Below are positions 1 through 64,000 of a stretch of 64,000 nucleotides of DNA, piece by piece. Position 1 is the first letter of the stretch, and each line of letters begins with the position of its first letter. This stretch comes from Halonatronum saccharophilum DSM 13868 (GTDB lineage: Bacteria > Bacillota > Halanaerobiia > Halobacteroidales > Halobacteroidaceae), in contig NZ_KI912094.1 in assembly GCF_000517025.1 (NCBI RefSeq), positions 74,716-138,715 of the forward strand. Reading direction: 5' to 3'. The notes below the pieces were generated by a model. That model had not been told where the DNA came from. It was given only the letters and a program-made list of their open reading frames with translations, and made no database searches. The translations under genes and the position numbers were made by a program.

Positions 1-81
1 AATTAACTGGGTAATTTTTGTTTAAATTTTCTCTTGACATATTACCCTACCACTTTACTTACACTTTTAATAAAACTTAAG

Positions 82-112
82 CAAAAGAGGTCAGCCTAAG
101 GCTAACCCCTCC
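82..112 (-). terminator. Terminator of the riboflavin operon
   Basis: On the minus strand, a 10-bp stem with G-U pairs (plus-strand arms 87-96 and 100-109, 3-nt loop) is followed by TTTT and further T-rich sequence just after the ribH stop. It fits a Rho-independent terminator closing ribD-ribE-ribBA-ribH. Confidence 0.75.
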
Positions 113-119
113 ATATTTA

Positions 120-590
120 TTACAGTTCATTCATTAAATTAGCCATCTCTAATGCACCCATAGCTGCTTCCCAACCTTTATTCCCTGCTTTAGTTCCTGC
201 TCTTTCTATAGCTTGTTCAATATTATCTGTTGTTATAACTCCAAACATTACAGGTAACTCACTATCTAAACTTACTTTTGCAACACCTTTAGATACTTCT
301 GCACATACATAATCAAAGTGTGGTGTAGCCCCTCTAATTACAGCTCCTAAACAAATAACCCCATCATATTTACCAGAGCTAGCCATCTTCTTAGCTGCCA
401 AAGGAATTTCAAAAGCTCCTGGAACCCAAGCAACCTCTATATCCTCTTCTTTAACTCCATGCCTCTTCAAAGCATCTATAGCCCCACTTAATAACTTACT
501 TGATATAAACTCATTAAACCTCCCTAAAACAATTCCAAACTTCAACCCTTCTCCTAGTAAATTTCCTTCATATAACTTATAATTTGTCAT
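120..590 (-). CDS. ribH: 6,7-dimethyl-8-ribityllumazine synthase (RibH)
   Basis: Catalyses condensation of 5-amino-6-ribitylamino-uracil with 3,4-dihydroxy-2-butanone 4-phosphate to lumazine, the penultimate riboflavin step; the family forms icosahedral 60-mers in the cytosol. The 156-residue length is typical. Visible family signatures are GRFNEFIS near residue 23, the VPGAFEIP stretch near residue 56, GAVIRG near residue 82 and the catalytic-His region [15 protein letters not shown] ribosome site lies upstream of the ATG. It is the last gene of the rib operon, 114 bp behind ribBA, and is followed by a terminator. Confidence 0.97.
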
Positions 591-704
591 TTTTTTATTC
601 CTCCCTTTATTTTAATTAAAATACCAATAGTCTATTTTTGTAAGTGTTAAAGGTATCAAATTTTTCTTATTTTTTCTTATTGATATAGGCACTGGTTTCT
701 GACA

Positions 705-1919
705 CTATACTAAATTATCAAAGTTATTTTCAAGCATATGTCCTAACTTATCTTTTTTAGTCTTTAAATACCTTTTGTTAACACAGTTGGCTTCAATCTG
801 ATGAGGCACTCTCTCTTTTATCTTTAATCCATAAGCCTCTAAACCTACAATTTTACGTGGATTATTGGTCATCAAACGAATACTGGTCAAACCTAAATCG
901 GCCAAAATCTGAGCACCAATACCATAATCTCTCATATCATCTTCAAAACCTAATTCTCTGTTAGCTTCTACTGTATCCTTTCCTTCATCCTGAAGATTAT
1001 AGGCCCTCAACTTATTAGCAAGTCCAATACCTCTACCTTCTTGGCGCATATAAAGGACAACCCCTTGACCTTCCTCTTCAATCTCTTTTAAAGCCTCTCC
1101 TAATTGATCTCTACAATCACAACGCAAAGATCCTAAAGCATCTCCTGTTAAGCACTCTGAATGTACTCTGACCAAAACATCATCTGCATCTTCAATATCA
1201 CCTTTGATAATCGCCATATGACACTTATCATCAATAGCAGTCTCATAACCAATGGCTCTAAACTCTCCAAACTTAGTTGGTAGCTTTATCTCTGGAAGAG
1301 GACTTACTAACTTATCCTTCTTCAACCTATACTTAATTAACTCTTCAATAGTAATTATCTTTAAATTATGCTCTTTAGCAAATTCCATCAACTCTGGAAC
1401 TCTAGCCATAGTACCATCATCAGACATAATCTCACAGATAACCCCAGCAGGATATAAACCGGCCAAACGGGCCAAATCTACTGAAGCTTCAGTATGCCCA
1501 GCCCTTCTTAGGACTCCACCCTTTTTGGCTTTTAGGGGAAATATATGACCTGGTCTTGCCAAATCAGAAGGTCTAGTCTCTGGGTCCACTACAGATTGAA
1601 TAGTCTTGGCCCTTTCAAAGGCTGAGATTCCAGTTGTAGTACTCTTGTGATCAATAGAGACTGTAAATGCCGTCCCATGAGGATCAGTATTATCCTCTAC
1701 CATCTGTTCTAAGTTCAGTTCTGCTAAACGCTCTTCTGTTGTCGGCAAGCAGATTAGACCTTTCCCATAGGTAGCCATAAAATTGATAGCTTCTGGAGTA
1801 GCCATCTGAGCCGCCATTAGAAGATCACCTTCATTCTCCCTATCCTCATCATCAACCACAATTATCATCTTGCCATCTTTTATATCTTCAATAGCTTCTT
1901 CTATATTATTAAATTTCAT
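705..1919 (-). CDS. ribBA: Bifunctional DHBP synthase / GTP cyclohydrolase II (RibBA)
   Basis: Fusion enzyme feeding both branches of riboflavin synthesis. Residues about 1-200 form the RibB domain (acidic metal motif [15 protein letters not shown] near residue 23, RAGHTEA near residue 139) that makes dihydroxybutanone phosphate from ribulose 5-phosphate. Residues about 205-400 form the RibA domain, with the zinc cluster [16 protein letters not shown] and the RQEGRGIGL motif, opening the GTP ring. The 404-residue length is usual for the fusion. A GGAGT site precedes the ATG. Third gene of the operon. Confidence 0.97.
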
Positions 1920-1960
1920 ATCTATTACTCCTCTCTATCTGTAACTTAATATTAATTAAG

Positions 1961-2056
1961 TTTCAGTGTCGGTGTCAGTGTCAGCAAGTTCAAGAACTTA
2001 GATCTTAACTGACACAGACACTGGCACTGACACTAGTAATAAAGCTATGCTTTATT
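1961..2056. repeat. Intergenic inverted repeat plus short hairpin between ribE and ribBA
   Basis: Arms at 1963-1984 and about 2009-2032 form a 22-bp stem with three mismatches, built of iterated GTGTCAG-like words. They are followed by an 8-bp hairpin AATAAAGC-TAT-GCTTTATT (2038-2056) that belongs to a dispersed family (see 11981, 36265, 46997). It lies between two co-oriented operon genes. It could act in mRNA processing or be a passive repeat; no T-run supports termination. Confidence 0.6.
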
Positions 2057-2062
2057 TCTTTC

Positions 2063-2719
2063 TCACGCTAATAAAAATCCTGTTCTCTCTAAAAAATCCA
2101 TATCTACCTTTGATCCCTTTTCCTGCTCTTGACTGCCTTTTATCATCTTCTCTACATACTTACCAATCATATCACCTTCTAGATTAACCTTGTCACCAAT
2201 ATCATTCATTCCTAAAAGAGTAACTTGACTTGTATGTGGAATTAAAGAGACAGAAAAATCACTTTGACCAAGTTCTGCTACTGTTAGGCTTACCCCATCT
2301 ATAGCAATAGAACCTTTATGTATAATATACTTAAGTAATTCCTTGGGAGGGGTTATAGTTACTATTATTGCATTATCCTCTCTTTTTTTATCCTTAATAA
2401 CTCCTACTCCATCTATATGCCCTGAAACCATATGACCGCCTAAACGGTCTCCAACCCTCAAAGCACGTTCCAGATTGACCATCGAACCCACCTTTAAATC
2501 GCCTAAACTAGAATTTCTCATAGTCTGAGGCATAACATCGACACTAAACTCTTTATCTCCAAATTGAGTAACAGTTAAACAGACACCATTGGTAGCTATA
2601 GAATCTCCAATTTTGACATCTTCTAATACTTTCTTAGCCTCAATAGTAAGGTCTATAGATTTGGCCCCTAGCCCAATCCTCTTAACCTTACCCAACTCCT
2701 CTACAATCCCTGTAAACAC
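2063..2719 (-). CDS. ribE: Riboflavin synthase alpha chain (RibE)
   Basis: Dismutates two lumazine molecules into riboflavin and the ribitylamino-uracil precursor. The protein has the expected tandem lumazine-binding barrels: the N-terminal signature MFTGIVEELG, then the repeated GVCLTV (about residue 46) and GVSLTV (about residue 142) segments, plus GHMVSGHIDG between. At 218 residues it is normal. The start is GTG with GGTGG upstream; beginning at MFTG matches the family. Second gene of the rib operon. Confidence 0.96.
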   Translation of the reverse strand: MFTGIVEELGKVKRIGLGAKSIDLTIEAKKVLEDVKIGDSIATNGVCLTVTQFGDKEFSVDVMPQTMRNSSLGDLKVGSMVNLERALRVGDRLGGHMVSGHIDGVGVIKDKKREDNAIIVTITPPKELLKYIIHKGSIAIDGVSLTVAELGQSDFSVSLIPHTSQVTLLGMNDIGDKVNLEGDMIGKYVEKMIKGSQEQEKGSKVDMDFLERTGFLLA

Positions 2720-2809
2720 TATATCACCACCTTCAAATCAATTAATAAAGAATAATGAATATTGAATAAATAGAAACAATAATTAAAGTATATTCTTGTG
2801 ATAAAAATA

Positions 2810-3931
2810 TCAAAACTCCTCTATCCCTCTGGTCTTCGGATATCCTATTAGCAAAATATCATCTCCAACTAACTTAACCTCTTTATCGACTATCTGGATT
2901 CCATTATTTATCTTTTCAACTCCTACCCCACCTACTACCGGAATAGAATCACTTCCTCCAATAATCTTAGGAGCAATAAAGTAATATAACTTATCAACAA
3001 AACCACCATTTAAAAAGGAGGCGTTGATTTCACTTCCACCCTCTACTAAAACACTTGTTATCTCCAGTTCTCCTAACTTTTTAAGCAACTCTTTTAAATC
3101 AACCCTTGGCCCTTTACTAACCTCTATGACTTTTACTCCTAATTGCTCTAATTTCTTGATTTTATTCTTATCATTACCTTTAAGAGTAGCAACTATTACT
3201 TTATCCTCAGAATCATTCTTGATAACCTTAGCATCTAAAGGAACTCTTAATCTCCCGTCTAAAATTACCCTAACAGGATCTTTTCCCCCTTCAGGCAAAC
3301 GAGTAGTCAACCTAGGATCGTCTGACAAAACTGTACCTATTCCAACCAATATACCATCAACCTTGTCCCTTAGTTTATGGACTAAAAACCTAGACTCTTC
3401 ACCAGTAATCCACTTTGAATGCCCAGTCTTTGTAGCAATCTTACCATCTAAGGTAATACCATTCTTTAAAATTATATAAGGTCTCTTAGTTGTAATATAC
3501 TTAATAAACACCTCATTAATCTTTTTAGCTTTTTCCTCTAAAATTCCAACCTCAACTTCTACACCATTCTCTTTGAGTAATTGAATACCTCTTCCTGAAA
3601 CCCTTGGGTTGGGATCTTCCATCCCAATAAAGACCCTCTTAATACCAGAGTCTAAGATCGCCTGGGTACAAGGTGGGGTCTTACCATAATGAGAGCAAGG
3701 CTCTAGAGTAACATATAGGTTGGCTCCTTGAGCTTGTCGATCTGCATCTTTTAGTGCATTAATCTCAGCATGGGGACCACCTGCATACTGGTGGTACCCT
3801 CTGCCAATTACCTTCTCCCCTTTAACAATTACAGCCCCTACTAAAGGATTTGGGCTAGTTCTCCCATCTGCTTTTTGGGCCAACTCCAAAGCCACCTTCA
3901 TATATTTTTCATCTCTCAGCTGACTATTCAT
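2810..3931 (-). CDS. ribD: Bifunctional deaminase/reductase (RibD)
   Basis: Carries out deamination and NADPH-dependent side-chain reduction of the pyrimidine intermediate. The N-terminal cytidine-deaminase-like domain shows the zinc motifs HAE (in GGPHAEINAL) and PCxxxGxTPPC; the C-terminal reductase domain (from about residue 145) contains RPYIILKNGITLDGKIA and the VEGGSEI motif. The start chosen is ATG at 3931, 6 nt after AAGGTGG; a TTG six codons upstream would read through this ribosome site. 373 residues. First gene of the operon, directly under the FMN riboswitch. Confidence 0.96.
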   Translation of the reverse strand: MNSQLRDEKYMKVALELAQKADGRTSPNPLVGAVIVKGEKVIGRGYHQYAGGPHAEINALKDADRQAQGANLYVTLEPCSHYGKTPPCTQAILDSGIKRVFIGMEDPNPRVSGRGIQLLKENGVEVEVGILEEKAKKINEVFIKYITTKRPYIILKNGITLDGKIATKTGHSKWITGEESRFLVHKLRDKVDGILVGIGTVLSDDPRLTTRLPEGGKDPVRVILDGRLRVPLDAKVIKNDSEDKVIVATLKGNDKNKIKKLEQLGVKVIEVSKGPRVDLKELLKKLGELEITSVLVEGGSEINASFLNGGFVDKLYYFIAPKIIGGSDSIPVVGGVGVEKINNGIQIVDKEVKLVGDDILLIGYPKTRGIEEF

Positions 3932-3983
3932 ATAACCACCTTCTAACAAAACATAATTTTAAATAAGCTAATACTAATTAATA

Positions 3984-4023
3984 TAAAAAGTTCCTAAAGG
4001 TTATTATACCCCTCAGGAACTTT
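3984..4023 (-). terminator. Expression-platform terminator of the FMN riboswitch
   Basis: On the minus strand a 9-bp stem AAAGTTCCT/AGGAACTTT (arms 4015-4023 and 3988-3996) runs into TTTTTAT, between the aptamer and ribD. Its position and shape fit transcription attenuation when FMN is bound. Confidence 0.85.
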
Positions 4024-4043
4024 AAAATTTAAAAAATATGTAT

Positions 4044-4151
4044 ATTCTTCTCCCATCCAGACTTTACTGTCGGCTCTGGAATCTCACCAGATCAGCACAA
4101 GGCTCGCGGGCTATCACCGCCGGTTAGGAATTTCACCTTTTCCTGAAGAAT
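4044..4151 (-). promoter_or_regulatory. FMN riboswitch (RFN element)
   Basis: The minus strand carries the conserved RFN blocks in order: GGTGAAATTCC, ACCGGCGGT, AGCCCGCGAGC, a variable arm, GGTGAGATTCCAGAGCCGAC, AGTAAAGTCTGGATGGGAG, closed by a P1 stem ATTCTTC/GAAGAAT. It lies between a promoter and ribD and precedes a terminator hairpin, so FMN should repress the rib operon at the transcription level. Confidence 0.97.
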
Positions 4152-4173
4152 CTATTCTCTTTTCTAATTATAA

Positions 4174-4202
4174 ATTATACTATAAAACAGATAATAAATC
4201 AA
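4174..4202 (-). promoter_or_regulatory. Sigma-A-type promoter of the rib operon
   Basis: Minus strand: TTGATT (4202-4197), 17-bp spacer, perfect TATAAT (4179-4174), 23 bp before the FMN aptamer. Confidence 0.75.
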
Positions 4203-4213
4203 ATATAATCTAT

Positions 4214-4864
4214 CTACTTTCTCGCCTTTAAAGATCTAATGGCCTCTGATCTATCATCAGCACCAAAAACAGCAGAACCTGCCACTAAGATGTTAGCCCC
4301 AGCTTCAACTGCCTGCAAAGCTGTACCACCTGGTTTAATCCCACCATCTACTTGAATATCAACATCTAAACCTCTCTTCTCAATCATATGCCTTAAATCA
4401 CTTATCTTAGGAAGGACCTCAAGTATAAAGGCTTGTCCTCCAAACCCTGGATTAACAGTCATCAAAAGAACCATATCAACCTCTTCTAAAATATAATTGA
4501 TAACAGATAGATCAGTAGCAGGATTTAATGCTACACCTGCCTTAACTCCATAGCTTTTAATATTTTGAATTGTACGATGTAAATGCTTAGATGCTTCAGC
4601 ATGAACAACAAGCATATCAGCTCCAGCCTTAACAAAGTCTTCAATATAATCATCAGGATTTTCGATCATTAAATGCACATCTAAGACCTGATCTGTCTTA
4701 TCCTTAATCGAATCTAAAACCAAAGGACCAATGGTTATATTAGGTACAAAATGGCCATCCATAACATCTATATGTAGATACTCTGCTTCCTTTACTGTTT
4801 TAATCTCTTCTTCTAATTTACTAAAATCTGCTGATAAGATCGATGGTGCAACTTTTATCATCAT
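4214..4864 (-). CDS. rpe: Ribulose-phosphate 3-epimerase
   Basis: Interconverts ribulose 5-phosphate and xylulose 5-phosphate in the pentose phosphate pathway; the product also feeds RibBA next door. A (beta/alpha)8 barrel of 216 residues with family signatures: APSILSADF at the N-terminus, [12 protein letters not shown] (metal and catalytic Asp), [10 protein letters not shown], and QVDGGI. The ATG directly abuts the rsgA stop and its GGAGGAGA site lies inside rsgA, so the two are translationally coupled. Last gene of the priA-to-rpe run. Confidence 0.97.
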
Positions 4865-5755
4865 TTATCTCCTCCAACTCTTCTCTTCTTTCTTCTTTAT
4901 CTCCTCTAAGAACTCTAAGTAATTCTGATAACGTGATTCTGAAATTCCTCCACCTTTTACCCCTTCTTTAATAGCACACTTTGGTTCATGACTATGGGAA
5001 CAAGGAATAAATTTACAACCATCAAGATAGTCATCCATCTCAGGAAATAGATATTGTAATTCATTAGACTCTATAGAAGTTATATCTAAGACACTAAACC
5101 CAGGAGTATCTGCAACCCAACCTCCATTATCCAAAGCTAATAATTCAACATGGCGGGTTGTATGGCGCCCCCTCTTTATCTTACAACTAACTTCTCCCAT
5201 CTTCAACTGAAGTCCTGGTTGAATAGCATTTAACAAACTAGACTTCCCAGCACCAGAAGGACCTGCAAAAAATGAAACCTTATCCTGCAAAACATCTCTT
5301 AATTGATTAATTCCTATCTCTTCTTTTACACTAGTATAAATAACCTTATAACCTACCCTCTCATAATCTGAAAGAATATTTTTAGCTTCTTCTAATCCTG
5401 ATATATCCACCTTATTGATACATATAATTATATCTAGACCTGCATTTTCTGCTAAGATAAGGAGCCTATCTAAAAGCTTTGGATGAAGATCAGGCTCCTT
5501 GATAGCAGAAGTTATTATAACTCTTTCTACATTGGCTATAGGGGGGCGGAAGATGTAATTATCTCTTTGCTTTCTACTTTCAACTATCCCACTTCCATCC
5601 TCTAGGAGTGTAAATTCAACCAGATCACCTGAAATTACATCAATCCCAGCTTGCTTCAATCTCCCTCTAATCCCACATCTATAAACTTTATCCTCTTGAG
5701 GGCAATGGACAAAGAAGAAGCCCCCTAAAGCTTTTAATATTCTTCCTTCTTTCAT
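4865..5755 (-). CDS. rsgA: Ribosome small-subunit GTPase RsgA
   Basis: GTPase of late 30S maturation, with the family's circularly permuted order. An N-terminal OB fold is followed by NKVD (G4), then GPSGAGKSS (G1) and ADTPGF (G3), then a C-terminal zinc knuckle CKFIPCSHSHEPKC. The ATG at 5755, 6 nt behind AGGAGA, is preferred over a GTG two codons earlier that lies too close to that site. 296 residues, normal. It sits between prkC and rpe as in Bacillus, where PrkC is known to phosphorylate the RsgA orthologue. Confidence 0.96.
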   Translation of the reverse strand: MKEGRILKALGGFFFVHCPQEDKVYRCGIRGRLKQAGIDVISGDLVEFTLLEDGSGIVESRKQRDNYIFRPPIANVERVIITSAIKEPDLHPKLLDRLLILAENAGLDIIICINKVDISGLEEAKNILSDYERVGYKVIYTSVKEEIGINQLRDVLQDKVSFFAGPSGAGKSSLLNAIQPGLQLKMGEVSCKIKRGRHTTRHVELLALDNGGWVADTPGFSVLDITSIESNELQYLFPEMDDYLDGCKFIPCSHSHEPKCAIKEGVKGGGISESRYQNYLEFLEEIKKKEEKSWRR

Positions 5756-5766
5756 AAACACTCTCC

Positions 5767-7794
5767 TTATAACCTCTTTTGATAATTAAGCTGTCCATCA
5801 AAATAAATTCTAATCGTAGCTGGGCCAACCAATATTACTTCTTGCTCAACCCTTTCACGTGGACGATGAACTCTGTCATAGACTATTCTGTGACCATTAT
5901 CATCTTCTATAGATATCTCTACCCGTCTTTGACTTCCAGGTGGAACATCAATAGCAACAATTCTCTCTTTAATCTCTGACCCATGAGGGTTTCTAATACC
6001 ACTACTTATTACCAACTGTACTGTAGAGTTTTCAATAGATCGCTCACCTTCGCCTGGACTTTGGGCAATTACCCTTCCTTCACGGTAAGTTAGACTCTCT
6101 CTTTCAGTAACTTGACCTAAAATCAGATTATTCTCTCTTAATAACTCTAAAGCCTCTTCTCTTCTTAATCCAGCCAAACCAGGTACTATAACTTCCCTTG
6201 GTTCCCTTCCCTGACTCAATCCTATATCGACCATATCACCAGCTTTGACCTCTTCTCCTGCTTCAGGACTCTGCCAGATGATCTCTCCTTTAGGAACAGT
6301 ATCACTAAATTCTTCCTCTATCTCACCTAACCTTAAATCAAACTTGGATAAATCTATTTCAGCTTCTCTTAAAGATTTACCTGTTAGCTCTGGTACACTA
6401 GATAAGCGAGCCCCCTTACTAAGAACTACCTCTATAGTTCTATTCTGCTTTACAAGCCTATCTGCTTCAGGACTTTGAGAGACAATATGTCCTTCTTCTA
6501 CCTCTTGGTTATAAGTTTCATAGTAAACACTTAAACCAAGTTCTCTTTCCTTTAGAACCTGACGTGCCTCATCCTTATGTTGGCCCACTAAGTTAGGTAC
6601 AGTAACTTCACCAACCTCTAAATAACTTATCAATGCATAATATCCAAAGACCATAGTTCCTATAAAGGCTACTCCTAAAACTACTAAAGCTACCAACAAA
6701 CTATTCTTCCCTTTATCCTTACCACCCTTTGAACCTTCTTTAATATCTTCACCCTTCATTTCCTCTACTCCTTTGCTATTCTTAAGGGTTACTTCAGCTT
6801 TATTCTCTTCAGTTAACTTTCTTTGTGAATCTTTACTACTATCACCTTTAACTTCTTTATTGATTCTACTTTTCTTCTCATTGATATCGTTATTACCTTT
6901 TTTATTAATCTCTCTTTTATATTCTTCCCTAGGGATTATTAAAGTATGCTGATTAGAGACCTCTGGAGTAGAGTCAACTTTAACACGAACATCTTTTAAA
7001 TCCCTTAGCATCTCCACTACAGAATTATATCTCTCCTGTGGTCTTTTAGATATTGCTTTTAAAATTATACTATTTAACTCATTTGGAACCTCATCATTTA
7101 TCTCCTTAGGAGGTATTGCTTCCTCTTCAATATGCTTTAAAGCAATTGAAATATGACTTTCTCCAGTAAAGGGTAATGATCCTGTAACCAATTCATAGAG
7201 TACTATTCCCAAAGAGTATATGTCTGTCCGTGCAGTTACTTTAGTCCCTTTTGCCTGCTCCGGTGATAAATAATGTGCAGATCCCATAATCGAATCTGTT
7301 TGATGCATAGTTGCCGCAGTAACCGCTTGGGCAATACCAAAGTCTGTAACCTTTACACTCCCATCATCAGTTAACAGTATATTATGAGGTTTAATATCAC
7401 AATGAATAATATTATTACGATGAGCCTTAATTAAAGCTTGGCAGACCTCTTTGACAATCTCAACAGATCTATGCAAGCTTATATTACCGACCTCATCTAT
7501 CTCTTCTTTTAAATCTCTTCCTTTTATATATTCCATCACAATATAATATAGGTTATCCTCTTTACCTATGTCGAATATGTTAACAATATTAGTATGGGAA
7601 AGGCTTGCTATAGCTTGGGCTTCATTATTGAACCTTCTAACAGCAACATTATTATCTGCAAATTGTGGCTGTAATATCTTTATAGCTACTCTACGCCCCA
7701 AGAGCCTATCTTTAGCCAAATATACTATAGCAGTACCACCTGTTCCAACCTTCTTAACTAATTCATACCTATTATTAAGCACTCTTCCAATCAT
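5767..7794 (-). CDS. prkC: PASTA-domain Ser/Thr protein kinase (PrkC type)
   Basis: Transmembrane Hanks-type kinase. Cytosolic kinase domain at residues about 10-270: glycine loop GTGGTAIV, Lys39, HCDIKPHN (Asp133 with Cys in place of the usual Arg of HRD) and DFG 151-153. A highly charged linker (about 285-360) leads to one membrane helix (about 366-390), three PASTA repeats (about 395-600; muropeptide-sensing in the family) and a 75-residue beta-rich tail. It is followed by rsgA and preceded by the cognate phosphatase, a standard operon. In spore formers PrkC orthologues link muropeptides to germination. Confidence 0.96.
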   Translation of the reverse strand: MIGRVLNNRYELVKKVGTGGTAIVYLAKDRLLGRRVAIKILQPQFADNNVAVRRFNNEAQAIASLSHTNIVNIFDIGKEDNLYYIVMEYIKGRDLKEEIDEVGNISLHRSVEIVKEVCQALIKAHRNNIIHCDIKPHNILLTDDGSVKVTDFGIAQAVTAATMHQTDSIMGSAHYLSPEQAKGTKVTARTDIYSLGIVLYELVTGSLPFTGESHISIALKHIEEEAIPPKEINDEVPNELNSIILKAISKRPQERYNSVVEMLRDLKDVRVKVDSTPEVSNQHTLIIPREEYKREINKKGNNDINEKKSRINKEVKGDSSKDSQRKLTEENKAEVTLKNSKGVEEMKGEDIKEGSKGGKDKGKNSLLVALVVLGVAFIGTMVFGYYALISYLEVGEVTVPNLVGQHKDEARQVLKERELGLSVYYETYNQEVEEGHIVSQSPEADRLVKQNRTIEVVLSKGARLSSVPELTGKSLREAEIDLSKFDLRLGEIEEEFSDTVPKGEIIWQSPEAGEEVKAGDMVDIGLSQGREPREVIVPGLAGLRREEALELLRENNLILGQVTERESLTYREGRVIAQSPGEGERSIENSTVQLVISSGIRNPHGSEIKERIVAIDVPPGSQRRVEISIEDDNGHRIVYDRVHRPRERVEQEVILVGPATIRIYFDGQLNYQKRL

Positions 7795-7819
7795 AAATTT
7801 TTCACCTCAAAGTCTAAGC

Positions 7820-8527
7820 TTAATTGCTCTGATAAATGACTGCTGTGATATTATCATAACCACCTTTATCATTGGCTAATAAAACAAGTTGCTCTGCTTT
7901 AGTCTGCAAATCAACTTTAGAAGCCAAAATATCAGATAGATTATCATCCTCTATCATATTAGTCAGTCCATCAGAACATAGTAATATTAAATCCTTAGAA
8001 TTTAACTCTAATTCTATTATGTCGATTTCAACTTCCTTATCAATACCTAAAGCCTTAGTCAACATATTCTTCTTAGGGTGCCTTTGAGCTTCTTCTGGAC
8101 TAATTAAATTACTCCTTAAAAGCTCACCTACATAGGAGTGATCTTGAGTAATCTGTTTTAAACTCTTATTTCTAAACAAATAAGCTCTGCTGTCACCAAT
8201 ATGTCCAATTGTTAATATTCTATCTTTAATAACACCTAAAGTCAAGGTGGTTCCCATACCTCTATATTCCTTCTTCTTACCTTCACTCATTATCTCTTCA
8301 TTTGCTAAATTAATTACTTCTCTTATCTCCGATATTAACTCTTCTTCACCAAAGTTATAATCTTCTATATTTTCAATAGCTAGAGAACTAGCTTTGTTTC
8401 CACCTTTATAACCGCCCATTCCATCAGCTACAGCTATAATATCTAAGTTGCATTTTTTAACAGCTAAATAACCATCTTGATTCTCTTCTCTAACCTTTCC
8501 TACCTCCGAAACAGCTCCATAATCCAT
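7820..8527 (-). CDS. prpC: PP2C-family Ser/Thr protein phosphatase (PrpC type)
   Basis: Metal-dependent phosphatase expected to reverse PrkC phosphorylation. The 235 residues carry the PP2C motifs in order: EENQDGYL near residue 15, ADGMGGYKGG near residue 35 (metal Asp and Gly), GDSRAYLF near residue 115, LCSDGLTNM near residue 185 and GGYDNITAV near the C-terminus. No membrane segment. A GGGGTG site precedes the ATG. It lies 25 bp upstream of prkC and 14 bp downstream of the FHA gene. Confidence 0.96.
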   Translation of the reverse strand: MDYGAVSEVGKVREENQDGYLAVKKCNLDIIAVADGMGGYKGGNKASSLAIENIEDYNFGEEELISEIREVINLANEEIMSEGKKKEYRGMGTTLTLGVIKDRILTIGHIGDSRAYLFRNKSLKQITQDHSYVGELLRSNLISPEEAQRHPKKNMLTKALGIDKEVEIDIIELELNSKDLILLCSDGLTNMIEDDNLSDILASKVDLQTKAEQLVLLANDKGGYDNITAVIYQSN

Positions 8528-8541
8528 ATCATCACCCCTCT

Positions 8542-9300
8542 TTAACCCTTAAGAGAAAATATAAATTGGGTCTCTCCTAATACAATCTTATCCTGATCAA
8601 AGAGCCTCTTCTCTTTTACAAACTCTCCATTTACCACTACACCATTTGTACTATTTAAATCTATAATACTATAATAATAGACCTTATTAACTATCTGAGC
8701 ATGAACACGAGAGACATTGTGATCAGATACAACTACCTCATTACTCCTTTGTCTACCAATATTAGTCTCGACAGAATCTATCTTGTAACACTTTACTTCT
8801 CTTCCCTCTTCTATAACTTTAAGATAAGACTCATCTACCCTTAACTTGGAGATCTTAACTGTGGCATCAGTTCTACTTAACTTTGTATCAATATTAAGAG
8901 CCTTAAAAACTTTAGTACCGTCATCCTTAGTATCATCTATCCTCAAATCCTCTATCAAAAAACTTCTATTAACTTGAATATCTCTATCTATACTTTTGCT
9001 AAAATTAAATTTAACCTCTAGGTTATCCCTTAATTTAAAGGCATTTCTAGATAGATATTCTTCAACTTCACCTTTTATAACCCTCTTCAATTCATCTTTT
9101 AACTCACATACAATCTCTTCTTCTTCCTTAGGAAGTATAACTTCATAGTAATGGGGAATATAAGTTCCTCCTTTACCACCTCTAGCTTCTTTATCAATAT
9201 CCTTTAAAACTTCCTTAACAACCCTTCTTTTAATGTTATTCTTATCTTCTTTTGAGAATATTCTCTTTATCTTCCGGGCCAACTTCCTAGAAATCCTCAT
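8542..9300 (-). CDS. DUF3662 + FHA domain protein (FhaA-like)
   Basis: The N-terminal part (about 1-110) resembles the DUF3662/FhaA N-terminal domain, including a YIPHYYEVILP segment. The C-terminal part (about 175-250) is a forkhead-associated domain that binds phosphothreonine, with the canonical NIGRQRSNEVVV, SRVHAQI and STNGVVVNG motifs. It overlaps the rlmN stop by one base and lies directly upstream of prpC-prkC, so it is probably a reader of PrkC phosphorylation. In actinobacteria FhaA works with PknB at the envelope; that role here is inferred. Confidence 0.85.
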   Translation of the reverse strand: MRISRKLARKIKRIFSKEDKNNIKRRVVKEVLKDIDKEARGGKGGTYIPHYYEVILPKEEEEIVCELKDELKRVIKGEVEEYLSRNAFKLRDNLEVKFNFSKSIDRDIQVNRSFLIEDLRIDDTKDDGTKVFKALNIDTKLSRTDATVKISKLRVDESYLKVIEEGREVKCYKIDSVETNIGRQRSNEVVVSDHNVSRVHAQIVNKVYYYSIIDLNSTNGVVVNGEFVKEKRLFDQDKIVLGETQFIFSLKG

Positions 9301-10334
9301 TATCTATCCTCCTTACCCTGTAATTGACCACATGCTGCATCAATATCTCCACCCCGTTCAACTCTAATTGTCGCTGGAATATTTAGCTTATCCAACTCTT
9401 CTTTGAATAAATTTATAGACCTTCTTTGTGGTCTAGTATAATCAATCCCCTCTACCTCGTTGATAGGGATTAGATTTACATGGGCCAACATTCCTCTTAA
9501 AAGCTTGGCCAACTCTCTTGCATGGGCATAAGAATCATTTAGACCATCAACTATAGCATATTCAAAGGTTATTCTCCTTCCAGTCAACTCTGTATACCTT
9601 TTGCAAGCAGGAATTAATTCTTCTACAGGGTACTTAGCATTTATTGGCATCATCTGACTACGTAATTTATTATTAGCTGCATGTAAAGAGATTGCTAAAG
9701 TTAATTGTAACTTCTCTTGGGCCAAGGATTCAATCTGTGGAATTAAACCACAGGTCGATAAAGTTATCCTTCTCATCCCTATATTCATCCCTTGCTCACT
9801 GTTAATCAATCTAATGGCCTTTAGAACTCTATCATAATTTGCTAAAGGCTCACCCATCCCCATAAAAACAACATTGGAAATCTCTTCTCCAGTAATATCT
9901 TCAACAGTTAAAATCTGATTTACTATCTCTCCAGCAGTTAAATTCCTGCTTAAGCCATGTAAGCCAGTTGCACAGAAGTTACATCCCATCCCACATCCAA
10001 CTTGGGTAGATATACAGATGCTCCTTCGCCCATCCCTATAAGGCATATAAACTGACTCTATCTTATTGCCATCACTAAGTCCAAATAAATATTTAACTGT
10101 TCCATCTGAAGACTCTTGGCTTTTGATTAACTTTAACCTTTCTATCCTTGTTTTTTTCTCTAACTTGGCTCTTAATTCTTTAGAAAGGTTGGTCATCTCT
10201 TTAATTTTATCAACTTTTTTATTATAAAGCCAAGAAAATAATTGTTTGGCCCGGAATTTAGGTTGGTCTAACTCCTTGATAAGGTTCTCAAGATCTGAAA
10301 TATCACTTCCAATTAACTCCATTCTTTCTTCCAT
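9300..10334 (-). CDS. rlmN: Dual-specificity rRNA/tRNA adenine-C2 methyltransferase RlmN
   Basis: Radical-SAM enzyme methylating C2 of A2503 in 23S rRNA and A37 of some tRNAs. Key features: the CxxxCxxC cluster in GCGMGCNFCATG (about residues 112-123), the SAM motif FMGMGEPL, a Ser/Asn-rich ISLHAAN segment and a C-terminal CGQL carrying the methyl-accepting Cys. 344 residues, typical. The AAAGGAAG site is about 10 nt before the ATG. Its last base overlaps the FHA gene start. Confidence 0.96.
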   Translation of the reverse strand: MEERMELIGSDISDLENLIKELDQPKFRAKQLFSWLYNKKVDKIKEMTNLSKELRAKLEKKTRIERLKLIKSQESSDGTVKYLFGLSDGNKIESVYMPYRDGRRSICISTQVGCGMGCNFCATGLHGLSRNLTAGEIVNQILTVEDITGEEISNVVFMGMGEPLANYDRVLKAIRLINSEQGMNIGMRRITLSTCGLIPQIESLAQEKLQLTLAISLHAANNKLRSQMMPINAKYPVEELIPACKRYTELTGRRITFEYAIVDGLNDSYAHARELAKLLRGMLAHVNLIPINEVEGIDYTRPQRRSINLFKEELDKLNIPATIRVERGGDIDAACGQLQGKEDR

Positions 10335-10365
10335 ACTTAAACTACTTCCTTTCGTTGTTAAATAG

Positions 10366-10414
10366 TATTACTCATCACTCATTACCCATTACTAGTTGCA
10401 CAAAGTGCAACTAG
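10366..10414. repeat. Dispersed intergenic repeat with 10-bp hairpin
   Basis: A stretch of TCATCACTCATTACCCATTA words is followed by a perfect 10-bp stem CTAGTTGCAC-AAA-GTGCAACTAG (10392-10414). The first part closely matches, in reverse complement, the arm at 46873-46901. It lies between rsmB and rlmN. Confidence 0.6.
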
Positions 10415-10437
10415 ATTACTATGATTTTACAGGAACT

Positions 10438-11775
10438 TTAGTTCTTGCGAAGTTTAGCTATAAAGAAACCTTCTATAAGCTTGGAATCTGGCAGGAGCTG
10501 TAGTTGTCCATTTTGCAAATATTTGCTGAATCCTAGCTCTTCTCCTACTTCCTCTAAATTAACTAAGGAAAAATTATCAAACTTATCTAAGAACTTCTCT
10601 ATTACTTTACTATTCTCCTCTTTAGTAAAGGTACAAGTACTATAAATAATCTCCCCACCATCTTTAAGTAGTTTAGCAGCATTATCCAAAAGCTCTAACT
10701 GTAGCTCTTGTAGAGCCTTTAAATCCTGGGGCTTCTTCTCCCATCTAATCTCAGGCTTTTTACCCATTATCCCTAAACCTGAACAAGGAGCATCTACTAG
10801 GATTTTATCAGCTTTTTCTTCAAAACTTACCTCTCTTCCATCTCCACAGAAGGTCTTAACATTTTCAATACCAAGTCTTTCACAATTTTCTTTAATCAAT
10901 TCAAGCTTATGCTCATGTAGATCTACTGAATAAATCTGACCTGTATTCTCCATTAACTGTGCCAAATGGGTCGTCTTACCTCCGGGAGCACTACATAAAT
11001 CAATTACCAGATCATCTCTATCAGGGTTAAGAACATGGGCAACTGCCATTGAAGCCAAACCTTGAACTTGAAAATTACCTTCTTTAAAGTCCTTTAGCCT
11101 ACCTATTGATGGATATGAGATTAAGTTTATTGCCTCAGGTAGATTTTCGATTTTTTCTGCTTCTACCCCATCTTCTTTCAAATTCTCTAATAGTTGATCT
11201 CTATCTAGCTTTAAAGTATTTGTCCTAGTAACTGTAGCTGGAACTTCATTAAGGTAAGTTGCAATATCTATAGTCTTGTCAACTCCATATTCCTTAACCC
11301 AACCTTGTACCATCCACTGAGGATAAGAGTGCTTGTACCTAATATGTCCAACTGGATCCTTGTCAATATCTGGATATTGAACCTTGTCTATCTTTCTGAC
11401 TATATTACGTAGGACACCATTTATAAATTTGATTGCCCCTCTATTACAGTATTTTTTAGCAACCTCTACAGTCTCATTACAAGCAACTGGTGCAGGTATC
11501 TTGTCCATATACTTAATCTGGTAAACACCTAAACGGATTGCATTACGAGCCCAAGGCGTCATCTTCTTAACTTTAGGTTTAGCAAAATGATCTATAACCC
11601 AATCTAAAGTATTTCTCCTTCTTAAAGAACCATAGATAAGTTGAGTTGCTAGCCCCCTATCTCTTTTATCCAAATTAGATTTATTTAATAAGTTATTTAG
11701 TACAATATTGGAAAATCCACCTTCTTCATTTATCTTATACAAACCTTCTAAAGCCACTTCTCTTGCTCTTTTCAT
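10438..11775 (-). CDS. rsmB: 16S rRNA m5C967 methyltransferase RsmB
   Basis: SAM-dependent cytosine-C5 methyltransferase of the NOL1/NOP2/Sun family. Residues about 1-140 form the NusB-like RNA-binding domain; residues about 150-445 form the Rossmann catalytic domain, with SAM motif LCSAPGGKTTHLA, PCSGLGIMGKKPEIRW (motif IV Cys) and IYSTCTFTKEEN (motif VI, TC catalytic Cys). 445 residues, normal. AGGGGTG precedes the ATG. It lies in the fmt-rsmB-rlmN order conserved in Firmicutes, here with two genes inserted between fmt and rsmB. Confidence 0.96.
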   Translation of the reverse strand: MKRAREVALEGLYKINEEGGFSNIVLNNLLNKSNLDKRDRGLATQLIYGSLRRRNTLDWVIDHFAKPKVKKMTPWARNAIRLGVYQIKYMDKIPAPVACNETVEVAKKYCNRGAIKFINGVLRNIVRKIDKVQYPDIDKDPVGHIRYKHSYPQWMVQGWVKEYGVDKTIDIATYLNEVPATVTRTNTLKLDRDQLLENLKEDGVEAEKIENLPEAINLISYPSIGRLKDFKEGNFQVQGLASMAVAHVLNPDRDDLVIDLCSAPGGKTTHLAQLMENTGQIYSVDLHEHKLELIKENCERLGIENVKTFCGDGREVSFEEKADKILVDAPCSGLGIMGKKPEIRWEKKPQDLKALQELQLELLDNAAKLLKDGGEIIYSTCTFTKEENSKVIEKFLDKFDNFSLVNLEEVGEELGFSKYLQNGQLQLLPDSKLIEGFFIAKLRKN

Positions 11776-11794
11776 AATTACACCCCTTTTTATA

Positions 11795-11960
11795 GTTCAG
11801 TGGATAGAGGATAAGGGATAAGGGATAGTTAAAACCACAAAAACAAAATCATTTTAATTCTTGAACTTTATTACCTATACTAGCTTTTAACCATAAATTC
11901 AAAAACGAACCCCTCGTAGAATTTCAAATTTAAAGAAACCTCTTTCCTCTTTCCTCTGCT
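11795..11960. repeat. Low-complexity intergenic repeat words between rsmB and the Zn peptidase gene
   Basis: The stretch is built of near-tandem words: GGATAAGGGATAAGGGATAG at 11811-11830, CTCTTTCCTCTTTCCTCT near 11940, and a segment around 11890-11935 (TTCAAAAACGAACCCCTCG ... AAACC) resembling the hairpin modules at 14686 and 60950. No ORF or clear promoter is seen. Confidence 0.45.
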
Positions 11961-11980
11961 CTTTATTCTTCCATATAAAT

Positions 11981-12009
11981 AGGAGTAATATGCTTTGCAT
12001 ATTACTCCT
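11981..12009. repeat. Perfect 13-bp hairpin downstream of the Zn peptidase gene
   Basis: Arms 11981-11993 and 11997-12009 (AGGAGTAATATGC / GCATATTACTCCT) with a TTT loop. It lies 10 bp past the stop codon at 12019. No strong T-run follows, so it may protect the 3' end or terminate weakly. It shares the AGTAATA-loop-TATTACT framework of the hairpins at 36265 and 46997. Confidence 0.65.
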
Positions 12010-12018
12010 ATAATTTAA

Positions 12019-12714
12019 TTAATCATCTCTTAACATACCACGCATAATCAATAGCCTTGCTAGGTGAGCAATAGAGACTAAGGTAGCACCTACATAGGTT
12101 AATGCAGCTGCATTTAATACCTTTTTAGTTCCCTTTGCTTCTTGACGATCTAAGAAATTATGCTTTTGTAACAACTTTAAAGCTCTACTGCTAGCATTAA
12201 ATTCTACTGGTAAAGTTACTATTTGGAATAAGACTGCCGCAGCAAAAAAGACAATTCCTGCAGTAACTAATAACTCTGATCTAAAGAAGAAGAATCCAAA
12301 GACAGCCAACATCGGGCCAAATTGAGAACCAAAATTAGCCGCTGGAAATAAGGTATGTCTAAAGGTTAATGGTACGTATTGCTTGGCATCTTGGATAGCA
12401 TGGCCTGTCTCGTGGGCTGCTACCCCTATTGATGCTACTGAGTTGCTACCATAAACATCTGGCGATAACCTAACTACTTTAGATCTAGGATCATAATGAT
12501 CTGATAATCTTCCTCTAGTCTGTTCTACCCTTACATTATTAAGACCTTCCCTTCTTAACAACTCTCTTGCTATATCTGCTCCAGTCATATTAGTGTTGGC
12601 CCTTACCCTTAGATACTTAGCAAAGGTGGACTTAACTTTAAACTGAGCATAAGCAACAAAGATAATTGCCGGTATTACAATAATCATAGTTGGATCAAAA
12701 AAGAAGAAAGGCAT
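12019..12714 (-). CDS. Membrane zinc metallopeptidase (YugP family)
   Basis: Family of membrane-bound Zn-dependent peptidases of unknown substrate. The 231-residue protein has an N-terminal hydrophobic segment (about 4-22), the HExxH zinc motif in VAAHETGHAIQDA (about residue 100), and two or three further membrane helices at about 135-185. Length and the ...GADIARELL...RLSPDVY... context match the YugP group. The ATG follows GGGAGTG. It sits between rsmB and DUF116, as in several Clostridia; substrates cannot be predicted from context. Confidence 0.9.
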   Translation of the reverse strand: MPFFFFDPTMIIVIPAIIFVAYAQFKVKSTFAKYLRVRANTNMTGADIARELLRREGLNNVRVEQTRGRLSDHYDPRSKVVRLSPDVYGSNSVASIGVAAHETGHAIQDAKQYVPLTFRHTLFPAANFGSQFGPMLAVFGFFFFRSELLVTAGIVFFAAAVLFQIVTLPVEFNASSRALKLLQKHNFLDRQEAKGTKKVLNAAALTYVGATLVSIAHLARLLIMRGMLRDD

Positions 12715-12836
12715 TTAAATCACTCCCTTAGTAATATTCTAACCCTTAGCTCTAGTTAAGAGTTATTTGAAAAATATAAATTTCTTTATTATTTAAAATA
12801 ACTATATCACCTTAATTTAAATATAACAACCTAAAA

Positions 12837-13589
12837 TTAATCATCTGATATCAATTTGACTATTGCTTCCTCAATCTTATTGAGATCAACTCCAGTATTA
12901 AAACAAGGGCCATTAGGCCTTAAATTCACAACCCCAACTACTGGTAGTGGATATATATCCTGCATTCCACTACTTAAATCCCTTTCACAAGCTACAGCAA
13001 TAATCGCCTTGGGCCTACTTTCTTTTATAATCTTTCTAGCCAGAGTTCCCCCAGTAGCAATGGCTAAATGTACACCATACTTTTCTTTTAACTCTATTAA
13101 GCCTTGAACCTGACAAAGACCACACCTTTTACAGTTATCTAAATCACTTGTTACCCTATATTCACATTGAGATCTTTGAATACAATGAGGAGCCAAAATC
13201 AAGACATCTCTTGCTTTAAGATTCATCTTATCAGGATCTATTAATGCATTTGCCACTTGAATAAAGGAACTTTGAATTTGTTCTTTATCAAAACCTAAAA
13301 AACCACCTAAAGTAATTATAATTGGTAATAGATAAGATATTACCACCTTTGTTGGAAGGTAAAGAACCTTAATAGGTTTCCCTTTCTTTAAGGTAATATG
13401 TATACCTACTATACCTAAAACCAAAATCAGTGCTGCTCCAGATAGAATCAAACTTATAATTATTAGTATTCCTTGTGTAAGAATATTAAAACCAAAAAAA
13501 TTCAAATACCAAACCCCTGCTACAAATACGATTAGAATAGCTAATGCTAGTAATAAAAGCCCTATAAATAACTTTTTTGAACCTCCCAT
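12837..13589 (-). CDS. DUF116 family membrane-anchored Cys-rich protein
   Basis: Conserved protein of unknown function. Two N-terminal membrane helices (about 8-30 and 35-65, with a further hydrophobic stretch near 85) precede a cytosolic domain with a cysteine set CIQRSQCEYRVT...CKRCGLC (about residues 136-162), which suggests a metal or iron-sulfur site, followed by IAVACERDL and a C-terminal VNLRPNGPCFNTG motif. Its ATG shares one base with the fmt stop, so it is translationally coupled to fmt. DUF116 genes beside fmt recur in Clostridia. Confidence 0.88.
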   Translation of the reverse strand: MGGSKKLFIGLLLLALAILIVFVAGVWYLNFFGFNILTQGILIIISLILSGAALILVLGIVGIHITLKKGKPIKVLYLPTKVVISYLLPIIITLGGFLGFDKEQIQSSFIQVANALIDPDKMNLKARDVLILAPHCIQRSQCEYRVTSDLDNCKRCGLCQVQGLIELKEKYGVHLAIATGGTLARKIIKESRPKAIIAVACERDLSSGMQDIYPLPVVGVVNLRPNGPCFNTGVDLNKIEEAIVKLISDD

Positions 13590-14539
13590 TATGCTTTACC
13601 CAACCTATTTCCTTTATTTATTTTGTAGCCTCTTAAATAATCAGCAGCAGACATTCTTTGTTTACTAGCAGGTTGTACTTTCGTCAATAGCAGTTGGCCT
13701 TTTCCAGTCTGAATAACTATACCCAAATCATCTTCAACCTTAACTACATTACCTGGATTGGCCCCTTCTTCTTCCTTCGTTTTATTATAAACTTCTGATT
13801 CCCATAATTTTAAAAGATCACCTTTATAATATGTATAAGCACCAGGCCAAGGATTCATACCACGGATAAGGTTCCAAATCTCTATAGCCCCTTTAGACCA
13901 ATCTATCTCTCCTTCAGCCTTGGATATCTTATCTGCATAAGTAGCTTTAGCATCATCTTGCTTTTGATATGAAGCACTTCCTTCATCTATAGCTTTAAGA
14001 GTCTTTACAATTAAATCAGCACCTAACTCTGCCAATTTATCATGTAGGCTTCCTACAGTATCCTCTTTTCCTATTTCAACCTCTTCCATTAAAATTGCAT
14101 CACCTGTATCCATACCTTCATCCATCAACATAGTTGTTACACCTGTCTTCTTCTCTCCATTGATTATAGCACGATGGATTGGAGCTGCTCCTCTATACTT
14201 TGGTAGCAAAGAAGCATGAATATTAACACATCCATATTGAGGAAGATCTAAGACCTCCTTCTTTAAGATCTGACCATAGGCTACTACAACAATTAAATCT
14301 GGATTCCACTCCTTAAGTTTATCAATCCCTTCTGGAGTTGATACCTTCTTGGGTTGAAATACCTCAATTCCTCTCTTCACAGCCTCTTTTTTAACAGGGG
14401 TAGGCTTAACCTTCTGTCCTCTTCCCCTTCTTCTATCTGGTTGACTTACTACACCAACTAAATCTATAAAGTCACTTTCACAAAGTGACTCCAAAGCAGA
14501 AACTGCAAAATCTGGAGTTCCCATAAATACTACTCTCAT
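13589..14539 (-). CDS. fmt: Methionyl-tRNA formyltransferase
   Basis: Formylates initiator Met-tRNA using 10-formyl-tetrahydrofolate. The N-terminal formyltransferase fold shows VVFMGTPDFAV, the catalytic segment HASLLPKYRGAAPI (about residues 108-121) and DTGD; the C-terminal domain from about residue 205 binds tRNA. ATG at 14539, 5 nt behind AAGGAGGG, is chosen over an adjacent upstream TTG. 316 residues. It lies downstream of def, matching the conserved def-fmt pair, although 233 bp of repeat-rich DNA separates them. Confidence 0.97.
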   Translation of the reverse strand: MRVVFMGTPDFAVSALESLCESDFIDLVGVVSQPDRRRGRGQKVKPTPVKKEAVKRGIEVFQPKKVSTPEGIDKLKEWNPDLIVVVAYGQILKKEVLDLPQYGCVNIHASLLPKYRGAAPIHRAIINGEKKTGVTTMLMDEGMDTGDAILMEEVEIGKEDTVGSLHDKLAELGADLIVKTLKAIDEGSASYQKQDDAKATYADKISKAEGEIDWSKGAIEIWNLIRGMNPWPGAYTYYKGDLLKLWESEVYNKTKEEEGANPGNVVKVEDDLGIVIQTGKGQLLLTKVQPASKQRMSAADYLRGYKINKGNRLGKA

Positions 14540-14639
14540 CAAAACCCTCCTTGTGTAAATAAGTTCAGCTAATAAATAATAAAGAATATTTAATAAATAA
14601 AAGCAAAGTCAAAATATAAAAACATACTTTAGCAACTAA

Positions 14640-14757
14640 TTAACGCGAATTAAACACAAATCAAAACCAAGAGATAGTCTATAATTTCAAAGGTCCCTCA
14701 GGGTTTTAAAAGGCAAAAACCCTTCGTGGAATCTCAACTTCAAAGGTCCCTCTATCC
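14640..14757. repeat. Intergenic repeat module with hairpin between def and fmt
   Basis: Two direct repeats TTCAAAGGTCCCTC (14686-14699 and 14739-14752) bracket a hairpin GGGTTTT/AAAACCC (14701-14707 with 14716-14722) and CTTCGTGG. Related modules lie at 60950-61000 and 61024-61088. The start of the block (about 14636-14660) has CTAATTAACGCGAATTAAAC words resembling the element at 32070. Confidence 0.6.
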
Positions 14758-14772
14758 TCTATTAACTGTTCT

Positions 14773-15213
14773 TCATACCAGTTGGTCAACAAAAAGCTTT
14801 CCATTCAAGTGATCTATCTCATGCTGTAAAGCCCTTGATAATAAGCCTTTAGCTTTAATCTCAACCTCTTCTCCATCTCTATTAAGTCCCTTAACCCTTA
14901 TAGTATAATTACGTTTAACATCGCCCATCTGATTGGGAATACTTAAGCAACCTTCTTGATCTATATATGTCTTATTAGACCTTGAACTAATCTCTGGGTT
15001 TATTAGTTCAATAAGACCATCACCTATATCTACAAGAATAATCCTTTTAGAGATTCCAACTTGAGGGGCAGCTATACCTATACCTGGAGCATCATACATA
15101 GTCTCTGCCATATCATCAAGTAATCTTAATATATTATCACTTATCTCTTCTACCTCTTTGGCCTCTGTCCTTAAAACTGGATCTCCTATCTCTCTTATAT
15201 TTAAAATCGCCAT
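14773..15213 (-). CDS. def: Peptide deformylase
   Basis: Removes the formyl group from nascent N-terminal methionine. All three metal-site motifs are present: GIGIAAPQVG (about residue 44), EGCLSIP (about residue 89) and QHEIDHLNG (about residue 130, HExxH). The true start is ATG at 15213 behind GGAGGTG with 5-nt spacing; in-frame sequence upstream runs into the repeat element. 146 residues, normal for the short class. It lies downstream of priA, separated by a 344-bp hairpin-rich element, and upstream of fmt. Confidence 0.97.
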   Translation of the reverse strand: MAILNIREIGDPVLRTEAKEVEEISDNILRLLDDMAETMYDAPGIGIAAPQVGISKRIILVDIGDGLIELINPEISSRSNKTYIDQEGCLSIPNQMGDVKRNYTIRVKGLNRDGEEVEIKAKGLLSRALQHEIDHLNGKLFVDQLV

Positions 15214-15231
15214 ATTTACACCTCCGTGATT

Positions 15232-15545
15232 TATTACTGGAATCAAGAACAAGCAATCTGGAATCAGTAGAGTTGTTATCTTCACATGTTTTTGAGTGAA
15301 GATAACGCTCATAGAAAGCCTCTTGAGGCTTGTAAGGCAAAATTATCTTTACATGCTTTTAGGTAAAAATAATGAGCACGGAAAGTTCTTTAGAACTTGT
15401 AGAGAGTTATTATCTTCATATGTTTTTGGTGAAGATAATACTCATGGAAAGCCTCTTGAGGCTTGTAAGGAATCAAAACCTGTACCTTTAAAGATTAGTG
15501 GTTTTACTGATTCCTGGTTGTAGATTCCAGATTCCTGCAACTGAA
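15232..15545. repeat. Hairpin-array element: three tandem ~67-bp units with two stem-loops each
   Basis: Unit starts at 15275, 15342 and 15408. Each unit has stem A (GTTATCTTCAC/GTGAAGATAAC in unit 1) and stem B (AAGCCTC-TT-GAGGCTT in units 1 and 3; AAGTTCT-TT-AGAACTT in unit 2, with both arms changed together). The block is bracketed by related GGAATC/GATTCC words in opposite orientation (15238-15270 and 15507-15536). It fills the gap between priA and def. No transposase and no convincing ORF. Confidence 0.8.
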
Positions 15546-15557
15546 AGTTACACTATA

Positions 15558-17789
15558 TTATAACATTGTTAAGGGATCAACATCAACACTTACTTTGATA
15601 TCGCTTTCACCCATTATTTCTTTTAGCTCAATTAAAGCCTCGTTATTTACATCTCTTAATCTACCTATGTCCTTACCTTTTAATATAATCTGCCATCTAA
15701 ATTCTCTTCTCACCTTTGCAAGAGGGGCTTGAACTGGACCTAAAATCATAATCTCCTCACTATCCATTTCCAAAATCTTAGATCTTAAAATTTCACCTAG
15801 CTTATTAGTATTTTTAATCACTTTAGCCTCATCTTTATGACTGATTACTATATTGATCATACTAGAAAAAGGTGGATAAGCGGTTGCATTCCTAAAAGCT
15901 ATCTCAGCTTCATAAAAATTATCATAATTATGGTCCTTCGCAAATTGTATGCTATAATGATCTGGAGTATAACTTTGGATAATTACCTTCCCCAGTTTAT
16001 CGCCCCTTCCAGTACGACCTGCTACCTGTGTTAACAACTGGAAGGTTCTTTCCCCAGCCCTAAAGTCTGGAAGGTTAAGAGATGTATCAGCTGTAACTAC
16101 ACCTACTAAGGTAACATTAGCAAAATCATGCCCTTTAGCAATCATTTGAGTCCCAATAAGTATATCTATCTCTCCACTTTTAAACTTAGAAAGTATCCTT
16201 TCATAAGAGCCTTTTCTTCGAGTAGTATCTACATCCATTCTAGCCACCTTTGCTGTAGGAAACTCTTCATTCAAACTCTCTTCTACCTTTTGAGTGCCAA
16301 CACCAAAGTACTTAATATAAAGACTCTCACACTCTGGACAGATTCTAGGAACCTTCTCCTGATAATCACAATAGTGGCACCTTAAACCTCTTTCTTGGGC
16401 ATGGTATTTTAATGATAGATCGCAATTAATACATTTCATTACATGACCACACTCTCGACATTGAACGAAGGTAGAAAAGCCTCTACGATTTAAGAAGATC
16501 ATTGCTTGTTCACCCTTATCTAAAACCTGCTCGATCCCTCTATAAAGAGAGCGACTGAACATAAGCTTATTCCCTTCTTTTAATTCTTCTCTCATATCTA
16601 CTATCTCTACTGGAGGAAGGGGGCGCCCTTTAACTCTTTTAGTCAACTCTATCAACTTATACTTACCATCTTTGGCCCTATGATAAGACTCCAAAGATGG
16701 GGTAGCAGTTCCCATCAATACAAGTGCTCCTTCTTTTTTGGCCCTCATTACTGCAACCTCTCGGGCATGGTATTTAGGGTGATCTTCCTGTTTATAAGTA
16801 CTTTCATGCTCTTCATCAATAACTATTAAACCTAAATTATTAAAGGGAGCAAAAACAGCAGATCGAGCACCTATCACTACCTTAATCTTACCCTCTTTGA
16901 TCCTTCTCCATTCATCAAAACGCTCTCCAGAGGACAACTGACTATGTAAAACTCCTACCTTCTCCCCAAATCTACCTTTAAAACGAGCGACAGTTTGAGG
17001 AGTCAAGGATATCTCAGGAACCAAAACAATTGCTTCTCTTCCTCCTCTTAAAACCCTATCTATAGCTTGCAGATAGACCTCAGTCTTGCCGCTACCTGTT
17101 ACACCTTTTAACATAATAGGTTTTCTATCACCTTTTAAACCTTCAATGATCTCTTTAATAACAATCTTCTGCTCACTTGTAGGGGAAAATGCTTCAGTTT
17201 TCTTAAAGCTTATATGAGCAAAGGGATCTCTTCTCACCGACTCATTCCTATATTCAAGAAAGCCCTTATTAACCAAAGCACTTACAGTTGAAGAGGTTGT
17301 ATTGACCTTTTGGGCCAACTTTGTACTTATCAACCTATCCTCTGGATTATCGATCAGATAAGACAATAATTTAGCCTGCTTAGGAGCTCTAGACTTTAAA
17401 CTCTCAACAATCTCTTTACTCTCTTTGATTGATTGGGCCAAAACTACTACTCTCTTCTTCTTTACCTTTACTTTTCCACTAGGTACCATCGCCTTCAATG
17501 AACTAACCAGATAACATTGATAATAATCACTTATCCACCTAGCAAGATCTAACATCTTCTTACTGAAATATGGGCCAAAGGGAAAGACCTTTATAATCTC
17601 CTTGGCTTCAAAATCCCCTTTCTTACCCTCACCTACTACATACCCTTCAATCCTGCGGTTACCAAAAGGCACCAATACCTTATCCCCAATAACAACCTTA
17701 TCTGAAAGCCTTTGTGGAAGTTTGTATGTAAAAGGTTTATCTACATTTTTAAGGGGTAAATCTACAACTACATTTATATACCTATCCAT
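15558..17789 (-). CDS. priA: Primosomal replication-restart helicase PriA
   Basis: DNA helicase that reloads the replisome at repaired forks. The 743 residues run: N-terminal 3' DNA-binding and winged-helix region (about 1-200), helicase lobe 1 with GVTGSGKTEVY (Walker A) and VIDEEHES (DEEH box), a zinc insert with paired cysteines (CRECGHVMKCINC and CHYC...CPEC, about residues 445-490), and helicase lobe 2 with the VAGRTGRG motif. The ATG follows GGTGTGATAG, 26 bp behind the UPF0104 gene. Gmk/rpoZ/coaBC, often upstream in Firmicutes, are absent. Confidence 0.97.
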   Translation of the reverse strand: MDRYINVVVDLPLKNVDKPFTYKLPQRLSDKVVIGDKVLVPFGNRRIEGYVVGEGKKGDFEAKEIIKVFPFGPYFSKKMLDLARWISDYYQCYLVSSLKAMVPSGKVKVKKKRVVVLAQSIKESKEIVESLKSRAPKQAKLLSYLIDNPEDRLISTKLAQKVNTTSSTVSALVNKGFLEYRNESVRRDPFAHISFKKTEAFSPTSEQKIVIKEIIEGLKGDRKPIMLKGVTGSGKTEVYLQAIDRVLRGGREAIVLVPEISLTPQTVARFKGRFGEKVGVLHSQLSSGERFDEWRRIKEGKIKVVIGARSAVFAPFNNLGLIVIDEEHESTYKQEDHPKYHAREVAVMRAKKEGALVLMGTATPSLESYHRAKDGKYKLIELTKRVKGRPLPPVEIVDMREELKEGNKLMFSRSLYRGIEQVLDKGEQAMIFLNRRGFSTFVQCRECGHVMKCINCDLSLKYHAQERGLRCHYCDYQEKVPRICPECESLYIKYFGVGTQKVEESLNEEFPTAKVARMDVDTTRRKGSYERILSKFKSGEIDILIGTQMIAKGHDFANVTLVGVVTADTSLNLPDFRAGERTFQLLTQVAGRTGRGDKLGKVIIQSYTPDHYSIQFAKDHNYDNFYEAEIAFRNATAYPPFSSMINIVISHKDEAKVIKNTNKLGEILRSKILEMDSEEIMILGPVQAPLAKVRREFRWQIILKGKDIGRLRDVNNEALIELKEIMGESDIKVSVDVDPLTML

Positions 17790-17815
17790 TCTATCACACC
17801 CAATTAAATTCTTAA

Positions 17816-18847
17816 TTATAAAACTACATTCTCATCTAACAACTTATATAAAACCACCCCACCTATTACTAATACACTATAAAAGGTTAAAACCCTCCAA
17901 AAAATAGCCAATAACCCCACAGTCTCTCTGGCAAAAAAGGGAGTAAATAGGGATACAAAACCAAGTTCTGCAACCCCACTACCCCCTGGTGTCGGTATAT
18001 AAGGTAAGATTAAATAAAAAACCATCTGAATAACAAAAGACTCCAAGAAGAAAGGGGCTTCACCTAGCCCTAGTAAGATAATTGGAGCTACAATAAAAAA
18101 CAAGACCCAAAAAAGGGCTGTGGCAATAAAAGCCCAAATCAAGGTGGATTTTTTATAATAACTCATCTCTTTCAAAGAAGCAGTAGCTTCATCTACCTCT
18201 TTATATAACCTCTTTATTATCTTCTGGGCAACCTTTCTTCTTAATAACTTCTTTGTCAAGGAGAATTCTTCTAATAGTTTTATTAAAACTTTGATTTTAT
18301 TAGCTTGCCAAATAAAGATCATAACCAGCACAGATATTGAAAAAACTAAGCCCAAAACTATATTAAATAACCTTGGTGATATAAAATCTAAATCAATTAG
18401 GTATCTAAATTTCCAAAATAATATAGGAGTTGTTATATTAAAGAATATAAGTTTTAGTAAGAACTGAAGAATCATAACCGCCGAAGCTTTTCCTAAAGGG
18501 ATTTTCTCAGAATGCAATAATACTATTTGAAATGGTCCCCCACCTGAAGCAAAAGGGGTTACATTAGAGATAAATGATCCACTTAAAAATATCTCAACTG
18601 ATTTTTTCAAAGATATCTCTTCACCTAATGCTTGCACAAGCAACTTTATTCTCCATCCCCCAGCAATCCAAATTAATATATTGACAATAAAAGCCAAAGT
18701 TAAATAAAAAGGATTAATTGATATGGCTTTCTGTACAGTATCCTCATCTATTGTTAAAGAAAAGAGATAGACAAGGGTAATAACACTAATGATTACAGAG
18801 ATCTTCAAACCAAAGATAACCTTTCTCTTATCAAATGCACCTTCCAT
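17816..18847 (-). CDS. UPF0104/YbhN-type integral membrane protein (flippase-like)
   Basis: 343-residue polytopic protein with about eight predicted membrane helices and the family's TP.ASGGGPFQI motif near residue 100 and the PTPGGSGVAELG motif near residue 290. These mark the lysylphosphatidylglycerol synthase transmembrane / UPF0104 family, members of which flip or handle lipids. No soluble MprF catalytic domain is fused, so aminoacyl-lipid synthesis is not indicated. It is 26 bp upstream of priA and 100 bp downstream of a large membrane-anchored protein; an envelope role is inferred. Confidence 0.85.
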   Translation of the reverse strand: MEGAFDKRKVIFGLKISVIISVITLVYLFSLTIDEDTVQKAISINPFYLTLAFIVNILIWIAGGWRIKLLVQALGEEISLKKSVEIFLSGSFISNVTPFASGGGPFQIVLLHSEKIPLGKASAVMILQFLLKLIFFNITTPILFWKFRYLIDLDFISPRLFNIVLGLVFSISVLVMIFIWQANKIKVLIKLLEEFSLTKKLLRRKVAQKIIKRLYKEVDEATASLKEMSYYKKSTLIWAFIATALFWVLFFIVAPIILLGLGEAPFFLESFVIQMVFYLILPYIPTPGGSGVAELGFVSLFTPFFARETVGLLAIFWRVLTFYSVLVIGGVVLYKLLDENVVL

Positions 18848-18947
18848 CCCTAATCCTCCCCTACTATATATTATAATAGCTTAAAGCTATATAACTGAAA
18901 GTTACACCTTATTATAGGGATTTATAGGAATTTCTATTCTTAAACCA

Positions 18948-20258
18948 TTAAAAGGGTAGGCCAATAAAACTTGGGTTATTAAATGGACCTTCTATCTTGA
19001 TTATAATATCCTCTCCATCTCTTGGTAGGGGTTGACCCATTTGAAACTCTATAAACATCAATCCAGCAGCCAATTGATCATTTAATTCTGTGATTCTAAT
19101 TTTAAATTTATCGATATATAGATCAGAGTATAGACCTAAAAATTCATTATTATAAGTTGAAAACTGGCCTTCAAGATTAGCTATCACTATATCTGTATCA
19201 ACAACTCCTGAAGTTAATTTAATAAGGTTATCTTCATATACGTAACTTAGCTTTAATTGATTCAACACAAATTCATCTATATCTATACCCGCCATAAAAA
19301 AGATTGGATTATATGATAATTCTTCTCTCAAAGCATCTGGAAATTGTACTTTAAACCCTTCTAATAGAAACTCTGCCTCTCCTTTTGGCATATTAAATAA
19401 GCCCTCTTCATCTACCTCACCTTCAAGCTCTGAAGTTATTAGTAACTTATCTAAGTTATATTTACCAGTTAGTTCAGGATCCCCTAAATAAAAATCTTTA
19501 CCATCAAACTTAAATTTATTCTTAGTTATATAATTAAAACCTTCAAAAGTATCAACCTCCCACCCTTCAGATCTTAAAGTACTGCTTGTAGAAAATGAAA
19601 ATAAAGGAGCTAAAATATTAAGTTCATCAATAGATAACTCTTTTTTATCAGAGTCATAACTCCATTTAAGGTTGAAAGAATCAACCCTTCTAAGCTTTTC
19701 TTCTAATTCTAGAGTAAGACCCAGTTCTTCATAAACTTGCGAAAATTCAAAGTCCAAATTACTAAAATTGACACTTAAACTTTGATCAGTAATTAAGGGA
19801 ATTTCAAAATCCTCAATACTTTCTCCTAATAGTACCTTCCCATCAAAATAAAGTTTAAACTCTTCTAAAAAAAGAACATAATCATCCTCTAAACTCTTAA
19901 TTTCTAGATCTTTAAGATCAACTTTAAACTTTTCAACCTTATTAAACTTATTACTTCTTATCATTTTAATCAAGTTGCCATAAGATAAGTTTGATCTAAG
20001 TTCATTAGCCCTCAAAGTTACTCCACTCTCTTGATCAAAGAACTCAACACCTTCATATTTAACTTGGGCCAAAAGAGGGTTTACAGCCAAAGAGTTATAT
20101 TCAACTTCAACTCCTAAACCATCCTTATCCAACTCATAATTTAAGACTTCTTCTATCCTTCTTTCTGCAATACTTCCTAAGTAACTATTAACCATTATAA
20201 CACTTATAACTAAGATAACAAATCCAATTAGTAAATTTTTTAGTTTAATTTTAACCAC
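18948..20258 (-). CDS. Membrane-anchored beta-rich protein, AsmA-like (function unknown)
   Basis: 436 residues with one N-terminal membrane helix (about 8-26) and a long extracytoplasmic region of alternating hydrophobic strands and acidic residues, reminiscent of AsmA/DUF945-type proteins; no diagnostic motif was recognised. In a cell with an outer membrane such proteins can bridge or line the periplasm. Start uncertain: AAGGAGA abuts the GTG at 20258 with no spacing, and no ATG occurs before the membrane helix, so a non-standard start or a few codons' error is possible. Encoded beside a lipid-flippase-like gene. Confidence 0.6.
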   Translation of the reverse strand: MVKIKLKNLLIGFVILVISVIMVNSYLGSIAERRIEEVLNYELDKDGLGVEVEYNSLAVNPLLAQVKYEGVEFFDQESGVTLRANELRSNLSYGNLIKMIRSNKFNKVEKFKVDLKDLEIKSLEDDYVLFLEEFKLYFDGKVLLGESIEDFEIPLITDQSLSVNFSNLDFEFSQVYEELGLTLELEEKLRRVDSFNLKWSYDSDKKELSIDELNILAPLFSFSTSSTLRSEGWEVDTFEGFNYITKNKFKFDGKDFYLGDPELTGKYNLDKLLITSELEGEVDEEGLFNMPKGEAEFLLEGFKVQFPDALREELSYNPIFFMAGIDIDEFVLNQLKLSYVYEDNLIKLTSGVVDTDIVIANLEGQFSTYNNEFLGLYSDLYIDKFKIRITELNDQLAAGLMFIEFQMGQPLPRDGEDIIIKIEGPFNNPSFIGLPF

Positions 20259-20352
20259 TCTCCTTAAATATAAATCAACTATAAGATTATATTTGGATAA
20301 TAATTTCTTATCTCCTTTATTAATCTCTTAAAATTTACTAAATCCTAAACCT

Positions 20353-20388
20353 AAAAAGGGTCTTAGCTAAAAAGCTAAGACCCTTTTT
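20353..20388 (-). terminator. Terminator downstream of the fprA-type gene
   Basis: A 16-bp stem including the A/T flanks (AAAAAGGGTCTTAGCT, loop AAAA, complement) starts 6 bp beyond the stop. It has T-runs on both strands and is strong on the minus strand. Confidence 0.9.
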
Positions 20389-20393
20389 ATCCT

Positions 20394-21584
20394 CTATTCT
20401 TTTAAAGTTTTTATCAAATTAATAGCAAGTTCACTTACCTTCTCAAACTCTAAATCCGTTGGCCCTTGCTTTAACTCTACAATTGGTTGGATAGGGTCTA
20501 TACCCACCTTTCCTCCAAAGTCAGTCAACCTATCAATAGACTCTCCACTCCAGCTATAAGAACCGATCAATCCCAATATATGATTCTTAATCTTCTTATT
20601 CTCCAAGAAACGAAGTAAGTTGTCTATATAAGGGAATATACCTGTATTATAAGTACAACTTGCCAAGACTAAACCTTTATATCTCCATATATCATTGATT
20701 ATATAAGAAATATGGGTCTTAGAGACATTATAAACCCTAATGTTCTTTATACCACCTTGGGCCAATTCTCTTGCTAAATGCTCTACTAACCTCTCTGTAT
20801 TTCCATACATAGATCCATAAGCTATAACTACCCCTTCTTCTGTTTGGTGCTTGCTCCATTTAGAATATTTATTAATGATATAATTGGGGTCTTGTCGCCA
20901 GATTGGCCCGTGAGTAGAAGCCACTATCCCAATATCTAAATCCTTTAATTTATCAATAGCTTTTAAGACCATTTGAGAGTACTTACCAACTATATTAGTA
21001 AAGTAACGAGAAATCTCATCTTCATAAAAAGCAATATTCAATTGGTCATCGAAGATTCCACCATCTAAAGTTCCAAAACCACCAAAAGCATCTCCAGAAA
21101 AGAGAATCTTATCCTTTTGATCATAAGTCATCATAGTTTCTGGCCAATGAACCATAGGTGTTAGATAGAACTTAAGCTTACGCCCTCCTAAGTCCAATTC
21201 ATCTCCATCACCAACAAGGTGCCCACCATCATTTAGACCATAAAAACCTTCTATCATTGCTAGGGTCTTCTTATTTCCAACAATCTTAATATTAGGGAAG
21301 GCATCTTTAATGGCTTTAATAGCTCCAGAGTGATCTGGCTCCATATGATTTATGACAAGATAATCCACCTCTCTATCACCCAAAACACCTTTAATATTCC
21401 TTATATAACTATCTATATAGTTGTTCTTTACTGTATCTACTATAGTTACCTTTTCATCAATTATTAAATATGAGTTGTAAGCAACCCCCTTTGGTAAAGG
21501 CCATAAAGCCTCAAAGAGATCTGTCTGTCTATCATTGACTCCTATCCAGTATATACTATCTGTTATCGATATTACCTTATCCAT
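20394..21584 (-). CDS. Flavodiiron protein (FprA/A-type flavoprotein)
   Basis: Reduces O2 and/or NO in anaerobes. Residues about 1-250 form a metallo-beta-lactamase-like di-iron domain with HMEPDHSG (HxExDH), the VHWPETM ligand region, SGDAFG and the STHGPIWR ligand; residues about 255-396 are a flavodoxin domain with the FMN loop YGSMYGNTERL. No C-terminal rubredoxin or reductase fusion, so a separate electron donor is needed. Start is ATG at 21584, 4 nt after AAGGAGGAG. It lies alone between terminators; oxygen protection of an anaerobe is the likely role. Confidence 0.94.
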   Translation of the reverse strand: MDKVISITDSIYWIGVNDRQTDLFEALWPLPKGVAYNSYLIIDEKVTIVDTVKNNYIDSYIRNIKGVLGDREVDYLVINHMEPDHSGAIKAIKDAFPNIKIVGNKKTLAMIEGFYGLNDGGHLVGDGDELDLGGRKLKFYLTPMVHWPETMMTYDQKDKILFSGDAFGGFGTLDGGIFDDQLNIAFYEDEISRYFTNIVGKYSQMVLKAIDKLKDLDIGIVASTHGPIWRQDPNYIINKYSKWSKHQTEEGVVIAYGSMYGNTERLVEHLARELAQGGIKNIRVYNVSKTHISYIINDIWRYKGLVLASCTYNTGIFPYIDNLLRFLENKKIKNHILGLIGSYSWSGESIDRLTDFGGKVGIDPIQPIVELKQGPTDLEFEKVSELAINLIKTLKE

Positions 21585-21615
21585 CTTCTCCTCCTTTATA
21601 ATATTTATCATATCT

Positions 21616-21702
21616 TTAAATAATAGCCGGACCTATCCCACTTACACCTCCTGTAACTATTACAACCTTAACTTTAGTATATGTAATTTTTATAAATCTA
21701 TC
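21616..21702 (-). pseudogene. Short-chain dehydrogenase N-terminal remnant
   Basis: On the minus strand an open stretch of about 28 codons ends VKVVIVTGGVSGIGPAII and a TAA stop. TGGVSGIG is the TGxxxGIG cofactor-binding motif of short-chain dehydrogenases, preceded by the usual hydrophobic first strand. No start codon precedes it and the remaining 200-plus residues of the family are absent. It probably represents a fossil left by deletion, 32 bp upstream of the flavodiiron gene start. A chance match cannot be excluded. Confidence 0.45.
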
Positions 21703-21752
21703 AATAAAAGAAGGGGTATGATCTCTAGAGATCATACCCCTTCTTTTATTGA
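21701..21752. terminator. Perfect 26-bp palindrome, orphan terminator-like hairpin
   Basis: Arms 21701-21726 and 21727-21752 are fully complementary with no spacer, GC-rich in the middle (GGGGTATGATC) and A/T-rich outside, like a bidirectional terminator. No intact gene ends here; it abuts the dehydrogenase remnant, so it may have terminated a gene now lost. The rest of 21753-22066 is AT-rich without recognised features except a TATAAT at 22038-22043. Confidence 0.6.
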
Positions 21753-22066
21753 TCCTTTTATAACAAGGGAGGCTTGTTATTACTAGGAAGTATCACTGAA
21801 TTCAAGAGATAAATCTTTAATCAATAATGATTTCTAGTATCATTGTATTAGGTTGAAATCTATTTGTCAAGTAATTATTTTAATTTCTCATTTTTTTAAT
21901 ACAGACCCTACCCCAAATTTTTATAACTATAACCTCTAAAGGAGTTTAATCAACCCTCAGTAAGAATAAAACAGCTTAACTTTACTCTTCGCAAATATTA
22001 TTACTTAATAATATTTCTGAATTAGCGATACTTTAAATATAATAAATAAAGGGAGGGCTGATAACA

Positions 22067-22672
22067 ATGATCAAAATTAGAAGAGATAAACTTATCACCC
22101 CTGTAAATAAAATATCTAAAGTTAAAAAAATTAATTATAATAAAAAAAACAAAGAAAAAGGTAATAAAAAACATCCAAAGGAAGAAAAGAAGAAAGATAA
22201 CTTTGATTTAAATGCGAATATTGATGATAAGTATATATCACCTCTAGATCTGGAAAGAAAACTAAATTTAAAAGAAACAGATTATAACATAGAAAATACA
22301 GCAAATCAGATTATTAGAATGATAAAAATTATAAAGCAGATTTATAAAGATGAAAATAAAGGTAATTTTTTACTTGGAGATTATTTTTTTCTAGTTGCTA
22401 AGGAAGGAATTAAAGAAGGTGGTATAGAATCTATCACAGAGATCAATAAATTTAAAGACTCTATCCAAGGATTAATTAACGAAACTATCACTAGAACTTA
22501 TAGTAAATTAAATGAAGAATTTGGCCCTAATAATAATCTAAAAGATAAAGAGTGTAAAGGGCTAAAAGAGATAGAAGTCCTAGAACGCATTAAATCAGCA
22601 GTATCTACAATACTGATTAACCAACTTCAAAATATAGAGAAGAAGTTAATAGATTACAAAGATAATCTTTAA
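22067..22672 (+). CDS. Hypothetical basic protein of unknown function
   Basis: Not recognised. 201 residues, with a strongly basic low-complexity first quarter (about residues 18-48, mostly Lys/Asn/Glu) followed by a predicted helical region (about 60-200) with no Cys motif other than one Cys, no signal peptide and no membrane helix. AAAGGGAGGG lies 9 nt before the ATG and a TATAAT (22038-22043) lies just upstream, so it is plausibly expressed. It is on the opposite strand to most of the window, just before a secreted ankyrin gene, with which it may form a pair. Confidence 0.65.
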   Translation: MIKIRRDKLITPVNKISKVKKINYNKKNKEKGNKKHPKEEKKKDNFDLNANIDDKYISPLDLERKLNLKETDYNIENTANQIIRMIKIIKQIYKDENKGNFLLGDYFFLVAKEGIKEGGIESITEINKFKDSIQGLINETITRTYSKLNEEFGPNNNLKDKECKGLKEIEVLERIKSAVSTILINQLQNIEKKLIDYKDNL

Positions 22673-22747
22673 AGAAGGAAATAGTTCAATTTTGAAGAAT
22701 TATTTATAAGAAAACCAATGAATTATAAAGAAAGGTGACGCACAACA

Positions 22748-23911
22748 ATGAACAAAACTCTTATAACCAGTATAATTTTATTTAAACTAATAATAAGTAT
22801 AAACGGTCTAACCTTAGCCTCTACTGTAGACTGGAGCTTCTACTCTCTAAACGAGGGAGAGAGTGCTTTAAGCAATGATAAAGATGATATCAATAAATAT
22901 GATATCAAGGGCAGATTTCCTTTAATCTGGGCAGCTAAATTTAATAATAATCCTCAAATAATTGATCTCTTGGTAAAAAATGAAGCTAGAGTAGATATGA
23001 GGGACAGAGAAGGTCTTACCCCTTTAATGTATGCTGCTAAATACAATATAAACCACCAAGTCATTGATAGTTTATTAAGAAACGGAGCCAACCCCAACAC
23101 TTGGTCATATAATGAGGGTAAGACACCATTAATCTTTGCTGCTAAATATAATAACCACCATATCCTAAAAACTTTAATTGAAGGTGGAGCTAACATAAAC
23201 GAAGAAGACTTTTCTAGTATGACCCCATTGATGCATGGAGTATCAAATGAAGATCCTAAGATCATAGATATATTAATTGAGTCTGGAGCAGATCCTAACA
23301 CTGTAGATCTTAAAGGTAGAACAGCCTTAATCTGGGCATCTATATCTAATAATGATTTAGATATAATTAAGCGATTATTAGAGGTCTCTGATCCTAAAAT
23401 ACGAGATAATTCTGGCAATAACTACTTAGATTATCTTAAAATTAACCCCTATGTAAATGAAGATGATTTCATGGAAATAAAAAAAACAAATAAAAAATTG
23501 GAATCTAATGTTGATAATCTAGAAACACCTTATAACTTAAGATTAAGACCTTGGAATACAAAGAGGGTTGAAATCATAAATTCTGAACCTTTAACTTTAG
23601 TTGAAGGTAATAAATCAAAATTGAGATATAATTTTGATTTAGAAGGTTATAAATTAAGTTTAAATTACTTTTTTGATAAAGAAGAGAGATTAAATAAGAT
23701 TGAGTATATAATCCCATATGACGATCAATATCTATTTAAAAGCCATTATCTAGATTTCTTAGAAAGACTTACTGATGAATACGGAGATGCTAAAAAAGAA
23801 GATCTTATTAACCTCAAAGTAACCTGGGAGAAATCTAATACTTTAATCAAACTTTATAGTAAAGAAAGTTCAAATTCCTTTGAAATAGTAATAGAGTATG
23901 AAAGAATTTAA
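22748..23911 (+). CDS. Secreted ankyrin-repeat protein
   Basis: 387 residues. An N-terminal signal-like segment (about 1-25, hydrophobic, ending LTLAS) precedes at least five ankyrin repeats (about residues 50-225), recognisable by repeated TPLMYAAK/TPLIFAAK, LL..GA.PN units. The C-terminal about 145 residues form a different, beta-rich domain (RLRPWNTKRVEI ... LNYFF ... YLDFLERLTDEYGDAKKE ... VTWEKSNTLI) resembling small domains of secreted proteins that contain a closing W and YG.P motif. Partner unknown. AAAGGTGACG precedes the ATG; a shared terminator follows. Confidence 0.85.
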   Translation: MNKTLITSIILFKLIISINGLTLASTVDWSFYSLNEGESALSNDKDDINKYDIKGRFPLIWAAKFNNNPQIIDLLVKNEARVDMRDREGLTPLMYAAKYNINHQVIDSLLRNGANPNTWSYNEGKTPLIFAAKYNNHHILKTLIEGGANINEEDFSSMTPLMHGVSNEDPKIIDILIESGADPNTVDLKGRTALIWASISNNDLDIIKRLLEVSDPKIRDNSGNNYLDYLKINPYVNEDDFMEIKKTNKKLESNVDNLETPYNLRLRPWNTKRVEIINSEPLTLVEGNKSKLRYNFDLEGYKLSLNYFFDKEERLNKIEYIIPYDDQYLFKSHYLDFLERLTDEYGDAKKEDLINLKVTWEKSNTLIKLYSKESSNSFEIVIEYERI

Positions 23912-23914
23912 ATA

Positions 23915-23956
23915 TACTAAAAGGTTGTGGATATTAATATCCACAACCTTTTAGTA
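23915..23956. terminator. Bidirectional terminator between the ankyrin gene and metK
   Basis: Perfect 21-bp palindrome (arms 23915-23935 and 23936-23956) with CCACAACC core and flanking AAAA/TTTT, placed exactly between convergent stop codons at 23911 and 23957. Confidence 0.92.
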
Positions 23957-25138
23957 TTATAAACCTGATTCTTCTTTTAATAAATCTGCTTTATCAGTTC
24001 TCTCCCAAGGAAGGTCTAAATCATTTCTTCCAAAATGTCCATAAGCTGCAACTTGACGATAGATAGGTCTTCTCAAATTTAATACTTCAATAATCTTACT
24101 TGGTCTTAAATCAAAGTGTTTATTTATTAACTCCTCAATCTTACTCTCTTCTACTTTGGCAGTACCAAAGGTATCAACCATAATAGATACTGGCTTGGCT
24201 ACACCAATAGCATAAGATAACTGTACTTCACACTTATCAGCCAACCCTGCTGCAACTATATTCTTAGCTACATATCTAGCAGCATAAGCTGCAGAACGAT
24301 CCACCTTAGTGGCATCCTTACCTGAGAAGGCTCCTCCACCATGACGTGCCATTCCACCATAGGTATCAACTATAATCTTACGGCCTGTTAATCCAGCATC
24401 ACCTTGTGGCCCTCCAATTACAAAACGACCAGTTGGGTTAATAAAATAAGTAGTCTCATCATCTAAAAGTTCTGAATTGATGACTGGTTTAACGACAACC
24501 TCTATTATATCCTTTCTAATCTCTTCTAAACTGACTTCTGGATGATGCTGAGTAGAAATTACAATAGCATCTACCCTAAGTGGCTTATCGTCCTCATATT
24601 CAACAGTTACCTGAGTCTTACCATCTGGTCTTAAATAATCTAATACTCCTTCTTTTCTTACTTGGGCCAACCTTCTAGAAAGCTTATGAGCCAAAGTAAT
24701 CGGCAAAGGCATCAACTCTTTAGTTTCATTGCTAGCATAACCAAACATCAACCCTTGATCACCAGCTCCAATATCCTCTTCTTTCTTACCCTCTTTAACC
24801 TCTAATGCCTCATCAACACCTTGAGCAATATCTGGAGACTGCTCATCAATAGATGTTAAAACTGCACAAGTAGTACTATCGAAACCATATTTGGCCCTAG
24901 TATAGCCAATATCCTTTATAGTCTTTCTAGCTATCTTAGGTATATCAACGTAGCAATCTGTAGTAATCTCTCCAGCTATTAAAACCATCCCTGTAGTTAC
25001 AGTAGTCTCACAGGCTACCCTAGCTTCAGGATCATCTCTTAAAATCTCATCCAAAATAGCATCTGAAATTTGATCTGCCAGCTTATCTGGATGCCCTTCT
25101 GTTACTGATTCTGATGTAAATAAGTATCGCTTACCCAT
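23957..25138 (-). CDS. metK: S-adenosylmethionine synthetase
   Basis: Makes SAM from methionine and ATP. The 393 residues show the family signatures: [21 protein letters not shown] near the start (ATP/Mg), [12 protein letters not shown] (about residue 122), [21 protein letters not shown] (about 250) and [19 protein letters not shown] (about 272). An AGGTAATA site precedes the ATG. It is a single gene controlled by an upstream S-box riboswitch and ended by a shared terminator; the product supplies RlmN, RsmB, RsmD and other methylases in this window. Confidence 0.98.
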
Positions 25139-25225
25139 ATTATTACCTCCATTTATATAATTGCTTATTTTAATATTTTAGAATAACCTTCTTTGGATAT
25201 TAATTAAATATTCTTCCTTATAATA

Positions 25226-25253
25226 AAAATAAAATCTCTCCACAAGGAGAGAT
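25226..25253 (-). terminator. Expression-platform terminator of the metK SAM riboswitch
   Basis: Stem ATCTCTCC-TTGT-GGAGAGAT on the minus strand, followed by TTTTATTTTT, between the S-box and metK. The GAGAGAT sequence can alternatively pair with the P1 region of the aptamer. Confidence 0.85.
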
Positions 25254-25364
25254 CATCTACTGCAATTACATCTCTCAAGGCTATCCTTGTAGGAATTAGC
25301 ACCTTTCCCTTATCTAGGGTGGTTGCCGAGCTTCATAGGGCCTATCCCTCCACTACTCTTGATG
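25254..25364 (-). promoter_or_regulatory. SAM-I riboswitch (S-box)
   Basis: The minus strand contains the S-box blocks AAGAGTAGTGGAGGGA, GGCCC, GAAGCTCGGCAACC, and GGTGCTAATTCCTAC in consensus order and spacing. It precedes metK with a downstream intrinsic terminator, so SAM should switch off metK transcription. Confidence 0.96.
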
Positions 25365-25385
25365 TTTTTTAATTTTATTATCAAT

Positions 25386-25414
25386 AGTTTAACACTTTAT
25401 ATAAGGTGTGTCAA
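25386..25414 (-). promoter_or_regulatory. Promoter of metK
   Basis: Perfect TTGACA (25414-25409), 17-bp spacer, TAAACT (25391-25386), about 20 bp upstream of the S-box. The remaining stretch 25415-25704 up to ylbJ holds only a hairpin at 25532-25565 (GGAGATTTCTGTG / CATAGAAATTTCC) of unknown role. Confidence 0.7.
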
Positions 25415-25704
25415 TAATAATTTTTATATAGAGTCTCCTCATTTTTAAATTGGGTGAATTAAAAGCACGTTCATAAATAATATTAATAAAAAAGTAAAAT
25501 AACCTCTATAATTATTATTGTTTCTAATTAATGGAGATTTCTGTGTTTTTAAACATAGAAATTTCCCTACAATATTTCCTATCTTAAATTGATTAAAGCC
25601 TCTTCATTAGAGGATTCAATTATTCTTATCCTCCAAAAAGTAATAATAGTTAAGCTATTAAAATATTATTAAATAGAGACTATTTTTAAAAAGGAGGTCC
25701 TATA

Positions 25705-26949
25705 TTGAAAGATGAAATAAATAAAAAGTTGATAAATACAAAAGCTCTTATAGCTATATTATTTACTGTGGCTTTAATTATCTTCTCTGAGCAAGCCTTT
25801 GAAGCAGCAGTACAAGGATTACATACCTGGTGGGAGATAGTATTTCCAGCCCTTCTTCCCTTCTTTATTATGTCTGAGATTCTTATGGGTCTAGGTGTAG
25901 TCCATTTTATGGGAGCTTTATTAGAACCTTTAATGAAACCTGTCTTTAAAGTACCTGGTGTTGGTGCCTTTGCTATGGCAATGGGGCTAGCCTCTGGCTA
26001 TCCAATTGGGGCCAAAATCACCGGAAATCTAAGAAGAGAACGTTTATGCACTCAAGCTGAAGGGGAGAGATTGCTATCTTTTACTAACACAGCTGATCCT
26101 TTGTTTATGATAGGTGCTGTTGCAGTTGGTATGTTTGGTAATGCAGCCTTAGGTGCCACCTTGGCGTTGGCCCATTACATCTCTTGTTTAATAGTCGGTC
26201 TTGGACTTAGATTCTATAACCCTAAAGTTAATAATCAAGACAAAGTAACAGATTCCAACCCAAATACGAATATTTTTACCAAAGCTTTTAATGACCTTTA
26301 TCAAGCACGCAGAAGGGATAATAGAGGGTTAGGTGAATTGATTGGTGATTCAATCAAAGAATCAATCAATACACTCTTATTAATAGGAGGATATATAATA
26401 CTATTTTCAGTTCTAACTGAAGTAATAACTTTAGTAGGAATTACAAATCTAGTTACAATAGTTATAACCTTCATTCTAGATCCTTTAAACCTAGATCAAT
26501 CTTTAGTTTTACCTATGGTCAGTGGACTCTTTGAGATAACTAACGGATCCCATCTAGCTAGCCAATCTATTGCTCCTTTAAATCAGCAAATAATTGTTGC
26601 CAGCGGGATAATTGCTTGGAGTGGATTATCAGTTCATGCTCAAGTTGCTAGTATGATAAAGGGTACAGATTTAAGAATGAAACCTTATATTATCGCTAGA
26701 GTCTTTCATGGAGTCTTAGCCAGTCTAATAACCTTTTTAACCTTTAAACCCTTAGAGTCTACATTATCTACCTTAATTACTCCAATTACAGATAGCCCAG
26801 AGAGTTTTAACTATGTTATCAGTTATTGGGATCATATCTCTAAGATGTGGATAGGTTTCTTATTGATAGTTGGGTTTTTAACTGCTACATCTTTGACAAT
26901 CTACTTTAGCCAAAAAATTAAATTTATAGGTTTTCATCATTCAAAGTAA
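25705..26949 (+). CDS. ylbJ: Sporulation integral membrane protein YlbJ
   Basis: Polytopic protein of 414 residues with about eight helices and the nucleoside-recognition (Gate) domain pattern: GLHTWWEIVFPALLPFFIMSE near residue 38, ASGYPIGAKI near residue 95 and the second half SGLFEITNGSH near residue 272. YlbJ orthologues are required for normal spore cortex in Bacillus. The start is TTG behind AAAAAGGAGG. Adjacent to coaD-rsmD as in Bacillus, but on the opposite strand with one gene between, so local rearrangement occurred. Confidence 0.93.
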   Translation: MKDEINKKLINTKALIAILFTVALIIFSEQAFEAAVQGLHTWWEIVFPALLPFFIMSEILMGLGVVHFMGALLEPLMKPVFKVPGVGAFAMAMGLASGYPIGAKITGNLRRERLCTQAEGERLLSFTNTADPLFMIGAVAVGMFGNAALGATLALAHYISCLIVGLGLRFYNPKVNNQDKVTDSNPNTNIFTKAFNDLYQARRRDNRGLGELIGDSIKESINTLLLIGGYIILFSVLTEVITLVGITNLVTIVITFILDPLNLDQSLVLPMVSGLFEITNGSHLASQSIAPLNQQIIVASGIIAWSGLSVHAQVASMIKGTDLRMKPYIIARVFHGVLASLITFLTFKPLESTLSTLITPITDSPESFNYVISYWDHISKMWIGFLLIVGFLTATSLTIYFSQKIKFIGFHHSK

Positions 26950-27060
26950 TAGGCGACTAATATACACCACTATCTATCAAAAGAGTATCAAATAATATGA
27001 AAATTCAATCTCTAAAATAGCTTAAGATAAGAACTCTATAATAAAATATGACAATATTGG

Positions 27061-27089
27061 TTGAAAAATATCAAAATTTTAGATAATAT
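27061..27089 (+). promoter_or_regulatory. Putative promoter for the TPR-protein gene
   Basis: TTGAAA (27061-27066), 17-bp spacer, TAATAT (27084-27089), 83 bp before the ATG at 27172. It is enclosed by a 10-bp inverted repeat AAGAGTATCA (26981-26990) / TGATACTCTT (27126-27135). Confidence 0.5.
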
Positions 27090-27171
27090 ATATATTGGTG
27101 GTATAATTATTTTTAAAAAAATATCTGATACTCTTAAGTCTTAAAAAAGCAAAAATATAGGAGGTATTTAC

Positions 27172-28266
27172 ATGCTTGGTTTAATAATTTTGAGCTTAAC
27201 ACTAGCAATAATAACTCCTATCCTTATACTTAAATTTAAAAAGAAAGCTTCTATAAATAATAAAACAAGAAAAACTATTAATGAAGTTAATGAAGAAAAA
27301 AAGGATAAGGATAAAGAAAAGAAGAGCAAAAAAAATAAATCTAAATACTTTAATAATATTACTTATCATGGGAACTTTATTGATATAAATAATATAGACT
27401 TTTTTGGAGAATTCTCTAAATCTCCTAACTCTATATATACAATTGCTTATAGTGAGTATCCTAGAAATGATTATGTACTTTTAGAAGAAAGTCAATTAAT
27501 CGCCAAAGGCAAGATAAACAGACCTAAAAGTTGCCTAGTAGCAAACAATGGTAACTTCATCATTAGCAGTTGGGGGGTTTCAAGTAACCTTTTGGCTTTG
27601 TTTTCTGCCTTTGATAAACATAATCGCCCAATAATTAGAAAAGAACTTAAGGCAAATATCTATACAAATTTAATCTCAGAGGATGGAACTTGGGCACTGT
27701 GCCAAACTCATAAAAGTAAATACGAAGACCATTCTAAACTGCTTCTCTTCTTTAATCTAGCAGAAGGAAGACTAGCTTGGTCTGATAAATTACCTGACTA
27801 TCCAGCAGAGTACAACCTAGATATAAAGGAGAATACACTAACACTAGACTATAGAGATAAAGGATTTTGCAAATATAACTTTACAGGAGAATTAATAGAA
27901 GATACAAGGGTCTTTGAAGAAGATAAAACAGATAAGAGCAAAAATGAAATAAGTGAAGAAGAAGTAAATATCGATGACCCTTATCAACTCTTTGATGATT
28001 TAGAGAAAGTTCATAAAAAGGAGCTAGATGAACTTAAAGAAGATCAATTAAATTCAGCATTAAATAAGTTTAAGCTCTTACTAAAAACTGAAGGTATTAG
28101 ATCAGTTAAATACCGTCATGCTAGAACTTATAGATATATCGCTGAGATATATCTAAAACTAGACAAAAAAAGAAGGGCCTTAGATAACTTTGAAAAAGCC
28201 TTAAAAGTTAGCAAGAGAGTTGGGGTTAAACGAATTACTAAAGAGCTAAAACAAGAACTAAAATAA
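27172..28266 (+). CDS. Membrane-anchored protein with TPR-like C-terminus (unknown function)
   Basis: 364 residues: an N-terminal membrane helix (about 2-22), a very basic Lys-rich linker (about 23-60), a central beta-rich region (about 65-245) with blade-like segments (AIAYSEY.., ISSWG.., LLLFFNLAEGRLAWSDKLP) suggesting a WD/PQQ-like propeller, and a C-terminal TPR-type helical pair (about 285-360, RYIAEIYLKLDKKRRALDNFEKAL). The family is not recognised. AGGAGG is 8 nt before the ATG. It is convergent with coaD and shares its terminator. Confidence 0.7.
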   Translation: MLGLIILSLTLAIITPILILKFKKKASINNKTRKTINEVNEEKKDKDKEKKSKKNKSKYFNNITYHGNFIDINNIDFFGEFSKSPNSIYTIAYSEYPRNDYVLLEESQLIAKGKINRPKSCLVANNGNFIISSWGVSSNLLALFSAFDKHNRPIIRKELKANIYTNLISEDGTWALCQTHKSKYEDHSKLLLFFNLAEGRLAWSDKLPDYPAEYNLDIKENTLTLDYRDKGFCKYNFTGELIEDTRVFEEDKTDKSKNEISEEEVNIDDPYQLFDDLEKVHKKELDELKEDQLNSALNKFKLLLKTEGIRSVKYRHARTYRYIAEIYLKLDKKRRALDNFEKALKVSKRVGVKRITKELKQELK

Positions 28267-28287
28267 TTATCCAAAGAAATTTAAATA

Positions 28288-28326
28288 AAGAAGAGTGCTG
28301 GGCAGAATCTACCCTAGCACTCTTCT
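28288..28326. terminator. Bidirectional terminator overlapping the coaD stop
   Basis: Stem AAGAGTGCTGGG / CCC-AGCACTCTT with one bulged base, flanked by A- and T-rich tails. The coaD stop (TAG, 28316-28314) lies inside the stem, so the hairpin is partly coding. Confidence 0.8.
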
Positions 28327-28826
28327 TTATCTATTAGTTTACCCTTCTCTTTTAAACGCTCAATTACCTTAGGAACAATATCATCTGGCACTAGTTCTTT
28401 TATACACCCTCTAAAACTAGCAACCTCTTTGATCAAGCTAGAACTCAAATAAGCATATTTAGTATTAGTCATCATAAAGACAGTCTCAAGTTCAGGGGCC
28501 AACTTCTTATTCATAGATGCCATCTGTAGCTCTGCCTCAAAATCAGAGACAGCCCTTAGCCCTCTGATCATAACACCCGCACCCTTTTGCTTAAGATAAT
28601 CAGTTAAAAGACCTTGAAAGCTATCAACCTCAACCCCATCAAAGTCCTGCAATACCTTTCCTAACATATCTACCCTCTCCTCCATAGTAAAGAGAGGATC
28701 TTTATTTGGATTATGAAATACAGCTACAATTACTTTATCAAAGATTCTATTGGCCCTTTCAATAATATCTAAATGGCCCATAGTAACCGGATCAAAGCTT
28801 CCTGGATAAACAGCTATCCTTCTCAC
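28314..28826 (-). CDS. coaD: Pantetheine-phosphate adenylyltransferase
   Basis: Fourth step of coenzyme A synthesis: 4'-phosphopantetheine plus ATP gives dephospho-CoA. 170 residues with the nucleotidyltransferase motif [15 protein letters not shown] (HxGH variant GHLD), [15 protein letters not shown] in the pantetheine pocket, and [11 protein letters not shown] near the C-terminus (the SSTxxKE-type loop). ATGA overlap with the rsmD stop couples translation. The rsmD-coaD pair is widely conserved. Confidence 0.97.
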
Positions 28827-29386
28827 TTTTCTTCTAACCCCTTCCTATTATAGCGCATTAATAATACTCCAGATTTCCCATACTTCTTCTTCTTAATCAA
28901 CTCATAACCCTCCACCAATGGAGGTTCCTTCTTAGAATCATACTCAACTACCAATATTCCTGTAGGATGTAATAATTTATAATCTAATATACCCTTTAAA
29001 GTTTCTAGATAAAGATCCTCTTGTCCATAAGGAGGATCCATAAAGATTATATCAAAGTCAGGACTAATTCGTCCAAGAGCCTTTAAAACATCAGATCCTA
29101 CTACCCTACTCCTATCTTCATAACCTACCATAGATAAATTCTCTTCTATAACCTTTAAATTTCTCCTATCCTTTTCAACGCAGATTACTTCCTCTGCTCC
29201 CCTACTTAAAGCCTCGATTCCAATCCCACCAAAACCAGAATAAAGATCTAAAAAGCGAGTACCACTAACAATTGGCCCGAGAATATTAAAGATAGCCTCC
29301 TTAGTTCGATCACTTGTCGGCCTAACATCCCTTCTATCTAAAGACTTCAACCTTCTTCCCTTATCTCTTCCTGCAATAATTCTCAT
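28823..29386 (-). CDS. rsmD: 16S rRNA m2G966 methyltransferase RsmD
   Basis: SAM-dependent methylase acting on 30S. 187 residues with [13 protein letters not shown] at the start, [13 protein letters not shown] (substrate loop), SAM motif [20 protein letters not shown] and catalytic FMDPPYGQE. Start is the ATG at 29386, 6 nt behind GGAAGGGG; an upstream extension to 29425 would encode hairpin-repeat sequence and is rejected. Overlaps coaD by 4 bp. Confidence 0.96.
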
Positions 29387-29404
29387 CTTAAACCCCTTCC
29401 TAGG

Positions 29405-29429
29405 AACAAATTGGGCTAGCGCCAATTTG
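29405..29429. repeat. Short hairpin between recG and rsmD
   Basis: 9-bp stem ACAAATTGG/CCAATTTGT (29405-29413 with 29421-29429), followed by GTGCTTTGTGCTCTGCTC words shared with other intergenic repeats (for example near 60790). No T-run. Confidence 0.5.
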
Positions 29430-29448
29430 TGCTTTGTGCTCTGCTCTT

Positions 29449-31977
29449 TTAGCTTATATCTAAAAGATCAAAATCATAATTATAATTTTTAACTAGAATA
29501 TCCTTAAGTATCTGATTCTCCTCTTTATTAAAGTCTGGATCATCCTCTACCAACTTAAAGGCATCCTCTCTTGCTTTTTCTAATATCTTGTGGTCTCTTA
29601 ATATATCAGCAACCTTCAAATCAGGCATCCCATGCTGACGAGTTCCAAAGAACTCACCTGGACCTCTTAAATGAAGATCTTCTTCGGCAATAACAAAGCC
29701 ATCAGTAGACTTTGTCATAATCTTCATCCTTTCCTTACCTTCATCAGTAGTAGGATCAGCAATTAAAATACAATAAGATTGATATTTACCTCTACCTACC
29801 CTTCCCCTAAGCTGATGAAGCTGGGCCAACCCAAAGCGCTGAGCATCTTCAATAACCATTACTGAAGCATTAGGTATATTTACACCAACCTCAATTACCG
29901 TAGTAGATACTAAAATGTTAATCTGATTTTCTCTAAACTTCTCCATTATTTCTTCTTTCTCATTAGCCTTCATCTTACCATGAAGAAGACCCACCTTAAA
30001 GTCATTAAATACATCTTCTTGTAAATAAGCAGATAACTCAGTTGCCGACTCAATATCCAAACTCTCTGACTCTTCTACCAATGGGCATACTACATAAGCC
30101 TGTCGCCCCTTCTCTATCTCCTTTCTAACAAAAGAATAAATCTCTCCTTTGGCTTTGGCCCCTCGCCATTCTGTCAAAACTGGCTTTCTCCCTGGTGGTA
30201 GTTCATCGATTACCGATACATCAAGATCACCATACAAGGTCAAAGCTAGGGTTCTAGGGATCGGTGTTGCAGTCATAACCAAGACGTCTGGGTTAGTACC
30301 CTTTTCCTGTAAAGTAGCCCTTTGCCTTACCCCAAAGCGATGTTGCTCATCAACAATAGCTACACCTAAATTAGAAAAGTTTATCCCCTCTTGAATTAAG
30401 GCATGGGTTCCTACAACAATATCAACTTCTCCCCCCTCAATTTGGGCCAAAAGCTCTCTCTTCTCCTTAGCCTTCAAGCTACCTACTAAAAGTCCTACCT
30501 CTATATCAAAAGGTTTTAACTCTTCCTTCAAGCCTAAATAATGCTGTTCAGCCAAAATCTCAGTTGGAGCCATCATAGCACCTTGAAACCCACCTTCTAC
30601 TGATTTTAGAAGGGCCAAAGTTGCAACTATAGTCTTACCAGCTCCTACATCCCCCTGTAAAAGCCTATTCATATTATACTCCGACTCCATATCCTTTCTT
30701 ATATCCTTCCAGACCCTCTGCTGAGCACCAGTCAACTCAAAGTGTAAGGAAGCTAAGAAATCATCAACCAAGCTATTCTCCTTAGGATGAGCAATTCCTA
30801 AATCCTCTGACTGTGATCCTTGCTTTCTCAAAGCCAAAATAAGTTGGAGAAGAAATAACTCTTCATAAGCAAACCTTCCCCTAACCTTCCTTAATAACTT
30901 CTTATCCTCTGGAAAATGAATCCCTTCAAGGGCTTTATCTAAGGTTGCAAAGTTATACTTATCCATAATAAATGAAGGTAATACCTCACCAATACTCCCC
31001 TTATATTTATCCAAAGTATTTCTTATTATTCTCCTTAACCTCTTTTGATTTATCCCCTTCTTAGTTGGATAAATTGGAACTATCCTTGCAGTATGTAAAC
31101 TACCATTAAAATCAACCTCTTCATAGTGAGGATTATTTATCTCAAAGTTTCCATAGCTAAACTTAACCTCTCCACTAAAGAGATAAGATTGGCCCTTCTT
31201 AAAGATCTTCTTGATATATTTTTGATTAAACCAAACACCATAAAGGGTACCAGTACCATCATTTATCCCCACCTTTATAATATCCATACCACGCCGAGGA
31301 CTAATTTGATTTATACTAACTACCTTACCCTCTACTGTAACTTTGGCCCCGTTACTTAGATCCCTTATCTTCTTACATTGACTCCAATCATTATAATCCC
31401 TTGGAAAATAATACAAAAGATCTTTAACCTCTTCTATACCCAAAGACTTTAACCTCTTAGCCCAATACTCTCCTACCCCTTTAATATACTTTATAGAACT
31501 TTGCCAAAAATATTCCAAATCTTTAGACCTTCTCTTAGCTTTATTCTCCTTTAATTCAGAGCCCTTATTATTAGCTCCACCTCCAATAGAAGTAAGCCCT
31601 TCTTTAGGTATACTCTTCTCTCTAACTTCATCTTTAGACTTAGAATCCTTTATTACCTTTAATCTTCCATCCTTTAACAAGAAAATATCTCTTCCTTTAA
31701 TCTCTTGTGCTAAATCATTAACTATATCTAAAGATCTCTTTAATCTGCTATGCCTATCATCTAAAGTAGTTCCCCCATACCCCTCAAATAATTGATGAAG
31801 TTTAGAAGATAAAGACTTGATCTTATCCTCATTAGCCTCCTCCTCCAGCTTCTTTGTCCAACTTAAGATATATGTATCAAAACCACCAAAGACAGCTGTA
31901 TTTAGCCCCCTAAGCTTAATTTCTATCGGTATAGGCTTAACCACCTTATCAAAGATATCTTCTAATCTGCTACCCAC
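29449..31977 (-). CDS. recG: ATP-dependent DNA helicase RecG with N-terminal extension
   Basis: Branch-migration helicase for stalled forks and Holliday junctions. At 842 residues it is about 150 longer than typical RecG; the excess is an N-terminal region (about 1-165) with a helical stretch and a charged linker, as in some Clostridia and Thermotogae. Then come the wedge/OB domain (about 170-370), helicase lobe 1 with LLQGDVGAGKTIVA and DEQHRFG, lobe 2 with QLRGRVGRG, and a C-terminal helix. The GTG start follows GAGGTG. Upstream gene is DegV; rsmD is downstream. Confidence 0.96.
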   Translation of the reverse strand: MGSRLEDIFDKVVKPIPIEIKLRGLNTAVFGGFDTYILSWTKKLEEEANEDKIKSLSSKLHQLFEGYGGTTLDDRHSRLKRSLDIVNDLAQEIKGRDIFLLKDGRLKVIKDSKSKDEVREKSIPKEGLTSIGGGANNKGSELKENKAKRRSKDLEYFWQSSIKYIKGVGEYWAKRLKSLGIEEVKDLLYYFPRDYNDWSQCKKIRDLSNGAKVTVEGKVVSINQISPRRGMDIIKVGINDGTGTLYGVWFNQKYIKKIFKKGQSYLFSGEVKFSYGNFEINNPHYEEVDFNGSLHTARIVPIYPTKKGINQKRLRRIIRNTLDKYKGSIGEVLPSFIMDKYNFATLDKALEGIHFPEDKKLLRKVRGRFAYEELFLLQLILALRKQGSQSEDLGIAHPKENSLVDDFLASLHFELTGAQQRVWKDIRKDMESEYNMNRLLQGDVGAGKTIVATLALLKSVEGGFQGAMMAPTEILAEQHYLGLKEELKPFDIEVGLLVGSLKAKEKRELLAQIEGGEVDIVVGTHALIQEGINFSNLGVAIVDEQHRFGVRQRATLQEKGTNPDVLVMTATPIPRTLALTLYGDLDVSVIDELPPGRKPVLTEWRGAKAKGEIYSFVRKEIEKGRQAYVVCPLVEESESLDIESATELSAYLQEDVFNDFKVGLLHGKMKANEKEEIMEKFRENQINILVSTTVIEVGVNIPNASVMVIEDAQRFGLAQLHQLRGRVGRGKYQSYCILIADPTTDEGKERMKIMTKSTDGFVIAEEDLHLRGPGEFFGTRQHGMPDLKVADILRDHKILEKAREDAFKLVEDDPDFNKEENQILKDILVKNYNYDFDLLDIS

Positions 31978-32069
31978 CTATTTCACCTCACCCTCGCAAG
32001 AATCTAAAATTATAGTAATAAAACGTAGCTTTTAAAAACTAAAAAATACAAGTCCAAAACCCTTTGAAA

Positions 32070-32151
32070 CCACTAATAAACGCGAATTAGCACTAGTATA
32101 ATTCAAAATATTTTTAATCTTTCATTCGTGACGATTCGTGTTCATTAGTGG
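32070..32151. repeat. Inverted repeat of CGAAT words between recG and DegV gene
   Basis: Left arm 32070-32098 and right arm 32122-32151 share CCACTAAT-AAC-CGAAT-CAC spacing when the right arm is inverted, giving an imperfect 28-bp stem over a 23-nt loop. Words of this type (ATTCGTG, GCGAATTA) recur in intergenic DNA of many bacteria. Confidence 0.55.
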
Positions 32152-32188
32152 TAAATTTTTTGATTTTGATCACTAACTTCCTGCCCTC

Positions 32189-32228
32189 TAAAAAAAATTC
32201 CTAACACTAAATTATTAGTATTAGGAAT
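32189..32228 (-). terminator. Terminator of the Asp23-FakA-DegV operon
   Basis: Minus-strand stem ATTCCTAA-ACTAA / TTAGT-TTAGGAAT (about 13 bp) followed by eight T residues, 17 bp after the DegV stop. Confidence 0.85.
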
Positions 32229-32245
32229 ACCCAACTAACCCTTTT

Positions 32246-33097
32246 TTATTTATAAAACACCATACCAAAAGGGGTTGGCCCGATATGTGCCCCTACAACT
32301 GAACCAAATTGTACCATTTCAACCTCTTCCCACTCAAACTCTTCAACTAAAATTCTCTTTAATTCATTTGCTTTGTCCAAGTACTTACCATATAAAATAA
32401 CTAACTTCTTACCTTTTTGCCCATCTAATTCTTTAGCTACTAAATCTTTAAAGATTTTATAAAGCCTCTTTTCTCCTCTAATCTTTCTATAAGGAACAAT
32501 TTCTCCATTATCTATAGTCAACATAGGTTTTACATTAAACAAACTACCTAATAACGCAGTAGCCTTACCTATTCTTCCACCCTTTTCTAAGTAATCTAAA
32601 TCATCAATTGTAAAGTATATTTTTATTATATCCTTTAACTCATCAATATAATTTATAATATAATCTATATCTTTACCCTCTTTAATCTTATCAGCCACTT
32701 CCAAAGCCATTACTCCTAGTGGAAGGGTAACCAAATTAGAATCAACTACTCTAACATCTACATCACTTACCATATTAGCAGCCAATCTAGCTGTTTTAAC
32801 CGCCCCACTAAACTTTTCAGAAAGATGCAAAGAAATAATAATATCATAATCATTAGATAATTCCTTATATAATTCAACAAATTCACCAATTGCCGGTTGA
32901 GAAGTAACAGGTAAATCTTCAGCACTCTCAATCTTTTCAATCTTATTTAAAAACTCTGTAGGTTTAATCTCAACCCTATCAACATACTCTCGATCACCTA
33001 ACCTAACTCTTAATGGGATCATATAAATATTATTTTCCTCCAAAGTCTTCAAACTTAAATCTGAAGTACTATCTATAACTAAAGCTACCCTTGCCAT
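32246..33097 (-). CDS. DegV family fatty-acid-binding protein (FakB-like)
   Basis: 283 residues, two-domain DegV fold that cradles a fatty acid. Signatures are VALVIDSTSDL at the N-terminus, LPVTSQPAIGEF near residue 65, SEKFSGAVKTARLAA near residue 97 and the late HIGPTPFG motif that contacts the fatty-acid carboxylate. It starts 12 bp after the stop of the DAK2 gene, which suggests a FakA-FakB fatty acid kinase pair. GAGGTG precedes the ATG. Confidence 0.92.
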   Translation of the reverse strand: MARVALVIDSTSDLSLKTLEENNIYMIPLRVRLGDREYVDRVEIKPTEFLNKIEKIESAEDLPVTSQPAIGEFVELYKELSNDYDIIISLHLSEKFSGAVKTARLAANMVSDVDVRVVDSNLVTLPLGVMALEVADKIKEGKDIDYIINYIDELKDIIKIYFTIDDLDYLEKGGRIGKATALLGSLFNVKPMLTIDNGEIVPYRKIRGEKRLYKIFKDLVAKELDGQKGKKLVILYGKYLDKANELKRILVEEFEWEEVEMVQFGSVVGAHIGPTPFGMVFYK

Positions 33098-33109
33098 AAT
33101 TTAACACCT

Positions 33110-34747
33110 CTACTCTACTGAAATAATATAATAATAAATTGGCTGACCACCATTATAAAAGTCAACATCTAAATCTGGATATTTTTCTTCAATTTGAGCC
33201 AGTAAACCTTCTCTTTCATCCTCACTTACATCTTCTCCAGAATAAATTGTAATTAAAGAATCATCTTCAGATAATATTTTATCTAACAATTCAACAGTAG
33301 CTTCATTGTAATTAGAAGAAACAACCTTAATATCACCTTCAGCTAAGCCCAAAATGTCACCTTTAATTATATCTAAATCATTTATCTTAGTGTCTCTAAC
33401 TGCATAAGTAATCTCACCAGTCTTAACAAATTCCATCTCTTCTTTCATATCTTCACTTACTTCCGCAAGCTCACCCTCAGGATTGAATACCATCATAGTA
33501 GTTACACCTTGAGGTATAGTCTTTGTAGGAATAACTGCAATGTCTTTATCTGAAATTTCTTTAACCTGTTCAGCTGTTGCAATAACATTCTTATTATTAG
33601 GTAAAATTATGATTTTAGAAGAGTTGATCGCTTGGATCCCATTTAAGATATCTTGAATACTTGGGTTCATAGATTGCCCACCTTGTATAACATGCTTAGC
33701 CCCTAACTTTCTAAATACATCAGCTAGTCCTTCGCCAGCTGCTACTGCTAATACAGCTAAAGAACCATCATCAACAACCTCTTCTTTATCATCTTGAATC
33801 TCCTGAGTCAATCTTTCTTCATGCTGTTCGGACATATTATCAATTTTAATTTTAGTCAATTGCCCATGCTTTAAGCCTTCTTGCAAAGCCAAACCTGGGT
33901 TATCAGTATGAATGTGAACCTTTAAAACATCTCCAGATTTAACAGCTATTAAAGAGTCCCCCATCTTATCTAATACTTCTCTAATCTCTATCTCTTCAAC
34001 CTTGGCCCCTTTAACAATAAACTCAGTACAATATCCAAATTCAGACTCAATATTTTCTAAGTTAAGTCCACTAGATCTCTTCTCAACTACACTATCTAAT
34101 TTAATAACCTCCTTAGATAATGCACCTTGTAATAATCCAGCTAAAAAGATTTGATATCCCTTACCACCAGCATCTACTACACCAGCTTCCTTTAAGGTTG
34201 TTAATAATTCTGGAGTACGAAGAACAGATCTCTCTGCTTCTTTAGTAGATTCAGCTAATAACTCTAAAACATTTAAATCTTCACTTAACTCCTTAGCCTT
34301 CTCACCTACATCCTTAGCTACAGTTAAGATAGTACCTTCAACTGGCTTCATTACTGCTTGATAAGCCTTTTGAGCAGCCCTTTCTAAACCATTAGCTAAA
34401 TCCTTAGATGTCAAAACTTTAGCATCACCAATTCCTTCTGCTAGACCTCTTAACAACTGAGAGAGAATAACGCCTGAATTTCCTCTTGCACCCATTAGAG
34501 CACCTTTAGATAAATCCTTTGCTATATCTCCTACAGATTCACCTTCCTTACCTTTAATCTCATCTACTGCATTTGATAATGTTAAGTACATATTAGTCCC
34601 CGTGTCCCCATCAGGAACCGGAAACACATTAAGATCGTTGATCTCTGCTTCAAAATCTTTTAAAGTATTAGTAGCTACTAATAACATTTGGTGAAATTTA
34701 GCTGCATCTAATTGCTTCATCCCTTGCTCTAAAGAATCAAGTAACAT
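33110..34747 (-). CDS. DAK2-domain protein, fatty acid kinase subunit FakA-like (YloV)
   Basis: 545 residues. The N-terminal DAK2/DhaL kinase domain (about 10-210) has NVFPVPDGDTGTNM, which holds the Mg-binding aspartates, and GARGNSGVILSQ. The middle and C-terminal regions (about 225-545) match the FakA partner-binding half (VHIHTDNPG near residue 278). FakA phosphorylates FakB-bound fatty acids to acyl-phosphates used by PlsY. It overlaps the Asp23 gene by 11 bp. The ATG at 34747 is used; an internal ATG at 34720 aligns well but has a poor ribosome site. Confidence 0.92.
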   Translation of the reverse strand: MLLDSLEQGMKQLDAAKFHQMLLVATNTLKDFEAEINDLNVFPVPDGDTGTNMYLTLSNAVDEIKGKEGESVGDIAKDLSKGALMGARGNSGVILSQLLRGLAEGIGDAKVLTSKDLANGLERAAQKAYQAVMKPVEGTILTVAKDVGEKAKELSEDLNVLELLAESTKEAERSVLRTPELLTTLKEAGVVDAGGKGYQIFLAGLLQGALSKEVIKLDSVVEKRSSGLNLENIESEFGYCTEFIVKGAKVEEIEIREVLDKMGDSLIAVKSGDVLKVHIHTDNPGLALQEGLKHGQLTKIKIDNMSEQHEERLTQEIQDDKEEVVDDGSLAVLAVAAGEGLADVFRKLGAKHVIQGGQSMNPSIQDILNGIQAINSSKIIILPNNKNVIATAEQVKEISDKDIAVIPTKTIPQGVTTMMVFNPEGELAEVSEDMKEEMEFVKTGEITYAVRDTKINDLDIIKGDILGLAEGDIKVVSSNYNEATVELLDKILSEDDSLITIYSGEDVSEDEREGLLAQIEEKYPDLDVDFYNGGQPIYYYIISVE

Positions 34748-35105
34748 TATTCACTCTCACTCCTTGTACATTTATATTTACTTCAATAACATTAACACCA
34801 GTCATATCTTCTAGGGTATATTTAACTCTATCAATCACATTATTAGCCACTTCCGATATCTTTGTCCCATACTCTACAATAATATAAAGCTCTACTTTAA
34901 CACCATCCTCAGTAGTTTCTACCTCAATACCCTTACTTAGGTTTTCGCTTCCTAAAAGTCTTGCAATACCATCATGCAGCCCTTTACTAGACATACCGAC
35001 TAAACCATAACATTCCATAGCAGCCAATCCAGATATAATTGAAATTACTTCCTCAGATATTTTAACCATTCCTAATTCATTTGTCAACTCTTGTCCTTCC
35101 CTCAT
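34737..35105 (-). CDS. yloU: Asp23/Gls24 family protein (YloU)
   Basis: 122 residues of the Asp23/Gls24 envelope-stress family. Visible pattern: GMVKISEEVISIISGLAAMECYGLVGM at residues about 12-38, a central EVETTEDGVKVELYIIVEYGTKI and a C-terminal VNVIEVNINVQGV. It is small and soluble; in Firmicutes it accompanies yloV and may localise to the membrane through a partner. Its end overlaps the FakA-like gene. GGGGG precedes the ATG. Confidence 0.93.
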   Translation of the reverse strand: MREGQELTNELGMVKISEEVISIISGLAAMECYGLVGMSSKGLHDGIARLLGSENLSKGIEVETTEDGVKVELYIIVEYGTKISEVANNVIDRVKYTLEDMTGVNVIEVNINVQGVRVNNVT

Positions 35106-35120
35106 AATTATATTCCCCCT

Positions 35121-35321
35121 TTAATTATTATTCACAAGATCATTAAATTCCTTTAATAATACATCTAAATCAAAATTATTAAATTTAGCTATAGACTCTA
35201 AATCTTCAAAGTTAGAACCTAAACATTTAAAACAACCTAACCCATAAGATTTTAAAATCCGATTAGATTCTGGATATTTCCTTAAAATTTCTGATATAGG
35301 TGTCTTCTTAGTAACCTTCAT
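35121..35321 (-). CDS. DUF1858 small protein
   Basis: 66 residues with the DUF1858 pattern: PISEILRKYPESNRILKSYGLGCFKCLG, including a CxxC (residues about 33-36), then a helical ESIAKFNNFDLDVLLKEF tail. The family may bind a metal or heme-like ligand, but its role is unknown. The ATG at 35321 lies 7 nt after TAGGAGG. It is co-oriented with and 15 bp upstream of yloU, so probably in the same operon. Confidence 0.88.
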   Translation of the reverse strand: MKVTKKTPISEILRKYPESNRILKSYGLGCFKCLGSNFEDLESIAKFNNFDLDVLLKEFNDLVNNN

Positions 35322-35400
35322 TTTTTTCCTCCTACTTTGATTACTATTCAATATAATTAAATAAAATCCTTCTTAAAACAAACAAAATACAAAATTATCC

Positions 35401-35430
35401 TTGCTACTTACCTACCTTTTATGTTAAAAT
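35401..35430 (+). promoter_or_regulatory. Putative promoter of rpmB
   Basis: TTGCTA (35401-35406), 18-bp spacer, TAAAAT (35425-35430), 60 bp before the rpmB ATG. Divergent from the DUF1858-yloU operon. Confidence 0.6.
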
Positions 35431-35489
35431 GTTTAAGTGGTTTAAGATTGAAAAATCAAATCTTTATATATATAAGGAGGTGCAAGTTA

Positions 35490-35720
35490 ATGGCAAGAGT
35501 ATGTGAAATATGTGGAAAAGGATCTACTACAGGTAATAATATTACTCGTAGAGGTAAAGCTAAAAAAGAAGGTGGAATTGGACGTAATGTAACAGGCGTT
35601 GCAAGAAAAGTCCAAAGACCCAACTTACAAAAAGTTAAAGCTATCGTTAATGGTTCTCCAAAAAGAGTAAAAGTCTGTACATCTTGTTTAAAAGCCGGAA
35701 AAGTAGAAAGAGCTCTTTAA
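35490..35720 (+). CDS. rpmB: 50S ribosomal protein L28
   Basis: 76 residues, MARVCEICGKGSTTGNN at the start, then ITRRGKAKKEGGIGRNVTGVARK and VKVCTSCLKAGK. Two CxxC pairs indicate the zinc-binding (C+) version. Start is ATG at 35490 behind AAGGAGG with 9-nt spacing; longer frames upstream are spurious. Its divergent placement to yloU-yloV is the same as in Bacillus. Confidence 0.97.
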   Translation: MARVCEICGKGSTTGNNITRRGKAKKEGGIGRNVTGVARKVQRPNLQKVKAIVNGSPKRVKVCTSCLKAGKVERAL

Positions 35721-35729
35721 TTGAATATT

Positions 35730-35772
35730 AAAAGCAAGGTGGTTATTCTAAATAGCCCCTTGCTTTTTCTTA
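35730..35772. terminator. Terminator between rpmB and ndk
   Basis: Stem AAAGCAAGG-GGTTATT / AATAGCC-CCTTGCTTT with one bulge, TTTTT on the plus side and A-run on the other, between convergent genes. Confidence 0.88.
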
Positions 35773-35781
35773 TTTAGAAAA

Positions 35782-36204
35782 TTAATAATTAAATATCTCA
35801 TCCTTTAAAAAGAATAGCTCTTTCTCACGCTCGGCATTCTCTTTAGAATCAGAAGTATGGATCATATTCCCATCCTCTATATCTAAAGCAAAATCACCTC
35901 TAATTGTCCCTGGCAGAGCATCTAAAGGATTTGTTTCCCCTGCCATTGTCCTAACAACCTCTATTGCTTCCTTGCCACAGATAACCATAGCTATCACAGG
36001 AGCCTCAGTTATATATTTCAACAACCTATCAAAAAAAACCTTCTCCTGCAAGTGATTATAATGCTTTCTTGCCATTTCTTCATCAATCCACACCATCTTC
36101 ATCCCTTTAATCTTTAAACCTTTATCTTCAAACCTATTTATTATTTTTCCTACCTTCTTATTTAAAACTCCATCTGGCTTAATTAGAACTAAAGTCTCTT
36201 CCAT
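35782..36204 (-). CDS. ndk: Nucleoside diphosphate kinase
   Basis: Transfers phosphate between nucleoside di- and triphosphates through a phosphohistidine. The 140 residues include ETLVLIKPDGV at the start, GTIRGDFA and NMIHTSDS with the active-site His (Thr replaces the usual Gly after it). About ten residues shorter than the common form. GGGAGG precedes the ATG. Single gene, convergent with rpmB. Confidence 0.96.
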   Translation of the reverse strand: MEETLVLIKPDGVLNKKVGKIINRFEDKGLKIKGMKMVWIDEEMARKHYNHLQEKVFFDRLLKYITEAPVIAMVICGKEAIEVVRTMAGETNPLDALPGTIRGDFALDIEDGNMIHTSDSKENAEREKELFFLKDEIFNY

Positions 36205-36264
36205 TCTTATCCTCCCTTTATAGATAATATACCCAATTTAACTTCCTATAATAAGTCTCAACTG

Positions 36265-36307
36265 ATATTATATAGTAATAGAGCTACGCTCTATTACTAT
36301 ATAATAT
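36265..36307. repeat. Perfect 20-bp hairpin between pcrA and ndk
   Basis: Arms 36265-36284 and 36288-36307 are fully complementary with a 3-nt loop TAC. Core AGTAATAGAGC / GCTCTATTACT matches the dispersed hairpin family seen at 2038, 11981 and 46997. No T-run, so not a standard terminator. Confidence 0.75.
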
Positions 36308-36326
36308 TTGCTAAAACAATTAATTA

Positions 36327-38333
36327 TTAAACACTTCCTCTAGTATGTACCTTCTCTAAAGTAAGCTCTGTTGGAATCTCATCTAAGAACCTTGATGGGG
36401 TCATAGTTCTTGTTTCACCATAAACTTGACGTTGTCTAGAATAACTCATAAACAACCTATCAGCAGCTCTAGTCATAGCTACATAACAAAGCCTACGCTC
36501 CTCTTCTATATCCTCTACCCTTCCTGTCTTAATACTTCTATAATGAGGAAATATATCCTCTTCTATACCTACTATAAAGACAATAGGATACTCTAATCCT
36601 TTAGAAGCATGGACAGTCATAAGCTTAACCTGATTAGAATTATCAAGATCATCTTGATCAGATAATAGCTTTAAATCTCTAACGAAGTTTTCTAAACCTC
36701 GCTTAGGATACTTTTTGCTATAATTATTTGTCAACTCCAAAAATTCCTTTAAGTTTTCCAGTCTATTTAAAGACTTTTCAGAACCATCTAACTCTAACAT
36801 TGCTTGATATCCACTGATCTTTAAAATTCTATCAACCTTATCAGTTAGAGAAATAGGCATATCTTTAACTTCTATTATATTATCTAAGGTGGCCTTAAAT
36901 TTCATTATATTTTTGCTTGTCTTCTTGCCAATTCCAGGAACACCAGTTGGATCTTCCATTATATCAAATAAACCTTTAGTATCTTCTTCTTGCCCAAAGC
37001 TTAAAAGGTTAAATTCAGGTACATATTCCTGAGCATGAGTTATTAATTTATCTAGCGTCTTCGGGCCAATGCCTCGCTTAGGAGAGTTTACTATCCTCTT
37101 AATAGCTACAGTATCTTGGATATTTACTGCAAGCTTAAGATAACTTATAATATCCTTAATTTCCTTACGATCATAAAAACCAAGTCCTCCTACTACATGG
37201 TAAGGAATTCTCTCCTTTATAAACTTATCTTCCATAACTCTAGATTGGTGATTAGAGCGATATAAAATTGCAATATCCTTATAATCATAACCACTAAATC
37301 TAACTAGATTATCTATTTCTTCTCTTATATAATCGGCTTCGCTATACTCATTATAAGCTTCACAAATTATAATCGGCTCTCCATCTGGTTTTTCAGTCCA
37401 AGCCTTTTTATTAAATTGGGTATAATTATGCTTAATCAAAGAATTTGAAGCTTCGATAATATTCTTTTTAGAACGATAATTTTGCTCTAATTTAATCACC
37501 TTACAATCAGAGAAATCATTATTAAAGTTAAGTATATTACTCATATCGGCTCCACGAAATTTGTATATACTCTGATAATCATCACCTACTACAAAAATAT
37601 TTCCATGCTTAGATGATAACATACTAGCCAACTTATACTGAAAAGGAGAGGTATCTTGATACTCATCAATTAAAAGATATTCAAACCTATTTTGATACTT
37701 ATTTAAAATATCTTTATTAGCTTCAAATAGCTCAATGGTTTTAGAGATTAGGTCATTAAAATCAAAGGCATTATTCTCCTTTAATACTTCATTATACTTT
37801 GAATATATGTCTCCAATATTCTGATAATAACTCCCATCACCATCTCCTTCATCTAAATAATTTGCTATTAAATCCTCTTTAGACCACATATTCATCTTGG
37901 CCTTATTTATAATATTTAAAACAATCTTAGGATCATACTTCTCAGGATCTAAATTAAAAGTTAAGATAACATCACTAATTAAAGCCTTACTCTCATTTTG
38001 ATCATAGATGACAAAACCAGGCTTATAACCTAAAGCCTTTAAGTTCTCACTTATAACTCTTACACAAACACTATGAAAAGTTCCCATCCAAAGTTGCTTT
38101 GGAACTTCTCCAATTAACTCCTTTACCTTCCTTTTCATATCTTGAGCTGCTTTATTAGTAAAGGTTAAGGTCAATATATTATATGGATCAATCCCCTTAT
38201 CAATTAAGTGAGCTATCCTGTAAGTTAAAGCTCTAGTCTTCCCACTTCCTGCCCCTGCTAAAACAAGAACCGGTCCTTCAGTATTTATAACAGCTTCTTT
38301 CTGTTTATCATTTAATTCTACTGCTAAATCCAT
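36327..38333 (-). CDS. pcrA: UvrD/PcrA-type DNA helicase
   Basis: Superfamily 1A 3'-5' helicase for repair and clearing of replication obstacles. 668 residues: LNDKQKEAV Q-motif, LAGAGSGKTRALTYR (Walker A, about residue 28), LLIDEYQDTS (Walker B), VVGDDYQSIYKFRGA, LEQNYRS, LMTVHASKGLEYP and VAMTRA motifs all present. Somewhat shorter than the 720-740 residues of PcrA, lacking the C-terminal tail. ATG at 38333 follows GGAGGTATAAAG. Alone between ndk and an orphan gene. Confidence 0.94.
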   Translation of the reverse strand: MDLAVELNDKQKEAVINTEGPVLVLAGAGSGKTRALTYRIAHLIDKGIDPYNILTLTFTNKAAQDMKRKVKELIGEVPKQLWMGTFHSVCVRVISENLKALGYKPGFVIYDQNESKALISDVILTFNLDPEKYDPKIVLNIINKAKMNMWSKEDLIANYLDEGDGDGSYYQNIGDIYSKYNEVLKENNAFDFNDLISKTIELFEANKDILNKYQNRFEYLLIDEYQDTSPFQYKLASMLSSKHGNIFVVGDDYQSIYKFRGADMSNILNFNNDFSDCKVIKLEQNYRSKKNIIEASNSLIKHNYTQFNKKAWTEKPDGEPIIICEAYNEYSEADYIREEIDNLVRFSGYDYKDIAILYRSNHQSRVMEDKFIKERIPYHVVGGLGFYDRKEIKDIISYLKLAVNIQDTVAIKRIVNSPKRGIGPKTLDKLITHAQEYVPEFNLLSFGQEEDTKGLFDIMEDPTGVPGIGKKTSKNIMKFKATLDNIIEVKDMPISLTDKVDRILKISGYQAMLELDGSEKSLNRLENLKEFLELTNNYSKKYPKRGLENFVRDLKLLSDQDDLDNSNQVKLMTVHASKGLEYPIVFIVGIEEDIFPHYRSIKTGRVEDIEEERRLCYVAMTRAADRLFMSYSRQRQVYGETRTMTPSRFLDEIPTELTLEKVHTRGSV

Positions 38334-38519
38334 CTTTATACCTCCTTCAGGCTTTTCTTTCACGCAAAAATAAAATGTGAGTTTAAAATAAACTAAACTC
38401 ACATAAATTCCTTCACTATTTATATATTATAAATTAACCTTTTTAATTATATAATATCCGAAAATAGAAATCAATTCAAGAAGGTATAATATAAAACTCT
38501 AAGTATCGATCTTTTTAAA

Positions 38520-38993
38520 TCATATCGCGTTTTCTTCTCTTTTCGTCCAGTATTCACAGGGACGATTATCTTCCTTTCTTGGTTGCCAATTATTTAACAG
38601 ATCACAAAAACCCCGATTCATTCTAAAACAGCATTCAAAGCAGTTGGCTTCACTAGCTTTCCCTTCTACTTTATGCTCTTTTATCTTATTATCCCATTTC
38701 TCAATCCTCTTCTCCCCTAAATCTAATCCTCCAACAACTTCTAGGTATTTAGCAATATCCATAACAAACTCTTTATGTTCTAAACCTCCATTGATATCTT
38801 CATAGATCAACAACTGATCTTCTTTATTTATCCATACTCTAACCTTTAAATAGTCATTTCCCTTTGGAGCTATCTCGCAATAAACATTAATAGATTCTGA
38901 ATAATCAAAGTCTACCATAATCAAATTAAACCATTTTGCAAGTATAGTAACAATTCTTTGAACAGACTCATTAATTTTAGGGTACTTTATCAC
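38520..38993 (-). CDS. Hypothetical protein with C-terminal cysteine cluster
   Basis: Not recognised. 157 residues; an N-terminal alpha/beta region (about 1-110) and a Cys-rich tail with CFECCFRMNRGFC and, further on, RPCEYW (about residues 118-149), which looks like a metal or iron-sulfur site. No signal or membrane helix. The GTG start is supported by AGGAGG with 8-nt spacing, while no better ATG exists. It lies between pcrA and ilvE without overlap to either. Confidence 0.7.
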   Translation of the reverse strand: MIKYPKINESVQRIVTILAKWFNLIMVDFDYSESINVYCEIAPKGNDYLKVRVWINKEDQLLIYEDINGGLEHKEFVMDIAKYLEVVGGLDLGEKRIEKWDNKIKEHKVEGKASEANCFECCFRMNRGFCDLLNNWQPRKEDNRPCEYWTKREENAI

Positions 38994-39094
38994 TATTTTA
39001 GCCTCCTGGTTTTCGATTTTTTCATAATTATTTTAACCAGAAGGCTCGATATTATTCCTATAAATTTACAAATCAAAGATGAATTAACCCACAT

Positions 39095-39126
39095 AAAAAA
39101 GAACGCACACCAAAGGTGGGCGCTCT
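39095..39126 (-). terminator. Terminator of ilvE
   Basis: Minus-strand stem AGAGCGCCCACC-TTT-GGTGTGCGTTCT followed by TTTTTT, immediately after the ilvE stop. Confidence 0.92.
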
Positions 39127-39133
39127 TAAAGAT

Positions 39134-40018
39134 CTAATCTTCATATATAGAAGTTCCTGTACTATTAGCAAGGGTTCTAAACTCTTCAATCAACTCTTTA
39201 GTATACTTACCTGGCTTAGCATCACCAATCTCTCTACCATCAATCTTTACCACTGGAATAACCTCTGCGGCGGTACCAGTTAAGAAACACTCATCAGCAA
39301 CATAAAGGTCATGACGAGTAAACACCTCTTCTTTAACCTCTAAACCAAACTTTGGAGCTACTTCTAATACTACACCACGTTTAATCCCCTTTAGTGCACC
39401 TATGTAAGTAGGAGGAGTAATTAAAACACCATCTTTTATTATAAAGATATTATCTCCTGTACACTCAGCAACATATCCTTCATTATTTAGCATAACTGCT
39501 TCTAATACTCCAGCACGATTGGCTTCAATCTTAGCTAGGATATTATTTAAATAATTTAAAGACTTAATACGTGGATTTAATGCTTCAGGAATATTTCTTC
39601 TAGTTGGCACAGTTACTACTTCTAAACCATTCTCATAAAACTCTTCTGGATAAAGAGTAATATCACTAGCAATGATTATAACTGTAGCTTTCTTACACTT
39701 ATTTGGGTCTAAACCTAAGTCACCAACACCTCTAGAAACTACTAGACGAACATAAGCATCTCTAAGGTCGTTGGCCCTAATTGTCTCTAAAACTGATTCC
39801 TTCATCTCTTCTCTACTCATTGGAATATCTAACATAATTGCCTTAGCAGACTCATATAAACGGGTTAGATGCTCCTCAAAGCGAAAGACTCTTCCATTAT
39901 AAGCACGAATCCCCTCAAAAATACCATCACCATATAAGAATCCATGATCAAAAACAGATATCTTTGCATCTTCCTTTTTTACTAACTCTCCATCAACAAA
40001 TATAGTTTGACTACTCAT
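39134..40018 (-). CDS. ilvE: Branched-chain amino acid aminotransferase
   Basis: PLP fold-type IV transaminase for Leu/Ile/Val, 294 residues. Features: DHGFLYGDGIFEGIRAYNG (residues about 24-42), RIKSLNYLNNILAK with the PLP-binding Lys, ECTGDNIFI, and FLTGTAAEVIPV. The close relative D-amino acid aminotransferase shares the fold, but the GIRAYNGRVF and SLNYLNN patterns favour BCAT. It has its own promoter and terminator and is not next to other ilv genes. Confidence 0.92.
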   Translation of the reverse strand: MSSQTIFVDGELVKKEDAKISVFDHGFLYGDGIFEGIRAYNGRVFRFEEHLTRLYESAKAIMLDIPMSREEMKESVLETIRANDLRDAYVRLVVSRGVGDLGLDPNKCKKATVIIIASDITLYPEEFYENGLEVVTVPTRRNIPEALNPRIKSLNYLNNILAKIEANRAGVLEAVMLNNEGYVAECTGDNIFIIKDGVLITPPTYIGALKGIKRGVVLEVAPKFGLEVKEEVFTRHDLYVADECFLTGTAAEVIPVVKIDGREIGDAKPGKYTKELIEEFRTLANSTGTSIYED

Positions 40019-40052
40019 TTACTCACTTCCTCTCGATAACCTATTATCTACT

Positions 40053-40081
40053 ATTATAATTAAATTTAAACTCATTTGCAA
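40053..40081 (-). promoter_or_regulatory. Putative promoter of ilvE
   Basis: TTGCAA (40081-40076), 17-bp spacer, perfect TATAAT (40058-40053), 35 bp before the ilvE ATG. No T-box or leader peptide fits in the short leader. Confidence 0.6.
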
Positions 40082-40082
40082 A

Positions 40083-40120
40083 TGAAAAAACAGAAAGGTT
40101 TAAACCTTTCTGTTTTTTCA
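40083..40120 (-). terminator. Terminator of hup
   Basis: Perfect 19-bp palindrome with AAAAAACAGAAAGG core and T-runs on both sides, 15 bp past the HU stop. Confidence 0.9.
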
Positions 40121-40134
40121 TTATCTTTTCTTAA

Positions 40135-40449
40135 TTACTTTACGTTTACAGTATCTTTAAGACCTTTTCCGGCTTTAAAAGCTGGAATAGTTCTAGCAGG
40201 AATCTGCATCTCTTCACCTGTTTGAGGGTTACGTCCAGTTCTAGCACTACGATCACGAACCTCAAAACTTCCAAATCCAATTAGTTGAATCTTAGATCTT
40301 TCAGCCGCAGGCTTCTTAGCTTCGCTTTCTAAGTTTTCAGCTATTACTTCTAAAACACCATCCAACGCTAATTTTGCATCCTTTTTAGTAATTCCTGTTT
40401 TTTCTGCTACTTGATCTACCAAATCTGTTTTTGTAATATTACTTGCCAT
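40135..40449 (-). CDS. hup: HU family DNA-binding protein
   Basis: Nucleoid-compacting dimeric protein. 104 residues: [22 protein letters not shown]-terminal helices, [22 protein letters not shown] (the HU signature), and [17 protein letters not shown]. About 12 residues longer than usual because of an insertion near [21 protein letters not shown] precedes the ATG. It lies downstream of spoIVA, the same neighbour relation as hbs in Bacillus. Confidence 0.96.
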
Positions 40450-40563
40450 AATAAATCTACCTCCTATTTAGTATTTAAGCATCTTATGTTTATTATGCCA
40501 CAAATAGATTTCTTGATATCCTTTATTATTCCTTCTTTTTTTGAAAAAAAACATTTTTTAAAG

Positions 40564-40589
40564 AAAAAACCGGTCTATAAGACCGGTTA
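40564..40589 (-). terminator. Terminator of spoIVA
   Basis: Minus-strand stem AACCGGTC-TTATA-GACCGGTT followed by TTTTTTC, 3 bp after the spoIVA stop. Confidence 0.88.
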
Positions 40590-40591
40590 GT

Positions 40592-42070
40592 CTATAATAT
40601 AATGCAGATTAATCCTCCACTTCCTTCATTGACTATCTTTTGTAATGTATCTTGTAACTTATCTTGAGCATTAATAGGCATCCTATACAATTTATTATCT
40701 ATACCATCTTTAACTAAGTCATGTAAAGACCTGCCTAAAAAATCTGATTCCCAGATTGCTTCTGGATTTGCTTCAAATTCAGTAGCAAAGAACTCTATTA
40801 ACTCTTCACACTGTTTTTCTGTACCTACAACTGGAGAGACTTCTGTATTTATATCAGCCCTAATTAGATGTATAGAAGGTGCGCTAGCTCTTAATTTAAC
40901 TCCAAAATGTCCTCCACGCTTAATCAACTCTGGCTCATCAAAGACTAAATCCTCTAATTTAGGATTTACTATTCCATACCCATTATCCTTAACTCTCTCT
41001 AGGGCCTGTGAAATATGATCATATTCTTTCTTAACTATACTTAACTCTTTAATAAGATTAAATAACTGCTGTTCACCTTTAATCTCTAGGTCTGTCATCT
41101 CTTCTAGTATACTATAAAAAAGTTCTTCTCTTAAATCAAAGTCTAGATTTCCTACTCCATTACCTAAATTAAGATCTGATATGGATATTTGACCTGAATG
41201 TTCACATTCACCTAGTTTATCAGCCAACTTATTTATATCTCTAATTGTAAATATATCTTGAATTGATTCATTAATAACATTATTGATATCTTGGCTAAGC
41301 CAATGAGAATCTTCAAGTTCATCAATCCAAGAAGGTAGGTCTAGGTTTACCTCCCTTAAAGGAAATTCATATAAAACCTCTTTTAATAGATTGTTTATAT
41401 CTTCTGTAGTTAATTTGACACAATTAATTGCCACTACCTTCTTATCATACTTTTCTTCTAACCTTTGGGCCAACTCCTTGGTCTCCTCGCTCTCAGGATG
41501 AGCAGAATTCAAAGCTATGATATATGGCTTACCTAACTGGTTTAACTCTCTAACAACCCGCTCCTCAGCCTCCTTATAGCTATCCCTATCTAGATCTGTA
41601 ATAGAACCATCAGTAGTTATTACCAACCCTATGGTAGAATGATCCTGAATAACTTTTTCTGTTCCTATCTCGGCAGCTTTATGAAAAGGGATAGCTTCTT
41701 CAAACCAAGGGGTAGTAACCATCCTCACCCCTTCTTCCTCTTCATAACCTAAAGCACCTTTAACCTTATAACCAACACAATCTACCAGTCTAACCTTAAA
41801 ACCTACATTTTCATCCAAACTTATATTTGTTGCCCTATTGGGAACAAATTTAGGCTCAGTGGTCATAATAGTTCTTCCTTCACCACTTTGAGGGAGTTCA
41901 TCTCTAGTCCTCTCTCGATCATACTCATCTTCCATATTAGGTAATACTAATAAATCCATAAACTTTTTAATAAATGTCGACTTTCCAGTTCTAACAGGGC
42001 CAACTACACCTACATAAATATCACCACTTGTTCTAGTAGCTATATCCTTATAAATATCAAATTCACCCAT
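40592..42070 (-). CDS. spoIVA: Stage IV sporulation protein A (coat assembly ATPase)
   Basis: Mother-cell protein that polymerises on the forespore surface by ATP hydrolysis to base the spore coat. 492 residues, family length. N-terminal TRAFAC-like ATPase domain: VGPVRTGKSTFI (Walker A, residues about 23-34), LVDCVGY (Walker B), and a degenerate NxxH segment at IALNSAHP. Middle and C-terminal domains follow to the conserved hydrophobic C-terminus GGLICIIL. AAAGGAGGG precedes the ATG. A sigma-E-like promoter lies about 190 bp upstream. Confidence 0.97.
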   Translation of the reverse strand: MGEFDIYKDIATRTSGDIYVGVVGPVRTGKSTFIKKFMDLLVLPNMEDEYDRERTRDELPQSGEGRTIMTTEPKFVPNRATNISLDENVGFKVRLVDCVGYKVKGALGYEEEEGVRMVTTPWFEEAIPFHKAAEIGTEKVIQDHSTIGLVITTDGSITDLDRDSYKEAEERVVRELNQLGKPYIIALNSAHPESEETKELAQRLEEKYDKKVVAINCVKLTTEDINNLLKEVLYEFPLREVNLDLPSWIDELEDSHWLSQDINNVINESIQDIFTIRDINKLADKLGECEHSGQISISDLNLGNGVGNLDFDLREELFYSILEEMTDLEIKGEQQLFNLIKELSIVKKEYDHISQALERVKDNGYGIVNPKLEDLVFDEPELIKRGGHFGVKLRASAPSIHLIRADINTEVSPVVGTEKQCEELIEFFATEFEANPEAIWESDFLGRSLHDLVKDGIDNKLYRMPINAQDKLQDTLQKIVNEGSGGLICIIL

Positions 42071-42263
42071 TTTTACCCTCCTTTATAATAGCTTTAATAA
42101 TAAAAGCATTTATCCGACAGTCAACTGATACTAAAACCACAGCTTAAAGATAAGCAACAGTAAACTTATGGATTTTTCAACTCAAATTCAAATATAGATT
42201 AAAATTATTTGAATAAAGTTTTGCTCTTTTTGAAAACTAATCCTCTTTACTAAACACACTATA

Positions 42264-42291
42264 TATATATGACCTATATTTAAGAATATTC
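42264..42291 (-). promoter_or_regulatory. Putative sigma-E promoter of spoIVA
   Basis: Minus strand GAATATT (42291-42285), 13-bp spacer, CATATATA (42271-42264), close to the Bacillus sigma-E consensus (KMATATT, 13-14 bp, CATACAMT). spoIVA is a sigma-E gene in Bacillus. The rest of the 42071-42345 gap shows nothing else. Confidence 0.55.
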
Positions 42292-42345
42292 CTTAAGGGT
42301 AAAAATAAGAAGGGCAAATTCAACTTTTATCATCCTTTAAATTAC

Positions 42346-42381
42346 AAAAGCAGAGATGCCCTCTAGACACCCCTGCTTTTC
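42346..42381 (-). terminator. Terminator of the der-plsY-gpsA operon
   Basis: Minus-strand stem AAAAGCAG plus G-U-rich inner pairs closing on CTGCTTTT, then GTAATTT; the T-run is short. It separates gpsA from spoIVA. Confidence 0.65.
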
Positions 42382-42403
42382 TTATTCTTTATTTAATTAT
42401 ACC

Positions 42404-43441
42404 TTAGGCATCCTTCCATTCAATACAGTCAACAACATACTCAATCTCATGTTTTGGCCCGCGGATCATTAGATCATAAACAGCCTGTTGTGGATCCTTA
42501 TCTTCGAATAATATTCGATATACTTGATCAACAATAGGCATCTCAATTTCTAATTGACTTGCCAAAGTGTGAACAGCTTTAGCAGTTCTAACACCTTCAG
42601 CTACCATCTTCATTTCAGCTAATGCCTCATCTAACTTCTTTCCAGAACCAACCTTAAAACCTAAACGACGGTTACGGCTATGTTCACTAGCGCAAGTTAC
42701 AATCAAATCTCCAAGCCCTGTCAAACCGGAAAAAGTTGCTGGTTCTGCTCCCATAGCAACACCTAAACGTTTAACTTCAGCTATACCTCGAGTTATCAAA
42801 GCAGCCAAAGCATTATCCCCATAATCAAGACCAGCAGATATTCCAGCAGCAATAGCAATAATATTCTTCACTGCAGCTCCAAGCTCTACTCCTATAGCAT
42901 CAGGATTTGTATAAACTCTAAAATAATCATTCATAAATAAATCTTGTACCTTTTCAGCAAGTTTTCTATTCTTATGAGCAACAACTATAGTTGTTGGATG
43001 ATTTAAGATCACCTCTTCAGCATGGCTTGGTCCGCTTAAAGCCGTAATATTATGCTTTAACTTACCCTCTAACTCCTCTTGTAAAATCTCAGACATCCTT
43101 AGATGTGTATTCTCTTCTATACCTTTAGAAGCGCTAACAACTATAGTATCTTCCTCTAAGATCCCCTTTAATTCTTTAGCAACTACCCTTACAATATGAG
43201 AGGGGACAACAACTACTACAACCTTAGCCCCCTTAACTGCTTCTTTGATATCTGTTGTAGCCTTTATCTCCTCTGATAACTTAATGCCTGGAAGATAAGA
43301 GTTCTTATGATCATCATTAATCTCTTTAACCTTATCTTCTGATATATCCCTTAAAACAACCTCATATCCATTATTATTTAAAACAGCTGCTAAAGCCGTC
43401 CCCCAACTTCCTCCTCCAATAACTGCAACCTTTTCACTCAT
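42404..43441 (-). CDS. gpsA: Glycerol-3-phosphate dehydrogenase (NAD(P)+)
   Basis: Makes sn-glycerol 3-phosphate from dihydroxyacetone phosphate for membrane lipids. 345 residues: AVIGGGSWGTALA (Rossmann), VVVVPSH, LSGPSHAEEV, the catalytic Lys in GAAVKNIIAIAAG and GLGDLIVTC. It follows plsY by 36 bp, whose substrate it makes. The order der-plsY-gpsA-spoIVA is common in Clostridia. Confidence 0.97.
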   Translation of the reverse strand: MSEKVAVIGGGSWGTALAAVLNNNGYEVVLRDISEDKVKEINDDHKNSYLPGIKLSEEIKATTDIKEAVKGAKVVVVVVPSHIVRVVAKELKGILEEDTIVVSASKGIEENTHLRMSEILQEELEGKLKHNITALSGPSHAEEVILNHPTTIVVAHKNRKLAEKVQDLFMNDYFRVYTNPDAIGVELGAAVKNIIAIAAGISAGLDYGDNALAALITRGIAEVKRLGVAMGAEPATFSGLTGLGDLIVTCASEHSRNRRLGFKVGSGKKLDEALAEMKMVAEGVRTAKAVHTLASQLEIEMPIVDQVYRILFEDKDPQQAVYDLMIRGPKHEIEYVVDCIEWKDA

Positions 43442-43477
43442 AACTATCCTCCCCTGTAAACAAATTTATAGAATTAT

Positions 43478-44086
43478 TTAATTACTACTTCTATTATCAC
43501 TTAACTTAACCTTATTTTCAGTTCCTGCTAATAGCCTTTTAATATTTGGTATATGACGATAAATTACAAAGATAGATATCAATATCGCAAAACCAAGATA
43601 TACAGCATCTAAAGCAAAGATTATAATTAAAACAGGCAACAAAGCTGCTCCAACAATAGAAGCTAAAGATACATATTGAGTTGTAAGGATTATGGTAAGC
43701 CAAACTAAAAAGATAATAAAGATAACCTGTGGCACTAAACTTATTAAAACACCAACTGAAGTAGCTACCCCTTTACCACCTTTGAACTTTAAGAATATAG
43801 GCCAATTATGCCCAACAATAGACAATATACCAGCCAGCAAAAGAATTAATGGTTGATCAGCAAAAAATACCTTTGCGATAGAAACAGCCAAAAAACCCTT
43901 TCCTATATCTAATAGGGCAACTAGTATACCCATACTTAAGCCCATTAACCTAAAAGCATTTGTTGCACCAACATTACCACTTCCATAATCTCTAATGTCA
44001 ACCTTTTTCACCAACCTTACGGCTATTAGAGCAAAAGGAATAGATCCTAACAAATATCCAATTAACATAACCATAACTTCTCTCAT
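43478..44086 (-). CDS. plsY: Acyl-phosphate:glycerol-3-phosphate acyltransferase PlsY
   Basis: Integral membrane enzyme that acylates glycerol 3-phosphate from acyl-phosphate. 202 residues, about five helices, with the three family motifs: GSIPFALI and DIRDYGSGNVGATNAFR (residues about 31-47), HNWPIFLKFKGGKGVATSVG (about 93-112), and a late RHIPNIKRLL. GGAGG precedes the ATG. It acts with GpsA next door and probably receives acyl-phosphate from the FakA/FakB-like pair encoded at 32-35 kb. Confidence 0.96.
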   Translation of the reverse strand: MREVMVMLIGYLLGSIPFALIAVRLVKKVDIRDYGSGNVGATNAFRLMGLSMGILVALLDIGKGFLAVSIAKVFFADQPLILLLAGILSIVGHNWPIFLKFKGGKGVATSVGVLISLVPQVIFIIFLVWLTIILTTQYVSLASIVGAALLPVLIIIFALDAVYLGFAILISIFVIYRHIPNIKRLLAGTENKVKLSDNRSSN

Positions 44087-44108
44087 AACTATAATCCTCC
44101 TTCAAAAT

Positions 44109-45425
44109 CTACCTTTCTCTAGCAATTAGCTTTATTGGTGTCCCTTCAAAGCCAAAGGCCTTTCTAATTTGATTTTCCAGATATCGCTTATAAGAAAAAT
44201 GCATCAAGTCTGCATCATTTACAAAAAGAATAAACAAAGGTGGTTTAACCCTAGGTTGAGTAGCATAAAAAATCTTCAACCTCTTTCCATGCTTATCTGA
44301 AGGGGGCTCAAACATAGCTACTGCATCTTCAATTACACTATTTAATAAGTTAGTAGTAACTCTTCTATTATATTGCTCAGCTACATAGTTTACAATATCT
44401 AATACCTCTAAAACCCTTTTTCCTGTTAAAGCGGAAACAAATATAATAGGTGCATAATTCAAAAATCCTGCACTTGCTCTAATCTCATCAATATAACGAT
44501 TCATAGTATAATTGTCTTTTTCAATTAAATCCCATTTATTAACAACTATAACTACACCCTTACCCTCTTCATGCGCATAACCTGCAATCTTCTTATCCTG
44601 ATCTGTCAATCCTTCTGTAGCATCAACAACCATCAGAATAACATCTGATCTATCTACAGCCCTTAAAGACCTTATTACACTATACTTTTCTACACCACGC
44701 CCCACTTTTCCTCTTCTTCTTATTCCTGCAGTATCAATTATTACATAATCATTCTCTTCATGAGCAAAAGGAGTATCTATTGCATCACGGGTAGTACCGG
44801 CAATATCACTTACTATAACTCTTTCTTGTCCTAAAATTCTATTTACTAGAGACGACTTCCCTACATTAGGTCTGCCAATAACTGAAATTTTAATAGTCTC
44901 CTCACCATAGGGGTCTTCTTCAACATCAGGAAAATGTTTAACAACCTCATCTAAGACATCTCCAGTCCTACTACCATGTTGCGCAGACATTAAATTAGGT
45001 TCTCCAAAACCTAATTCATAAAAATCATACTTGTCCATCTCAGCCTTATCATTATTTTCAGCCTTATTTGCTACCAATATAACAGGCTTATTTGATTGGC
45101 GTAAGAAATTAGCCACATCTCTATCACTGTTAGTTAAGCCGGCTCTAACATCAACAACAAAAAGAATTACATCTGCTTCCTCTATAGCTATCTGTGCTTG
45201 ATAACGCATTTGATCCTTTAATTTAGTCTTATCATCAAGTTCAATTCCACCGGTATCTATTAATGTAAAAGGTCTTCCTAGCCACTCTGCCTCAGAGTAA
45301 ATCCTATCTCTAGTAATACTAGGTTCATCTTCTACAATCGAAATCCTCTCTCCAACAATTCTGTTAAATAGTGTAGATTTTCCTACATTTGGTCTACCTA
45401 CAATTGCCACTACTGCTTTATCCAT
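44109..45425 (-). CDS. der: Ribosome biogenesis GTPase Der (EngA)
   Basis: 50S assembly factor with two tandem G domains. Domain 1 has [12 protein letters not shown] (about residue 11), DTGG, NKAE; domain 2 has [12 protein letters not shown] (about residue 185), DTAGI, NKWD; a KH-like domain closes the 438 residues. ATG at 45425, behind GGAGGTGG; the 8 bp overlap with the DUF512 gene couples the two. In-frame sequence to 45449 belongs to the upstream gene end. Confidence 0.97.
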
Positions 45426-46776
45426 TATAACCACCTCCAAAATATTCACCTAAAACTTTCTTTACTAAATCAAAAGCATCGTTTTTCACCCTAAGAACCT
45501 CAACTGCAACTTCAGATGAGAAATATCCCCAACTAATGTTATCCAAAAATAGATCATCATCATTTAATGTTATCTCTGGAATCAAAACCAAATCTCCTAA
45601 ATCCATCTCCCTCTTTAGTTTATCCAAAATATCCCTTGCCGTCAATAACCCTGTCACTGTAACATCAGGGCCAAAGTACTTATTCTCCACAACATTAACT
45701 TTAACCTTTAAATTCTCAATTTTATTTAAGCTATTTATAATTGGTAATATTGCTTTAGAACCTAAGACACTAGTAAATAAACTAACTTTACGTTCACCAT
45801 CTATCTTTTTAGGCAAATTACCTTCTAAAGCTTTAAATTCATCTAATAATAACCTAACCATACCTATACCATTCTCCAACTGAGGAAAACCATCATAGCT
45901 ATCTTCAGAAGGAAACTCTTCATTAGCCAACAAATAAAATTCATCAGAGAGATAAACAAAATCAATACCAAATTCATTTCTAAATTTAGTTTGCCACTTC
46001 TTGATAGTATTAATTATACTTTTAGCTTCCTGCTGAGTAAAAGACCTCAAATCATGCAATTCTTCTCTATATTTAGTTAATCCTACCGGAACTATAGCTA
46101 AAGATTTAACATTAGGAATAAACTTTCCTAAATCATTAATTGTCTTTTCTAAGACCTCTCCATCATTAATTTCTGGACAGAGAACAACCTGTGTATTCAT
46201 CTCTATGCCAAAGCTAGCTAACTCCTCAATCTGTTCTAATATTCTCCCAGCCTTATTATTATTTAACATTCTAACTCTAACCTCAGAGTCAGTGCTATGA
46301 ACAGAGATATTTAAAGGACTTAAATTCATACTCTTTATCCTATCAAACTCACTTTCAGACACATTTGTAAGTGTTGTATAGCTTCCTCCTAAAAAAGAGA
46401 ACCTATAATCATCATCTCTTAAATTTAATGTCTTCCTAGAATTAGATGGTGCCTGCTTAACAAAGCAGAAGATACAATTGTTATGGCACTGCTTTAAGCC
46501 ATCAAAGATAACCTCAGAAAAACTAATCCCTAAAGGTTCATCATAATCCTTTTCAATCTCTAGTATCCACCTTTCTCCTTTCTTCTTTAAGACTTCAACC
46601 TCTAGATAAGTATCAGTTACTAAGAATTTATAATCTATAAAGTCCTTAATACTACTACCATTTATCTTAATTAATTTATCACCTTCTTCAATTTCCAACT
46701 CCTGAGCAATACTCCCCTCTTCAACAGAGTCTATTCTAATATAAGGGTCAAATCCCTTTCCTTCTTTATTATTCAT
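45418..46776 (-). CDS. DUF512 family radical-SAM-like protein with PDZ domain
   Basis: 452 residues: an N-terminal PDZ-like domain (about 8-62), then a radical-SAM-like core with [10 protein letters not shown] (CxxxCxxC, residues about 96-105), [19 protein letters not shown], and the DUF512 C-terminal region with [11 protein letters not shown] and [15 protein letters not shown]. The family is conserved in Clostridia just upstream of der, but its reaction is unknown. The overlap with der suggests a link to ribosome assembly; that is inference. Confidence 0.93.
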
Positions 46777-46839
46777 CTAATACTCACCTCATCTTAAGAC
46801 TTCTTCTACTATTATTATATATTCAACTACTTTCGTCAA

Positions 46840-47023
46840 GCAATTTAGTAATAAAGTGCCACTTTCGTGCCACTAGTTATGGGTTATGAGTGATGAGTAA
46901 GGTCAAAATCTCAAGGTTTCTTATAAACTCGAGGGAACAAAGGTGTTTCTTGTTTTTTAAGGTTTTTCCCATTACCCATTACTGATTACTCATCACTAGT
47001 AATAAAGCTCCGTTTTATTACTA
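46840..47023. repeat. Composite intergenic inverted repeat with hairpin
   Basis: Arms 46873-46901 and 46968-47000 share CTAGT-ATG-GTTATGAGTGATGAG words in opposite orientation; the left arm matches the repeat at 10366-10393. A 12-bp hairpin TAGTAATAAAGC-TCC-GTTTTATTACTA (46997-47023) follows. The gap 46777-47076 contains no gene. Confidence 0.6.
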
Positions 47024-47024
47024 T

Positions 47025-47070
47025 AAAAAGAAACCAGCCTCTACACCTAAGGATGTAAGACTAGTTTCTA
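47025..47070 (-). terminator. Terminator of the DUF1614-spoIIP-YIEGIA operon
   Basis: Minus-strand stem AGAAACTAGTCTTACATCC / GGTGTAGAGGCTGGTTTCT (mostly paired, TTA loop) then TTTTTATAG, 6 bp after the YIEGIA-cap stop. Confidence 0.85.
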
Positions 47071-47076
47071 ATAATT

Positions 47077-47277
47077 TCAATGCTTAACAAGTATATAAAC
47101 ACCATTTCCTAAGTTATGTGCCATAGCTGTAGTTATTCTGGATAATAGCATAGTAAGGTATTCTAACTCTTCTTCATTTTCAGCATAAAATACCGATGCC
47201 CTTCCTCCCTCTACCTTATGAGCATTCTCCTTTAAAGTAACAACTGCTACTATCCCTTCTTCTTTTCCCTCCATCAT
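47077..47277 (-). CDS. Capping complex subunit for YIEGIA
   Basis: 66 residues, small alpha/beta protein: GIVAVVTLKENAHKVEGGRASVFYAENEEELEYLTMLLSR region followed by TTAMAHNLGNGVYILVKH. Matches the small partner always found beside YIEGIA proteins in spore formers, by length, position and its HNLGNGVYIL end. GAGGTGATGG precedes tandem ATGs. It starts 14 bp after the YIEGIA stop. Mechanism not established. Confidence 0.85.
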   Translation of the reverse strand: MMEGKEEGIVAVVTLKENAHKVEGGRASVFYAENEEELEYLTMLLSRITTAMAHNLGNGVYILVKH

Positions 47278-47291
47278 ACCATCACCTCTTC

Positions 47292-48218
47292 TTAATCAGC
47301 TGCTTTTCGACCCACTTTAGTTGCTAAGGGTTTTCGTTTTGCATCCTCCAAAATAGGGGTACTCTCTACTGCCTCTTTAATACATTCTTTATCTTTTTCT
47401 ATAGGAACAATCAACATTCCAACTCTACCAGTATCTAAATTCAACTGGTTTACGGGTGTATAATCCGGTATCCCTTTATCTAATTTTGTTCCTAACTGAC
47501 TTACCAAATCATGCATTATAGCCTGTCTTTGACCTATATTAGCCAAAGTAGCTCTAGCATTATCATCCTTGGGCTCAATTACTATTCCTACACCTGATTC
47601 TTTCCAGTTATCTAAAGCTTCCTTTAAACCAATATTCATCATAATTACACCTTCAACCCCCATATTAGCATCCATTGGCCCAGAGAACTCTATATCAGTT
47701 ATTCTAACTTTTGCTATATCACCTACTGTCTTATTAGACATAATTTTATAAAGAATATAGCCTACTATACCACCTAAGACTATACCAGCTAAACCGCGAA
47801 ATAATAATTCCACCCCTAATTGCTCAAGTATATAATACCCCACAGTAGTCATAAAAGCAGTAATTAAAGCTAAATAATTTCTTGCTTCAAAATTTTTGGC
47901 AACTCCTTCTATATACGCTTTCCCCCGTGGAATTATCTCTGTTGCCTCTATTTCAGATAAAAAGTCTCTTTCCATATTTCGAATATCCCTAAATTGTTGT
48001 ACTGCTGCACCCAAAACAGTTACTGCTATATAATTTTCCTCTATCAGCGCAGGCATAATCAGACTTCCTAAGACAGCTGCAATAAAACCAAAGGTTAAGT
48101 GCACTATATAACCATTAGGGTAACCTGGATACTGGCGATAATCAACCTTTAATAATGATACTCTAAAACCTGTTCCTAAAATTACCGCCAATAGAATCAT
48201 TGTACCATGCTTAATCAT
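47292..48218 (-). CDS. YIEGIA family membrane protein
   Basis: 308 residues with membrane helices at about 5-22, 38-58, 62-78 and a pair at about 115-155. The name-giving motif appears as YIEGVAKNFEARNY at residues 102-115. The C-terminal cytosolic half is alpha/beta (DIEFSGPMDANMGVEGVIMMNIG ... GMLIVPIEKDKE). The family occurs in endospore formers near sporulation genes; its biochemical role is unknown. It lies 20 bp after spoIIP and before its cap partner. Confidence 0.88.
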   Translation of the reverse strand: MIKHGTMILLAVILGTGFRVSLLKVDYRQYPGYPNGYIVHLTFGFIAAVLGSLIMPALIEENYIAVTVLGAAVQQFRDIRNMERDFLSEIEATEIIPRGKAYIEGVAKNFEARNYLALITAFMTTVGYYILEQLGVELLFRGLAGIVLGGIVGYILYKIMSNKTVGDIAKVRITDIEFSGPMDANMGVEGVIMMNIGLKEALDNWKESGVGIVIEPKDDNARATLANIGQRQAIMHDLVSQLGTKLDKGIPDYTPVNQLNLDTGRVGMLIVPIEKDKECIKEAVESTPILEDAKRKPLATKVGRKAAD

Positions 48219-48238
48219 AATTTTTTAATCCTCCAATC

Positions 48239-49387
48239 CTACTCCTCCTTACCCTTTTTATCTTCTTCTTTTTTCTCTTTTTCATCTTTTTTACCTATAC
48301 CTATTGCATTATTCATCTTACCACCAATCCCTTTAACCTTATCTACAGCTCCTCCTAAACCACCTTCATTAGCAATTAGTAAGAATCCTCCACCAAGAAC
48401 TGCTATTAATAATACAATAATAATCGACCTTGTTGCTCCAGCTGATTCACCTGCTTTAGTAGCATCTGTTGTAGTCCCACCTGCTTCTGTTGCACCAGGG
48501 TCATCTCCACCATAAAGGGCTTTATCTACAACATCTGCAAAAAGCTTTGCTCCTGCTACAGCTTGCTCTTGGGGAATTACATGAGTTCCAAACTCTATTA
48601 ATAAAGCTCTTGGTGATAAATCTTGATTATACTTTCCCTGAGCATAAAAAATACCATGCATAAGCCCAGGATAAAATTCATCAGAGATAGCTTTTAATGT
48701 ACCAGCAAATTGATCATTAACCTCTAGTTGAGGATTCTGCCTTCCTACAACTAATCTAACCTGTCCTACTGTTTCTCCATTTACCTCAGCAACATATTCA
48801 TCAGGGTTTGGAACACCATCACGATGTATGTCTAATAAAGCATCAGGAGCTCCTTCTACCAGATCAACGGCAGTTCTACGAGACCTTTCATAAGCACCGC
48901 CATCATGAGGATCATGCTTTGACCAATCATGATTTACATTTATCCCTCGTGCTTCTAACTCCTCGCCAAATATATGAGCAACATCATATACATCACCATC
49001 ACCTAACTTACTATCAGTTCCACTTGTTGGCACATAAGACTCAGCACTATGGGTGTTATATAAAGCAACCTCCTTATTAGCACCTTGGGCCAACAAACTT
49101 TGAGATAATGCAAAGAGTTCATCTTCATTTTCTACAAGCTTTACCCTCTCTTCAAATCTAGCAACCCCTTGATTACCATTTATTTCAACTATTGTATACT
49201 TATCATTATCTTGATTTATATAATAATCCCCTAAATGAATCTCCATTGCTGTTTCAAAGATAACATTACCCTCTTCATCCACTATAGTATAATACTCTAC
49301 TTCTTCCTCGGCAAAGGAGGTATCCACTGAAATAACTCCTAAAATAATGACTAGAATCAAGGATGTAACAATGAGCCTTTTATTCAT
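48239..49387 (-). CDS. spoIIP: Stage II sporulation protein P (peptidoglycan amidase)
   Basis: Amidase that, with SpoIID and SpoIIM, removes septal peptidoglycan for forespore engulfment. 382 residues: an N-terminal signal/anchor (about 4-24), amidase domain (about 105-295) with zinc-site candidates in NTHSAESY (about 111-118), DIHRD (about 186-190) and IEFGTH (about 264-269), then, unusually, a C-terminal membrane helix (about 320-340) and a Lys/Glu-rich tail. Start ATG at 49387, behind AGGAGTGAAGGGG, overlaps DUF1614 by 8 bp; an ATG at 49405 is possible. Confidence 0.94.
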   Translation of the reverse strand: MNKRLIVTSLILVIILGVISVDTSFAEEEVEYYTIVDEEGNVIFETAMEIHLGDYYINQDNDKYTIVEINGNQGVARFEERVKLVENEDELFALSQSLLAQGANKEVALYNTHSAESYVPTSGTDSKLGDGDVYDVAHIFGEELEARGINVNHDWSKHDPHDGGAYERSRRTAVDLVEGAPDALLDIHRDGVPNPDEYVAEVNGETVGQVRLVVGRQNPQLEVNDQFAGTLKAISDEFYPGLMHGIFYAQGKYNQDLSPRALLIEFGTHVIPQEQAVAGAKLFADVVDKALYGGDDPGATEAGGTTTDATKAGESAGATRSIIIVLLIAVLGGGFLLIANEGGLGGAVDKVKGIGGKMNNAIGIGKKDEKEKKEEDKKGKEE

Positions 49388-50138
49388 CCCCTTCACTCCT
49401 CTCATCTACTTCACCCCTATCATCCTTTTTTCTATCCTTTCTACTACCTAATTCACCAAACTCAACATTACCAGGGGCCAACTTATCTCCTCTAAAATAA
49501 CCCTCTTTCTTCTTTTTAGTACCCCCTATATTCTCCCTTAACTCTCCTACTATTTCAGCTAATAATACAGCTATCAAACCACTCATAACTATAGAATCAA
49601 AGGCTCCCGCCCCTCCAATCTCTGCTTCTCCAGGAATTCCTCCCAAAGTTATTCTAAAGAGGTGAATTAAATCATAGATAAGAAAACCTAAAACCCCTGC
49701 AACAAAAGCCCCACGCCGTGAACGACCAACAGCATACGCAATTACTCCTATGACTATTGGAAAGAGATAATTGGTATCGATTAAGGTATGACCCTCTTCA
49801 AATTGATAAAACTGGGTTAAAGCAAAGATAGCACCACCTGCCAGTACAGTTGCAATAACTGTTCTAACAACTTCCTTCTTCTCATCTGCTTTAGACAAAA
49901 TATAAATAGCTAAAGCTATTGGTACTATTGCGCCACCTAAGTTAATATTAATTACCGGCTCTGAACTAATGGGTATATCTATAAAACTCCCCACAATCAT
50001 TAAAGCAAAAAATATGAGTATTCCTCTATTGCTGATACCCATTCTCTCAATTACCCGCTCTGCAAAACCAAAGTAAATTAAAATTTGTAGCACAACTAAA
50101 ACTACTACTCCCATTGGCATACTTCTTTGCACCTCCAT
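49380..50138 (-). CDS. DUF1614 family integral membrane protein
   Basis: 252 residues with seven or eight predicted helices (from about residue 8 to 205) and a charged, Lys/Asp-rich cytosolic tail (about 210-252). Motifs: VGSFIDIPIS and the ININLGGAIVPIALAIY segment, and GGAGAFDSIVMSGLIAVLL near residue 175, typical of DUF1614. Function unknown. In spore formers it is encoded with spoIIP and YIEGIA, so a sporulation membrane role is likely. ATG with GGAGGTG upstream. Confidence 0.88.
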   Translation of the reverse strand: MEVQRSMPMGVVVLVVLQILIYFGFAERVIERMGISNRGILIFFALMIVGSFIDIPISSEPVININLGGAIVPIALAIYILSKADEKKEVVRTVIATVLAGGAIFALTQFYQFEEGHTLIDTNYLFPIVIGVIAYAVGRSRRGAFVAGVLGFLIYDLIHLFRITLGGIPGEAEIGGAGAFDSIVMSGLIAVLLAEIVGELRENIGGTKKKKEGYFRGDKLAPGNVEFGELGSRKDRKKDDRGEVDERSEGDE

Positions 50139-50191
50139 ATAATTATAGCTATCCTATTTGTAGTTTTAGTCTCTTAAAGATAAATTATACA

Positions 50192-50231
50192 TAAAAAAAG
50201 AACAACCCACTAGCGGGTTGTTCTTTTTTTT
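50192..50231 (-). terminator. Terminator of spoVS
   Basis: AAAAAAAGAACAACCC stem with ACTA-type loop and complementary arm ending in seven Ts; symmetric, just after the spoVS stop. Confidence 0.92.
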
Positions 50232-50238
50232 ATTAAGA

Positions 50239-50499
50239 TTATCTTGGCTGTACAATTAATTTCATAGCAGTTCTTTCTTCCCCATCAATCTCAATATCAG
50301 TAAAAGCCGGGATACAAACTAAATCCAAGCCACTTGGCGCAACATAACCTCTAGCAATCGCTACTGCTTTTACTGCTTGGTTTAATGCTCCTGCCCCTAC
50401 CGCTTGTAGTTCTGCTCCTCCATTGTCCCTTAAAACTCCAGCTAAGGCTCCAGCTACTGAATTAGGTGTTGAATTAGATGATACTTTCAATACTTCCAT
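50239..50499 (-). CDS. spoVS: Stage V sporulation protein S
   Basis: 86-residue Alba-like protein of very high conservation: MEVLKVSSNSTPNSVAGALAGVLRD start, AVGAGALNQAVKAVAIARG, and LVCIPAFTDIEIDGEERTAMKL. It influences septation and sporulation in Bacillus. GGGAGG precedes the ATG. It lies immediately downstream of ymdB-rny as in Bacillus, with its own sigma-H-like promoter and terminator. Confidence 0.97.
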   Translation of the reverse strand: MEVLKVSSNSTPNSVAGALAGVLRDNGGAELQAVGAGALNQAVKAVAIARGYVAPSGLDLVCIPAFTDIEIDGEERTAMKLIVQPR

Positions 50500-50548
50500 A
50501 TTAAATACCTCCCATTTTATTTTATAAATTAATTGATATGTATACTTA

Positions 50549-50573
50549 TTTCAATATTTACAAAATAATTCCT
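50549..50573 (-). promoter_or_regulatory. Putative sigma-H promoter of spoVS
   Basis: Minus strand AGGAATT (50573-50567), 11-bp spacer, ATTGAAA (50555-50549). This fits the Bacillus sigma-H pattern (RNAGGAWWW, 11-12 bp, RNNGAAT) except the last base. spoVS is sigma-H dependent in Bacillus. Confidence 0.55.
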
Positions 50574-50601
50574 TCACGAAAGGTGAAAAAAATAAAAAAA
50601 T

Positions 50602-51387
50602 TTAATTATTTTTATATACTTCACAAACCCTCTTAACTGAAGTTGCTAAACCATTATCAGAATTTATCTGAACAATTAAACCAGATAATTTTGTATCACC
50701 TTTTGCCACCTTAAACCTATTAGGCAATTGAGTTAAAAATCTATTTAATGGCTCATCAATATTCATTCCCAAAATAGAATCTATACCCCCAGTTAATCCT
50801 AAATCAGTTATGTAAGCTGTTCCTCCAGGTAAGACCCTTTCATCGGCAGTTTGAACATGGGTATGAGTACCAGCAACAAGAGAGACCCTTCCATCTACAT
50901 ACCAACCAAAGGCTTCTTTTTCAGCAGTAGCCTCAGCATGAAAGTCAATTACGATTCCATCTACCTTCTCTTTTAATTCATCTATTAGCTGATCTACTGA
51001 ACGAAACGGACAATCATAATCTCCTAGAAATACTCTTCCCATTAAATTTATAACACCAAGAGTGTATTGGCCCTTTTTAATTACTTTGTACCCTACTCCT
51101 GGTACACCTTGAGGATAATTATAAGGTCTAATTACTTTATCACTTTCATCTATAAAATTAAATATGTCCTTATTATCCCAAACATGATTTCCAGTCGTCA
51201 ATAAATCTATATTATAATCCAATAATTCATCCATAACTCCCTCAGTTAAACCAAAACCGCCTGCTGCATTCTCACCATTAGCAATTATAAAATCAGGTTT
51301 TTCCTTTTCTATAATATTAGGCAGTAATTCCCTTACTGCTCTTCTTCCTGTTCTTCCTACAATATCTCCAATCAATAAAATCTTCAT
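50602..51387 (-). CDS. ymdB: YmdB-type metallophosphoesterase (2',3'-cyclic nucleotide phosphodiesterase)
   Basis: About 261 residues of the YmdB family: KILLIGDIVGRTGRR at the start, ANGENAAGG, TTGNHVWDNK, DFHAEATAEK and AGTHTHVQTAD supply the two-metal site. In Bacillus it is a 2',3'-cAMP phosphodiesterase affecting biofilm and motility. ATG at 51387 aligns with the family start, though an ATG at 51399 directly behind AAGGGGG is an alternative. Neighbour to rny and spoVS as usual, with one extra gene inserted. Confidence 0.95.
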   Translation of the reverse strand: MKILLIGDIVGRTGRRAVRELLPNIIEKEKPDFIIANGENAAGGFGLTEGVMDELLDYNIDLLTTGNHVWDNKDIFNFIDESDKVIRPYNYPQGVPGVGYKVIKKGQYTLGVINLMGRVFLGDYDCPFRSVDQLIDELKEKVDGIVIDFHAEATAEKEAFGWYVDGRVSLVAGTHTHVQTADERVLPGGTAYITDLGLTGGIDSILGMNIDEPLNRFLTQLPNRFKVAKGDTKLSGLIVQINSDNGLATSVKRVCEVYKNN

Positions 51388-51417
51388 CAACTTAATCATT
51401 TCCCCCTTACATATATC

Positions 51418-51945
51418 CTAATCTACATTACTACTTTTATCAAAGACCATTATCTTACCTTCTTCTCTAAACCCTGAGTATTCTAAGCCTACTTTATTAA
51501 TAGGTTTATAATCTTTAACCTTATCTAAAAGACCATCAATTGAACTTTGGGCTATAGAAAAATAATTTTCTTCCTTTTCTAGTAATTTGCCCGAAAAACT
51601 TCTTTTTATTAAGCTAACAATAAAATCTAACTCTTTTTGTGATGCCCCTTCTAAATCTCTAGTTAACATAACTTTGTTTATAACTTCATAATTATATCTT
51701 TCTAACTTTAAACCTTCACTACTTTGCTTTTGTAACTTATTAAATAATCTAAAATTCTGTTCAATCAACTTCTTCTTTTTCTCCCAACTTTCATCAGTTA
51801 GCGAATCATCGATTAAAAATGATAGCTTGTACCATTTCTCATCTAGATTCATATCAATAGTATTTACCAAAGGATATTCCAATAAAATAGAAGTTAATAA
51901 CTCTATATTGTCATCTTGACTTAATTTCAACTGATCTTTTTTCAT
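51418..51945 (-). CDS. Hypothetical protein between ymdB and rny
   Basis: Not recognised. 175 residues, predicted mostly helical with a central beta segment (KWYKLSFLIDDSLT), no Cys, no membrane helix or signal peptide. The charged N-terminus KKDQLKLSQDDNIELL and repeated Leu/Lys heptads suggest a small cytosolic protein. ATG at 51945 lies 9 nt after AAGGAG. It probably shares a transcript with ymdB (30 bp apart). Confidence 0.7.
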   Translation of the reverse strand: MKKDQLKLSQDDNIELLTSILLEYPLVNTIDMNLDEKWYKLSFLIDDSLTDESWEKKKKLIEQNFRLFNKLQKQSSEGLKLERYNYEVINKVMLTRDLEGASQKELDFIVSLIKRSFSGKLLEKEENYFSIAQSSIDGLLDKVKDYKPINKVGLEYSGFREEGKIMVFDKSSNVD

Positions 51946-52225
51946 CTTCAGCAACTCCTTTAATTATTAGCTAAATTTATTAGTTTTATAATAATATCTA
52001 TTCCTTACTTTAAATAATTAAATATATTTTAAGTAAATCCTCTTTTATTTGAAAATAAGTTGAATTTAAATTATTCCTCTTTGAAGAATTTATTCTTGCT
52101 TTAACTTAAACTATATAAGATGTCCTTTGACCTATTTTAGCTATGTATTATGTACTCATAGCTAAGTTTATGGATAGCTTCTAAGAAGTTAATTTAACTA
52201 ATATTTTAAAAATAAAATTACAAAC

Positions 52226-52257
52226 AAAAAGCAGTCCTTTTAAAAGGACTGCTTTTG
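52226..52257 (-). terminator. Terminator of rny
   Basis: Near-perfect stem AAAAGCAGTCCTTTT / AAAAGGACTGCTTTT with A/T runs, 22 bp beyond the rny stop. Upstream gap 51946-52225 holds no other recognised feature. Confidence 0.9.
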
Positions 52258-52278
52258 ATTGATTATTATATTCATATC

Positions 52279-53808
52279 TTATTTAGCATACTGGACTGAT
52301 CTAATTTCTCTAACTACTGTTACCTTTATCTGTCCAGGATACTCTAAATTATCCTCTATCTTCTTAGAAACTTCATAAGCAAGCTTACTTGCCATTGTAT
52401 CATCCACTTCTTCTGGTTCTACCATAATTCTTATCTCTCGTCCTGCTTGTATAGCAAAGGATTTACCAACACCAGAGAATGAATCAGCTATATCTTCTAG
52501 CTTTTCAAGACGCTTGATATAAGACTCTAAAGTTTCACGTCGTGCCCCTGGTCTAGCAGCAGAAACAGCATCAGCAGCAGCTACTAAGACAGCTTCTACA
52601 GTACTTGGCTCTACATCACCATGATGAGCTTCAATTGCATGAATAACCTTTTCAGATTCTCCATGTTTTCGTGTGAAATCAACTCCAATCTTCACATGCG
52701 GCCCTTCTACTTCATGGTCTATTGCTTTACCTATATCATGTAAAAGACCTGCTCTCTTAGCTATATTAACATCAACACCTAGTTCAGAAGCCATAACTCC
52801 TGCCAAATGAGATACCTCTATAGAGTGCTTCAATACATTTTGACCATAACTTGTCCTATAATTTAATCTACCTAATAACTTAATAGTTTCACGATCCAAA
52901 CCATGGACATCTGTATCGAAAGTTGCTTGCTCTCCTACCTCATAAATCTTATCATCGATTTCATTTCTAGCCTTCTCTACCATCTCTTCGATACGAGCTG
53001 GATGTATACGACCATCTATTATCAATTTCTCTAAAGCTATTCTAGCTATCTCTCTTCTAATTGGATCAAAGCCTGATAAAACAACAGCTTCTGGAGTATC
53101 ATCAATAATTAAATCGATTCCTGTTAAACTTTCTAGAGCTCTAATATTTCTCCCTTCTCTACCAATAATTCTTCCTTTCATTTCATCATTTGGTAAAGAA
53201 ACTACTGAAACTGTAGTCTCAGCAACATGGTCGGCAGCACATCTTTGAATAGCTGAAGAAATTATCTCTTTAGCCTTTTTGTCTGACTCTTCCTTAGCTT
53301 GAGCTTCTAAATCTTTAATCTTCTTAGCCATCTCATGGCTAATTTCATCTTCAACTCTATTTAATAGTAAATCTTTAGCTTGTTCTGTAGTTAAACCAGC
53401 AAGTTTCTCCATCTCTTCAACCTGCTTGTCTTTTAACTGACTAACCTCTTTTTCTTTCTTCTTAGTACTTACTTCCCTTTTTTGAATAGTTTCTTCTCGT
53501 GCTATCAAAGAATCTGATTTCCGATCTAAATTCTCTTCCTTCTTTAAGAGACGACTTTCAAATTTCTGCAATTCATTCCTACGCTCACGACACTCTCTTT
53601 CAACTTCTCCTTTTATCTCATGGGCTTGCTCTTTGGCTTCAACTAAAGCTTCACGCTTAGTAGATTCAGCCTCTCTTTTGGCATCCTCTACTATTCTTTC
53701 CGCTTCTAATTCAGCAGTTCCAATCTTACTCTCTGCAATATATTTTCTAACGGCAAAGCCACTAATAACCCCAATTACTAAACCACTTACGATAAATACA
53801 TAGTTCAC
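52279..53808 (-). CDS. rny: Ribonuclease Y
   Basis: Membrane-anchored endoribonuclease that starts mRNA decay. 509 residues: N-terminal helix (about 2-20), long coiled coil (about 25-190), KH domain with [15 protein letters not shown] (about 215-229) and HD domain with [10 protein letters not shown] and LLHDIGKA (about 335-360; metal His/Asp). Start is GTG with GGAGGTGAGG upstream; no ATG nearby. Downstream of the split SbcC genes, upstream of ymdB. Confidence 0.97.
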
Positions 53809-53910
53809 TACGCCTCACCTCCATTCATTATTTAATTGTACCTTTATTAACTTTATATTTTTCTAAAAGAAACTATCACGTTTATATTTTATCTTTTAAA
53901 TTGCTTAATG

Positions 53911-54594
53911 TCAAGCTAGAATGCCGTCAATAACTTCACTCTTGCCTTCCTTTAATTCTACTCTAAATGACTTATCAGCTACTTGGGCCAAATGGCCTTG
54001 ATGGGTTACAACTATAATCTGTCTACCAAAAAGTCCATTTATCTCCTTTAAAAATTTAGTGACCTTTACTATATACTCCTCACTTACATGTTTGGCTGGC
54101 TCATCTAAAATAATTGGCCCATCAACAGGAGGACTTTGATGGCTCTCTAAAACAGCTACTCTTAAGGCTAAAGATACAACATCTACTACCCCCCCTCCCC
54201 TTGCATCTTGAGGCTTGTTTTTAACCTTATACTCTCCTTGATTAGATACTACATAAAACTCTGCCCAAGCCTGGCCTCTAGATTGCTCTAACTCTATCTC
54301 AAAGCTGAAATTTTCACCAAATACATACTGTAAAAATTTAGTTACTAGAGATTCTATCTGCTGTCTAGATTGATCTCTAGCAAAGTCAGCCGTTTCATGG
54401 AAGAGAATATTTACTTCTTCTAACAACTCTTTCTTCTTAATAGACTCTGCCAAATCATTCTCTTTTTGACTTATACTCTCTCTAAGTTGATCTCTTCTAC
54501 CCTTTTGTTGATTATAACGAGCCTCTTTTAAGCTAATATCTTCCTCTAATATTCCAATCAAATAGGAAGACGTATCTAAAATACCCTTTAACAT
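53911..54594 (-). CDS. Rad50/SbcC-like ATPase, C-terminal half (split gene)
   Basis: 227 residues: coiled coil (about 15-80), then the ABC C-terminal lobe with signature-like ARGGGVVDVVSLALRVAVLE (131-150), Walker B IILDEPAKHVS (161-171) and His switch VVTHQGH (195-201). No Walker A, which lies in the gene at 54849-56450. The signature is GGGVVD rather than the usual SGGE. ATG at 54594, behind AAGAAGGGTTAAT, one base after the preceding stop. Needs the N-terminal half to form an ATPase head. Confidence 0.88.
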   Translation of the reverse strand: MLKGILDTSSYLIGILEEDISLKEARYNQQKGRRDQLRESISQKENDLAESIKKKELLEEVNILFHETADFARDQSRQQIESLVTKFLQYVFGENFSFEIELEQSRGQAWAEFYVVSNQGEYKVKNKPQDARGGGVVDVVSLALRVAVLESHQSPPVDGPIILDEPAKHVSEEYIVKVTKFLKEINGLFGRQIIVVTHQGHLAQVADKSFRVELKEGKSEVIDGILA

Positions 54595-54595
54595 A

Positions 54596-54856
54596 TTAAC
54601 CCTTCTTTCCATCTAAGATAGCATCATTTGGCAAGAGATCTTTAGCCTTAGTTATTAAAAGCTTTAACTCCTTTTCAAGTTCTTTTATTTCACTATCTAA
54701 ATTTTCAGGCTTTACTCCAAACTCCTCTATCTCTTTAAGCAATTCCTTTCTTTGCTCCTTTAAATTCTCTAATTTAAAGATAGCTTTATCCCTTAACTTA
54801 TTTGCCCTATCTAATTTATTCTTTATCACTTCTATTTCTGCTTTATACTCACTCAT
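54596..54856 (-). CDS. Small coiled-coil protein between the SbcC-like halves
   Basis: 86 residues, almost wholly heptad-patterned (IEVIKNKLDRANKLRDKAIFKLENLK ... with Glu/Lys/Leu), no Cys and no domain. It overlaps the Walker A gene by 8 bp (AAAGGGGGATTATTATG) and ends just before the Walker B gene. Position suggests it supplies part of the coiled-coil arm of a split Rad50. Not recognised as a separate family. Confidence 0.72.
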   Translation of the reverse strand: MSEYKAEIEVIKNKLDRANKLRDKAIFKLENLKEQRKELLKEIEEFGVKPENLDSEIKELEKELKLLITKAKDLLPNDAILDGKKG

Positions 54857-56450
54857 AATAATCCCCCTTTAGCTCTTTAACTATTTTGTCAATCTTCACT
54901 TCTTCTATTTCTTCAAAACATGTTGGACACCTTCCAATATCCTTCAATATTCTACTATATTTTTCTGCTAAAAACTCTATATTACTATTTAACTTATCTA
55001 GATCCTTCTTTTCTCCATCAATTTTCTCAAATATACCCTTATTTTTATCATTAATTTCACTTAATTGAACCAATTTAGACAAACTACCTTTTAAATTGTC
55101 TTTCACTTCTTTTGCATCATCTGCTTTAGGTAGCTGCTTTAAAAAGCTCTCTTCTCTCTTGATTTCTAGATCAACTCTTTTAAGTTTCTGTTTAAGATCC
55201 CTAAGCTTATTCAACCTCCGCTCAAGATCAGGGCCTACCTTTTGAGCAATCTTCTTTACTTCTTTTACACCTTTAGTTATATTTATTACTTCTTCTTCTT
55301 TAGCTATGGATTTCTTTATGGAGTCTAAACCTTTATATAATCTATTATAATTTATTTGCCTATCTTCTAAAACTTCTATCTTATCGTAAAGACCCTCTAG
55401 CTGATCTAAATTAGAAAAGTTAGCTAAATATCTCTTGCCATTCTTTATCCTCTTCTCTTTAACCTTATAATCATCAGCAAGCCTTTTAGTCAACTTAAAT
55501 CTATTATGTTTATCTATTAATTCAATATATAATTTATTACCTTCCTCTATACCTTCTAATTTAGATAATAGCTCATCATTTTTCTTATAATCAGCAGTTA
55601 ATTCAGTCTTATTCTTTAGTAGCTCTTCTCCCTCTAACAGCCTCTTATGCTTTTGGGTTAATGTATTATAAATATTATCTAATTGCTCTACAAATCCAAG
55701 CTTATCTAGAGTAAGCTTTAAACTATTAAGTTCACCATCTATCCCACTTAATTTTTCTTTGCAATTATATAAATCGCTTAATTTAGATTGAGTGTCTTTT
55801 AGTCGGGCCAACAACTCTTTTTTATTATCGATATCTTCCTTCATTTCATCTAAATGAGAAAACTCTTCTAAACTCTTTTTATCCTTCTTTAACTCCTCAT
55901 CTAAGTCTTTTGTCCTAATACCTAATCTATTCTTCTCATTTTTGGTATTACGAATTGCTAAGTCAACAAGGTGAACATTTATCAACCTACCTAAAACTTT
56001 GGCCCTAGTTGAACCTGTATCAGTTAGTAAAAAAGCCCCTTCTAGCTGAAAATCCATATTCAAGCTAATCTCATCCTTATTATCTAGCTGCACCTTTCTC
56101 ATTCTATGTATATTTAGAATTTCTTCAGGAACACCACTACCTATCCGCTCAAAGATATGCTCTTCCCCTCCAGGTTCAACTAATATATATCTATTTTTGC
56201 TAGGAGTTTTTTTACGAATTATCTTATACCCACTACCTAATTCAACCCCTACATGGCACTCCTTATGACCATGTCTAATAAAATCATCACCACGAGGCTC
56301 ATTGTAAAGAACCCACCTGATAGCTCGAATTATAGCAGACTTCCCCTGGTCTGAAGGTCCAGTAATAACATTTAAACCCTTATCAAAATCTATCTTAGTA
56401 TCCTTATGTGATTGAAAATTATATATCTCTACACTCTTTATAATTTCCAT
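54849..56450 (-). CDS. Rad50/SbcC-like ATPase, N-terminal half with zinc hook (split gene)
   Basis: 533 residues: N-terminal lobe with VEIYNFQSHKDTKIDF and Walker A GPSDQGKS (31-38), then a long coiled coil (about 170-500) ending in CPTC (508-511), a zinc-hook-like CxxC, near the C-terminus. The second arm and Walker B are missing here and appear in the two following genes. It starts with ATG with a CAATGG-adjacent site, 4 bp after the SbcD-like stop. Acts presumably with the SbcD-like nuclease in double-strand break processing. Confidence 0.88.
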   Translation of the reverse strand: MEIIKSVEIYNFQSHKDTKIDFDKGLNVITGPSDQGKSAIIRAIRWVLYNEPRGDDFIRHGHKECHVGVELGSGYKIIRKKTPSKNRYILVEPGGEEHIFERIGSGVPEEILNIHRMRKVQLDNKDEISLNMDFQLEGAFLLTDTGSTRAKVLGRLINVHLVDLAIRNTKNEKNRLGIRTKDLDEELKKDKKSLEEFSHLDEMKEDIDNKKELLARLKDTQSKLSDLYNCKEKLSGIDGELNSLKLTLDKLGFVEQLDNIYNTLTQKHKRLLEGEELLKNKTELTADYKKNDELLSKLEGIEEGNKLYIELIDKHNRFKLTKRLADDYKVKEKRIKNGKRYLANFSNLDQLEGLYDKIEVLEDRQINYNRLYKGLDSIKKSIAKEEEVINITKGVKEVKKIAQKVGPDLERRLNKLRDLKQKLKRVDLEIKREESFLKQLPKADDAKEVKDNLKGSLSKLVQLSEINDKNKGIFEKIDGEKKDLDKLNSNIEFLAEKYSRILKDIGRCPTCFEEIEEVKIDKIVKELKGDYYE

Positions 56451-56454
56451 TGCT

Positions 56455-57426
56455 TTACTCTCCCCCCTTTCCTAGTTTTTCTTGAGCTTGGGCCAACCTA
56501 GCTAAAGCCTCCTTTGTAACTTCCTCAGCTAAATCTTTATTATTGGCTACTTTATTCAGTATCTCTTGCATACTTAAGACCTTAAAATCATCTGAGGCTT
56601 TAACCTCTCTAACAAAGTCAATTAACTTCTTTTCTCTATACTTTTCTTCCTCAATTGCTTCTCTATCTAAGACTTCCTTCCCAGCTTTGGCCCTCTTTAA
56701 AGGCATAAGTTTTATCTCAATCTCTTCACCTAAGTTAATAATTGCAACCTTAGGTTTTCTTTTTACCTCTTTAATATCAGCACTACTTCTGACCAATGCT
56801 CCGGGGTTTAAAAAGTATTTCCTATTAAAAGTCTTGACTCCAAAACCTAAATGGTAATGACCAGCGATAGTTATATCAGCCTCTGTCTTAACATCTTCAA
56901 TTAAGGTATAACCATTTTCAAAAAAGGGCTTATCTAAGAGCATACCATGGACTAAATGAATAGCATAGTCCACGCTTTCATCCTTACTAACATTATAAGC
57001 ATCACTTCCTTTAGCATCTATGTCATAATCAAAATCCCTTCCTGTTAACTGTAAAGAGACTCCTTGCTCCTCTAGAAAGATAGGTTCTATACTCAAAGGA
57101 CTAACAATCCCAGAAGCAACCAAAATACCCAACATTGTTCTAGGTAAGGTTTCAGGGTTATGACCATAAAGATCATGGTTGCCTGCTACAATATAGATTG
57201 GAACAGGATAGTCTTTTAAAACTTTAATAAAATCACTTACTACCGAAGGAGCTGTATCAGGCCTATCAAACAAATCACCACCATGTAATATATAATCAAC
57301 ACCCTCATTATGAGCTATCTCCCCTACCTCTTTTAACTTATCTAGAAGTGTCTCCTTAAAATCATCTAAACGACGACTTGGAGTAGTTCCTCTAATATGC
57401 GTATCAGTCATTACTAATAATTTCAT
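56455..57426 (-). CDS. SbcD/Mre11-like metallophosphoesterase
   Basis: 323 residues. Calcineurin-like phosphoesterase motifs: VMTDTHIRG (Asp8, His10), LHGGDLFDRP (about 47-56), VAGNHDLYGH (80-89), VHGM and GHYHLGFG. The C-terminal part (about 235-323) is helical with repeated acidic/Lys residues, the likely SbcC-binding region. ATG at 57426 behind GAGGTGGTG. Immediately precedes the Walker A gene, giving the order sbcD-like, N-half, coil, C-half. Confidence 0.9.
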   Translation of the reverse strand: MKLLVMTDTHIRGTTPSRRLDDFKETLLDKLKEVGEIAHNEGVDYILHGGDLFDRPDTAPSVVSDFIKVLKDYPVPIYIVAGNHDLYGHNPETLPRTMLGILVASGIVSPLSIEPIFLEEQGVSLQLTGRDFDYDIDAKGSDAYNVSKDESVDYAIHLVHGMLLDKPFFENGYTLIEDVKTEADITIAGHYHLGFGVKTFNRKYFLNPGALVRSSADIKEVKRKPKVAIINLGEEIEIKLMPLKRAKAGKEVLDREAIEEEKYREKKLIDFVREVKASDDFKVLSMQEILNKVANNKDLAEEVTKEALARLAQAQEKLGKGGE

Positions 57427-57442
57427 CCTACACCACCTCACA

Positions 57443-58078
57443 TTAGTTCTTTAAAAGATCATCCAATACATTATTAATTACTTCAAAAGAGAAGCCTTTC
57501 CTCTTTAATACACCAGATAGTTTATACCTTCTCTCTATATCATCTAAGCCTAAGTAACGACCTTCCTTCTTCTTAGCATATTTTAGGGCCAAATCATACT
57601 CTAATCCAAAATCATATTCACTAGCCAACTCTTCTTCAATAATCTTCTTAGCTACACCTTTATTTCTAAGATCACCCTTGATCCTCCATGGGCCAAAGCC
57701 TTTAGTGATCCGATCTCTAATCCAAGCTCTAGCAAACTTTCTATCATCAATATAATTAAGCCTATCTAAGACCTTTAGTACCCCTTCTATAACCCCAAAA
57801 TCAAAGCCCTTCTTAGCCAATCTATCCTCTATCTCCCTTCTACTTCTTTGTCGATAGGATAATAATTTAAATGCTGCCTCTTTAGCTTTTATAAAATCTT
57901 CTTGATCTATAATATGGTCTAATAGATCTTCACTTAATTTATGACCCTTTTCTAAGTTAAACTTATAAATCAACTCTGCATCTACTCCAATAAAAAACTC
58001 TCCATCTAAAAAGATAGAACATCTTCCTTGGTTATTCTTTTGAGCCTTAATTGCTGTTATCTCACCAACATAATCCAT
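57443..58078 (-). CDS. recX: Regulatory protein RecX
   Basis: Modulator of RecA filaments. 211 residues with three-helix repeats: KAAFKLLSYRQRSRREIEDRLAKKGF, LNYIDDRKFARAWIRDRITKGFGPWRIKGDLRNKG and KRKGFSFEVINNVLDDL. An N-terminal 60-residue beta extension (GEITAIKAQKNNQGR..) is common in Firmicutes. GAGGTG precedes the ATG. It directly follows recA across a terminator. Confidence 0.94.
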   Translation of the reverse strand: MDYVGEITAIKAQKNNQGRCSIFLDGEFFIGVDAELIYKFNLEKGHKLSEDLLDHIIDQEDFIKAKEAAFKLLSYRQRSRREIEDRLAKKGFDFGVIEGVLKVLDRLNYIDDRKFARAWIRDRITKGFGPWRIKGDLRNKGVAKKIIEEELASEYDFGLEYDLALKYAKKKEGRYLGLDDIERRYKLSGVLKRKGFSFEVINNVLDDLLKN

Positions 58079-58094
58079 TTAATCACCTCAAATT

Positions 58095-58133
58095 CAAAAA
58101 CCCTTCAATTTAATTAAATTGAAGGGTTTTTTC
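58095..58133 (-). terminator. Terminator of recA
   Basis: Perfect stem AAAAACCCTTCAATTTA / TAAATTGAAGGGTTTTT, 6 bp beyond the recA stop; some transcription may pass to recX. Confidence 0.9.
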
Positions 58134-58138
58134 TTTAT

Positions 58139-59188
58139 TTATGCACTCTCTTTATCTTCTGCCTTTACTTCTTCTCCTTCAGCTTCATCTTCTTTGATAA
58201 TACCAAGGCTAACCTTAATCTTGTGCTCGATTTCATCCATTAACTCTGGGTTTTCTTCTAAGAAATCCTTAGAATTTTCCCTTCCCTGACCTAAGCGGAT
58301 ATCATCACCATAAGAGTACCATGAACCTGCTCGATCAACAATATCATACTCTACTCCCATATCTAAAATACAACCAGATCTAGATATACCAGTACCATAC
58401 ATTATATCAAACTCAGCTGTCTTAAAAGGTGCAGCAACCTTATTCTTAACAACCTTAACTTTAGTTCTATTTCCTTTGTAATCATCACCATCTTTAATTG
58501 TCTGTCTTCTTCTTACATCTAACCTTACAGAAGAATAAAATTTAAGAGCTCGTCCACCAGAAGTAGTTTCTGGATTACCAAACATTACTCCAACCTTTTC
58601 ACGAATCTGATTGATAAATACACAAGTACATTTTGACTTACTCAAAACACCAGACAATTTACGCATGGCTTGAGACATCAACCTTGCCTGCAATCCAACA
58701 TGAGCGTCTCCCATCTCTCCTTCAATCTCTGCCTTAGGAACTAAAGCGGCTACCGAGTCAATTACAATCAAATCAATTGCTCCACTTCTAGCTAAAGCCT
58801 CACATATCTCCAAAGCATCCTCTCCTGTATTAGGTTGTGAAACTAATAATTCTTTAATATTAACACCTAAATTTTGAGCATATTTTGGATCTAAAGCATG
58901 CTCAGCATCAATAAATGCCGCTACTCCGCCTTGCTTCTGCACCTCAGCAATCATATGTAAGGTTACAGTTGTCTTACCAGAAGATTCTGGACCATAAACC
59001 TCAATAATTCTTCCCTTAGGTACACCACCTACACCTAAAGCCACATCTAAAGCAAGGGCTCCTGTGGGTATAGTCTCAACATCCATAGCCTTAGCATCTC
59101 CAAGCTTCATAATAGACCCCTTACCAAATTCCTTCTCAATCTGATTAAGGGTCCTCTCTAAGGCCTTCTTCTTTTCTTCTATTGACAT
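58139..59188 (-). CDS. recA: Recombinase RecA
   Basis: Strand-exchange ATPase and SOS co-protease. 349 residues: [13 protein letters not shown] (Walker A, about residue 65), [12 protein letters not shown] (Walker B, about 140), the MAW-type and L2 [26 protein letters not shown] region (about 193-218), and an acidic C-terminal tail. AAGGAGTGG precedes the ATG. A strong promoter with an internal dyad lies 60 bp upstream. Confidence 0.98.
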
Positions 59189-59247
59189 TCAAATCCACTC
59201 CTTTTATCTAAAGATCAAAACTATATATACAAAAGATACATATATTA

Positions 59248-59276
59248 ATTATAGAACATATAATGTTAAAAAGCAA
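59248..59276 (-). promoter_or_regulatory. Promoter of recA with dyad in the spacer
   Basis: Minus strand TTGCTT (59276-59271), 17-bp spacer, TATAAT (59253-59248). The spacer contains the palindrome AACATTATATGTT (59267-59255), placed where a repressor would block RNA polymerase; it is similar to but longer than the Bacillus LexA box. Confidence 0.65.
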
Positions 59277-59284
59277 CTAAGCAA

Positions 59285-59378
59285 TAGCTATCACTCATCA
59301 GCTATCAGCAAAACATTAAAGGCTTAAGTTCTTTAAATCTTTAACTAACCACTTATAGCTAATAGCTTTATTACTATC
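59285..59378. repeat. Intergenic repeat words AGCTAT/AGCTAATAGC
   Basis: Iterated AGCTATCACTCATCAGCTATCAG and TTATAGCTAATAGC words, and a GCTTTATTACT piece related to the dispersed hairpin family, between recA promoter and the metallophosphoesterase stop. Confidence 0.4.
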
Positions 59379-59379
59379 G

Positions 59380-60750
59380 CTAATTAACTAACTTGCGCTC
59401 TAATATAAAGCCACTATGACGGTCATAGAATTTTATTAAATCTAAGGTGTCTAAGCTAAGGGTCTGGTCTTCTTCTTTGTTATAATGGAGTAAGACTACA
59501 GAATAAGGTATCCCTTCTCTTGTCTGTAACCCCCTTAAGCCCGATGCCCCAGTAGTTCCTGCATCAATTATTAAGGTTCCCTTTTCTTCATAAACCCTTA
59601 AGTTGTGATAATGCCCATGAAGAAGCAAAGGAATCTCACCTAAGATATCTTCAGCTAAAATAGAATTATGTACTATTACTATATCAGGGTCTTTCTCTAA
59701 GCCCTTTACCATCCCTGCTAACTTCTCCTTATCTTCTCTAATCTCTTCTCCCCTTTTTACTCTCATCTCATTGCTTTTAGCTGAAGGATCCTCTACACCT
59801 ACAATAGTTAATCCTCCTATCTCAACTACCCCTTCCTCTAAAACAATAACATTCTCAAAACCCTTCATTCTCTCTACTATCTGAGGAGAATCATGGTTTC
59901 CACCGATAAAGATATAAGGTATACCAAGTTCATCTATATCTTCTACCAATTCTCCTTCTATAGGAGTTCCATAGTCTGTCATATCTCCAGTATCTATTAT
60001 AAGATCAACTTCAAAGCTATGGGCAATTTGTTTTATAAAGGGCAGGGCTACAGGATTATTGTGAATATCAGAGAGGTGCAAGACCCTAAGATCGCCTCCA
60101 ACCCTAGCCAAGGGTTTTAAAGTACCAACTTTAGAAAATAAATCTGCTATACTAGAAGCAATAAGTTCTATCTCATAGCCTAAATTTTCAATATTCTCCA
60201 AACCTTCTTCAATCAAAGCAATCATCCAAGGGGCAGCCTCTAACATCCCTTCAAAGCTAGGATCAGAAAATTCATTTATATCGTAACTATAATAAGCTAA
60301 AGCTGAAAAAGTGGTTATTATTATTATTCCTACCAAAAGACCTGTAATAATTGCCTCTTTATCATACTTAACTAAGCTAGCTCCTACTAATCCACCCAAA
60401 AGTGATATGATAAAAAGTCTTATTAGATGTAACTGAACTATAACTTTTGTTCTCTCACCTAAAACATCTACTAATTCTTCTTTATCTTCAATATTTTCTA
60501 AGATATAGCTTAACCTTTCTTGATGCAAAGCCTCTAAGGAAATAAAAATATCTAAGGGAGCTTTATGAGTGTTGGCCCTAACCCTACCAACGGGAGGAAA
60601 TTTAATCACTGTAGAAGGATTAGTAGATAACTTAGTATCTACCTCAATCTCAAAAGCACTTAACTTATAGGTATGAGCCCCTGTAAAGTTAATTAAAAAT
60701 AGAACCAACAAAGTAGCCAATATTATCTTTGCAGCCAGCTCCCTTCTCAT
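59380..60750 (-). CDS. Membrane-bound metallophosphoesterase
   Basis: 456 residues. Helix at about 8-24, an exposed segment (about 30-100), two helices (about 107-126 and 134-152), then a calcineurin-like phosphoesterase domain (about 220-440) with HLSDIHNN (Asp/His), IDTGDMTDYG, IGGNHDSP, VHNS and HGHYHN: the full two-metal set. Substrate unknown; the domain may face either side of the membrane. ATG start. It lies between recA and cinA, a place where Bacillus has none. Confidence 0.85.
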   Translation of the reverse strand: MRRELAAKIILATLLVLFLINFTGAHTYKLSAFEIEVDTKLSTNPSTVIKFPPVGRVRANTHKAPLDIFISLEALHQERLSYILENIEDKEELVDVLGERTKVIVQLHLIRLFIISLLGGLVGASLVKYDKEAIITGLLVGIIIITTFSALAYYSYDINEFSDPSFEGMLEAAPWMIALIEEGLENIENLGYEIELIASSIADLFSKVGTLKPLARVGGDLRVLHLSDIHNNPVALPFIKQIAHSFEVDLIIDTGDMTDYGTPIEGELVEDIDELGIPYIFIGGNHDSPQIVERMKGFENVIVLEEGVVEIGGLTIVGVEDPSAKSNEMRVKRGEEIREDKEKLAGMVKGLEKDPDIVIVHNSILAEDILGEIPLLLHGHYHNLRVYEEKGTLIIDAGTTGASGLRGLQTREGIPYSVVLLHYNKEEDQTLSLDTLDLIKFYDRHSGFILERKLVN

Positions 60751-60774
60751 AATACCCTATCCCTTCGTATTGTT

Positions 60775-61110
60775 AGCTAGAAACTATGCGCTTTGTGCTA
60801 AAAACCTAAACCCAAAAATCTTAGCACTGATCAAGAACCGATCAAACCCGATTAAATCTGATTTTAAACCTTTTTAATTTTTTTATGCTCTAATCAGAAC
60901 TTTATCGACTCTTATCAGATCTAATCACCCCAGAAGTACTTTTCATGGTTTATAACCCTTCGGGTTCAAAAACCGAACCCTTCGTGGCAAGCCCACCATA
61001 AACCATTTATGGAATCTAAATCTAAAAGGTCCTTTCAATGTTTTAAAATTCAAAAACATCTCTTGGAATCTAAATCTAAAAGGTCCTCCTCACTCGGTAA
61101 AAAACACCTC
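60775..61110. repeat. 468-bp gap with composite repeats, upstream of the metallophosphoesterase gene
   Basis: Contains GAT(C/T)-rich words (60829-60930) in opposed orientation, a hairpin GGGTTC-AAAAACC-GAACCC with TTCGTGG (60962-60987), and a 23-bp direct repeat at 61011-61033 and 61065-61087 ending AAAAGGTCCT that brackets a hairpin ATGTTTT/AAAACAT (61039-61045 with 61053-61059). No ORF or promoter was recognised in 60751-61218. Confidence 0.6.
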
Positions 61111-61218
61111 GTTCAGGGCGCTGTGTAAATAACTTTGATTTTTGTCTTTTTTAAAATCTCAAAATAAAAACATTTAACTCTAACAAGAACATCACTAAAT
61201 ATCTGCTTCAGCTATACG

Positions 61219-62460
61219 TTAAGAATTAATCAATTTAAGTCTTAATAAGTTTAAAATAGTCTGCGAAGTGAGATACTTTACTTTCTCCCTACTACCATTA
61301 AAGTTATATTTATAGGTCTCTACATTATCTCCATAGGCAATTCCCATATAAACTAATCCAACAGGCTTCTTCTCACTACCCCCACCTGGACCAGCAATTC
61401 CTGTGGTAGCAATACCTATATCTACCCCAGATCTTTCTTTTACTCCTAAAGCCATCTCCTTTGCAGTCTCTTTACTTACCGCTCCATACTTATTTAGAGT
61501 CTCCTCTTTTACACCTAGAAGGTCTATTTTAGCTTTATTGCTATAAGTAATTAAACCTCTGTCGTAATATCTAGAGCTACCAGGAATTGAGGTTAAACGA
61601 TCGCCAATCAAGCCACCTGTACAAGACTCTGCTGTAGCTATCTTAAGGTCTTTGGCCCATAACAATCTTGCAACTACAGAGTCTAAGCTATCATCATTAT
61701 AACCATAAATATACTCTCCTATTCTTTCCTCTAGCTCTTTTTCCTTCTTGGTGATCAACCTTCTTGCTTCTTCTCGATCATTTGCTTTAGCCGTTAACCT
61801 CAACTTTACCTCCCCAGCACTAGCCAAGGGAGCAACTGTTGGATTGGTCTGTCCTTTTAAAATATCGTCTATCTGCTCTTCTAAGCTAGACTCACCGATA
61901 CCAATTAACTTAATCACCTTAGATTCTATTATTTCGTTCTCTAATAGATCCCCCTTTAAAAAAGGAATTATGCTCTCCTCCATCATAGCCTTCATCTCAA
62001 TTGGAACACCTGGTAATGAAACTACTATTTTATCACCTTTTTTAAATAATATCCCTGGAGCAGTTCCCTGGGAATTGACTATAGGATCAGCACCTTGAGG
62101 AAGAAAGGCTTGTTTCTTATTAGTTTTAGCCATATTTATATTTATCTTAGTAAAGTAATTTTCAATCTTCTTTAATAACTCTTTATCTTCAACTAACTTC
62201 ACACCAAAAGCCTGGGCAACTGATTCTCTAGTTAGATCATCCTGGGTTGGCCCAAGGCCTCCTGTCGTTATAATTATGTTGGCCCTACTTAAAGAATCCT
62301 TTAAAACACTTACTATTCTATCCTTATTATCCCCAACTGTAACCTTTCGGTAAAGATCAACCCCTATCTCAGCCAACCTTTGGGCAATCCACTGCGCATT
62401 TGTATCTACAATCTGACCAAGTAAAAGTTCTGTACCTATACTTATTACCTCTGCCCTCAT
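61219..62460 (-). CDS. cinA: Competence/damage-inducible protein CinA (nicotinamide-nucleotide amidase)
   Basis: 413 residues: N-terminal MoaB/MogA-like (COG1058) domain with AEVISIGTELLLGQIVDTN, TTGGLGPTQDD (about 68) and QGTAPG; C-terminal amidase domain (about 255-413) with TAESCTGGLIGDRLTSIPGSS and GIAGPGGGSEKKPVG. It recycles nicotinamide mononucleotide. ATG at 62460 behind AGAGGTGGGG; a longer frame to 62490 is less likely. Near recA, as in many bacteria. Confidence 0.96.
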   Translation of the reverse strand: MRAEVISIGTELLLGQIVDTNAQWIAQRLAEIGVDLYRKVTVGDNKDRIVSVLKDSLSRANIIITTGGLGPTQDDLTRESVAQAFGVKLVEDKELLKKIENYFTKININMAKTNKKQAFLPQGADPIVNSQGTAPGILFKKGDKIVVSLPGVPIEMKAMMEESIIPFLKGDLLENEIIESKVIKLIGIGESSLEEQIDDILKGQTNPTVAPLASAGEVKLRLTAKANDREEARRLITKKEKELEERIGEYIYGYNDDSLDSVVARLLWAKDLKIATAESCTGGLIGDRLTSIPGSSRYYDRGLITYSNKAKIDLLGVKEETLNKYGAVSKETAKEMALGVKERSGVDIGIATTGIAGPGGGSEKKPVGLVYMGIAYGDNVETYKYNFNGSREKVKYLTSQTILNLLRLKLINS

Positions 62461-62526
62461 AAACCCCACCTCTCTTTTTATTTTTAGCATTTTTGGTTAT
62501 TTTATGCATACTGTTTTAGTATAAAA

Positions 62527-63177
62527 TTAAAACATATATGATATTCCTGTTGATAAAAATAATCCTCTAATTTTCAAATTTTCATCATCTAAATTATCAA
62601 CTAAGCCTCCCCAATATCCAGAATGGACCTTATTAATATTAATATTAGTACTCCGATATGAAATACCCGAACTAATTGATAAATTATTCTTAACAGGGTA
62701 ATTCAACTCTAAACCTATTAATCCCCCTAACCCACTTCCTTTTTGATATCTAATTGTATTTGCACCATCTTTCCAAGAGTATCGAGAATGACGGTCCTTA
62801 GTGAAGTTATAATAACCAAGGCCACTATTAAATATTAAATAATCATTCAATCTATATTTACTATTAATAAGTAAGCCAACAAGATTCTTTTCATATTCAA
62901 AATCCTCTCTCCCCTCCACCCAATCATAACCAGACTCCCAGTTGGCTCTTATGAAATCAACCCCAAGACCTAAGCCCAATTCATCATTAAGCCAATAAGT
63001 TGATTCTAAGTAATAACCGCTTCCTTCTTTTAAATCATCTCGAACAAAATCTTCTGAATAATCTAAAGTATTATATGTAAGTACTCCTTTAAATTCTAAA
63101 TTATTGGCCTTTACTCCAATACTACTCCCAAAAACTAAAAGAGATATTAATATGATTATTATTTGAAATTTGTTCAC
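62527..63177 (-). CDS. Predicted outer-membrane beta-barrel protein
   Basis: 216 residues: signal peptide about 1-25 (FQIIIILISLLVFGSSIGVKA), then about eight amphipathic strands (alternating hydrophobic, e.g. LGLGLGVDFIRANW, YRLNDYLIFNSGLGYYNF, LSISSGISYRS) and a terminal strand LFLSTGISYMF ending in Phe, the BAM-recognition signature. It implies an outer membrane. Start taken as GTG at 63177, 8 nt after AAGGTGG; a GTG four codons upstream is possible. Function (porin-like or structural) unknown. Confidence 0.75.
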   Translation of the reverse strand: MNKFQIIIILISLLVFGSSIGVKANNLEFKGVLTYNTLDYSEDFVRDDLKEGSGYYLESTYWLNDELGLGLGVDFIRANWESGYDWVEGREDFEYEKNLVGLLINSKYRLNDYLIFNSGLGYYNFTKDRHSRYSWKDGANTIRYQKGSGLGGLIGLELNYPVKNNLSISSGISYRSTNININKVHSGYWGGLVDNLDDENLKIRGLFLSTGISYMF

Positions 63178-63211
63178 CTTTGTAACCACCTTAAAATTAA
63201 TTTTATCAATT

Positions 63212-63258
63212 ATTATAGAAAAAGAGCAGTCACAGATTGACTACTCTTTTTCTATAAT
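63212..63258 (-). terminator. Terminator of the propeller-protein gene
   Basis: Stem AGAAAAAGAG-AGTCA / TGACT-CTCTTTTTCT with one mismatch, extended by ATTAT/ATAAT, 8 bp past the stop; T-rich on the minus strand. Confidence 0.85.
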
Positions 63259-63265
63259 AATTCTC

Positions 63266-64000
63266 TTACAAATTCCTCTTAACTATATCTCCATTATTAT
63301 CTATCTTAACCACATAACCTCTAATCCTTCCATCTCTACGACCTGTACCTGCTAAATAATAGTAATCTCCATCAGTAGATTCAGCAATAGAATGGATATA
63401 GGTTCCATAATCACCTAAATGTTTTGCATTTCTTAAGTTGTTATCAACTTTATAAACTACTCCATTACTTCCGTCTGTTCCTACTAAGATATATCCATCA
63501 TCTACATTCAATAGATCACGGAAGATACTAACATCTGAAATATTAGTTGAATCTTTAATCTCTATTTTACCACTACTTAGATCAACCCTTGCTACATATC
63601 CATTATCTCCTACCACTACAAATTCATCCTCTTCACCGATAAAGCCATGATTATCTTCACCTTTTAACTTCCATAAACGTGGCAGACTTGAAGATCCTCC
63701 ATATGATCCATACACCTCTTGTAATTCAAAAGTATCATTAAACCTCATCAATATTCCATTTGAATTATCTCTACTATTACCTACCAATCCAGCAGCTAAG
63801 AAGCCATCCTTTGTCCTCACTATAGACTCTAAATTATAGTATTTTTCAGTTAGCAAAGCATCATCTTTAACAATTATTGTATTCATATTTTCTCCATCTA
63901 CTGACCCTTCATTCTCATTTACAATATCTACTACTACTATATATGGATCCATCTTGCTTTGACTGCTAATCCCTATATTTCCAACTGCCACCATTTGGTC
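63266..64000 (-). CDS. Beta-propeller-like repeat protein (partial, 5' end outside window)
   Basis: About 244 visible residues, open to the window end (reading continues before the first Met). Repeated blades of the kind DGFLAAGL, GEEDEFVVVGDNGYVARVD, DDGYILVGTDGSNGVVYKVD and GDYYYLAGTGRRDGRIRGYVVKID are separated by about 50 residues, suggesting a propeller with Gly/Asp loops. Likely secreted or surface-exposed; function and full length unknown. The neighbouring gene encodes an outer-membrane barrel protein. Confidence 0.7.
   Translation of the reverse strand, partial: DQMVAVGNIGISSQSKMDPYIVVVDIVNENEGSVDGENMNTIIVKDDALLTEKYYNLESIVRTKDGFLAAGLVGNSRDNSNGILMRFNDTFELQEVYGSYGGSSSLPRLWKLKGEDNHGFIGEEDEFVVVGDNGYVARVDLSSGKIEIKDSTNISDVSIFRDLLNVDDGYILVGTDGSNGVVYKVDNNLRNAKHLGDYGTYIHSIAESTDGDYYYLAGTGRRDGRIRGYVVKIDNNGDIVKRNL

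Follow-up and report, generated by a model that had tools for sequence, protein, structure and literature searches.

Nostoc SDR elements, which Elhai et al. reportedly described in 2008, are said to be tiny dispersed hairpins with compensatory changes that occur within heptamer repeats or minitransposon-like composites and insert precisely. They are also characterised in papers citing that work (PMC3116915, PMC4390886). The double-hairpin elements of fungal mitochondria consist of adjacent hairpins that are potentially mobile and are found in both intergenic and genic positions (Paquin et al. 2000, as presented in PMC10085805). GTAG-REPs are defined by a GT[AG]G tetranucleotide on the 5' side of the hairpin foot, at a distance of 0-2 nt (PMC6006769), and GTAG-REPs and REPINs are associated with RAYT transposases (PMC3733652, PMC2817692, PMC3116915, PMC6006769). 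Rickettsia palindromic elements are palindromes inserted in frame in proteins (cited in PMC3733652).

The locus described here lies in a 64,000-nt window (the whole stretch of DNA that was analysed) of Halonatronum saccharophilum DSM 13868, in the gap between priA, the upstream gene of an operon (15558..17789, minus strand, NCBIfam TIGR00595), and def, the downstream gene, which encodes peptide deformylase (14773..15213, minus strand, NCBIfam TIGR00079). The def start is at 15213, after GGAGG, and a 179-aa ORF that enters def from the side of the array does not represent the gene. Tandem Repeats Finder detected the top-scoring array of the whole window at 15269-15468 (period 67, 3.0 copies, score 219). 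Together with the sequence itself and direct-repeat spacings of 67 and 66, this bears out the three two-stem units of about 67 bp proposed in a first-pass annotation of this DNA. The units, of 66-67 nt each, are arranged head-to-tail, run antisense to the priA-def operon, and each contains two stems, A with 11 bp and B with 6-7 bp. Unit 1 (15275..15337, plus strand) is composed of stem A, CATAGA, stem B (AAGCCT/AGGCTT) and GTAAGG; unit 2 (15342..15404, plus strand) has AAGTTC/GAACTT as stem B and the consensus feet CACGGA and GTAG; unit 3 covers 15409..15470 (plus strand). They scored 82.9, 76.2 and 78.9 bits, respectively, with R2, a covariance model of the two-stem unit for which all three were training sequences. 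The stem-B module of unit 2 (15377..15405, plus strand) scored 34.9 bits with R1, the covariance model of stem B, and is the nearest copy to the genome-wide consensus CACGRA-stem-GTAG. The stem-B arms read AAGCCTC/GAGGCTT in units 1 and 3 and AAGTTCT/AGAACTT in unit 2, so the two-sided change with preserved pairing noticed earlier is indeed present in the sequence.

The units stand where they had been placed, while the repeat proved to be part of a larger composite of about 15230-15555. This composite (15230..15555, from sequence and fold) comprises a left terminal hairpin remnant, heptamer-like arms, the three units and a central hairpin, followed on its right side by the right arm and then the right terminal hairpin, a layout that recurs in other copies. 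The left arm (15239..15269, plus strand) contains GGAATC words at 15239-15244 and 15260-15265. They are opposed, as the first-pass annotation had claimed, by GATTCC words at 15509-15514, 15523-15528 and 15530-15535 in the right arm (15505..15540, minus strand), whose period-7 words GATTCCT/GATTCCA complement the left arm. An extra GGAATC (15469-15474) lies immediately 3' of unit 3. The stretches 15234-15269 and 15505-15540 are 72% complementary, and with these arms the whole region is a large imperfect palindrome. Its predicted RNA fold has an energy of -99.7 kcal/mol, compared with -57.7 +/- 5.1 for 100 shuffled sequences (z -8.3), and the DNA fold gave a z of -6.6. The right terminal hairpin TGCAACTGAAAGTTACACTA (15536..15555), common to other composites of the genome, is retained, whereas comparison of copies showed that only TTTATTACT (15230..15238) is left of the terminal hairpin AGTAATAAAGCNNNGCTTTATTACT that other composites have on the left.

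The units matched no Rfam family at either gathering or relaxed thresholds, and a search of IMG/VR returned no match. They are 60-81% alike, with a GC content of 30-40%, and follow each other without spacers. A CRISPR array was rejected, since the 67-nt units are not identical repeats and have no unique spacers between them. The earlier statement that the array is no known riboswitch or CRISPR thus stands. Elsewhere in the window, Rfam identified FMN and SAM riboswitches at 4041-4154 and 25265-25368, respectively, both on the minus strand.

When the array region was searched against its own genome, 34 matches were obtained, which form a family of intergenic composites with internal hairpins. 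These composites end in the hairpin AGTAATAAAGCNNNGCTTTATTACT on one side and in AGTGTAACTTTCAGTTACA or AGTGGCACGAAAGTGCCACTA on the other, and their arms are made of degenerate heptamer-like words, the left complementary to the right. In stem B, variable arms lie between conserved feet, CACGRA on the 5' side and GTAG on the 3' side. The core module starts with a leader, 8-20 nt long and often GGATAYGGTTTTTRTGGTTTT, which is followed by CACGRA, a 6-10-bp stem and GTAG. The long form carries another hairpin, stem A, instead of the leader, which yields the two-stem unit, while the short form has a single hairpin, compared with the left and right subterminal hairpins of IS200/IS605-type elements, in which guide tetranucleotides pair with the cleavage sites. 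The 3' end of stem B is fixed at GTAG. Of 59 non-redundant copies, 54 have G as the next base, where the host sequence starts, and there is little conservation more than about 3 nt past GTAG. The window contains two further stem-B modules, one between def and fmt with the direct repeat GGGACCTTTGAA on both flanks (14694..14728, minus strand, R1 E 0.011), and one 3' of a cinA-like gene (60955..60986, minus strand, R1 E 2.5e-4). Close to the latter, a related leader forms a tandem array (61000-61110, minus strand) of AGGACCTTTTAGATTTAGATTCCA copies with hairpins, and a related leader was also seen at def-fmt and in locus L070.

With R1, counting copies at E<=0.1, 62 copies were found in the own genome and 41, 3, 52, 60, 86, 110 and 100 in seven other Halobacteroidaceae genomes. 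A second family of the same order had 0-3, and 18 genomes from other families of the class had no R1 match. In an even draw of 299 genomes of the phylum, only three had matches at E<=0.001, all from the same order. An exact-pattern scan of 84,980 species returned only Natroniella acetigena, N. sulfidigena, Halanaerobacter jeridensis and Orenia metallireducens. R2 detected 13 strong double-hairpin units in the own genome, three of which form the array at priA-def. The Orenia group has strong copies as well (up to 16 matches per genome), including independent tandem arrays. The search of the genome and its relatives that had been suggested for such units therefore succeeded, with units dispersed in the relatives and separate arrays there. 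Absence from all relatives, which would have made the array a neutral local duplication, does not hold for the unit. Judged by these searches, the unit belongs to a lineage-restricted family found in the Halobacteroidaceae and near relatives.

The stems stay paired while their letters differ between copies. In hand-trimmed sequences that had been picked as hairpins, 99% of stem-B cells were paired among 17 copies, with 29 two-sided changes compared with 7.3 in shuffles; in 12 copies of the double hairpin, obtained in the same way, there were 22 two-sided cells compared with 5.8. The covariation check proposed earlier thus came out positive, with 10 of 17 double-hairpin pairs changed on both sides and none of 500 shuffles reaching as high. 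Because these alignments had been picked as hairpins, inserts were also picked by their flanks alone. Among the 63 distinct inserts obtained in this way, 46 had a stem of at least 5 bp, and these stems comprised 20 different arm pairs, compared with 27% when arms were swapped between copies and 0 of 26 inserts when the flanks were scrambled. The first-pass annotation was right to name either structural constraint or copying by template switching as the cause of the covariation. Template switching is documented as a source of paired arm changes in RNA genes, and such an origin requires no RNA function (PMC8794818). Slippage and template switching might even suffice without any mobility enzyme, creating and spreading the hairpins, making the tandem units and keeping the arms paired. 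Tandem units, X-hairpin-X patterns and the clustered multi-base paired changes between adjacent units fit this, as does the known ability of template switching to make and mend hairpins (PMC8794818). However, local slippage cannot place the same leader, feet and hairpin in unrelated genes, introns and CRISPR repeats, nor confine a family to one lineage at 41-110 copies, and we consider this explanation improbable.

The stable fold (z -8.3) and the covariation (0/500 shuffles) could also point to a structured RNA of the priA-def operon, i.e. a leader, attenuator or processing site whose covariation comes from selection on the RNA, and the unit also occurs in other operon gaps, mnmE-mnmG and leuC-leuD (genes read from sequence). 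However, in one of the sampled genomes (G002) and in order-level relatives, only 66-93 nt separate the priA stop from the def DPVLR codons, and no element lies between them. In Natroniella the gap has a different composite, and in Orenia-group genomes it has only heptamer-like words or unrelated sequence. Modules lie beside unrelated genes, and between codirectional gene pairs 35 are in sense and 37 in antisense, so the sense-strand bias expected of a cis-acting RNA is absent. Furthermore, the window units are antisense to the operon and copies interrupt tnpB genes. A structured RNA of this operon is therefore highly improbable, and the earlier idea that the array could be a processed def leader or a priA tail was not upheld. 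Because the gap differs in relatives and the modules show no strand preference, a regulatory role of the array for the operon is unlikely, and it has no evident function there.

Several copies could be compared with empty sites, with partners from other genera, so single-base boundaries of the inserts are ambiguous. The own tnpB gene of the insertion sequence on contig C7 (L042) carries 43 nt that its homologues in Natroniella (L209/L211) lack, the one on contig C8 (L043) has a 42-nt insert relative to an order-level homologue (L215), and an Orenia-group tnpB (L080) has a 36-nt insert relative to the same homologue. No obvious target duplication was seen in these three filled/empty comparisons. 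The stem-B modules of the own genes, at L043:2700-2745 (C8) and L042:2368-2415 (C7), have intact homologues in relatives; both genes, situated 3' of the two own Y1 tnpA genes, are broken by them. In one group II intron type (RF02005), a 47-nt module is present in the own genome and a 45-nt module in Orenia metallireducens (L198:6709-7009, L199:1105-1404). They occupy two positions about 20 nt apart, each is absent from the intron of the other genus, and the filled/empty comparison of this intron gave no clear target duplication. An MCP gene in G002 (L206:3637-5604) carries an in-frame 33-nt hairpin insert in the conserved tip region, EAARA[SSTTEGSRTRR]GKAGQGF. In the own genome, repeats of two CRISPR arrays are interrupted by the long form, of about 95 nt with two hairpins (L032-L038; G000:C5:42-61 kb and C7:145 kb). 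A clear target duplication is likewise missing at the MCP and CRISPR insertions. Since copies sit cleanly in genes and in an intron with empty counterparts in relatives, the family is apparently mobile; the family itself is real and lineage-specific.

Junctions at gene ends are of another kind. At several of them the sequence 5' of the hairpin recurs 3' of it. In two rRNA-tRNA operons of G012 (L079/L087), the tRNA-Glu 3' end GGATGCCA is duplicated around stem-B modules, and repeats of upstream sequence are also found at an MCP end (L088), at a leuA-like end (L031) and in mnmE of G003. The direct repeat GGGATAGAGGATAAG begins directly after GTA(G). At the tnpA 3' end (L043:1808-1920 and L080) there is a 110-nt insert made of a diverged tnpA C-terminus plus a stem-B hairpin; the diverged C-terminus, GDITSQSIKQYVQQHTK, occupies the homologous place of the original one, GNVSSETIQHYIENQ, which lies displaced behind the insert. 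By manual count, identity to empty tnpA sites is about 92% for the displaced C-terminus and only about 65% for the new one, so a simple target duplication does not account for the insert. The same layout is seen in an RHS gene of G002, the paralogue comparison covering its downstream part only. These repeats and replacements suggest either integration anchored at the 3' end or template switching, the 5' junction being homologous.

For this reason a SINE-like retroelement was retained as an alternative, in which the RNA 3' hairpin and GTAG end would serve in target-primed reverse transcription, with a fixed 3' end and a varying 5' junction. The fixed 3' end and variable 5' part, the repeats starting right after GTA(G), such as GGATGCCA at the tRNA gene end and GGGATAGAGGATAAG, the homologous position of the tnpA C-terminus that opens the 110-nt insert, and the presence of group II RTs in every genome tested, among them a group II maturase beside one own-genome copy, all agree with it. 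However, insertions in genes and introns with empty counterparts lack target duplication, and heptamer words and tandem units can mimic one. A target-duplication score of at least 10 was reached by 23 of 145 copies compared with 6.5% of controls; both values are inflated by heptamer words, CRISPR repeats and tandem units, and the difference was therefore rejected as proof of TPRT. Less weight was given to the TSDs read at L061, L066 and L070, since their GGATAGA-like words and GGCACCTTTAAAATTGAGATT leader are themselves repeated. RTs occur in 13 of 13 genomes in numbers without relation to hairpin number (23 RTs and 3 hairpins in G002), and no RT element was seen to have the 3' hairpin in common with the modules. 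The SINE-like reading is therefore considered unlikely. Its more specific version, a double-hairpin retroelement family with an RNA of 45-110 nt, a 3' hairpin/GTAG that primes RT at sites starting with G/GG and a homology-resolved 5' junction, is unlikely as well; if true, insertions at gene ends could bring a replacement C-terminus.

Taken together, these features indicate that the array probably arose when a short, mobile but non-autonomous hairpin module was amplified locally within a heptamer-armed palindromic composite. A composite with one unit would have landed in the priA-def gap, after which the unit was repeated in tandem. The folded single strand may be the form that is recognised and moved, and our leading guess, a tentative one, is that this is done in trans by a Y1/HUH transposase of the IS200/IS605 or RAYT type. 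This proposal rests on the hairpin shape, the lack of target duplication and the fixed foot. Against it, the upstream sequence recurs on the far side of several copies, which a clean Y1 insertion would not predict, and Y1 counts do not track hairpin counts. Y1 transposases were found in 11 of 13 genomes: G002 and G009 have a few hairpins and no Y1 match, G005 and G007 have 86-100 hairpins and only broken Y1 copies, and G011, with nine Y1 matches, lacks hairpins altogether. RAYT-like genes were detected in G003 and G004, broken in G006 and as a fragment in G005, and a search of the own genome for them gave no match. Y1, RT and RAYT counts were accordingly rejected as the cause of hairpin copy number. 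The RAYT-like gene of N. sulfidigena (G004, L221:1140-1420) has GTAGGGGC-type hairpins upstream in both orientations, and one stem-B module also lies upstream of it; this locus looks like a REPtron in this lineage. Changes in the arms could stay paired if one arm serves as template for the other during replication (quasipalindrome correction) and, alternatively or additionally, if only foldable copies move.

At about 45 nt, such modules would rank among the smallest mobile elements. With natural filled and empty sites, 3-110 copies per genome inside a single bacterial family and many paired arm changes, this family makes the mode of movement directly testable, as well as the origin of the covariation, whether by selection or by arm-to-arm copying. 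It also gives a warning that covariation inside an intergenic array need not imply a functional RNA.

By mode, the described systems that appear closest are the Nostoc SDRs, the fungal mitochondrial double-hairpin elements and the REPs. Like GTAG-REPs, the modules are palindromes of 20-40 bp with a stem of 5-13 bp in many copies, with an unpaired GTAG at one foot, compensatory stem changes and occasional positions inside genes. However, in every member used the stem is followed by GTAG, which in GTAG-REPs stands on the 5' side, and the own genome has no RAYT-like gene; the modules are not GTAG-REPs because GTAG is 3' of the hairpin, contrary to the definition. Insertion without target duplication, observed here though not at all sites, is shared with IS200/IS605-type (Y1) elements, and the in-frame insertion in the G002 MCP gene resembles, by description, that of Rickettsia palindromic elements. 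The fungal elements likewise have two adjacent hairpins in one module, as found here with R2, but they are GC-rich and mitochondrial, whereas the module here is AT-rich and chromosomal in bacteria. The likeness to Nostoc SDRs, drawn from their description, lies in dispersed hairpins with compensatory changes, in their embedding in heptamer repeats or minitransposon-like composites, both found here, and in precise insertion; the present family differs in its phylum, in its feet (CACGRA ... GTAG) and in its two-hairpin long form.
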